Under the pieces are notes generated by a model that was not told the DNA's origin, ran no database searches, and saw only the letters and a program-made list of their open reading frames with translations. Below are positions 1 through 32,567 of a stretch of 32,567 nucleotides of DNA, piece by piece. The stretch is from Candidatus Omnitrophota bacterium (GTDB taxonomy: Bacteria; Omnitrophota; Omnitrophia; Omnitrophales; JACQLI01). Each line of letters starts with the position of its first letter. Positions within the stretch are counted from its first letter, which is position 1. The position numbers and the translations under genes were made by a program. The DNA is taken from NCBI GenBank assembly GCA_016179745.1, contig JACPCP010000020.1, positions 1-32,567 on the forward strand, given 5' to 3'.

Positions 1-179
1 ATTCCTTCCGCATCAAACAGCTGTCTTGGCTGATCCCGGTTCGGGGTAATTTCGTCAATGGGAATCAGCTCAAGCCCCTCAACCCGAGCTTCCGTTCCCG
101 GGGTCGTTTGAGTTTCAAGACGGCCGATATAACTATCCGGAATCAATGAGCTTAAGCCTCTTCCGAGCGCTTTCTTCAC
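1..179 (-). CDS. parB: ParB chromosome-partitioning protein, N-terminal part (cut by window edge)
   Basis: Only the first 59 codons are in the window. The translation opens with KKALGRGLSSLIP, the conserved ParB N-terminus that stimulates the ParA ATPase, and reaches the start of the CTP/parS-binding domain at LELIPIDEITPNRDQPRQ. The start is a GTG (177-179) that overlaps the parA stop codon as GTGA, so the two genes are translationally coupled. ParB loads on parS and spreads as a CTP-dependent clamp; a parS site lies at 1020-1035. The identification rests on the N-terminal motif plus position directly after parA. The DNA-binding and dimerisation domains lie outside the window. Confidence 0.93.
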   Translation of the reverse strand, partial: MKKALGRGLSSLIPDSYIGRLETQTTPGTEARVEGLELIPIDEITPNRDQPRQLFDAEG

Positions 180-1027
180 GGCGTTTTCTCCTCTCCAATC
201 TGAACCTCGATTGAGTCTCTCGGTTTTTGTTGATCTAGCGATTCGCCGTGTGAGACTGCGGGGAATCGCTCGATAAATTCGCTAACAACCTCCTGGTAAC
301 ATTTTGAACCTTTGGATGCAGGGTCATAGACAATCCCGGGCTGCCCGAAACTGGGCGCTTCACTTAACCGGACTGAGCGCGGGATCACCGCTTTGAACAC
401 TTTCTCCTTAAAATACGTCTGGACTTCCTGAATCACCTGCTCTGTAAGCTTTGTTCTGAAATCAGCCATGGTCAAAAGGACACCGCCGATCTCAAGCGCC
501 GGATTGAGTTTTTCCTTCACCAGCGTGAATACCTGCAGTAATTGCCCCAGTCCCTCTAATGCGTAATACTCACACTGCAAAGGAATTATGATAAGGTCGC
601 TTGCCGTCAGTGCGTTAACCGTCAATAGCCCAAGCGAGGGGGGGCAGTCGATGAAAATGTAGTCATAATCTACTCGAGCCCTACTTATGGCCTTCGAGAG
701 TCTAAACTCCCTCTCGTCAATAGAGATAAGTTCGATATCGGCCCCGCTTAACTCACTATTTGACGGAATGATGCGAAGGTTCTTTATTTTTGTTTCTACT
801 GCTACGTCCTGTGGGTTTAAATTATCAACAATCAACTGATATGTTGTGGATAAGGCGCCTGTTTTTGACACTCCAAGACCGCTCGTGGAATTGCCCTGGG
901 GGTCAAGGTCGATAAGAAGGATTTTGTGATCTCTTTGAGCGAGGCCCGTGGCAAGATTGATGGCTGAGGTGGTTTTCCCGACCCCGCCTTTTTGATTACA
1001 GAAGGAGAAGATTTTTGTATGTTTCAC
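176..1027 (-). CDS. parA: ParA/Soj chromosome-partitioning ATPase
   Basis: This 283-residue protein is a deviant-Walker ParA ATPase. It has KGGVGKTT at residues 13-20, including the signature lysine, a DLDPQGN motif near 41-47, and a Walker B-like FIDCPPS segment. ParA dimers coat the nucleoid and, with ParB-parS, move replicated origins apart. The start is a GTG lying inside the parS palindrome, and no better start is seen upstream, where only a weak Shine-Dalgarno is visible. The C-terminus runs about 25 residues past the usual end. The gene overlaps parB by 4 nt. It is the sixth gene of a leftward series beginning at rpmH, with a 97-bp gap after mnmG, so it may also have its own promoter. 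Confidence 0.95.
   Translation of the reverse strand: MKHTKIFSFCNQKGGVGKTTSAINLATGLAQRDHKILLIDLDPQGNSTSGLGVSKTGALSTTYQLIVDNLNPQDVAVETKIKNLRIIPSNSELSGADIELISIDEREFRLSKAISRARVDYDYIFIDCPPSLGLLTVNALTASDLIIIPLQCEYYALEGLGQLLQVFTLVKEKLNPALEIGGVLLTMADFRTKLTEQVIQEVQTYFKEKVFKAVIPRSVRLSEAPSFGQPGIVYDPASKGSKCYQEVVSEFIERFPAVSHGESLDQQKPRDSIEVQIGEEKTP
822..853. promoter_or_regulatory. Pair of DnaA-box-like 9-mers inside parA
   Basis: TTATCAACA at 822-830 is one mismatch from the consensus TTATCCACA. TGTGGATAA at 845-853 is a perfect consensus box on the other strand. They face each other 14 bp apart, inside parA coding sequence. Either could be chance, but the pair lies close to parS. A role as a DnaA titration or origin-accessory site is inference. 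Confidence 0.3.
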
Positions 1028-1035
1028 GTGAAACT
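1020..1035. promoter_or_regulatory. parS: parS centromere site
   Basis: The 16-mer TGTTTCACGTGAAACT matches the bacterial parS consensus TGTTTCACGTGAAACA at 15 of 16 positions, with a perfect 14-bp palindromic core. It is the ParB loading site. The site contains the GTG start codon of parA, so ParB bound here would sit on the parA translation start and perhaps dampen parAB expression. I saw no second copy in the window while reading, though this was not a computed search. Confidence 0.93.
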
Positions 1036-1124
1036 TAGCCTGAAAACCGCCAATTTGAGGCTAATGCTACAACAAAATACGTCCAATTAAAATGAAAACT
1101 TTAGAGTTGAGCCGACCGTGTGGG

Positions 1125-2933
1125 CTAGCCGGAAACTCGAGACAGCTTCTCTAAATAAACAGAGAGAAGGGAAAGGTCGCAGGGTGAAATCCCGGGGATG
1201 CGGGACGCCTGTCCGATGGATCGGGGCCTAACCTTTGAGAGTTTCTCCCTCGCTTCCCGGCTTAATCCTAGAATTTTCTCATAGTGAAGGGTCTCTGGGA
1301 TGCGGCGTCTCTCAAGATGCTTCAGCGCCTTTGCTTCTGCCACCTGCCTTGAAATGTAACCCTCGTATTTTATATTGAACTCAACGTGCCGGATTTCCTC
1401 CTCGCTCAATGGTCCGTTTCCCAGTCTAAGATTCAACATCTCCCGATAGTGATTTTCCGGACGCCGGAGCCATTGCTCGAGGGTTGTGTTCTGATGACGG
1501 GTTCTTCTAAGTCGTAAAATCTCTGATCGCACCCGTTGATATTTTGTTTTCGATTTCTCGTAGGCCGCCTCGGGGACAAGGCCAAATTCAAATCCATATT
1601 TCATGAGCCGTTCGTCCGCGTTGTCCTGCCTCAGGAGGAGACGAAATTCGGCTCGGGAGGTAAACATTCTGTAAGGTTCGTTGGTTCCTCGTGTTACAAG
1701 GTCGTCGACCAACACACCAATGTAAGCCTCTGTCCGTCCAAGGATAAAGGGTGCGCCGCCCCTCAGCTTTCTAACAACATTCAGGCCAGCCATGAGGCCT
1801 TGGGCCGCTGCTTCTTCATAACCCGAGGTGCAATTCACCTGTCCGGCCAGAAATAAATTCTCAACCTGTTTTGTCTCGAGCGAATGCTTGAGTTGAGTGG
1901 GTGGAAGGCAGTCATATTCAATCGCATAGGCCCAGCGGATAAATTTTGCCTCCTCGAGCCCTCTCATTGAATGAACGATTTTTTCCTGAACCTCGATAGG
2001 CAGGCTCATCGAAAGTCCGTTGACATAAATTTCTGTGGTGCTTCGACCTTCGGGCTCCAAATAGATTTGGTGGCGCTCCTTGTCGTGAAATTTCACCACC
2101 TTGTCCTCAAGGGAAGGACAATACCGGGGGCCGATACCAACGATCCGGCCGGCGTAAAGGGGCGAGAGATGAAGGTTTTCCCGAACGATCCGGTGGGTTT
2201 CCTGGTTCGTGTGGGTTAAAAAACAGGGAAGCTGCTCGACTTCCAATTTCTCCGTCCGGAAGGAGAAGGGTTCCGGCGGGTCGTCGCCGAATTGCGGCTC
2301 CAAAATTTCCCAGTGAATGGTTCTTGCGTCGAGACGGGGCGGCGTCCCGGTCTTAAAACGCACCACGTCCAGACCCAGCTTTTTCAGCGAATCTGAGAGC
2401 CCCACCGACGGGGCCTCATCCCGCCGGCCGCCCGGATAATTCACGTCGCCCACATGAATCAGTCCCTGCATGAAGGTCCCGGTCGTGATGACCACGTGCT
2501 CGGCGAAAAATTCTTCGCCTGTTTTGGTGCGGACGCCGACCGCCCGCCCTTCTTGGGCCAGCAGTTCTGTAACTTCGGCTTCTTTCAACTCGAGATTTTT
2601 TTGCCCCCGGAGTTTCCCGGCCATCACACGGTGGTAGTCCAGTTTATCTGCCTGCGCCCGTGGCGCCCACACCGCAGGCCCCTTGGAACGGTTGAGCATC
2701 CGAAACTGGAGGGCCGTAGCGTCCGTGGTGAGGGCCATCTCACCGCCCAGGGCGTCGATCTCCCGAACCATGTGGCCCTTGGCGACCCCCCCGATGGCGG
2801 GATTGCAGGACATGCGGCCAATGGCGTCGAACCTCAGGGTGAGAAGGAGGGTTTCAAAACCGGCCCGGGCGATCGCAAGGGAGGCTTCGATTCCGGCGTG
2901 GCCCGCCCCCACAACAATGGCGGCGTATTTCAT
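1125..2933 (-). CDS. mnmG: tRNA uridine-5-carboxymethylaminomethyl modification enzyme MnmG (GidA)
   Basis: MnmG is the FAD-dependent partner of MnmE. Together they install the cmnm5 or nm5 group on wobble U34 of tRNAs for split codon boxes. The 602-residue protein starts MKYAAIVVGAGHAG, with the dinucleotide-binding GAGHAG at residues 9-14. It carries the family blocks SCNPAIGGVAKGHMVREID and SRAEFRLLLRQDNAD, and a C-terminal helical domain. Length is close to the usual 620-630. A GGGAGAG Shine-Dalgarno lies about 10 nt before the ATG. Its partner mnmE, often nearby, is not in this window. The gene directly follows yidC with a 33-nt gap, in one transcription direction. Confidence 0.97.
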   Translation of the reverse strand: MKYAAIVVGAGHAGIEASLAIARAGFETLLLTLRFDAIGRMSCNPAIGGVAKGHMVREIDALGGEMALTTDATALQFRMLNRSKGPAVWAPRAQADKLDYHRVMAGKLRGQKNLELKEAEVTELLAQEGRAVGVRTKTGEEFFAEHVVITTGTFMQGLIHVGDVNYPGGRRDEAPSVGLSDSLKKLGLDVVRFKTGTPPRLDARTIHWEILEPQFGDDPPEPFSFRTEKLEVEQLPCFLTHTNQETHRIVRENLHLSPLYAGRIVGIGPRYCPSLEDKVVKFHDKERHQIYLEPEGRSTTEIYVNGLSMSLPIEVQEKIVHSMRGLEEAKFIRWAYAIEYDCLPPTQLKHSLETKQVENLFLAGQVNCTSGYEEAAAQGLMAGLNVVRKLRGGAPFILGRTEAYIGVLVDDLVTRGTNEPYRMFTSRAEFRLLLRQDNADERLMKYGFEFGLVPEAAYEKSKTKYQRVRSEILRLRRTRHQNTTLEQWLRRPENHYREMLNLRLGNGPLSEEEIRHVEFNIKYEGYISRQVAEAKALKHLERRRIPETLHYEKILGLSREAREKLSKVRPRSIGQASRIPGISPCDLSLLSVYLEKLSRVSG

Positions 2934-2966
2934 CGAAAAAACTCTCCCGATTTTACAGCGCGTTTC

Positions 2967-4535
2967 TTACCGGTCCTCGTGATGCAAAATCACGGGGATC
3001 CGCTTAATCACCAATTGATGAAAAATGGTCAGGAGGTTATTGACCAGCCAATAGAGCACCAAGCCGGAGGGGAGGTTATAAAAAACAAACCCAAAAACGA
3101 TGGGCATGAGATACATAATTTTCTGCTGCATGGGGTCGGCGGTCGTCTGGGGCGTCAATTTCTGCTGCCAGAGCATGGAGCCGATCATCAAGACCGGCAA
3201 CAGGTTAAAGCTATGACCGATGAAGGGAAGGTCCGACGGCCAGCTGAAAAGCCGGTCGGGCTCCGAAAGGTCCCGGACCCACCCGATAAAAGCGGCGCCC
3301 TTGATGTCAGCGGCCGTTGACAACACCTGATAGAAGGCGATAAAAATCGGGATCTGGAGAACCATGGGCAGACACCCGCCGAGCGGATTGACCCGGTTTC
3401 TCCGGTAAAGCTCCATCATCTCCTTGTTGAGCCGCTGGGGATCATTTTTGTGCTGGCTTTGCAGCGCCTTCATCTTCGGCTGAAGCGCCTGCATTTTCCC
3501 CATGGATTGATAGCTAAAGTGAGTCAGCGGCGTGAAAAGAAGTTTGATCAAAAGGGTCAGGACCAGGATCGCGACGCCGTAATTCCCCGTGAGGTGAAAA
3601 AAATAATCGAGGCCGAGCAGCATCCAGAGCCGGAGCGTGCCGAGCATGCCCTGAGTCAGGATCTTTTCAAAATCCAAACCTAATGATTTAAGTTCGCCGT
3701 ATTTTTGCGGGCCTGCGTAGACCAGGAGGCGGGCCGTTCTTTGCTCCCCTGGCGCTACGGCAAGCGGGGCAAGCTTTAAGCGGCTCACCAGATTGTCTCC
3801 CTCGGCTTCGCTTTCCTCGCCCACAATTTTCCAATCGGGCTTCACGAGAAGGGCCTCAAACCGGCGAAGCAACCCGTGCCACTCGGCGGGTTCGGCCGTG
3901 GCAAGAACCCCCTTGCGAAGATTTTTAAGTTTGGCGGACCGGACCTCGCCTGCGGAGAGCTGAACCCTCTCCACGCTCATCTCGTCCTGACCGTGGACGG
4001 CCCCCAGTTTTAGAGCATAGTCGATCTCGGCGGTAAAATTTTTCTCCCGGTCCGATAAATTTTCAAAGTCAATCTCCTGAACAAAGGTGGGGCGGTCCTC
4101 CCCGAAGAAAAACTTTTTTGTGATCCGGTACTCGCCCGCTTTTTCATAAGTCAGTTGCGGGGCGCCGTCCCGGGTCTCTGAGACCTCAAAAATTTCCTGC
4201 CGGAGATCCCCGGGCTCATTCAAGAGCCTGAGCCCAAAAATCCCTTTTCCTTCCAGGCCCGCTTCGTAAAAAAGGCTGCCTCCGCGTTTAAGGCTCACCA
4301 AGGCTCCGCCCTGATTTGCAAATGCAACCTCATAAGCCCCCCTCTTGAAAAGTCGGATCTTGGCCTCGGAACGAGGCGGGGGGGGAGGGGGTTCGGGGAA
4401 TTTTATGTCGGGACGGGGTTCTTCATAACTTGTTTGTTTGTAGGTAGTTGGGGATATTAAACGGATGTAATGCGGGTAGAGAATAAGGACGGCGAGGGAA
4501 ATCAGAAAAGCGAGAAAGTAACGGCGGTTATCCAT
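2967..4535 (-). CDS. yidC: Membrane protein insertase YidC
   Basis: YidC inserts and folds inner-membrane proteins, alone or with SecYEG. The 522-residue protein has an N-terminal membrane helix (about 5-25), a Pro-rich linker, a large periplasmic beta domain (about 55-300), and then the conserved 5-helix insertase core with LLIKLLFTPLTHFSYQSMGK and NPLGGCLPMVLQIPIFIAFY. The periplasmic domain is the Gram-negative form and points to a diderm cell. A Lys sits where the hydrophilic-groove Arg (Arg366 of E. coli) is expected, apparently a conservative swap. The start overlaps the yidD stop by 8 nt, so the two are likely coupled. The usual downstream jag and mnmE are missing. Confidence 0.96.
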   Translation of the reverse strand: MDNRRYFLAFLISLAVLILYPHYIRLISPTTYKQTSYEEPRPDIKFPEPPPPPPRSEAKIRLFKRGAYEVAFANQGGALVSLKRGGSLFYEAGLEGKGIFGLRLLNEPGDLRQEIFEVSETRDGAPQLTYEKAGEYRITKKFFFGEDRPTFVQEIDFENLSDREKNFTAEIDYALKLGAVHGQDEMSVERVQLSAGEVRSAKLKNLRKGVLATAEPAEWHGLLRRFEALLVKPDWKIVGEESEAEGDNLVSRLKLAPLAVAPGEQRTARLLVYAGPQKYGELKSLGLDFEKILTQGMLGTLRLWMLLGLDYFFHLTGNYGVAILVLTLLIKLLFTPLTHFSYQSMGKMQALQPKMKALQSQHKNDPQRLNKEMMELYRRNRVNPLGGCLPMVLQIPIFIAFYQVLSTAADIKGAAFIGWVRDLSEPDRLFSWPSDLPFIGHSFNLLPVLMIGSMLWQQKLTPQTTADPMQQKIMYLMPIVFGFVFYNLPSGLVLYWLVNNLLTIFHQLVIKRIPVILHHEDR

Positions 4536-4755
4536 GAATTTTTGCCGTCGGAAGCGGGTCGTAACCGCCCGGATGGAAGGGGTGGCACATCAAAAGACGC
4601 TTTGTGGCGAGAGCAAGGCCCCGCCAGACGCCGTAGGTTTGAACCGCTTGGCGGGCCCATTCGGAACACGTTGGAAAAAATCGGCAGCGGTTTCCAAGCC
4701 ACGGCGAAACTATTTTTTGATAAGTCGAAATAAGAAATAGAAGAGCGCTCTTCAC
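4528..4755 (-). CDS. yidD: Membrane protein insertion efficiency factor YidD
   Basis: This 75-residue protein has the YidD family pattern: an amphipathic N-terminus (LLFLISTYQKIVSPWLG), CRFFPTCSEWA, and the closing CHPFHPGGYDPLP block. YidD associates with the inner membrane and aids YidC-dependent insertion. The start overlaps the rnpA stop by 4 nt (ATGA) and the end overlaps the yidC start by 8 nt, so the three genes are translationally linked in the conserved rpmH-rnpA-yidD-yidC order. Confidence 0.95.
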   Translation of the reverse strand: MKSALLFLISTYQKIVSPWLGNRCRFFPTCSEWARQAVQTYGVWRGLALATKRLLMCHPFHPGGYDPLPTAKIHG

Positions 4756-5195
4756 TCCGTCCCCTGCTCTCGGGAGGCTAGCAATCCCCCCCGACTTAAC
4801 AATCCGAGTATTTCCCTTTGGAGCTCTTTAAAATCCGGCTCGTCACCCGCCCGGAGAAGTTGAAAAGAAACCCTGCGCTCCGGCCGGATAACCGGCAGGT
4901 GCTGTCTTAACACTTCCCGGAGTCTTCGCTTCCAGCGGTTCCGGGCTGTGGCGTTCCGCAACACCTTCCGGCTGACCGCAATTCTCCATGGGCCCGCTTG
5001 ATCGGTTCCGCCCCCGGGGGAGACCAAGAGTTTCCAGTGTTCGTCTGCCCAAGAAGTCACCATTAAGGTTGTGGGGGAGTTGCAAATTCCGCGTCTCGGG
5101 GCCGGAGGGAGGAGAAACTCAGACGTTGACGAGCCGCTTTCGGCCTTTCTTCCGGCGCCGCCGGAGGACCTTTCTTCCTCCTGCGCTCCGGGCAC
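4752..5195 (-). CDS. rnpA: Ribonuclease P protein component, start nested in rpmH
   Basis: RnpA is the protein subunit of RNase P, which trims tRNA 5' leaders. The RNR signature [14 protein letters not shown] lies at about residues 82-95 of 147, after the central strand [10 protein letters not shown]. The first in-frame start is a GTG at 5193-5195, inside rpmH and in the +1 frame. The next in-frame ATG (residue 45) would remove the first helix and strand of the fold, so the nested start is preferred. The result is an N-terminal extension of about 25 residues ([13 protein letters not shown]...) encoded by the antisense-free overlap with the L34 C-terminus. The frame is closed by a TGA right at the rpmH start. 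A rare non-ATG start after the rpmH stop cannot be excluded. See findings. Confidence 0.9.
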
Positions 5196-5256
5196 GTCTG
5201 AGATAACCGTGTCTGCGCCGCCGCCTGACTCGTGAAGGCTGATAAGTGCGTTTCAT
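5119..5256 (-). CDS. rpmH: 50S ribosomal protein L34
   Basis: The 45-residue basic protein begins [20 protein letters not shown] and contains the L34 core [22 protein letters not shown]. Length is typical (44-46). The ATG is at 5254-5256, preceded by AGGAAA about 9 nt upstream, and the stop is TGA at 5119-5121. It is the first gene of the leftward series and abuts the origin-proximal divergent promoter region. Its last 77 nt are shared with rnpA in another frame. Confidence 0.96.
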
Positions 5257-5272
5257 GGTTGGTTTCCTGCGA

Positions 5273-5301
5273 ATTATAACAAATCGATTGCGGGGTGAGA
5301 A
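5273..5301 (-). promoter_or_regulatory. Candidate sigma70-type promoter for rpmH operon
   Basis: On the minus strand TTCTCA (5296-5301), a 17-bp spacer and a perfect TATAAT (5273-5278) can be read. This predicts a transcript start near 5266, only about 10 nt before the rpmH ATG, so the leader would be very short and the Shine-Dalgarno would lie at its very end. That makes the call tentative. Confidence 0.45.
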
Positions 5302-5316
5302 TGTTTTTTATAGAAT
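5288..5316 (+). promoter_or_regulatory. Candidate sigma70-type promoter for dnaA
   Basis: TTGCGG (5288-5293), a 17-bp spacer and TAGAAT (5311-5316) form a good sigma70-like promoter facing dnaA. It overlaps the leftward rpmH promoter, so the two may compete. It predicts a start near 5323, which argues against the TTG at 5320 being the dnaA start codon. Confidence 0.45.
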
Positions 5317-5373
5317 ACTTTGCGTCTTGGGCTGAGCGGTAAAATGTCCTTCATTCCTTTCGAGGTTTTCCGG

Positions 5374-6759
5374 ATGGAAAAAAACGAGGCCGTGTCGTCT
5401 TTGGGGGTCGTCAAGGCTGAGCCCCCCCGCACCGAAGAGCTTCAATTCCAAGAATGGCAAAAAATCCTTTCTCTCATCCAAAAAGAATTGAGCGAACGTT
5501 CTTTTGATACTTGGTTTAGCGCGGTTCGGTGTCTGGCCTTGGGGGCCCGGGAAATTGTTTTAGGCGTCCCGGATGACTTTTTTGGAAATTGGCTCAAGGA
5601 ACACTATCATGGTTTGATCACGAGTTCGGCCGAGGAAGTTTTGGGAGGGCGACCCGATGTGATCTACCGGGTCGCTCCGGCCCCCGCCGCCCCTTCTTCC
5701 GTCTCCCTAAAAATCCCCCAAACCAGCGCCGCCGCCCGGGACCTGGGGCTAAACGCGAATTATACGTTTGACAATTTCGTGATCGGTCCCGGGAACCGTT
5801 TCGCCCACGCCGCCGCGCTCGCCATCACCGAGGCCCCCGCAAAGCACTATAACCCCTTATTTATCTATGGTCGTGTGGGGCTTGGCAAAACACACTTGAT
5901 GCAGGCCATCGCCCTCGAGACCCGGCGGCGCTGGCCCGACAAGAAAATTCTTTACGTTTCCAGCGAAAAATTTACCAACCAGCTCATCTCGGCCATCCAG
6001 AGCCGGTCCACTCACACATTCAGGGCCTGTTTCCGAAATCTGGACCTCCTTTTAGTAGATGACATTCATTTTGTCGCGGGGAAAGAGTCCACCCAGGAAG
6101 AATTTTTTCACACCTTTAACACACTTTACGACTCCCACAAACAGATTGTGATTTGTAGCGACCGCCCGCCCCGTGAAATTTCGAGCCTGGAAGAGAGGCT
6201 TGTGTCCCGTTTTGGGTGGGGGCTTGTCACGGACATCCAGCCGCCGGACCTGGAGACCCGCGTGGCCATTTTAAGAAAAAAGCTGGAGCGGGAGGCGGTT
6301 CGGGTCCCGGATGATGTCCTTTTTTTTATTGCGGAACGAATCAAATCTAATATCCGGGAGTTGGAGGGGGCATTGATTCGAGTGGTGGCTTACGCCTCTT
6401 TGGGGGGTGGAGAGGTTGACCTCGCTTTTGCAGAAGGAGTGTTGGGGAACTCTTTTAAAGAAGAGGCGAAGAAAATTGGGGTTGAAGAGGTCCAGCAACG
6501 GGTGGCCCATTTTTTTGGGTTAAGTGTGGGAGATTTGCGGGCCAAAAGACGGACAAAACAGGTTGCGCACGCCCGCCAAGTCGCTATGTTTTTGGTTCGA
6601 GAGGTTACCAACACCTCTTTGTCGGAAATTGGTGAATATTTTGGGGGGAGGGACCATAGCACGGTGCTTCACGCCTGCAAACAAATTGAGACCCAAGAGC
6701 AACAAAATGAACGGGTTAGAAGTGTTTTGGTTACGCTTAAAAAACAACTCGTTTTTTAA
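5374..6759 (+). CDS. dnaA: Chromosomal replication initiator protein DnaA
   Basis: DnaA binds origin boxes, oligomerises with ATP and melts the origin. With the ATG at 5374 the protein has 461 residues: domain I with EWQKILSLIQKELSERSFDT, a short Pro/Ala-rich linker, the AAA+ core with Walker A GRVGLGKTHL (about 166-175) and Walker B LLVDDIHF, and domain IV ending in the box-binding GGRDHSTVLHACKQI. I chose 5374 because GAGG lies 8 nt upstream. In-frame alternatives are ATG 5344 (weaker Shine-Dalgarno) and TTG 5320, which would precede the likely transcript start. It is the first gene of the rightward dnaA-dnaN-dciA-gyrB-gyrA-serS series. Confidence 0.95.
   Translation: MEKNEAVSSLGVVKAEPPRTEELQFQEWQKILSLIQKELSERSFDTWFSAVRCLALGAREIVLGVPDDFFGNWLKEHYHGLITSSAEEVLGGRPDVIYRVAPAPAAPSSVSLKIPQTSAAARDLGLNANYTFDNFVIGPGNRFAHAAALAITEAPAKHYNPLFIYGRVGLGKTHLMQAIALETRRRWPDKKILYVSSEKFTNQLISAIQSRSTHTFRACFRNLDLLLVDDIHFVAGKESTQEEFFHTFNTLYDSHKQIVICSDRPPREISSLEERLVSRFGWGLVTDIQPPDLETRVAILRKKLEREAVRVPDDVLFFIAERIKSNIRELEGALIRVVAYASLGGGEVDLAFAEGVLGNSFKEEAKKIGVEEVQQRVAHFFGLSVGDLRAKRRTKQVAHARQVAMFLVREVTNTSLSEIGEYFGGRDHSTVLHACKQIETQEQQNERVRSVLVTLKKQLVF
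6737..6759 (+). terminator. Small A/T hairpin over the dnaA stop codon
   Basis: TTAAAAAAC (6737-6745) and GTTTTTTAA (6751-6759) form a perfect 9-bp inverted repeat with a 5-nt loop. It covers the last dnaA codons and the stop. It could act as a weak terminator or simply as an A/T-rich, easily melted element at the edge of the dnaA-dnaN spacer. Confidence 0.3.
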
Positions 6760-6889
6760 AGTTATAAACAGGTTTTCCTTAACGTAATTCTTTGTGATAC
6801 AAGGGGATGGGGTAGTAATCCACAAAACTAGGACAACTACTAAGAATACTGTTTTTTAAGAATAAACCCATAGGAGATAGGAGGGTATT
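6760..6889. other. A/T-rich dnaA-dnaN spacer, candidate oriC or dnaN promoter region
   Basis: This 130-bp gap is more A/T-rich than its surroundings. It has one near-consensus DnaA box, TAATCCACA at 6816-6824 (8 of 9), and a weaker TTATAAACA at 6762-6770 (7 of 9). GTTTTTTAAGAA near 6851 echoes the A/T hairpin at 6737-6759. In many bacteria the unwinding region lies here, but two boxes is thin evidence. The spacer must also carry dnaN translation signals: GGAGG ends about 5 nt before the dnaN GTG. Confidence 0.35.
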
Positions 6890-7990
6890 GTGGAGTTTCA
6901 AATTGATCGCGATATTTTTTTGCAGGGGATAGGAATGGTAAGCGCCGTCGTGAGCCAAAAACCAAACACCCTGCCCATTTTAGGAAACATTCTTGTGGAG
7001 ACGCTGCCTTCCGGGGAAATTTATCTTATGGGAACGGATTTAGAACTTGGGATCTCAACCCAACTTTCAACAAACCACGCCACGGAGGGGGCCATCACCC
7101 TTCCTGCTAAAAAAATACACGAGATTCTTCGAGAAATACCCTCGGGATTGGTAGAGGTTACAGTCGCAAAAAACAATGCCGTTAATATTAAAACAGGACG
7201 GGCCCAGTTTAAGATTATGGGTCTGACAAAAGACGACTTTCCAAAACCCCCAGAAGTTGATTTATTAAACGCCATTGAAATTGAGCAGGGCACGCTAAAA
7301 GAATGCCTAAACCTCACCTCTTTTGCCGTTTCCCGGGACGAAACAAGGTATGTTTTAAATGGGGTTTATGTTGAAATTAAAGAGAGCAAGTTGCGGCTGG
7401 TCGCGACCGACGGAAGGCGGCTCGCGATGGTGGAAAAAGACCTTCCCCAACCCATTCCCACCCCCACCGAAATGATCATCCCCAACAAAGCTGCTCAAGA
7501 ACTTTGCCGAATCTTGGGGTTGGAGGGGACGGTTAAAATTGTCCCCGGAAAAAACCAAGTCACCTTTCACCTTGGGAAAACCATACTCACCTCCCGCCTC
7601 ATTGAAGGGAGATTCCCCAATTATGAGCAAGTGGTCCCAAAGGAAGAAAAAATCACCTGCTCCGTCCGCCGGGAGGACCTCCAACAAGCGGTAAGGCGGG
7701 CCAACCTCCTAACCTCGCCCGACTCCCAACTTGTAAAATTTGATTTCCTAAAAGACCGGGTGCTTGTTTCCTCCCGCACCCCCAACCTTGGAGAATCACG
7801 GGAAGAAATCACTGCAGAAGTTAAGGGGGGAGAGCTTGCGATTGGTTTTAATCCCGGCTATCTCCTGGACGTCCTGAAAAACCTCAACATTGAAACAGTC
7901 GTCCTCTCCCTGACTGAGCCGGACAAACCCGGCGTCGTGCGCGGTTGGGACCGTTACTGCTACGTGGTCATGCCAATGCAGCTTAATTAA
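6890..7990 (+). CDS. dnaN: DNA polymerase III beta subunit (sliding clamp)
   Basis: The 366-residue product is the beta clamp, a ring dimer that tethers polymerase III and other partners to DNA. It begins MEFQIDRDIFLQGIGMVSAVVSQKPNTLPILGNI, typical of clamp domain 1, and ends with the conserved C-terminal block YCYVVMPMQLN (family consensus Y-x-Y-V-V-M-P-M). Three similar clamp domains of about 120 residues fit the length. The start is a GTG at 6890 with a strong GGAGG about 6 nt upstream. It is followed after 3 nt by dciA, suggesting coupling. Confidence 0.97.
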   Translation: MEFQIDRDIFLQGIGMVSAVVSQKPNTLPILGNILVETLPSGEIYLMGTDLELGISTQLSTNHATEGAITLPAKKIHEILREIPSGLVEVTVAKNNAVNIKTGRAQFKIMGLTKDDFPKPPEVDLLNAIEIEQGTLKECLNLTSFAVSRDETRYVLNGVYVEIKESKLRLVATDGRRLAMVEKDLPQPIPTPTEMIIPNKAAQELCRILGLEGTVKIVPGKNQVTFHLGKTILTSRLIEGRFPNYEQVVPKEEKITCSVRREDLQQAVRRANLLTSPDSQLVKFDFLKDRVLVSSRTPNLGESREEITAEVKGGELAIGFNPGYLLDVLKNLNIETVVLSLTEPDKPGVVRGWDRYCYVVMPMQLN

Positions 7991-7993
7991 GGA

Positions 7994-10791
<2,798 letters not shown>

Positions 10792-10815
10792 TCTCGGGGA
10801 ATAAAGGCATTACCC

Positions 10816-13293
10816 ATGGCAGATGATAAAAATATTTATGCGTTGAGGGAGAAGATTGTCACGGTCCCCATCGAAGACGAGATGCGGGACTCCTACATCG
10901 ATTACGCCATGAGCGTCATCGTGGGCCGGGCCCTCCCGGACGTGCGGGACGGGCTGAAGCCGGTCCATCGGCGCATCCTCTTCGCCATGCAGGAATTGGG
11001 CCTGGCGCCGAACCGCCCCTACAAAAAATCCGCCCGTATCGTTGGAGAGGTGCTCGGCAAATACCATCCCCACGGCGACCTTGCCGTCTACGAAACCCTG
11101 GTGCGTCTCGTGCAGGACTTCTCGCTTCGATACCCTTTGGTCGACGGCCAGGGGAACTTTGGTTCCGTTGATGGCGACAATGCGGCGGCTATGCGGTACA
11201 CCGAGGTGCGCCTTGCGCCGCCCGCCGAGGAACTTTTGGGCGACCTCGACAAAGAGACCGTGGACTTTGTTCCCAATTTCGACGAGTCGCTTCAGGAGCC
11301 CTCCCTTCTCCCGGCCCGCCTTCCCAATCTTCTCGTTAATGGCGCAAGCGGGATTGCGGTGGGGATGGCGACCAACATCCCGCCCCACAATTTAAAAGAG
11401 ATTATCGCTGGCCTTGCCGCCGTCATTGAAAACCCCGAGATCAGCATCAAGGAGCTGATGAAGATCGTGAAGGGGCCGGACTTTCCGACCGGGGGCGTCA
11501 TTCTGGGCCGGGACGGGATCCGTTCCGCTTACGAAACGGGCCGGGGCCGGATGGTGGTCCGGGCCAAGGCCGTGATCGAAACCGGAGAACGGAAAAAAGA
11601 CGCCATCGTCATCACCGAGATCCCCTACCAGGTCAACAAGTCAAACCTGATTGAATCGATCGCGAACCTCGTGGAATCGAAAAAGATCGAGGGAATCTAC
11701 GACATCCGGGACGAATCCGACCGGGACGGGATGCGGATCGTGGTCGAGCTCAAAAAAGAAGCGATCCATCAAATTGTTCTGAACCAGCTTTATAAACACA
11801 CTCAGCTTCAGGAGACCTTCGGGGCGATCCTCCTGGCGCTGGTGAACGGCGAGCCCAAGGTGCTCAACCTAAAGCAGCTCCTCGAGCAGTTTGTCGAATT
11901 CCGGGTGGAGGTCGTGACCCGCCGGACCCGCTTTGAGCTCGACCGGGCCGAGAAACGGGCGCACATCCTGGAAGGTTTGAAGATCGCCATTGCCAATCTG
12001 GACAAGGTCATCAAGACCATCCGCCAATCCAAGAGCCCGGAGGTTGCAAAGATCGAACTCGTCAAAAATTTCAAACTGAGCGAACTCCAGGCAAAAGCCA
12101 TCCTCGAAATGCAGCTGCAGCGCCTGACGGCCCTGGAGCGGGAAAAAATCGATGAAGAGTATCTGGAGCTCATCAAAAAGATCGAATACTACCGTTCGGT
12201 TTTGAAAAGCCGGGCCAAGATCCTCGGGATCATCAAGGACGAGTCCCAGGAGCTTGTGAAAAAATACGGCGACGAGCGGCGCACCCAAATCGTGGCGGCC
12301 GAGGAGGAGCTTGAGATCGAAGACCTGATCGCCGAGGAAGACGTCCTCATTACCATCTCCCGCGCCGGTTACATCAAACGCACCCCGGTCAGCCTTTACC
12401 GGAGGCAGCGCCGGGGCGGGGTGGGGGTGACGGGGGGCGGCGTCAAAGAGGAGAGCGAGGACTTTATCGAATACCTTTTTTTGACCTCCACGCACGACTC
12501 CATTCTCTTTTTTACCACCAAAGGGCGCGTCTTTCTCCGCAAGGCCTATGAAATCCCTCAAGCCTCCCGTCAGGCCCGGGGCAAGGCGATTGTCAACCTC
12601 CTCTCCCTGGGCCCGGAGGAGACGGTTTCAAGCTTTCTTCAGGTCAGGGAGTTCGACGAAAACCATTTTGTGGTGATGGCCACCAAAGACGGGGTGATCA
12701 AAAAGACCCGGCTTGCGGCCTACGAGCGGCCCCGTTCGACGGGCTTGGCCGCCATCCGGCTCCGGCCCAAAGATGAGCTTGTCGCCACCCGGTTGACCGG
12801 CGGCAAAAACGAAATCTTCCTCGCCACCCGGTGTGGATTTGCCATTCGTTTTCCCGAAAAGCAGGTGCGGGAGATGGGCCGGACCGCTGCCGGGGTACGG
12901 GGGATCCGGTTCAAGAAAAAAGACGAAGTGATTGCCATGGAAATTGTTCAATCCGAAGCCAAGGTCTTGACGGTCACGAGTCAGGGTTTTGGGAAGCGGA
13001 GCCTTTTTAAAGACTACCGCCTGCAGTCCCGGGGCGGAAAGGGCGTGATCAACGTCAAGTGTTCGGCCAAGAACGGGGAGGTCGTGAGTGTCCTCGCTGT
13101 GCGGGACGAAGATGAAGTCATCCTGGCCACGACAGGCGGGATGGTGGTTCGTTCCCCCGTGAACCAGATCCGGACCACGGGGCGGGCCGCACAGGGCGTG
13201 CGGTTGATCCGCCTCAGGGGGAAAGATCGGGTGGCCTCGGCCGCCTGTGTGCTTTCACGGGAAGAAGAGGAAACAACATCCGAGGAAAAGTAG
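10816..13293 (+). CDS. gyrA: DNA gyrase subunit A
   Basis: GyrA carries the DNA-cleaving tyrosine and the DNA-wrapping beta-pinwheel. In 825 residues I see the winged-helix core with AAAMRYTE (catalytic Tyr128), the coiled-coil tower, and six pinwheel repeats with ends such as [15 protein letters not shown]. The quinolone-determining loop reads [10 protein letters not shown]: Leu89 and Glu93 stand where E. coli has Ser83 and Asp87. The GyrA box reads QRRGGVG rather than QRRGGKG. The C-terminal tail is short and acidic ([12 protein letters not shown]). It is followed by serS after 24 bp. Confidence 0.97.
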
Positions 13294-13317
13294 CCTCGCC
13301 CCAAAGGAGCCCCTTCC

Positions 13318-14571
13318 TTGCTCGACCTTAAATTCATTCGAGAAAACCCCGATAAAGTCCGCCAGGCCTTAAAGGCCAAACTCGTGATAGCCGACCTGGA
13401 CCTGCTCCTTCGGCTTGATAAAAATCGCCGGGCCCTCCTTCAAGAGGTCGAAGAACAGAAGAAAATCCGAAACCGCGTCAACGGCCAGATCGGGCTCAAA
13501 AAGAAGAAAGGAGAGTCCGTTCAGGAGCTGGTAACCTCTATATCTACAGTTTCCCAAAAAATAGATGAAATTGATAGAAAAGTGGGAGATATAGACAAAT
13601 CAATAAGCACAATACTGATAAACATACCCAATATTCCACATGAAACCGTGCCTGTGTCAAAAGATTCCTCGGGCAACCAGGTGGTGCGTGAATGGGGCCA
13701 GAAAAGGCAATTTGGCTTTGAGGCCTCGGACCATTTAGAGCTGGGGCGGAGGCTGGGGTGGCTCTCCTTCGAGCGCGGGGCGGCGGTCACGGGGAGCGCT
13801 TTTCCGGTTTTTCAAGGACGGGGGGCGAGGCTGGTGCGGGCGCTCATTAACTTCATGCTGGATCTTCACACAAAAAAGCACGGCTACGAGGAGGTTTCGG
13901 TCCCTCACCTGGTGAATCGTCAGAGCATGTTTGGGACAGGACAGCTCCCCCGGCTTGAGGGCGACATGTATGCCTTAAAAGATGACGATTACTTTCTGAT
14001 CCCCACGGCGGAGGTTCCGGTCACCAATCTCTTCCGGGATGAAATGTTTGAAGAAAAGCTTCTTCCCCGAAAACTCGTGGCCTACACACCCTGTTACCGC
14101 CGGGAAGCGGGTTCTTACGGGAAGGAAACCAAGGGGCTTTCCCGGGTGCACCAATTCGATAAGGTGGAGCTTGTGAAATTCGTGAAGCCGGAAGGATCAC
14201 TTGAGGAACTGGAGTCGCTTGTCAAGGAGGCCGAGGCCGTGCTTCAGCTTCTTGAGATTCCCTATCGGGTGTTACTCCTTTCCACGGCCGATCTCAGCTT
14301 TGCGGGGATGAAGGGATACGACCTGGAGGCGTGGTCGAGTGTTTCCGGGCGCTGGCATGAGGTTTCAAGCTGCACCTTGTTTGGGGACTTTCAGGCCCGC
14401 CGGATGAATATCCGCTACCGGCCGGCCGGAGGCGCCAAAAGCGAATACGTTCACACCCTCAATGGATCCGGCGTGGCCCTGGCCCGGACGGTCCTGTGTT
14501 TGATGGAGAATTTTCAGACGGCCTCCGGGGGCGTGGAGTTTCCCAAGGCGCTCCGTCCGTATCTCGATTAA
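13318..14571 (+). CDS. serS: Seryl-tRNA synthetase
   Basis: SerRS charges all tRNA-Ser isoacceptors. The 417-residue protein has the N-terminal coiled-coil arm (about 1-105) that grips the long variable arm of tRNA-Ser, then the class II core with motif 2 YTPCYRREAGSYGKETKGLSR and motif 3 NGSGVALARTVLCLMENF. The start is TTG at 13318 with AAGGAG 9 nt upstream. About 110 nt (13531-13650) encoding the second half of the arm is strikingly A/T-rich with many ATA codons, unlike the rest of the gene. Four tRNA-Ser genes lie downstream. It probably shares the gyrA transcript. Confidence 0.97.
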   Translation: MLDLKFIRENPDKVRQALKAKLVIADLDLLLRLDKNRRALLQEVEEQKKIRNRVNGQIGLKKKKGESVQELVTSISTVSQKIDEIDRKVGDIDKSISTILINIPNIPHETVPVSKDSSGNQVVREWGQKRQFGFEASDHLELGRRLGWLSFERGAAVTGSAFPVFQGRGARLVRALINFMLDLHTKKHGYEEVSVPHLVNRQSMFGTGQLPRLEGDMYALKDDDYFLIPTAEVPVTNLFRDEMFEEKLLPRKLVAYTPCYRREAGSYGKETKGLSRVHQFDKVELVKFVKPEGSLEELESLVKEAEAVLQLLEIPYRVLLLSTADLSFAGMKGYDLEAWSSVSGRWHEVSSCTLFGDFQARRMNIRYRPAGGAKSEYVHTLNGSGVALARTVLCLMENFQTASGGVEFPKALRPYLD

Positions 14572-14600
14572 TCCTAACCCCATATTTCCACAGCCATTTC

Positions 14601-14629
14601 TCGACTAATCTTTTAGTGGTTGTTAGAAT
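14601..14629 (+). promoter_or_regulatory. Candidate promoter for tRNA-Ser(TGA)
   Basis: TCGACT (14601-14606), a 17-bp spacer and TAGAAT (14624-14629) precede the tRNA by about 35 nt. A small hairpin (AACCC/GGGTT around a TGCG loop, about 14635-14648) lies between promoter and tRNA. It could instead be the end of the serS transcript. Confidence 0.35.
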
Positions 14630-14664
14630 ACGGAACCCTGCGGGGTTTTCGGCCTGAGGGTATG

Positions 14665-14751
14665 GGAGAGGTGGCAGAGCGGTTGAATGCGGCGGTCTTG
14701 AAAACCGTTAGGTCCTTCGGGATCTCCCGAGTTCGAATCTCGGCCTCTCCG
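14665..14751 (+). tRNA. tRNA-Ser(TGA)
   Basis: The full cloverleaf can be drawn: acceptor GGAGAGG/CCTCTCC, anticodon loop CTTGAAA (anticodon TGA), a long variable arm (TAGGTCCTTCGGGATCT), and T arm GAGTTCGAATCTC. The discriminator is G and CCA is not encoded. The long variable arm and anticodon give serine. It reads UCA and related codons and lies 93 bp after serS. Confidence 0.95.
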
Positions 14752-14818
14752 GAAATCAAGCATTTAATCTGACTCCATTCTCAAAGGACGCTGGGACGGT
14801 TGGGGGTTTCAGGTATTT

Positions 14819-14834
14819 GGAGAGGTGGCCGAGC
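14819..14834 (+). pseudogene. tRNA-Ser 5' fragment next to homing endonuclease gene
   Basis: GGAGAGGTGGCCGAGC matches the first 16 nt of tRNA-Ser(TGA) at 15 of 16 positions and shares its first 9 nt with tRNA-Ser(GCT). No matching 3' half follows; the sequence runs into the endonuclease reading frame. It looks like the remnant of a tRNA-Ser split or duplicated by the inserted gene. Confidence 0.6.
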
Positions 14835-14853
14835 TTGGCCCAGGAAACACGTT

Positions 14854-15516
14854 GTGGGAAGTCTGAAATCGATTAAAATTCCGGGTTGTTCCGAAACATT
14901 GGCGGAATTCCTAGGAATATTTTTGGGAGACGGCAATATTCGCAGCGATTTCCAGATCGCTGTTTCGTTCAACCTGAAAACAGAACAGCTCTACGCCGAT
15001 TATGTGTCCTGGCTAATCGATTCTTTGTTTGGCTTAAAGGCCTCAACCCGTTATCGGTTTAATTACGGAGGCGGAGAGCTGGTAGTTAATAGCCGCCGTT
15101 TGGTGGAATTTTTATACTCCCAAGGAATGACCAAAGGAGACAAAATTAAAAAGGGCGCCTCCCTGCCTCGTTGGGTTTTTGATAATGAGCAGACAAGAAA
15201 TGGTGCGGCAAGAGGCTTATTTGATACCGATGGGTGCGTTTACAAGCACAGCTATCTTGTGAGGGGGGCCGTTTATCAGTATCCGAAATTAGCCTTCACA
15301 TCTTATTCTAGGATAATCCGGAAACAATTCGCCGAGTTGCTTACACTGTCGGCCTTTCATCCAAAGGAATATGGCAATCGAGTCTGCGTCTATTCACAGA
15401 AAGAGGTGTTACGATACTTTCAGGAGATCGGGACCCATAACCCAGCTTACCAGTTGCGCTTTGAACGTTTTTGCGAAGACGTTGAGTTAGAGTCGCTTTT
15501 TTATGCAACAGCCTAA
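14854..15516 (+). CDS. LAGLIDADG homing endonuclease
   Basis: The protein has two LAGLIDADG-type helices: LAEFLGIFLGDG (residues 16-27) and AARGLFDTDG (118-127), each ending in the metal-binding acidic residue, about 100 residues apart as in single-chain enzymes. Such proteins cut long target sites and spread their own genes, usually within introns or inteins; here no intron core was recognised around the frame. I chose GTG 14854 (220 residues) because AGGAAA lies about 8 nt upstream; the frame extends up to a TTG at 14800 and would then run through the tRNA-Ser fragment. The TAA stop directly abuts the first base of tRNA-Ser(GCT). Base composition is more A/T-rich than in neighbours, consistent with transfer. 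Confidence 0.85.
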   Translation: MGSLKSIKIPGCSETLAEFLGIFLGDGNIRSDFQIAVSFNLKTEQLYADYVSWLIDSLFGLKASTRYRFNYGGGELVVNSRRLVEFLYSQGMTKGDKIKKGASLPRWVFDNEQTRNGAARGLFDTDGCVYKHSYLVRGAVYQYPKLAFTSYSRIIRKQFAELLTLSAFHPKEYGNRVCVYSQKEVLRYFQEIGTHNPAYQLRFERFCEDVELESLFYATA

Positions 15517-15769
<253 letters not shown>

Positions 15770-15842
15770 GCGCCCGTAGCTCAATGGATAGAGCACTGGT
15801 CTACGGAACCAGTGGTTGGAGGTTCGAGTCCTCTCGGGCGCG
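15770..15842 (+). tRNA. tRNA-Arg(ACG)
   Basis: Acceptor GCGCCCG/CGGGCGC, D arm GCTC/GAGC, anticodon stem CTGGT/ACCAG around CTACGGA (anticodon ACG), T arm GGAGG/CCTCT around TTCGAGT. The discriminator is G and CCA is not encoded. In bacteria the A34 of this tRNA is deaminated to inosine by TadA, whose gene is the next one downstream. Confidence 0.95.
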
Positions 15843-15879
15843 AGTATTATTTGGCGAATGAGATCGAGAGGACTCGAAG
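15825..15879 (+). repeat. 55-bp repeat, copy 1, including the tRNA-Arg 3' end
   Basis: The unit starts with the T-arm and acceptor end of tRNA-Arg (CGAGTCCTCTCGGGCGCG) and runs 37 nt beyond the tRNA. It matches copy 2 (15966-16020) at 52 of 55 positions; all three differences are G in copy 1 versus A in copy 2. Each copy is bounded by 12-bp inverted arms, CGAGTCCTCTCG and CGAGAGGACTCG. It resembles an attachment-site duplication at a tRNA 3' end. Confidence 0.8.
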
Positions 15880-15882
15880 GGA

Positions 15883-15925
15883 GGCCCGCTCAATGCGACG
15901 TCTAGGAGCATTGGAATTGCGGGCC
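15883..15925 (+). repeat. Two-part stem-loop between the tRNA-Arg repeats
   Basis: GGCCCGC (15883-15889) pairs with GCGGGCC (15919-15925), and inside it CAATGC (15891-15896) pairs with GCATTG (15908-15913). Together with the following GAGCGAACGAAGTGAGC, a near palindrome, it fills the 86 bp between the two 55-bp repeats. It looks like a small palindromic interspersed element rather than a gene. Confidence 0.5.
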
Positions 15926-15965
15926 GGGTGGCCGACCTGGAGCGAACGAAGTGAGCGGAAGGCGC

Positions 15966-16020
15966 CGAGTCCTCTCGGGCGCGAGTATTATTTAGCAAAT
16001 GAAATCGAGAGGACTCGAAG
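15966..16020 (+). repeat. 55-bp repeat, copy 2
   Basis: This is the second copy of the tRNA-Arg 3'-end repeat, 141 bp downstream of copy 1, with the same 12-bp inverted arms. It contains the tRNA acceptor sequence CGGGCGCG without the rest of the tRNA. Its last base is the first base of a possible GTG start of tadA. Confidence 0.8.
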
Positions 16021-16514
16021 TGACAAAGCTTTCGCGAAAGATTCATGAGGAGTATATGCGCGAGGCCCTGAAAGAGGCCCGGCGATCCCTGGAAAAAGGG
16101 GAGGTGCCGGTGGGCGCTGTTGTGGTTTGGCGGGGGAAAGTCATCGGACGGGCACACAATCAGATGGAAACGCTTCACGACCCCACGGCCCATGCCGAGA
16201 TGATCGCCATTACGCAGGCGGCGGAAACCCTCTCGGAGGGGAAGACAAGTCATCGGGGTTCGCTCGAAGGGGCGGCCGTCTATGTCACGAAGGAGCCCTG
16301 TCCGATGTGTGCCGGGGCGATGGTTCTCGCAAAAGCCAAAGCGGTCTTCTACGGAATTTCGGATCCCAAGGCCGGCGCCTGCGGGAGTCTTTACAATATT
16401 GCGGCCGATGACCGATTGAATCACCGTCTTGCCGTGCAGGGCGGGATTTTGGCGGAGGAGTCGAAGCGGTTCTTGCAGGAATTTTTCCGGACCCTTCGAA
16501 AAGAAAAAAGATAG
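16020..16514 (+). CDS. tadA: tRNA-specific adenosine deaminase TadA
   Basis: TadA converts A34 to inosine in tRNA-Arg(ACG). The protein has the zinc-deaminase motifs DPTAHAE (His ligand and catalytic Glu) and PCPMCAG (two Cys ligands), plus EVPVGAVVV near the N-terminus and NHR near the C-terminus, all typical of TadA rather than cytidine deaminases. GTG 16020 gives 164 residues and keeps the helix [13 protein letters not shown] found in TadA N-termini. ATG 16056, with GAGGAG 3 nt upstream, is the alternative and would trim it slightly. A perfect palindrome CTTTCGCGAAAG lies at 16029-16040. It follows its substrate tRNA and is followed by tRNA-Ser(GGA) after 14 bp. Confidence 0.93.
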
Positions 16515-16528
16515 AGGCTGCAAAGTTT

Positions 16529-16617
16529 GGAGACGTGCCGGAGCGGCTGAACGGGCGCGCTTGGAGAGCGCGAAACCTCCGAAAGGGGGTTCTTGGGTTC
16601 AAATCCCAACGTCTCCG
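16529..16617 (+). tRNA. tRNA-Ser(GGA)
   Basis: Acceptor GGAGACG/CGTCTCC, anticodon stem CGCGC/GCGCG around TTGGAGA (anticodon GGA), a long variable arm (ACCTCCGAAAGGGGGT), T arm TTGGGTTCAAATCCCAA. The discriminator is G and CCA is encoded at 16618-16620. It lies 14 bp after tadA. Confidence 0.95.
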
Positions 16618-16636
16618 CCATTCAAAGTATAATAAC

Positions 16637-16673
16637 GGAGCCATGGCAGAGCGGACGAATGCGGCGGTCTCGC
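16637..16673 (+). pseudogene. Truncated tRNA-Ser(CGA) 5' half
   Basis: These 37 nt match the first 37 nt of the intact tRNA-Ser(CGA) at 16697 except for a few changes in the acceptor and anticodon stem, sharing GCAGAGCGGACGAATGCGGC. Similarity stops inside the anticodon, and 23 unrelated nt follow before the intact gene. There is no 3' half, so it cannot form a tRNA. A TATAAT at 16628-16633 lies just upstream. Confidence 0.75.
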
Positions 16674-16696
16674 CCGTCAAATTCTTGGAATGTTAG

Positions 16697-16783
16697 GGAG
16701 GAGTGGCAGAGCGGACGAATGCGGCAGTCTCGAAAACTGTTGTGCTCGCAAGGGCACCGTAGGTTCGAATCCTACCTCCTCCG
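16697..16783 (+). tRNA. tRNA-Ser(CGA)
   Basis: Acceptor GGAGGAG/CTCCTCC, anticodon loop TCTCGAAAA region (anticodon CGA) closed by CAGT/ACTG, a long variable arm (TGTGCTCGCAAGGGCAC), T arm GTAGG/CCTAC around TTCGAAT. The discriminator is G and CCA is not encoded. It reads UCG and completes the usual bacterial serine set with the three other tRNA-Ser genes here. Confidence 0.95.
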
Positions 16784-16832
16784 AAAAGCAATTAAAAATG
16801 AAAAATGGAGAATTAAAAGTTAAGAGAGAGGA

Positions 16833-18554
16833 ATGAAAAAGCAGAAGCAGACCGGGGAAAAGCCTTACCTGATTTTCGCACGAAAATTCCGGCCGGAAAA
16901 TTTTGACGAGGTGGTGGGCCAGCCCGCCGTCACGCAAATGCTCCGGACGGCCGTCCGCACCGGGAGAATTCCGCAGAGCTTTCTTTTTTCCGGCCCCCGG
17001 GGCGTCGGCAAGACCTCGACGGCGCGGATCCTCGCCAAGGCCCTCAATTGCGCGAAAGGCCCGACCGAAACCCCCTGCGGCGAGTGCGTGATCTGCCAGG
17101 AGATTGCCCGGGCCGTCTCACTCGATGTCCTTGAAATCGACGGCGCCTCGAACCGCGGGATCGACGAGATCCGCACGCTCCGCGAAAACGTGAAATTCAA
17201 GCCCGCCGCCGCACGCTTCAAAATTTACATCATCGACGAAGTCCACCAGATCACCCACGACGGCTTCAACGCCCTTCTCAAAACCCTTGAGGAGCCGCCC
17301 GAGCACGTCAAATTTATTTTTGCCACGACCGAGCCCCACAAGCTCCCGCTCACGATCCTCTCCCGCTGCCAGCGTTTCAATTTCAAGCGGATCACGGCCG
17401 GGGCCATTCAGGCGAAACTGGCGGAGATCGCGAAGCAGGAGGGTTTCAAGACCGAGCCCCGGGCGCTCTTTGAAATTGCGCGGGCGGCAGACGGCAGCCT
17501 GCGCGACGCCGAAAGCCTCCTCGACCAAATCAGCACCCTTTCCGAAGGCCCGATCCGCGAAGATGATGTTTTGCTGGCCCTGGGCCTCGCCTCCGAAGAA
17601 GTTTATTTCGAGCTTCTCCGGGCGCTCCAAAAAGGAGAGGCCCACAAAATTCTGGCCCTTGTCCAGTCGCTTTACGAGACCGGCAAGGACCTCGTCCAAT
17701 TCGGCCGCGGGCTTTTTCAGCTCTTTCGAGACCTCCTCCTGGTCCAAATGGGAAAGGGCGCGGAGAATTTTATCGAGATGAGCCCGGAGGCCGGAAAGCA
17801 ACTCGCGGATTTCAAGGCGGATTTTTCCAAAGAGGAGCTTTTGCTTGCCTTGAGCCTGCTTCAAAATCTTCAGGCCGATCTCCGGCGCGCCGTGGCCCCG
17901 CCCCGGATTTTATTGGAATCGGCCCTTCTCAAATTGCTCCACTTGGAGGGCCTGAAATCCGTGAAGGGGCTTTTGGAGACGGCAGGGGGCAGGACGGTTT
18001 CAAAGGAGACAACGCCCCGGGGTTTGCCGAATCCGGGCGCAAGCCCGGCGCCCGTCCCAAGGACCGTCAAGGCAGAAAGCGGATCCGGCCTTTCAGCGCA
18101 ACCCAAGATGCAGAAAATAGAACCGTCCCCCATGGCCTCGGGCCTTGAAGCCGGACCCTTGACAGCATCGGCCACCCTCACCCACACGCTGAACGACATC
18201 GAACAGGTCTGGCCCCAGGTGCTTGAGACGGTGAAGGCCCGGCAGATTTCCACCGGTCTTTTCCTTGCCGAGGCGGCCCCGGTCGAGGTCACCGGCGAAG
18301 CCATTGTGCTCGGCCTGCCCGAGGAATTTCAATTTCACAAGGAAACCCTGGAGGTGCCCGAAAAGCGGCAAATGGTCGAGGAGGCCTTTAAGCAGGTCCT
18401 CGGCGTCCGGTTTCCGGTCCAGTTTGTGACGACCCGTCTTGCCGGGACCCAAAGCAGTTCGGCACCGGCCCCGGCGTCACCCGCCAAACTTCCCGACGCC
18501 GCCCGTCAGGCCATGGAAATTTTCCAGGGCGCCAAGGTCGTCCGCGCCGATTAA
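16833..18554 (+). CDS. dnaX: DNA polymerase III subunits gamma and tau
   Basis: DnaX is the clamp-loader ATPase. The 573-residue protein has Walker A GPRGVGKTS, a four-Cys zinc module (C-x8-C-x2-C-x2-C in NCAKGPTETPCGECVICQ), Walker B IIDEVHQI, and the SRC motif LSRCQRF, followed by the clamp-loader lid and collar domains. After about residue 380 a Pro/Ala-rich linker leads to a second conserved region (DIEQVWPQVLETVKARQIST), the tau-type C-terminus. The ATG at 16833 has GAGAGGA just upstream. recR follows after 19 bp; the ybaB gene that often lies between them is absent. Confidence 0.95.
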   Translation: MKKQKQTGEKPYLIFARKFRPENFDEVVGQPAVTQMLRTAVRTGRIPQSFLFSGPRGVGKTSTARILAKALNCAKGPTETPCGECVICQEIARAVSLDVLEIDGASNRGIDEIRTLRENVKFKPAAARFKIYIIDEVHQITHDGFNALLKTLEEPPEHVKFIFATTEPHKLPLTILSRCQRFNFKRITAGAIQAKLAEIAKQEGFKTEPRALFEIARAADGSLRDAESLLDQISTLSEGPIREDDVLLALGLASEEVYFELLRALQKGEAHKILALVQSLYETGKDLVQFGRGLFQLFRDLLLVQMGKGAENFIEMSPEAGKQLADFKADFSKEELLLALSLLQNLQADLRRAVAPPRILLESALLKLLHLEGLKSVKGLLETAGGRTVSKETTPRGLPNPGASPAPVPRTVKAESGSGLSAQPKMQKIEPSPMASGLEAGPLTASATLTHTLNDIEQVWPQVLETVKARQISTGLFLAEAAPVEVTGEAIVLGLPEEFQFHKETLEVPEKRQMVEEAFKQVLGVRFPVQFVTTRLAGTQSSSAPAPASPAKLPDAARQAMEIFQGAKVVRAD

Positions 18555-18573
18555 GGCCGGTCCTTTTTAAGTC

Positions 18574-19182
18574 ATGAGAAACCGGGGATATTCGGAGCGG
18601 ATGGCAAGGTTAATCCAGGCCCTGAACCGCCTGCCCGGGATCGGCGAGCGTTCGGCCGAGCGGATCCTCTTCCATTTATTGAAGGCCCCGCTGGAGGAAT
18701 CGACCCACCTCGCAGACCTTTTGAAGCAGGTCCGGGGCGAGGCGCGCTTTTGCAAGACCTGTCACAATTTTTCCGACGCCGAATTCTGCCGGATCTGCGA
18801 AGACCCGACCCGGGAGGGCGCCGTGCTCTGTGTTGTGGAAGACCCGAAAGACGTCATCTCCATTGAAAAAACCGGCGCCTTTAACGGCCGCTACCATGTT
18901 CTCCTGGGGACCCTCTCGCCTTTGGAGGGGGTGGGCCCCGAGGACCTTCAGATTGGAAATCTCCTGAAGCGCGTCAAGTCGGAGAAAATCGAGGAAGTCA
19001 TTCTTGCCACCAACCCCAACACCGAAGGCGAGGCCACGGCCCTTTATCTGGCCGAGGCGTTGAAGCCCTGGGGCGTGAAGGTGACCCGGCTGGCGAGCGG
19101 GATCCCGGTCGGAAGCGCCATCGAATTTATGGATCCCGCCACCCTCCAGCGCTCCCTGGCCGGCCGTCAGCAGTTCGGCTGA
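18574..19182 (+). CDS. recR: Recombination mediator RecR
   Basis: RecR acts with RecO (and RecF) to load RecA at gaps. The 202-residue protein has the helix-hairpin-helix RLPGIGERSAERILFHLL, a C4 zinc finger CKTCHNFSDAEFCRIC, and a TOPRIM domain with CVVEDPKDVISIE, TLSPLEGVGPEDL and NPNTEGEATALYL. Length is standard. The ATG at 18574 is 19 bp after dnaX, so the two are probably co-transcribed. The usual recR end is present, and a structured element at 19234-19322 may terminate the transcript. Confidence 0.96.
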   Translation: MRNRGYSERMARLIQALNRLPGIGERSAERILFHLLKAPLEESTHLADLLKQVRGEARFCKTCHNFSDAEFCRICEDPTREGAVLCVVEDPKDVISIEKTGAFNGRYHVLLGTLSPLEGVGPEDLQIGNLLKRVKSEKIEEVILATNPNTEGEATALYLAEALKPWGVKVTRLASGIPVGSAIEFMDPATLQRSLAGRQQFG

Positions 19183-19233
19183 TCGGGGCCAGGCTGCTTG
19201 CATCCGTCCCCTTTATCAGGCAAGCTTCCAGTA

Positions 19234-19322
19234 GAAGGATCTGAGGCGCAAGTCACGGGCGAGTTCCGGTCCCGTCTCATTCCCGTGACGCATTGGGGGC
19301 AACTTCAGATCCTTCGTTTTTT
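19234..19322 (+). ncRNA. Two-tier stem-loop with T-run: large terminator or small structured RNA
   Basis: An outer 11-bp stem GAAGGATCTGA (19234-19244) / TCAGATCCTTC (19305-19315) encloses an inner 8-bp stem GTCACGGG (19252-19259) / CCCGTGAC (19282-19289). The internal loops have 7 and 15 nt and the apical loop has 22 nt. Six T residues follow at 19317-19322. All pairs are perfect. It sits 51 bp after recR and could be an elaborate intrinsic terminator or an independent small RNA; it lacks the apical motif of SRP RNA. The remaining spacer (19183-19233, 19323-19363) shows nothing else I can name. Confidence 0.5.
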
Positions 19323-19363
19323 ATAACGCCACTCTGGGAACGGCGATCCGCCTTTTGGCAAGG

Positions 19364-19392
19364 TAGAAAACCACAAGCGGCCCGGCTATAAT
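19364..19392 (+). promoter_or_regulatory. Candidate promoter for tRNA-Asn
   Basis: TAGAAA (19364-19369), a 17-bp spacer and a perfect TATAAT (19387-19392) lie about 50 nt upstream of the tRNA-Asn 5' end. No other gene begins in between. Confidence 0.45.
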
Positions 19393-19478
19393 GGCGCCTT
19401 CACTCTTTTTGATCTTTGATATTTGATCTTTGGTTTCTTCTTATTCCCCGGTAGCTCAATGGTGGAGCATCCGGCTGT

Positions 19479-19725
19479 TACGAGGTTAGCAGCTCTCAGA
19501 GGAAACTCTGAGATGAAAAGCGGGCTAAGTCAGGGAAACCTAAAGCCCCAGGGCCAAGGCAATCCTGAGCTAGCATCTTGATTCTTCGCCTTTCCCTCTC
19601 CCTTTTAGGGAGAGGGTTAGGGTGAGGGGCAAGAGGGCAAGTGCAGAGACTTTACACCCGCTACCCTAACGTCGAGTCGAGGGTAAAGAGAAAGTCCGAC
19701 TCTCTGAGCAATCAGAGTCAGATCG
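19479..19725 (+). ncRNA. Group I self-splicing intron in tRNA-Asn (247 nt)
   Basis: P1 pairs exon GGCTGT (ending 19478) with the guide GCAGCT (19489-19494), giving the required U-G pair at the 5' splice site. P10 pairs GGTTA (19484-19488) with exon 2 TAACC. The intron ends in G (19725). P2 is TCTCAGAG/CTCTGAGA with a GAAA loop (19494-19513). P3 is AGCGGG (19519-19524)/CCCGCT (19657-19662). P4-P5 holds GGCAATCCTGAGC, as in cyanobacterial tRNA-Leu introns. P7 is GACTTT (19648-19653)/AAAGTC (19691-19696), P8 ACCCT/AGGGT (19663-19684), and P9 GACTCT/AGAGTC (19698-19719). This looks like subgroup IC3. No ORF is present. Self-splicing is expected from the fold, not shown. Confidence 0.93.
19594..19630 (+). 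repeat. Palindromic interspersed-type repeat inside the intron
   Basis: CCCTCTCCCT (19594-19603) and AGGGAGAGGG (19607-19616) form a perfect 10-bp hairpin, followed by TTAGGGTGAGGGGC. This wording closely resembles a palindromic repeat found scattered in many bacterial genomes. It occupies a peripheral loop between the P4-P5 region and P7, so it extends the intron without disturbing the core. Confidence 0.65.
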
Positions 19726-19765
19726 TAACCGGAGGGTTGCTGGTTCGAGTCCAGCCCGGGGAGCC

Positions 19766-19804
19766 AAAATTGGCGGGGCCACGTCTTGTGGCCTTGCCAA
19801 TTTT
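19766..19804 (+). terminator. Hairpin terminator after tRNA-Asn
   Basis: AAAATTGGC (19766-19774) pairs with GCCAATTTT (19796-19804), and inside it GGCCAC (19777-19782) pairs with GTGGCC (19788-19793) around a 5-nt loop. The 3' arm ends in TTTT and is followed by GTTTCTT. Its A-run/T-run arms could make it work in both directions. Confidence 0.8.
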
Positions 19805-19851
19805 GTTTCTTAGCTGACGGAATTGCAGGGCTATCTAATCCTTCCCGTTGG

Positions 19852-21153
19852 ATGGCGTCCGGTCAAAATGACGTTGTGAAAGAGAATCCCGTTGGCATTG
19901 TCATCGTTGGAGCCGGTGCGGCCGGGCTCATGACCGCAATTCAGGCGGCCAGAGCGCTCCGGGCCCGGGGCGTGCCCGGCTCCCTCCTGCTTCTGGACGG
20001 GCGCCCCACGGTTGGCGCAAAGATCCTGATGTCGGGCGGGACACGGTGCAATGTCACTCACCGGGAAGTGAAACCCTCCGACTTCGAGGGAGGGCCCCGC
20101 CACTTTGTCAAACACGTCCTTGAGGCCTTCACCCCTCAAGCGACCCTCCGGTTGTTTGAAGAAATCGGCGTGAAGCTCGTTCTCGAACCGGGCGGGAAAT
20201 ATTTTCCTGCGACCCACTCGGCAAAGACGGTCTTGGAGGCGCTCCTCAAAGAAACGGACCGGGTCGGGGTCGGCTTGAAAAAGAGGGTCCGGATCACCGC
20301 CGTTCAAAAAGAAGGCGATTTATTTTGTCTCAAAAGTTCGGATGACCTCGATACGGTTTGGGCAAGGAGGGTGGTCCTCACGACCGGAGGCCTTTCTTAT
20401 CCGGCCACAGGGAGCGACGGCGCCGGTTTCGGGATTGCCCGAAGTTTCGGGCACACGATTTTGAAAACATTTCCCGCTCTCACGCCGCTTCTTACGAAGG
20501 ACCCCGGCTGGAAGAATCTCAGCGGGGTTTCACTCGCCGCAAGACTTTCATTTTTTAGAAGGGGGAAAAAAGTCCGTGAGTGCCCGGGCCCTCTTCTCTT
20601 CACGCATTTTGGTTTCAGCGGGCCTGCGGCCCTGGATATCAGCCGGCATTTGGCAGGCGCCGCCCAGGGGGATGGCCCTCGGATCACCGCCAGTTTCCTT
20701 CCCAAGGAAAGCGAAGGGTCGCTTCAGGTCCGTCTTCAATCGGCCCAACAAGCCTATTCGAAGAAGCTCGTAAAAAATCTTCTGACCGGGGAATTTTCAC
20801 TCCCGGCCCGGTTTGTTGAAGTCTTTCTTGAAAAAATCGGGCTGGATGGGGGCCTGCGGATCGGAAATTTTTCCAGTGAAGACAAAAAAAGGCTGATCCG
20901 TTCGCTGCTTCATTACCCGCTGGAGGCGGAAGGCGTTTTCGGCTATTCGAAGGCGGAGGTGACCGCAGGCGGCGTGGACTTGAAGGAGATCAAAGCCGCG
21001 ACGATGGAATCCAAACTCGTAAACGGGCTTTACTTTGCGGGTGAAATCCTGGATGTGGACGGCCGGATCGGCGGATTTAATTTCCAGTGGGCCTGGAGCA
21101 CCGGGGCGCTCGCAGGCCGGAGTGCCGCACGGAGCCTTCTCCAAGCGAATTGA
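19852..21153 (+). CDS. BaiN/HI0933-family FAD-dependent oxidoreductase
   Basis: The protein belongs to the HI0933 (YhiN/BaiN) flavoprotein family. It opens with IVIVGAGAAGLMTAIQAARAL (FAD-binding GxGxxG), continues with the family mark GAKILMSGGTRCNVT, then VLTTGGLSYPATGSDGAGFGIA, and ends with the second FAD contact GLYFAGEILDVDGRIGGFNFQWAWSTG. Members are soluble flavoenzymes with mostly unknown physiological substrates, so no reaction is assigned. I chose ATG 19852 (433 residues) because the frame to its left runs into the tRNA-Asn terminator; a GTG at 19876 is also possible. No strong Shine-Dalgarno is seen. It is followed by the CarD-like gene after about 50-75 bp. Confidence 0.85.
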   Translation: MASGQNDVVKENPVGIVIVGAGAAGLMTAIQAARALRARGVPGSLLLLDGRPTVGAKILMSGGTRCNVTHREVKPSDFEGGPRHFVKHVLEAFTPQATLRLFEEIGVKLVLEPGGKYFPATHSAKTVLEALLKETDRVGVGLKKRVRITAVQKEGDLFCLKSSDDLDTVWARRVVLTTGGLSYPATGSDGAGFGIARSFGHTILKTFPALTPLLTKDPGWKNLSGVSLAARLSFFRRGKKVRECPGPLLFTHFGFSGPAALDISRHLAGAAQGDGPRITASFLPKESEGSLQVRLQSAQQAYSKKLVKNLLTGEFSLPARFVEVFLEKIGLDGGLRIGNFSSEDKKRLIRSLLHYPLEAEGVFGYSKAEVTAGGVDLKEIKAATMESKLVNGLYFAGEILDVDGRIGGFNFQWAWSTGALAGRSAARSLLQAN

Positions 21154-21205
21154 GGCGGCGCCCCGGAAACATAAATAACCTTTTCAAGCGAAACAGCGAT
21201 ACACT

Positions 21206-21784
21206 GTGGTTATTGAAAGAGAGGAAGGATTGACACAACTGATAGGGGCTGAAAGGGTTAGGGGAGATTTGCTCTATCACGCGTTTCATGGATTGTTTCG
21301 CGTGGATGAGGTCATTCAACAGCGCCAGCCGGGGGGGCCCGTCCGGTGCTACTCGCTGGTTCCCCAAAAGGCCGATAAATCGAAAACGCGTTTTACGGTT
21401 GCGGTGACGGGAATCGGAGATTCGGGCTTTCGCGCGCTCGTGTCGCTTCGGGAGGCCAAAGAAATTCTGCAATATTTAGGAAAGAGGGTCGTCGCGGCCA
21501 TCCCCTCCCGTGCCGTTTCGAAGGCCGGTTCCTCCATTCTGCAGGATAACGCTTGGAACCTCGCCCAGACCCTCTTGTCTTTCTCATTTGAGAAGCCTGA
21601 GGCCAAGGACCCGAGGAGCCGTCAAAAGCTGGAACGCTCGGTGAAGGGTCTTGTCGGAGAACTCGCCCTGGTTTTCAACATGACTTTGAAGGAAGCGGCG
21701 GCGAAGGTGAGAAAAAGTCTGGGGGCCGCGTCAAGAGTCAATCCCTCGGTTCTTGCGGCCCTGGCGCATGCCGGCGAAGATTAA
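21206..21784 (+). CDS. CarD-like protein (possible RNA polymerase-binding regulator)
   Basis: The 192-residue protein has an N-terminal segment GAERVRGDLLYHAFHGLFRV followed by RCYSLVPQKAD, which fits the CarD/TRCF interaction fold (consensus: GD-x-V-x-x-x-x-HG-x-x-x-V, then Y-x-L). A mostly helical C-terminal part with repeated basic helices follows, as in CarD-type proteins. Those proteins bind RNA polymerase beta and stabilise open promoter complexes. The first start is GTG 21206; TTG 21230, with GAGG 6 nt upstream, is equally plausible. The C-terminal half is not recognised in detail, and the assignment rests on pattern reading only. Confidence 0.5.
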   Translation: MVIEREEGLTQLIGAERVRGDLLYHAFHGLFRVDEVIQQRQPGGPVRCYSLVPQKADKSKTRFTVAVTGIGDSGFRALVSLREAKEILQYLGKRVVAAIPSRAVSKAGSSILQDNAWNLAQTLLSFSFEKPEAKDPRSRQKLERSVKGLVGELALVFNMTLKEAAAKVRKSLGAASRVNPSVLAALAHAGED

Positions 21785-21790
21785 ATAGTA

Positions 21791-21845
21791 AACAGGGACC
21801 GTCCCTCCATTAAATTTCCTTATTAAGGACCGGGGCTGTCCCTCT
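21791..21845. repeat. GGGAC-N-GTCCC palindromic repeats
   Basis: AGGGACCGTCCCT (palindrome, about 21794-21806) and a diverged partner GGACCGGGGCTGTCCCTC (about 21825-21842) flank an A/T-rich 18-nt centre in the gap before the ABC-F gene. A related palindrome occurs at 25292-25314. They look like members of one interspersed repeat family. Confidence 0.5.
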
Positions 21846-21854
21846 TTGTAAAAA

Positions 21855-23684
21855 ATGCCCGTTCTTCTGCAAGTCAATAAAATCTGCAAGGCCTACGGCG
21901 CCAACGTCCTTTTGGAAGACGCCACCGCGTCCTTTTCGAGCGATCAAAAAATCGGGATGATCGGGAGAAACGGGGCCGGAAAGTCCACCCTCTGCCGGAT
22001 GATCACCGGCCACGAGGCCGCGGCGAGCGGCACGATCACCCGGAACTCCGAGCTCAAGCTGAGCTACCTCGAACAGCACGACACGTTCCATCCGGGGGAG
22101 AAGGTGCTCGATTTTCTCATGCGCACCACGGGCGCTGAAAACTGGCAGTGCGGGGCCACGGCCGCCCGGTTCCGGATCCGGCAGGACCGGCTTGGGGAGC
22201 CGATCCAAAACCTTCCCGGCGGGTATCAAACCCGGGTGAAACTCACCGCGATGCTTCTCGGTGAACCCAATTTTCTGGTCTTGGACGAACCGAGTAACTA
22301 TCTGGATTTGAGCACGCTGATCCTGCTCGAGAATTTCCTCCGCGATTTTAAAGGCGGGCATCTGGTGGTTTCCCACGACCGCGAATTTTTAAAGCGCACC
22401 TGTGACCACACGCTTGAAATTGAATCGGGCCGGCTCACCCTTTATCCCGGTGACATCGAGGAATATTTCGAATTCAAAGAAGACGAACGGGCGCGAAAAG
22501 AGGCCCAGAACAAAGGGATTCAAAAAAAGCGGGACCAGCTTCAGGAATTTATCAGCCGTTTTCGTGCGAAGGCCTCCACCGCCTCCCGGGCCCAGTCCAA
22601 GATGAAACAGCTTGAGCGGCTCAAGATCATCGAAATCGGGCATGAGTTGAGCACGGTGCGTATTCCCATCCCCCAAGTGGAGCGAAGGGCCGGCGTTGCT
22701 TTTTCCTCGAACGAACTTACGATCGGCTATCCCGAAAAAGAGGTAGCGAGCGGGATTCACCTTGAAATCGACCGGGGACAGCGCGTGGCCGTCCTGGGCG
22801 ATAACGGTCAAGGGAAGACCACGTTTTTGAGGACCCTTGCGGGCGACCTTCCGGCCCGGGGAGGGACCTTCCGATGGGGGACGGGGATGAAGCTCGCTTA
22901 CTATGCCCAGCACGTTCTTTCCCTCCTCGATCCGGAGGAGACGGTTTATGCGCACCTTTCGCGTGCGGGCCGGGAAGGGTCCAGCCATCAGGAGATCTTG
23001 GCCATGGCCGGCTGTTTCCTTTTCAAGGGAGAGGATGTGAAGAAAAAAGTGAAAGTCTTGAGCGGAGGCGAGCGCGCCCGGCTCGTCCTGGCAGGGTTGC
23101 TTCTTTCAAAAAGCCAGGCGCTCCTTCTCGACGAGCCGACCAACCACCTGGATTTCGAGACCGTGGAAGCCCTGGGCCACGCCTTGAAGAAATTCCACGG
23201 CACGGTCTTTTTCATCAGTCACGACCGGACCTTCGTGAACCTGATGGCGACCACCATCGTGGAATTTAAAAATGGAAGAGCAAAACGTTACCCCGGCACT
23301 TATGAGGAGTATGTCTATCACCTTGAACAGGCGGCCCGCAGCGGCGGGGAGGAAGAGCCCGTCCGACGCGCTCGAGCCGATGACCCGGTCTCCAAAGCAC
23401 CCGCTTCGTCCGGGAAAGAAAAGACAAAGGAAGACCGGCGAAAACCGAAATCCGAAACATCAAAGATCGAGCAGCAGATGAAAAAGCTGGAACAGCGGAT
23501 GAAACATTTCGTCGAGGAGCGAGACCAGATGCACGAAGAGATCCGGGCGAACCCGTTCCGTTACTCGAAGGAACGCAGCATCCGCCTCAAGGAGCTTCAG
23601 GTCGAGCTCGAAGAGGCCGAAAGCCAATGGTGTCTCCTGCAGGAGAGGTTAGACCAAGGCGCAAGAGTCGGCGCCGGCCAGTGA
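21855..23684 (+). CDS. ABC-F family ATPase (ribosome-associated type)
   Basis: The 609-residue protein has two ABC domains in tandem and no membrane helices, the ABC-F plan. Domain 1 has Walker A GRNGAGKST (37-45), an altered signature LPGGYQTR and LDEPSNYLD. A charged linker follows (about 205-270, KKRDQLQEFISRFRAKAS...). Domain 2 has GDNGQGKTT, LSGGERARL and LDEPTNHLD. The C-terminal 120 residues are charged and coiled-coil-like (KLEQRMKHFVEERDQMHEE), as in Uup-type members. ABC-F proteins mostly act on ribosomes in translation or antibiotic protection; which subfamily this is cannot be settled by eye. It starts ATG 21855 without a clear Shine-Dalgarno. Confidence 0.9.
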   Translation: MPVLLQVNKICKAYGANVLLEDATASFSSDQKIGMIGRNGAGKSTLCRMITGHEAAASGTITRNSELKLSYLEQHDTFHPGEKVLDFLMRTTGAENWQCGATAARFRIRQDRLGEPIQNLPGGYQTRVKLTAMLLGEPNFLVLDEPSNYLDLSTLILLENFLRDFKGGHLVVSHDREFLKRTCDHTLEIESGRLTLYPGDIEEYFEFKEDERARKEAQNKGIQKKRDQLQEFISRFRAKASTASRAQSKMKQLERLKIIEIGHELSTVRIPIPQVERRAGVAFSSNELTIGYPEKEVASGIHLEIDRGQRVAVLGDNGQGKTTFLRTLAGDLPARGGTFRWGTGMKLAYYAQHVLSLLDPEETVYAHLSRAGREGSSHQEILAMAGCFLFKGEDVKKKVKVLSGGERARLVLAGLLLSKSQALLLDEPTNHLDFETVEALGHALKKFHGTVFFISHDRTFVNLMATTIVEFKNGRAKRYPGTYEEYVYHLEQAARSGGEEEPVRRARADDPVSKAPASSGKEKTKEDRRKPKSETSKIEQQMKKLEQRMKHFVEERDQMHEEIRANPFRYSKERSIRLKELQVELEEAESQWCLLQERLDQGARVGAGQ

Positions 23685-23755
23685 CGTTGATCACAGTCTC
23701 CGGCCCCGGTTTTAGAGAAAATCCATAGACCGATTTTAGATTAAAGGAGAAACCG

Positions 23756-25198
23756 ATGCGGGCACTCATCTTCGCTTTTATGGGCCTGGTCTTTTTACGA
23801 CCCTTCGCCGTCCAGGCGGGGACGATCCCGGACCAATTGTCTCAAGAGTCCGGGGATTGTCTCGAATGCCACCGGGGCGAGACGCCTGCCATTGCGGAAC
23901 AATGGGGGTCGAGCAAACATTTCCGGGCGAATGTCTCCTGTTACGAATGTCACCAGGCCCAGCCAGGCGACCCCGATGCCTTCGACCATAATGGATTCCT
24001 GATCTCCACCATTGTCTCTCCCAAGGATTGCGCCCGGTGCCACACGAAGGAAGTAAAGGAGTTCGAGAGTTCGCACCACTCAAAGGCAGCCCGGATTCTC
24101 GGTTCACTCGACAACCGTCTTGCGGATGTGGTGGAGGGAAACCGGGGGTTTGTCACCGAAGGGTTCCCGGAAGGGGTCTCGGCCGCCGCCGTCAATGGCT
24201 GCTGGCAATGCCACGGCGCCGAAGTGAAGGTTTTAAAAGACGGCAAACTCGATCCCACCACCTGGCCCAATACCGGGATCGGAAGGATTAATCCTGACGG
24301 CTCCGAGGGCTCCTGCAGCGCCTGCCACTCCCGGCACAAGTTTTCCGTCGAGCAGGCGAGAAACCCCGAGAATTGCGGCAAATGTCACATGGGCCCGGAC
24401 CACCCGCAGATTGAAATTTACGAAGAATCAAAACACGGGGTCGCCTTTCATGCCAACAAGCACAAGATGAATTTGGACAATGAGAAGTGGGTCGTAGGCG
24501 AAGATTACAGCGCTGCGCCGACCTGTGCGACCTGCCACATGAGCGCCACCCCCAAGCAGGGCGTCACGCATGATGTGGGAATGAGGATCAGCTGGAACAA
24601 CCGGCCGGAGATGTCGATCCGTCCGGAAGTTTCGGACGCCAATATGGGTCTCCCCGGCAAAGACGTGGACTGGAAGACCCGGCGCAAGAACATGAAAGAT
24701 GTCTGTCTCAATTGCCACGCCGGGGGTTTTGTGGAGAGTTTCTATCTTCAATATGACGAATTGATCAAGCTCTACCACGAAAAATTCGCCGAGCCCGGGA
24801 TGGAATTGATGAAACTCGCCAAACCGCTTCTGAAGCCCGTGCCTTTCGGAAACAAGATCGACTTTATCTGGTTTGAGATCTGGCACCACGAGGGCCGCCG
24901 GGCCCGCCACGGCGCCTCCATGATGGGACCCGACTACACCCACTGGCACGGGACCTATGAAGTGGCGAAAAACTTCTACTCCGAATTCATCCCCGAGCTT
25001 GAGGAATTGGCCGAGAAGAACCTCGGCGCTCCGGACCCCGAAAAGGCCAAGGCCGCACAGGCCTTGAAGGCCAAGATTGATGAGGTCTTGAGCTCCAGCA
25101 ATCACAAGTGGTTCCTCAATCAAATGGACCCCCAAGAGGCGGACAAACGGAAAAAGGAGCAGGAGGAGTTTCAGCGCCGCTACGAGGCGAAGTCCTAG
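23756..25198 (+). CDS. Octahaem cytochrome c of the hydroxylamine oxidoreductase family
   Basis: The 480-residue protein has a signal peptide (MRALIFAFMGLVFLRPFAVQA, cleavage after Ala21) and exactly eight CxxCH haem sites, with first Cys at 35, 62, 92, 149, 187, 207, 257 and 317. Spacing and the C-terminal block IWHHEGRRARHGASMMGPDY match HAO-type octahaem cytochromes, which oxidise hydroxylamine or hydrazine, or reduce nitrite or hydroxylamine. Tyr394 in DYTHWHG could be the Tyr that crosslinks haem P460, absent in reductive members; this needs alignment. It is exported, so it acts outside the cytoplasmic membrane. The ATG has AAAGGAG 7 nt upstream. No NrfH-like or quinone-linked partner lies beside it. 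Confidence 0.9.
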   Translation: MRALIFAFMGLVFLRPFAVQAGTIPDQLSQESGDCLECHRGETPAIAEQWGSSKHFRANVSCYECHQAQPGDPDAFDHNGFLISTIVSPKDCARCHTKEVKEFESSHHSKAARILGSLDNRLADVVEGNRGFVTEGFPEGVSAAAVNGCWQCHGAEVKVLKDGKLDPTTWPNTGIGRINPDGSEGSCSACHSRHKFSVEQARNPENCGKCHMGPDHPQIEIYEESKHGVAFHANKHKMNLDNEKWVVGEDYSAAPTCATCHMSATPKQGVTHDVGMRISWNNRPEMSIRPEVSDANMGLPGKDVDWKTRRKNMKDVCLNCHAGGFVESFYLQYDELIKLYHEKFAEPGMELMKLAKPLLKPVPFGNKIDFIWFEIWHHEGRRARHGASMMGPDYTHWHGTYEVAKNFYSEFIPELEELAEKNLGAPDPEKAKAAQALKAKIDEVLSSSNHKWFLNQMDPQEADKRKKEQEEFQRRYEAKS

Positions 25199-25291
25199 CC
25201 GCCTTTCCCGAGCCCGATCTTATTTTGAATTTATGTTTGAACTTTTGATTGAGCCGCTTTAGTATCGGGCCGCTCAGGACGATAATTTGTG

Positions 25292-25314
25292 ACTGCGGGG
25301 ACGGTCCCCGCAGT
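25292..25314. repeat. Perfect 23-bp palindrome upstream of the zinc-ribbon gene
   Basis: ACTGCGGGGAC (25292-25302) and GTCCCCGCAGT (25304-25314) are perfect inverted arms around one G. The core GGGGAC-N-GTCCCC matches the repeats at 21791-21845, so it may be an interspersed repeat. Its position 28 bp before the next start also allows an operator or leader hairpin. Confidence 0.7.
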
Positions 25315-25341
25315 ATGTGAACAACATAAGGAGGAGGAGAC

Positions 25342-25521
25342 ATGGCGTTTCAGCAAGGTGGTGGAGGGGGTGGATTCGGCGGCGGGCGGCCTCGGGAACT
25401 ATTTAAGGCAACCTGCGCAGAATGTAAGAAAGAGTGCGAAGTTCCGTTTAAACCGAGCGGAGACCGGCCGGTTTATTGCAGGGACTGTTATTCAAAACGC
25501 AAGCAAGGCGGCGGCCGCTAG
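25342..25521 (+). CDS. Small Gly-rich CxxC-x17-CxxC zinc-ribbon protein
   Basis: The 59-residue protein starts MAFQQGGGGGGFGGGRPREL, then TCAECKKECEVPFKPSG and VYCRDCYSKRKQGGGR. Two CxxC pairs (Cys25/Cys28 and Cys46/Cys49) with 17 residues between them should bind one zinc. It has a Gly-rich disordered N-terminus and a basic Gly-rich tail, a layout common in small proteins of candidate phyla whose function is unknown; nucleic-acid binding is a guess. A very strong GGAGGAGGA Shine-Dalgarno lies about 5 nt before the ATG, suggesting abundant translation. It is a single-gene unit between a palindrome and a strong terminator. Confidence 0.85.
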   Translation: MAFQQGGGGGGFGGGRPRELFKATCAECKKECEVPFKPSGDRPVYCRDCYSKRKQGGGR

Positions 25522-25587
25522 AAGGCAAGCCCCCTCGTTACCGCTTCCCTCGAGAAATCGTTTTTAGGATCGAGGGTCTTTCTTGAT

Positions 25588-25646
25588 ACGCCCTTCGTTT
25601 CGCCGGGGCCCGGTTAATACAGGCCCTGGCGCCGAAGGGCGTTTTT
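25588..25646 (+). terminator. Strong two-part intrinsic terminator
   Basis: ACGCCCTTCG (25588-25597) pairs with CGAAGGGCGT (25633-25642). Inside it CGCCGGGGCC (25601-25610) pairs with GGCCCTGGCG (25622-25631) with one G-U. TTTTT follows. A smaller CCCTCGA/TCGAGGG stem (25547-25576) precedes it. It closes the zinc-ribbon transcript and insulates the giant gene downstream. Confidence 0.85.
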
Positions 25647-25663
25647 GTTCATAAAAACAAAGA

Positions 25664-25692
25664 TTTCCGCAGAGGGCGAATCCGGATATAAT
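25664..25692 (+). promoter_or_regulatory. Candidate promoter for the giant GH94 gene
   Basis: TTTCCG (25664-25669), a 17-bp spacer and a perfect TATAAT (25687-25692) lie between the terminator and the ATG at 25718. The -35 is poor. The predicted leader is about 20 nt and shows no Shine-Dalgarno. Confidence 0.5.
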
Positions 25693-25717
25693 ACCCCGCC
25701 TTACACCTAACCCCGTT

Positions 25718-28700
25718 ATGAACCAAGGGATTACAAAACACCAAGGGAATTTCGTTCTCCGTTGCCTGCCTTGGCTTGCCTGGGCCGTTTGGGCCGTCGT
25801 GATTTTCCCCTCCGGAGAAGTTGCCGCCTCCTCATCTTTTAATCTTCTGGAAGCCAAAGAGCGGGGGACGCTCACCGCCGGCCCGGCCAAAGCCAGCGTC
25901 ACTCCCACCGTGGATGAAGTGACCGATAAGGATGTCCTAGAACTTTCCTACTCCCTCCCCGAAGAGTCCGTTGCCAGCCTCTGGGTCCGGGGGTTTCCTG
26001 CCGGATTGAACGAGACGGCCGTCAACACCGCCCAGATCGGCATCCGGCTGCCGGGTCCCGGCCAGGCAGATCAAATTTTAGTCACGGCGGAATTCAGGGG
26101 ACCCAAAGGGGTCCAGGCCACGCCGCTTCGCCTGAAGTCCGGCTGGAATTCCGTCCCCATTTCCATCGACTGGGAGGCGGTCGGCGGGCTCGAAAAAGTT
26201 TCCTTTGTCGTGAGTCCGAGAGGGAAGACTGCGCCTGTGAAGGGCACCCTCTCATTGGCCCTCGAGTTTGTCCAGCGGGCGCCTCCCCCCCAAGCCGCTG
26301 CTCCAAAAAACAATTTTCCTCTTTTCACTCTTTTCGATGCCGGCGAGAAGGGGGTCTTCAATATCGGGCCCTCCAGGGGCGTGATCCGGAACGTCTTTGA
26401 CGAGGCGCTCGGCAGGGAGATTTGGGCGTTCGACTATTCCGTTCCGGTCGGGTCCATCGTCGGTGTCTGGACCAAAAGTTATTCTTCCGATTTGGCAAGG
26501 ACGTCCGTGGATGCGGTGAGGATCGGGGTCGGCGTGCCGAGCGTGGATGAGCTGAATCAGGCGGCGGTCAAGGTGGAGATCAAGGGGAGCGCAGGGATGC
26601 AGACGATCCCCCTCAATCTAAAGGCGGGGCGGAATTCTTTGGGAGAGCCCCTTAATTGGAATACGATCGGGGAACTCCGGGAGGCGGTTTTTGTCGTCAT
26701 GCCGATGACGGACGGCTTTACGGGCGGGAGCCCTGTCGAGACAGGCCGGACGGGGGAGGCCTCCTGGCTCAGCGGCACGCTTTATTTTGATCTCGAATTC
26801 GGCCGGCTCAATTTCTTCGAAAAGAACTTCGCCTTCATCAGGGTGGGTTTGGTTGTCCTGACGAGTTTTCTCCTGGCCCTGCTGGCGCTTCTTTTTACGG
26901 GGCGTCGGTCTTCAAAGCAAATCCCGGGAGAGAGGGAAGGCGGGGAAGAAACGGCAAAGTCCTTTTTCAAAATCCTCCGGCGGGATTTTTTCTGGGGGAC
27001 GGCAGCCGTTTTGATCGGGGGGGCAGCGGCCGCTCTTTATTCTCTCGGGACGGCGAACCCTCTCGAGGAGGGCCTGAGTTTAAATTTCCTCGGGGTGGCG
27101 ATCTGGGGCGCCCTGATTGCGGAGTTTCTGAAATTCGGGCTTTGTCGTAAGCACCTGACCCCGGCTGAAGTTTTTCAGAATGTTCTTGTGACCGGCCTTT
27201 TAGCCGTTGCCTCGAGCCGGCAGGAACTCCTTGAGTCCCCGGCGAGCGGGATCGAGCTCTTGATGTTCAGCCCCTTAGTCGCAGCAGTGACCTTTCTTGT
27301 TTATCACATTGCCAATGCCTGCCGGCTGGCCTCTTCCGGCCGGTCTTTAAGGGCCCTTCCGGCGGTCTTGATCGTGGGGACCCCCTACCTTTTTAACTGG
27401 CTGCTTTTGGTGGAAAACCCGACGCTTCTCGAAAGCGTGGTCAACGGAATCACAGGGCGGCTTCTCTCACGTTGGCCGGCAGTTCTGGAGGGGATCGGCA
27501 GGCTCCTCGTGGTGTTTGTCTTCAATGAAGCGATCACAAACGGCATGGGCCTGGCCACTCAGGGGCGGGTCCTCAAAACTTTCAAGGCGCACCTTTTTGT
27601 CCTTTTTGTTTCTCTGGGCGTGGTCGTTTCTCCCGGGATTGCAGATTTGGGATCGACCCCGGCGGTGGGCTCACTCCCGCCGGCTCTCGGGGCCCTCGCC
27701 GCCATTTTGGCCACGCTCGTCTCCTTTGGGGGATTGTGGGGGGAGGTCTATCTCATTACCGGCGTCCTCCTGGACGGCGGACACCGGAAGGCCCCGACGT
27801 GGGAGACCCTTTCCAAACACGTGACCGTTGGGATGAAAAAGGGAATGGCTTATAGCGGCATCTTGATGGGGCTTTTGTATGCGCTCTATCTCCTGTTGGG
27901 ACTCTCCGGGTCGCAGAGCCTCATGGCCCAGGCGCCGATCGGAATTGGAATCCTCGCCGGCGCCCTGATTTTTCCTCTCCTCAAAACCATCATCGAGACC
28001 TTTGACGGAAGCCTGCCTTTTTTCGAGCGGGTGCGGTTTAGTTACCGGCAGATGCCCCTTTATGCCCGGGGGGCCGTGGCCGGGTTCGGGTTTTCCGTGA
28101 TGGCAACCGAAGGGCTCTTTCAGGAAGGGATGTCCGAGAGAATTGTTTTCGGCCTGGGGATCGGCCTTCTCGCCTCGGGGGGAGTGAGTCTTCTGAGGGA
28201 CGCCGTCTACGCCTTCAAGGGCCAGGGGCGGATCCAGTCCTGGAAACTTTATCTGGTCGATTCCCTCCTGGGTATTTTTGTCGGGAGCGCTGCGGCCTTC
28301 TACCTCGACCGTCTGCAGATTCCCGTGATCATCGAAAAATTCAAACTCTACACGAGCTCCGGATTTTCCGCCGTGGATTACGTCACCTATCCCTTGGTCA
28401 ACAAGTGGGGCCGGATTGATTTGGGGAGTTACACGGGCGGGGCGAAGCTGATTTATCTCGAGTCCCTCGCCGGGGTCATCAACTGGTCCATTGCGGCCTG
28501 GCTTTTCGCCATCAACAAAGTGTTCCTGCAGGCCTTCTTTGAAAAGAACACCTCCCCGATCAAATTTTTCTTCTCGAAGGCCGGCTTTGCCCAGCTCGTT
28601 GAACACATGATCTATGTCCTCCGGTGGGGCCTCTGGATGGCGCCCATCATCTTCACCTTTCTCCGGATGATGCCGGACCCCACCTGGTATAACCAGGACG

Positions 28701-31700
28701 GTGCCATCCGGACCCTCTTCGCCCTTTACCAGAATGCCGCCCTCACGCCCGAGGCCTTCCAGGCCTGGAGCCTCAAGATTTTTATTTTCATGATGGCGTT
28801 TGATTTCCTCCGCGTTTTGATTTGGATGGACCACATGGGCCTCCGGGTGGCAACCTTGGTGAACCTGAGTTTCATCGGGCTCGACCGGCTCGATGAGCGG
28901 ATCGCCCGCTTCATCGGGCCGGCCGCCGCCCAGCGTTACATCCCCGAGGCCGTGAAGCGGTTTGCGACCTGGGCCCCGCTCCTCCTTCCTTTTTATATTC
29001 CGAGGGGCGAGGAGTGGGAGTATGCCTGGAGCACGTCGGAGGCGATGCAAAATGCCGCCCGGGGGAAGGGGGTTCTCTCCTGGCTCGGGTCCCTCACGTT
29101 CGTCCAGAGGCTTGCAGTGATCGGTTCTGCCGTCTTTGTGGGCACTCTGATCTCCTTTGCGGTTCGCTCCCTCCGCCGCCGTTCCCGGGCCCGCCGGATT
29201 CAAGCCTTTGAGATTCAAAACCGGGAATATCAAGTGGTTCTCAAGGAAAACGGCGCACTCCACAGTGAGTCGCTTCAAAAGGAACACGACTTAAGCCGCC
29301 GATCCTACGACCCGCTCGACCCCTCCGGCCGGGTCCTCTTTCTGGTGGATTCCGCACACCAGGCCGGGAGTGCGGCCGCCTTCTGGCCGGTTGTCGGGAA
29401 TTTCCCCCAGGACCGGTTCGAACGGTCCCGGATTGAGGGGGATGAGGATTCCCTGAGGATTTTCAATGTGAACCACTTCATCAAGACAACGGTTGAAATT
29501 CGCCTGCCCGATCCCGACACTCCGGCGGAGCTTTGGGAGATCACGGTTGAAAATCTCACGGCCGAGGCCCGTTCCTTAAAAATGGTCCCCTATCTGGAAT
29601 GGGTCTTGAATGGAGGGATCCACGACCGGTTTCACACCCAATACGCCCGGCTCTTTCCTGAAATGGAATACGTGAGTGAGGCCCATGCCATCCTGGCCTG
29701 GCACAAGGGAACCAAGGCGATGGGGATCCTGGCAGCGGACCTTCCTCCGGAAGGTTTCCTCACTTCCCGAATGGATTTCATCGGCCGGGCCCGGAGCCTT
29801 TGGGACCCCCGGATCTTTGAGACCTTTAACTTTCAAGAAGCCCGGGCGGGGGACCCTTACCCCACCTTTGACCCGATCGGGAGTCTCTTTATTCCTTTGA
29901 CGGTGGGCCCAAAATCGTCACAAAAAATTCGTCTCATGATGGGCTTTGTCAAAAACAGGGAGACGGCCCTTCCCTTGATCCGGAAATATTTGAATCCTCA
30001 TCCTGCCGGCGCTCTTGTCCCGCCCCGGGCCTTCAAGAAGCCGCCCTTGATCGGCCATGGTGAAATTCCTCCGGAGACTCCCCAGCCTTACGCCGAATTT
30101 ACGGAAAACGGGGCAAAGCTTTGGGTCCACACTCCCTTCACGCCACGGCCTTATGACCACGCCCTGTCGAATACGGTCCATTCCGTGATGGTCACCAACC
30201 GGGGGCTTCACACCTCCTCGAACGGCAACTCCCAGCAAAACCGGCTCACCCCGGACTCGCCCGACACGGTGACCCAGGGAGTGCCGGCGGAGGCGATTTA
30301 CCTTTACAACCCCGATCAAAACGAATGGTTTTCGCCAACCTATCATCCCCTGAACCATCGAGACGCAAAGCACGAATCCGAATTCGGCGTCGACGGGACA
30401 GCCGTCTTTCATATGAAGCAGGGGACACTCTCGACGGAACTCATTGTCTTCGTCCCGCCGAAAGACCCCGCCGGGGTTTATCTTTTGACCGTGAAAAATC
30501 ACGCCAGGCAGCCGAGACGGATGCGGATCGCCCCCTACTTCCAGATGGCTTTGGCCTTCCAGCCGGAACGGTCCGGCCCCCTCGAGGTGAAACACGACAA
30601 GGCCTCCGGGGCCCTTTTCTTTAGAAATCCCCGCAATCTGTTCCGTTCGGGTTGGGCCTTTGCCTCCCTGTCCCTTCCGGCCGAGCGGGTGGAGACGAAA
30701 CGGGGCCGGTTTTTTGGAGCGGGCCGGGGCGTGGACCGCCCCTTTCTGGTCGAAAAAGGCCGGCCGGATGTGACGGAGCTTACCGATGCAAGACAGATCG
30801 CCGCTTTCCTCGGGACGATGGAAATCCCGGCCGGGGGCGAATTCACCGTCGCCGTGGTCCTGGGGCAGACCGAAAGCCGGCGGCAGGCGCTTGAGCTAGT
30901 TCGGAAATACAAAAATATCGAAGAGGCCCGGAAGAGTCTCGCCCAAACCCGGGAATGGTGGACAAATCTCATGGCGACGGTCGAGGTCGAGACCAGCCTG
31001 CCGGAGTTTGACCGGTTTCAAAATTGGCTCAAATACCAGGCCCTGGCCGAGCGCATCTGGCCCCGTCGGGGTTTCTATCAAACAAGCGGCGCCTTCGGTT
31101 TCCGGGACCAGCTTCAAGACACGGTCAATTTGATCTGGGTCGATCCGGCGCTTGCCCGCAAACAAATCCTTTTGCATGCCTCCCACCAGTTTATCGAAGG
31201 CGATGTTTATCACTGGTTCTTTACGTTGACCGACGGGCGGACGGCCTTTGCATGCCGCTCGCACGCTTCGGACAATCCGCTGTGGCTGGCCTGGGCGGCG
31301 GCGGAATATGTCCGGACGACGGGAGACGATTCCCTCCTGGACGAAATGGCCTCCTACGTGGCCGCCGAGTTTCCCTTTGCGCCGCTCCCCAAGAACAAGC
31401 AAGGCTGGGGGCATTTGTATCACCGCTCCACCCGTGCGGATTCGGTTTACCGGCACTGCCTCCGGTCCATCGATCTCGTGCTGGAAAAACGAATGGGCAA
31501 ACACGGCCTGCCCCTGATGGGGACCGGGGACTGGAATGACGGCCTGGATGAAATCGGAAGCGAGGGGAAGGGGGAAAGTGTTTGGCTCGGCTTTTTTCTT
31601 TATTACATCCTGAAGGAGATGCTTCCTCTTATCGAGAAAAAAGAAGGTCGGGGCCGGAAAGAGCATTACTTGAAAAAAATGGAAAGGCTCAAGACCGCCC

Positions 31701-32521
31701 TGGACGGGACGTGGCGGGGCGACCGGTATTTGAGGGCCTTTCACGATGACGGCACGGAGATCGGCGTCAAGGCGAGCGGGATTTGGGAGATCGATTCTCT
31801 GACGGCGGCCTGGGCCGTGATGTCCGGCATCCATCCGGAACGGGAGCTCACCGTGTTTAATACGGCCCTCGGTGTTCTTGAAAAAGAAGACACGATCCTT
31901 TTGGGCTGGCCGGCGCTCCGGGAGGGCACCCAACCCTACCTTGGGAGGAGCAGCAAATATCCCGAGGGGGTCCGGGAAAACGGGATGTATTGCCACGGTG
32001 TTCAGTGGCTCGTGAGGGCGGCCCGGATTTTGGCGGAGAGATTCGAAGGCGAAGGAAATTTTTCCAAAGCGGCGGAATACCGCCAGACGGCCTACCGGCT
32101 CTGGCTCAAGATCTCGCCGATCTCCCATGTTGTCCCGGAAAAAATTGAAATCTACGGCGGCCAACCCAACAAACAGGCGGCGGACATCCTGACCCATTTT
32201 GATTCCGGGCGGATGATCTGGCACGGCTACACGGGCGCCGCCGGCTGGATGCTCCGCCAGGCGATGGAAGGCGTGGTGGGGGCCTCCCTCGTCAAAAACG
32301 AACTCATTCTCCCGTCTGATCTGGCGAAACCCCGGGGCGAATTAAAGATCAACCGTGTGTCGAGGAATGTAGAGAAAAGCCCCTTAGGCTCCAACGGGAA
32401 ATTTCCGGAAGAGACTCCGCAACCCTCCCGCCGAACCCCGGTTTCAAAGAGAAAAATCAAGGTCCTCCTGACCCGACCCCCAAAATTAAAGCCGGTTGAA
32501 AAGCGAGTCTCCGGGTGGTAA
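25718..32521 (+). CDS. Giant membrane protein with C-terminal GH94 (cyclic glucan synthase-like) module
   Basis: The 2267-residue protein has a signal or anchor helix (about 17-37), two similar beta-rich domains (about 38-190 and 200-362), roughly 17 membrane helices between 372 and 1150, two large beta super-sandwich regions (about 1169-1410 and 1461-1715), and an (alpha/alpha)6-type catalytic domain (about 1760-2185). The last shows GFRDQLQD (from 1794), GDWNDG (1937-1942; the first Asp is the expected general acid), GKGESVWLG, IDSLTAAWAVMSG and YTGAAGWM, as in the GH94 part of NdvB/Cgs. GH94 enzymes phosphorolyse beta-glucosides, and in NdvB/Cgs this part trims glucan length. I find no GT84 domain. 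A basic tail of about 80 residues ends it. The natural substrate and the side of the membrane are unknown. It starts ATG 25718 without a Shine-Dalgarno; another gene follows after 23 bp. Confidence 0.85.
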   Translation: MNQGITKHQGNFVLRCLPWLAWAVWAVVIFPSGEVAASSSFNLLEAKERGTLTAGPAKASVTPTVDEVTDKDVLELSYSLPEESVASLWVRGFPAGLNETAVNTAQIGIRLPGPGQADQILVTAEFRGPKGVQATPLRLKSGWNSVPISIDWEAVGGLEKVSFVVSPRGKTAPVKGTLSLALEFVQRAPPPQAAAPKNNFPLFTLFDAGEKGVFNIGPSRGVIRNVFDEALGREIWAFDYSVPVGSIVGVWTKSYSSDLARTSVDAVRIGVGVPSVDELNQAAVKVEIKGSAGMQTIPLNLKAGRNSLGEPLNWNTIGELREAVFVVMPMTDGFTGGSPVETGRTGEASWLSGTLYFDLEFGRLNFFEKNFAFIRVGLVVLTSFLLALLALLFTGRRSSKQIPGEREGGEETAKSFFKILRRDFFWGTAAVLIGGAAAALYSLGTANPLEEGLSLNFLGVAIWGALIAEFLKFGLCRKHLTPAEVFQNVLVTGLLAVASSRQELLESPASGIELLMFSPLVAAVTFLVYHIANACRLASSGRSLRALPAVLIVGTPYLFNWLLLVENPTLLESVVNGITGRLLSRWPAVLEGIGRLLVVFVFNEAITNGMGLATQGRVLKTFKAHLFVLFVSLGVVVSPGIADLGSTPAVGSLPPALGALAAILATLVSFGGLWGEVYLITGVLLDGGHRKAPTWETLSKHVTVGMKKGMAYSGILMGLLYALYLLLGLSGSQSLMAQAPIGIGILAGALIFPLLKTIIETFDGSLPFFERVRFSYRQMPLYARGAVAGFGFSVMATEGLFQEGMSERIVFGLGIGLLASGGVSLLRDAVYAFKGQGRIQSWKLYLVDSLLGIFVGSAAAFYLDRLQIPVIIEKFKLYTSSGFSAVDYVTYPLVNKWGRIDLGSYTGGAKLIYLESLAGVINWSIAAWLFAINKVFLQAFFEKNTSPIKFFFSKAGFAQLVEHMIYVLRWGLWMAPIIFTFLRMMPDPTWYNQDGAIRTLFALYQNAALTPEAFQAWSLKIFIFMMAFDFLRVLIWMDHMGLRVATLVNLSFIGLDRLDERIARFIGPAAAQRYIPEAVKRFATWAPLLLPFYIPRGEEWEYAWSTSEAMQNAARGKGVLSWLGSLTFVQRLAVIGSAVFVGTLISFAVRSLRRRSRARRIQAFEIQNREYQVVLKENGALHSESLQKEHDLSRRSYDPLDPSGRVLFLVDSAHQAGSAAAFWPVVGNFPQDRFERSRIEGDEDSLRIFNVNHFIKTTVEIRLPDPDTPAELWEITVENLTAEARSLKMVPYLEWVLNGGIHDRFHTQYARLFPEMEYVSEAHAILAWHKGTKAMGILAADLPPEGFLTSRMDFIGRARSLWDPRIFETFNFQEARAGDPYPTFDPIGSLFIPLTVGPKSSQKIRLMMGFVKNRETALPLIRKYLNPHPAGALVPPRAFKKPPLIGHGEIPPETPQPYAEFTENGAKLWVHTPFTPRPYDHALSNTVHSVMVTNRGLHTSSNGNSQQNRLTPDSPDTVTQGVPAEAIYLYNPDQNEWFSPTYHPLNHRDAKHESEFGVDGTAVFHMKQGTLSTELIVFVPPKDPAGVYLLTVKNHARQPRRMRIAPYFQMALAFQPERSGPLEVKHDKASGALFFRNPRNLFRSGWAFASLSLPAERVETKRGRFFGAGRGVDRPFLVEKGRPDVTELTDARQIAAFLGTMEIPAGGEFTVAVVLGQTESRRQALELVRKYKNIEEARKSLAQTREWWTNLMATVEVETSLPEFDRFQNWLKYQALAERIWPRRGFYQTSGAFGFRDQLQDTVNLIWVDPALARKQILLHASHQFIEGDVYHWFFTLTDGRTAFACRSHASDNPLWLAWAAAEYVRTTGDDSLLDEMASYVAAEFPFAPLPKNKQGWGHLYHRSTRADSVYRHCLRSIDLVLEKRMGKHGLPLMGTGDWNDGLDEIGSEGKGESVWLGFFLYYILKEMLPLIEKKEGRGRKEHYLKKMERLKTALDGTWRGDRYLRAFHDDGTEIGVKASGIWEIDSLTAAWAVMSGIHPERELTVFNTALGVLEKEDTILLGWPALREGTQPYLGRSSKYPEGVRENGMYCHGVQWLVRAARILAERFEGEGNFSKAAEYRQTAYRLWLKISPISHVVPEKIEIYGGQPNKQAADILTHFDSGRMIWHGYTGAAGWMLRQAMEGVVGASLVKNELILPSDLAKPRGELKINRVSRNVEKSPLGSNGKFPEETPQPSRRTPVSKRKIKVLLTRPPKLKPVEKRVSGW

Positions 32522-32544
32522 AAGCACCGGAAAGGAGATTCGAA

Positions 32545-32567
32545 ATGAGCAGGAAGCGGCACACCGA
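32545..32567 (+). CDS. Start of the next gene (cut by window edge)
   Basis: ATG at 32545 opens MSRKRHT before the window ends. AAGGAG lies 8 nt upstream, and the gap to the GH94 gene is 23 bp, so it is probably in the same operon. Seven residues are too few to name it. Confidence 0.6.

Follow-up and report, generated by a model that had tools for sequence, protein, structure and literature searches.

Group I introns of subgroup IC3 are known from several bacterial tRNA genes, namely tRNA-Leu(UAA) of cyanobacteria, tRNA-Ile(CAU) of Azoarcus, tRNA-Arg(CCU) and tRNA-fMet. According to the accessible parts of PMC4033280, PMC8450103 and PMC3984707, the bacterial hosts are tRNA-Leu, tRNA-fMet and tRNA-Ile and the usual insertion site is 37/38; tRNA-Asn is not mentioned as a host in these excerpts. 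An endonuclease accompanies the tRNA-fMet group I intron of cyanobacteria (Bonocora and Shub 2001, as cited in the accessible part of PMC3984707), and group I introns were reported in tRNAs of CPR genomes, the excerpt at hand giving no tRNA identities (Lui et al. 2021, PMC8172020). A 2025 preprint on tRNA introns of Patescibacteria, known from its citation in an excerpt of PMC12641178, possibly concerns the same site as the one described here or a related one, but the intron of the present study originates from Omnitrophota. No published tRNA-Asn group I intron was found in the literature searched, which left out this preprint.

The window, i.e. the whole stretch of DNA analysed (contig JACPCP010000020.1, 32,567 nt, designated C18), belongs to an Omnitrophota draft genome of 1.5 Mb in 25 contigs that is 79% complete; all features of the tRNA-Asn locus given below are located on its forward (+) strand. 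The tRNA-Asn(GUU) gene of the window is flanked by recR on one side and by a gene for a HI0933-like protein on the other. A first-pass annotation had proposed that this gene is split by a 247-nt group I intron at 35/36 and had named a search with the Rfam group I models as a check. The search with RF00028 gave a match over the full model (1-253; window positions 19469-19718) with 70.6 bits at a cut-off of 50 and an E-value of 3.5e-16, and the insert is thus confirmed as a group I intron, which is conventional in itself but has an uncommon gene as its host. Its borders were placed at 19479-19725 by direct reading and by the covariation of P9.0, the first base being U and the last base G. No open reading frame of at least 60 aa that might encode a homing endonuclease was found within these 247 nt.

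The 5′ exon extends from 19445 to 19478 and ends with U35 of the anticodon, and the 3′ exon extends from 19726 to 19766, beginning with U36 and including an encoded CCA (19764-19766). The gene start at 19445 assigned initially was therefore retained and the end was moved from 19763 to 19766. The joined exons (...GGCTGTTAACC... at the junction) were recognized by ARAGORN as tRNA-Asn(gtt) of 75 nt with a full cloverleaf, a 7-bp acceptor stem, a 5-bp anticodon stem and the junction after base 35, in agreement with the flawless rejoined tRNA predicted before. No tRNA was detected by ARAGORN in the unspliced gene. A consensus scan revealed a promoter-like site (TAGAAA-17-TATAAT, 10/12 matches, 19364-19392) with the tRNA 52 nt downstream; one such site was found and 0.2 were expected, a match in sequence that by itself is no sign of function. 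Directly 3′ of the tRNA an intrinsic-terminator-like hairpin of 19 pairs followed by a T-rich tail is located (19765-19805). Due to the promoter-like site upstream and the strong terminator-like hairpin downstream, the interrupted tRNA-Asn gene looks like its own transcription unit.

The internal guide sequence GGTTAGCAGC is located at 19484-19493, and its GCAGC part is common to all aligned homologues. By direct reading, P1 consists of GCAGC and GCUGU of the 5′ exon, with U-G as the splice-site pair, and P10 consists of GGUUA and the 3′ exon stretch UAACC; the guide GGUUAGCAGC as a whole forms the complement of GCUGUUAACC, the anticodon region after joining. P2 is a hairpin of eight perfect base pairs with a GAAA loop (19494-19513), and in relatives all eight pairs change on both sides. 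The P4-P5 domain (UCAGGG/UCCUGA and CCU/AGG, 19530-19568) and the 5′ strand of the guanosine-binding helix P7 (GACTTT, 19648-19653; partner 19691-19696) were assigned by the RF00028 match and the pairing test on the alignment. The 3′ strand of P3 (CCCGCT, 19657-19662), which pairs with AGCGGG at 19519-19524 and forms a pseudoknot with P7, was assigned by RF00028 and the alignment. In the P9 hairpin (CTCTGA-GCAA-TCAGAG, 19703-19718) six of six pairs change on both sides, with 98% of the cells paired. The extension of P6 (19576-19634) is an inverted repeat derived from the palindromic repeat CCCTCTCCC...GGGAGAGGGTTAGGGTGAGGG, of which diverged copies occur elsewhere in the genome (8 genomic places within 3 mismatches). 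The folding energy of the intron lies 5.3 s.d. below that of dinucleotide shuffles, the repeat-derived P6 hairpin contributing to this value. In its small size (about 200-300 nt in the known elements), its site in the anticodon loop, the U-G splice pair, the terminal G and the lack of an ORF, where others have none or a small one, the intron is like the bacterial tRNA group I introns, and its core presumably resembles that of the tRNA IC3 introns. It is unlike them in its host tRNA-Asn(GUU), in its site lineage, which is centred on Omnitrophota, and in its position at 35/36 inside the anticodon instead of the usual 37/38 given in the accessible part of PMC4033280.

For the analysis of covariation, 28 introns from other genomes inserted at the same site were aligned, and the hand-drawn helices P2, P3, P4, P5, P6, P7, P8, P9 and P9.0 were tested. 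The family model R1, a covariance model with an RNAalifold structure in which P3 is imperfect, was consequently used for search and alignment and not for the assessment of pairs; on the window copy, which is part of its training set, it scored 186.7 bits (19485-19731). Standard pairs were present in 89.1% of the cells, compared to 71.6% after shuffling and 33-48% when one strand was slid, 35 of the 49 pairs had changed on both sides, and none of five measures was reached by any shuffle. P2, P9 and P9.0 vary freely yet stay paired, and P4, P6 and P7 are nearly invariant, in line with a catalytic core. The intron structure as a whole is therefore strongly backed by covariation, and the helices, terminal G, U-G splice pair and P10 listed by the first-pass annotation were all recovered. 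The group I core, comprising the P3-P7 pseudoknot, P4-P6 and P8, is present according to both the full-length RF00028 match and the helix-by-helix pairing and covariation. Covarying pairs in P9.0 include GA/UC, AG/CU and GG/CC, and by this covariation UAACC is fixed as the first stretch after the 3′ splice site. A terminal G was present in 59 of 59 introns, but G was required by the extraction pattern; the covariation of P9.0 is independent of this requirement. Chance resemblance to a group I intron was ruled out by the E-value together with the covariation.

In order to assess the spread of the site, 84,980 species genomes were scanned for tRNA-Asn 5′ halves without AA next, which returned at least 100 stretches. 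At tRNA-Asn 35/36, 59 distinct inserts were gathered, most of which come from Omnitrophota and a smaller share from Ignavibacteria and Patescibacteria; the same scan also returned many inserts, archaeal and other, that are not of this type. Outside Omnitrophota, the group I inserts at 35/36 among the matches listed were from Ignavibacteria (L046, L071, L125) and Patescibacteria (L084, L118, L120, L101), and of 149 genomes from the class to which the Ignavibacteria genome L071 belongs, 9 were matched by the family model, a count that covers any host gene. Among the genomes sampled, the closest relative of the source genome is G078, a member of its family, whose intron sequence is the same as that of JACQLI010000077.1 (L126). 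As a separate observation, the tRNA-Asn introns of L079 and L108 are identical although their records are titled Deltaproteobacteria and Omnitrophica WOR_2, which may reflect recent transfer, misnaming or a binning error.

About half of 384 Omnitrophota genomes (201) had an RF00028 match, 177 of them above the cut-off. Host genes were typed for 113 hits from 93 genomes, nearly all from the top of the list and including the two of the window genome, so the proportions are biased to the strongest hits: 56 were in tRNA-Asn at 35/36, 29 in tRNA-Tyr at 35/36, 13 in tRNA-fMet at 33/34, 8 in Lys-like and 4 in 23S-like hosts, and 3 were without a host call. The initial description of the host as unusual accordingly needs to be divided: tRNA-Asn is an uncommon host gene as judged from the accessible parts of PMC4033280, PMC8450103 and PMC3984707, where it is not named, but it is the commonest site among the strongest hits of the phylum and recurs in Ignavibacteria and Patescibacteria. 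Examples of group I introns in tRNA-Tyr(GUA) at 35/36 in Omnitrophota are L148, L155, L160-L162, L166, L167, L171, L175 and L281. For some 3′ ends tRNA-Ser(UGA) was considered as the host and was rejected, since long flanks identified tRNA-Tyr(GUA) with exon 1 ...CAGACTGT and exon 2 AAATCTG.

In a tree of 86 intron cores, which included tRNA-Asn 35/36 introns of Patescibacteria, the introns grouped by host gene, with the Asn, fMet and Lys/23S sets separate and the Tyr introns nested beside one Asn branch. The 5′ exon end CUGU is common to the Asn and Tyr tRNAs, so that one guide fits both, and a switch of site between tRNA-Asn and tRNA-Tyr introns would be the natural reading. Fifteen of the 59 distinct Asn introns are longer than 500 nt and contain an HNH-type frame, mostly of about 110-150 aa, located in the P1 loop, after the 5′ splice site and ahead of the guide; in L164 the end of the frame overlaps the guide sequence and P2. 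Nine of ten frames tested matched Pfam HNH at an E-value of 0.1 or better (best 1.6e-5), these ORFs being small and only some of them passing the Pfam cut-off. With an endonuclease encoded in an anticodon-site intron, these relatives are like the cyanobacterial tRNA-fMet intron as it appears in the excerpt of PMC3984707, but they differ from it in an ORF of the HNH type, located in the P1 loop and probably targeting tRNA-Asn, and the window copy differs in having no ORF. Compared with these relatives, the window copy has the appearance of a homing-family intron without an ORF. A viral origin was rejected, as none of 2.9 million viral contigs contained the exon-guide pattern.

The first-pass annotation had further argued that splicing would be essential unless a second tRNA-Asn gene exists. 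All 38 tRNA matches in the draft genome were typed and no intact tRNA-Asn was among them, and pattern searches of the same 79% complete draft likewise found no intact gene. With the same patterns, only the interrupted gene was found in a relative assembled as a single contig (G073, 95% complete), and one intact and one interrupted copy were found in another relative (G099). Because an intact tRNA-Asn was not found in the genome, splicing is probably essential to the cell as had been argued, with a second gene possibly lying in a gap of the draft. A second group I intron of 254 nt was identified in the initiator-tRNA (CAU) gene of the same genome (L002, 1511-1764, contig C13), split between 33 and 34; its RF00028 score of 48 bits narrowly misses the cut-off (E 2e-10), and the joined exons give a good tRNA-Met(cat). 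The initiator tRNA was found in the draft solely as this interrupted gene.

In all probability the locus contains an ORF-less group I intron that self-splices from tRNA-Asn(GUU) at 35/36 and belongs to a site-specific lineage of Omnitrophota. In the transcript, the guide GGUUAGCAGC would pair with the two halves of the anticodon arm of the tRNA, the U-G pair of the 5′ splice site would be attacked by a guanosine bound in P7, and the freed 5′ exon would then attack after the terminal G, by which an intact tRNA-Asn would be released. The intron would be part of a lineage spread across Omnitrophota whose HNH-bearing members presumably home into empty tRNA-Asn genes, and the window copy, which presumably lost its ORF, was probably inherited vertically or may be mobilised in trans.

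It appears improbable that the gene is instead a tRNA-Asn pseudogene with a decayed, splicing-defective intron and that a functional tRNA-Asn is encoded in the fifth of the genome missing from the assembly. The completeness of 79% and the coexistence of an intact and an interrupted gene in G099 would allow for this, but all core helices are intact, the R1 score is on par with those of relatives, the exons are perfect and flanked by the promoter-like and terminator-like sites, and the single-contig relative contains the interrupted gene only.

Two further explanations are very improbable. Short inserts near the anticodon were found by the same scan in many archaeal tRNA-Asn genes and would suggest an archaeal-type (bulge-helix-bulge) intron cut out by a protein endonuclease; this is already contradicted by the group I covariance match over the full length, the host is bacterial, and the site is 35/36 and not 37/38, where introns spliced by enzymes canonically lie according to the accessible part of PMC4033280. 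An assembly or binning artefact could be suspected in a draft of 25 contigs, but a homologous, non-identical intron is located at the same site in a genome of the same family from another record (L126/L147), and the site is common to many independent assemblies.

The window element, a putative self-splicing intron, is of a known kind, and the Omnitrophota tRNA-Asn intron lineage is possibly undescribed. With modest confidence we lean towards a broader picture, in which group I introns that split tRNA genes underwent a hitherto undescribed radiation across the whole phylum Omnitrophota, tRNA-Asn and tRNA-Tyr are both cut at 35/36 after the common exon end CUGU, the Tyr introns derive from the Asn introns by a site switch, HNH frames of the P1 loop overlap the guide, and ribozymes can be required for the sole tRNA-Asn and initiator-tRNA genes detected in a cell. 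If this pattern is true, Omnitrophota would provide a rich natural set for the study of ribozyme invasion of essential tRNA genes, of intron moves between tRNAs with the same 5′ anticodon half, and of the loss of endonucleases by small introns. Moreover, intron-split genes are missed by standard tRNA finders, so that genomes seem to be without tRNA-Asn and both completeness estimates and tRNA inventories are distorted.

Elsewhere in the window, tRNA-Ser(UGA) and tRNA-Ser(GCU) flank an ORF (14800-15516, + strand) in which a LAGLIDADG_3 domain was recognized (E 3.6e-6). At 14819 the beginning of this ORF overlaps what resembles the 5′ end of a partial tRNA-Ser (GGAGAGGTGGCCGAGC), and tRNA-Ser(GCU) follows immediately after its stop codon; the ORF has the appearance of a homing endonuclease gene sitting at a tRNA-Ser. 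Additionally, two 58-nt direct repeats with 93% identity were observed at 15825-15882 and 15966-16023, of which the first begins within the 3′ end of tRNA-Arg(ACG) and the second extends over the start of a gene for a deaminase.

Follow-up and report, generated by a model that had tools for sequence, protein, structure and literature searches.

A GH94 phosphorylase module joined to a long membrane region and twin N-terminal beta domains, without GT84, in Candidatus Omnitrophota

Organisation of the locus

The window, that is, the whole stretch of 32,567 nucleotides analysed, is contig C18 of a 1.5-Mb genome that is 79% complete and distributed over 25 contigs. Its right end is occupied by a single long reading frame, and the contig finishes 46 bases past the stop codon. 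The frame and its parts, all on the forward strand, are as follows.

25718..32521, +, reading frame of Candidatus Omnitrophota with an ATG start, 2267 amino acids, without internal stop
25718..25831, +, N-terminal signal peptide or signal anchor, residues 1-38, hydrophobic at 12-30 (hydropathy and direct reading)
25829..26278, +, CBM-like jelly-roll beta domain 1, residues 38-187 (AF2, Foldseek, VIA)
26327..26803, +, CBM-like jelly-roll beta domain 2, residues 204-362 (AF2, Foldseek; cross-matching repeats in relatives)
26813..29197, +, membrane region of about 18-19 helices, residues 366-1160, matching no known family or fold
28355..29050, +, membrane core, the part of highest conservation, residues 880-1111 (40 relatives)
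29219..30007, +, GP1-like first super-sandwich of the Cgs-type phosphorylase, residues 1168-1430 (phmmer)
30143..30865, +, GH94 super-sandwich PF06165 (GH94_b-supersand), residues 1476-1716 (Pfam, 211 bits)
30956..32281, +, GH94 catalytic barrel PF17167 (Glyco_hydro_94), residues 1747-2188 (Pfam, 224 bits)
31526..31540, +, GDWND motif with the catalytic Asp D1941, residues 1937-1941, aligned to D2528 of Cgs

Pfam recognises two stretches of GH94_b-supersand and the Glyco_hydro_94 barrel in the 2267-residue protein and nothing else. By hydropathy, residues 12-30 form a strong hydrophobic stretch followed by a signal-like region. Upstream of the frame lie a terminator-like hairpin at 25623-25643 (three such sites were found, against 1.0 in shuffles), a small CxxC-rich frame read by eye, and a multihaem cytochrome c gene at 23756-25198 (Multi-haem_cyto, Cytochrome_C554). 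The upstream genes look unrelated, and within the window nothing ties the frame to an operon.

Two further features were observed elsewhere in the window. A group I intron (Rfam RF00028 at 19469-19718, 70.6 bits) splits a tRNA-like gene at 19447-19766; the joined exons of this gene look by eye like tRNA-Asn(GTT), and ARAGORN does not list it. A LAGLIDADG_3 frame at 14800-15513, possibly a homing endonuclease, is located between the tRNA-Ser genes at 14665-14751 and 15517-15612.

The phosphorylase module

Both Pfam matches of the C-terminal half exceed the curated cut-offs (23 bits for PF06165 and 27 bits for PF17167). The best PDB match of the GH94 module is Cgs (8rf9) with 354 bits, the next being cellobiose phosphorylase with 141 bits; no SOGP chain is among the listed PDB matches of the module at E <= 0.001. 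Ahead of the Pfam domains, residues 1168-1430 match the GP1 subdomain of Cgs (residues 1546-1805 in 8rf9; phmmer, i-E 2.2e-5), and the GP2-GP3 part shares about 31-33% identity with Cgs. Only 33 residues separate GP1 from GP2, against about 228 in Cgs, hence the Rossmann-like insertion is absent. The first-pass annotation had described this half as two super-sandwiches plus a catalytic barrel with GDWND that follow NdvB/Cgs closely. The composition is as described, with the GP1-like domain, PF06165, PF17167 and GDWND at 1937-1941, and Cgs is indeed the best PDB match, but the level of identity and the missing insertion make the likeness less close than was stated.

The motifs of the active site align to those of both Cgs and cellobiose phosphorylase, and GDWND, GFRDQLQD, CHGVQW and YTG do not vary in any family member that covers them. 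The residue to which D1941 aligns, D2528, is the catalytic residue of Cgs (PMC11842490). From the sequence, the module should be enzymatically active, and its linkage specificity is probably beta-1,2, as suggested by the similarity to Cgs and by the neighbouring genes. The 1,2-beta-oligoglucan phosphorylases (Lin1839; SOGP of L. phytofermentans) are GH94 enzymes as well, and SOGP is reported to have the same three-subdomain build as Cgs (PMC10901819). SOGP is, however, soluble and cytosolic, whereas the GH94 module described here is fused to a membrane region and CBM-like domains.

Absence of GT84 and of other synthase signatures

In Cgs the phosphorylase follows a GT84 synthase, and GT84 was searched for with a positive control from the same phylum. 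Some Omnitrophota also encode GH94 genes in frames of 2596-2964 residues, of which four that resemble one another were taken (L132, L133, L134, L135). The N-terminal 1300 residues of L135 match Cgs 8rf0 with 909 bits over the NTD, the GT84 domain and a portion of the cyclase. Judging from this match, a canonical Cgs with GT84 does exist in Omnitrophota, and the search detects GT84 when it is present. In the genomes of L133 and L132 (G034 and G033) the GT84-less protein is present as well, so both types coexist.

In the same PDB search, residues 1-1180 of the window protein gave no match to Cgs (8rf0 or 8rf9) at E <= 10, and neither did a 22-sequence profile of the membrane region. Alignment of the membrane profile with Cgs N-termini by hhalign returned a probability of 0.15%, and hmmsearch of the profile against the four Omnitrophota Cgs proteins gave nothing above a negative score. 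A GT84 concealed in the membrane part is therefore ruled out by sequence, profile and hhalign searches with a positive control. A GT2 on contig C21, considered as a GT84 candidate, matched nothing in the PDB at E <= 0.001. The motif scan found no QxxRW in the entire 2267-residue protein and no DxD in residues 352-1180; no GT2 (GT-A) synthase domain was found, the model of 352-1180 being helical and QxxRW absent. A cyclase domain of the PF10091 type is absent from the chain according to Pfam, and PF10091 genes occur separately in the same genome.

Because searches for GT84, for the cyclase domain and for the Rossmann-like insertion all came out negative, the protein is a member of GH94 by its features and not a Cgs. 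The two have in common a C-terminal GH94 with matches to GP1, GP2 and GP3 in a membrane protein of more than 2000 residues. They differ in those three elements, in the membrane part, whose approximately 19 helices are unrelated to that of Cgs, and in the two outer CBM-like domains of the window protein.

The membrane region

For residues 352-1180 of the window protein Pfam gives nothing at E <= 1, and for the corresponding region of 22 relatives only weak and inconsistent matches. The 22-sequence profile has no match among PDB sequences at E <= 10; residues 1-1180 as a single query yielded a chance match (E 2.1). The AlphaFold2 model of residues 352-1180, built from 40 sequences, is nearly all helix with a few short strands (mean pLDDT 81, pTM 0.79). 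Foldseek found nothing in the PDB for this model at E <= 0.001, the best hit having E 0.06 and TM 0.12. The top VIA row is AftA, a GT-C-like protein (Z 5.8, rmsd 7.1, 184 aligned residues), which is within the noise for helical models. These lists mean that no relative was found; they are not proof of a new fold, and absence from a list excludes no family. In sequence and in predicted fold, then, no known synthase that the membrane part resembles was found.

Mean conservation over residues 900-1100 is 0.84-0.91, the same as in the catalytic barrel. Among 40 relatives, 108 of the 232 positions of the core (880-1111) reach 95% invariance or more, and each of its 11 tryptophans is invariant. The sugar channels of known systems are lined by aromatic residues, and by analogy the invariant tryptophans might line such a channel, which is suggestive only.

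The same conservation can be read in another manner. The membrane module could be a new polymerase of non-GT-A type, using for example lipid-linked glucose, or an export channel, in which case GH94 would trim chain length as in Cgs and secreted PF10091, TPR and CBM proteins would process the product outside. It is in the membrane that the residues are most conserved, a pattern that an active site would show, and the GH94 part of Cgs is a length-control module (PMC10901819). Since the same type of GH94 trims the growing chain in Cgs, synthesis with export stays a real rival. Nevertheless, residues 352-1180 show no GT-A fold and neither of the two synthase motifs, and AftA, the sole GT-C-like match, does not rise above noise. 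Together with the gene context given below, this leaves synthesis and export possible but on the improbable side.

The position of GH94 relative to the membrane depends on the number of helices. Hydropathy gives 17-20, and the charge balance was scored in 40 sequences with the N-terminal side fixed outside and three uncertain helices optional. The best count was 19. That topology with GH94 inside scored best in 29 sequences, and a different choice of 19 helices, again with GH94 inside, in 2, so that the C-in arrangement was best in 31 of the 40; 18 helices with GH94 outside were preferred in 8, and 20 helices in one. The margin is small (mean 10.7 for 19 helices versus 9.5 for 18 with GH94 outside), and the segment that decides the topology, around 1020-1060, has the lowest AF2 confidence. 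An arginine-rich run immediately after the last helix, with about 9 Lys or Arg, favours the inside. GH94 is thus predicted to lie probably on the cytoplasmic side. If the 8 sequences with 18 helices were right, the protein would phosphorolyse or remodel an envelope glucan in the periplasm; the dense arginines point the other way, and the characterised relatives are cytosolic, namely all soluble domains of Cgs (PMC10901819) and Lin1839 (PMC3960220), which makes a periplasmic GH94 very unlikely.

The outer beta domains

The AF2 model of residues 38-366, based on 17 sequences, contains two beta-sandwiches with a mean pLDDT of 85. Foldseek lists first the CBM22 tandem of a xylanase (E 1.2e-9), together with CBM11 (E 5e-6), and both domains together match the whole length of the CBM22-CBM22 tandem 4xup. 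A chain of bacterial cellulose synthase, 5eiy_B, which we take to be BcsB, is among the matches with E 1.3e-4. VIA placed a xanthanase domain (Z 14.5), CBM11 (13.1) and the N-terminal domain of a beta-1,2-glucanase (PdSGL, 5z06; 12.1) in its list, and receptor domains rank lower in the same Foldseek and VIA lists. Jelly-roll folds are common. For this reason, and because receptor domains appear in the lists, a role of the twin domains in carbohydrate binding is considered likely, on the strength of the models, rather than demonstrated. The number of beta domains differs between relatives, and their repeats cross-match each other.

The first-pass annotation is thereby borne out in three respects: GT84 is absent, with the 909 bits of the Omnitrophota Cgs as positive control and nothing for the window protein; Pfam, PDB sequences, Foldseek and VIA reveal no known synthase in the membrane part; and the twin N-terminal beta domains are real and CBM11/CBM22-like. 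Its long run of helices stands too, but the 17 that it counted are better replaced by 19, the number more likely from the charge balance.

Distribution of the architecture

The full-length architecture recurs in Omnitrophota at about 57-66% identity, and nearly every relative taken from a named record belongs to Candidatus Omnitrophota. The membrane profile matches 43 of 384 Omnitrophota genomes, about 37 of them strongly, in open frames mostly of about 2050-2510 residues. Elsewhere it is sporadic: 7 of 294 genomes in the phylum of the Elusimicrobia locus, 4 of 44 in that of the Auribacterota locus, 1 of 392 in that of the Planctomycetales locus (Planctomycetota) and one Sumerlaeota locus. The Planctomycetales copy aligns over 2020 residues with 48% identity. 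Hence the phylogenetic spread, for which the first-pass annotation had proposed a check, extends from Omnitrophota to four other phyla, and the architecture is more than the chance product of a single genome. A fusion of two genes by assembly is ruled out, as the same fusion recurs across many genomes. The membrane part is fused to GH94 wherever contigs permit; the seemingly unfused copies in G1100 and G1098 are both cut by contig ends. One relative (L067:8461-14581) consists of two overlapping frames of 1231 and 817 residues with the break between GP1 and GP2, which may be a frameshift, an error or a true split. A search of the open-access literature found no description of, or named family for, a GT84-less membrane GH94 architecture.

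A phylum-wide search also gave weak matches to the membrane module inside extremely long frames, all from a single family of Omnitrophota (L114, L115, L116, L117, L118). These five giant or long frames score 26-72 bits, locally shuffled copies score 0 or less, and the matches retain both the order and key motifs, among them GLWMxPxI and the stretch PTWxNQxG. The frame of G157:C41 is open over all 15,303 codons of the contig without any N; that of G139:C111 is open over 25,048 codons but includes 287 N. In these two, the largest, no match to GH94 or to the beta domains was found. In the giant frames the module is richer in Ala, Gly and Ser and has far fewer hydrophobic peaks. By sequence, what lies inside the giant frames is a diverged form of the membrane module, shared with the window protein, while the two largest frames differ from it in having no GH94 or CBM-like match. 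A frame of 26,995 residues in G036 (C5) was rejected as a giant fusion, being an artefact of masked sequence whose matching fragment runs into N; a frame of 24,560 residues is reported in G004:C11. Giant proteins of Omnitrophota are described as having few annotated domains and poorly understood functions, and for one of them an action on surface polysaccharides has been proposed (PMC10066038); the frames found here are at most possible members of that class.

Gene neighbourhood

In one Omnitrophota lineage a single conserved run of genes surrounds the homologue (L061, L068, L072, L084, and similarly L087). In L061 it begins with a response regulator, a histidine kinase, a CBM11 protein, a PF10091 protein, a TPR protein and the GT84-less GH94 gene. 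After it come another PF10091 protein, two ABC permeases of sugar type, a gene without assignment and a ROK protein; the contig-side end carries a GH94 fragment. The PF10091, CBM11 and TPR proteins of this run have signal-like N-termini. Of the 30 loci that have 5 kb or more of flanking sequence, 8 have a PF10091-like gene nearby, where roughly one would be expected by chance (an estimate based on some 4 PF10091 genes in a 2-Mb genome); 6 of the 8 have the same operon layout and are not independent, and this shared ancestry weakens the count.

In the window's own genome, contig C15 (L058) carries a solute-binding (sugar-binding) lipoprotein, a GH94 without signal, and a PF10091 lipoprotein that is closest to the cyclase domain of Cgs and to 8wy1. 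Because parA lies at the left end of the window (176-1027) and parB at the start of C15, gene order suggests that C15 may adjoin the window, near the origin.

Taken by their gene content, the richest loci look catabolic, with secreted PF10091 enzymes, parts of a sugar ABC transporter and cytosolic GH94. The context bears on synthesis and export in both directions: the secreted TPR proteins and the neighbouring cyclase-like PF10091 proteins recall gene sets for the secretion of polysaccharides, but a sugar ABC transporter with a solute-binding protein is typical of uptake. The ABC permeases in the run of one lineage also admit a scaffold, in which the membrane part would bring GH94 beside an ABC importer that does the transport, the protein itself translocating nothing; the CBM domains and GH94 could indeed function without a channel. 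However, ABC genes are absent beside most loci, a mere anchor would need neither 19 helices nor a core that matches the catalytic barrel in invariance, and the module recurs in giant frames. A scaffold is accordingly judged unlikely, and both it and a periplasmic GH94 are less likely than uptake or synthesis with export.

Discussion

The reading that we favour, tentatively and with rather less than even confidence, is that of a membrane-integral glucan phosphorylase, with uptake of glucan at the outer face and phosphorolysis at the inner face. It is preferred because of the anatomy of the protein (sugar-binding folds outside, a conserved membrane module and a phosphorylase that is probably inside) and because of the catabolic-looking neighbours. 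At the outer face the two CBM-like domains would hold a beta-glucan chain, probably beta-1,2, for which the long membrane module could offer a path across the membrane. At the inner face GH94 would attack the end of the chain and release glucose 1-phosphate by phosphorolysis, which would keep the chain moving inwards and save ATP. The domains, the intact active-site motifs of GH94, the lack of GT84 and the conservation of the membrane core are observed; the substrate, the cytoplasmic side of GH94, the passage of the chain through the module and its inward course are inferred. Given the high phosphate of cells, phosphorolysis is the direction usually taken there; GH94 enzymes are nonetheless reversible, which counts against a fixed inward direction. 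Moreover, the same catabolic-looking loci already encode ABC permeases and soluble GH94, so that a second inward route is not needed. The earlier proposal of envelope glucan processing fits the gene context, while the glucan export suggested with it is not favoured, as the richest loci look catabolic.

The closest comparison in terms of working is BcsA-BcsB, and only in those terms: paired carbohydrate-binding folds outside, a long membrane part and a sugar enzyme inside. The window protein differs in having a phosphorylase in place of the GT2 synthase and in being one polypeptide. That it would be a phosphorolysis-coupled polysaccharide translocator, a single protein whose outer CBM-like domains capture a polymer and whose cytosolic phosphorolysis then pulls it along a membrane path of new fold, equivalent to translocation of the cellulose synthase type in reverse, is possible but rather improbable.

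The glycoside phosphorylases known to us are either soluble or form the trimming arm of Cgs. The conserved chain described here fuses GH94 to a 19-helix module, for which no known family or fold was found, and to probable sugar-binding domains outside, which suggests that glucan is moved or made at the membrane in a manner not described before. Moreover, the module would provide a sequence handle on the giant frames of Omnitrophota, as a conserved and testable part in proteins said to have few annotated domains.
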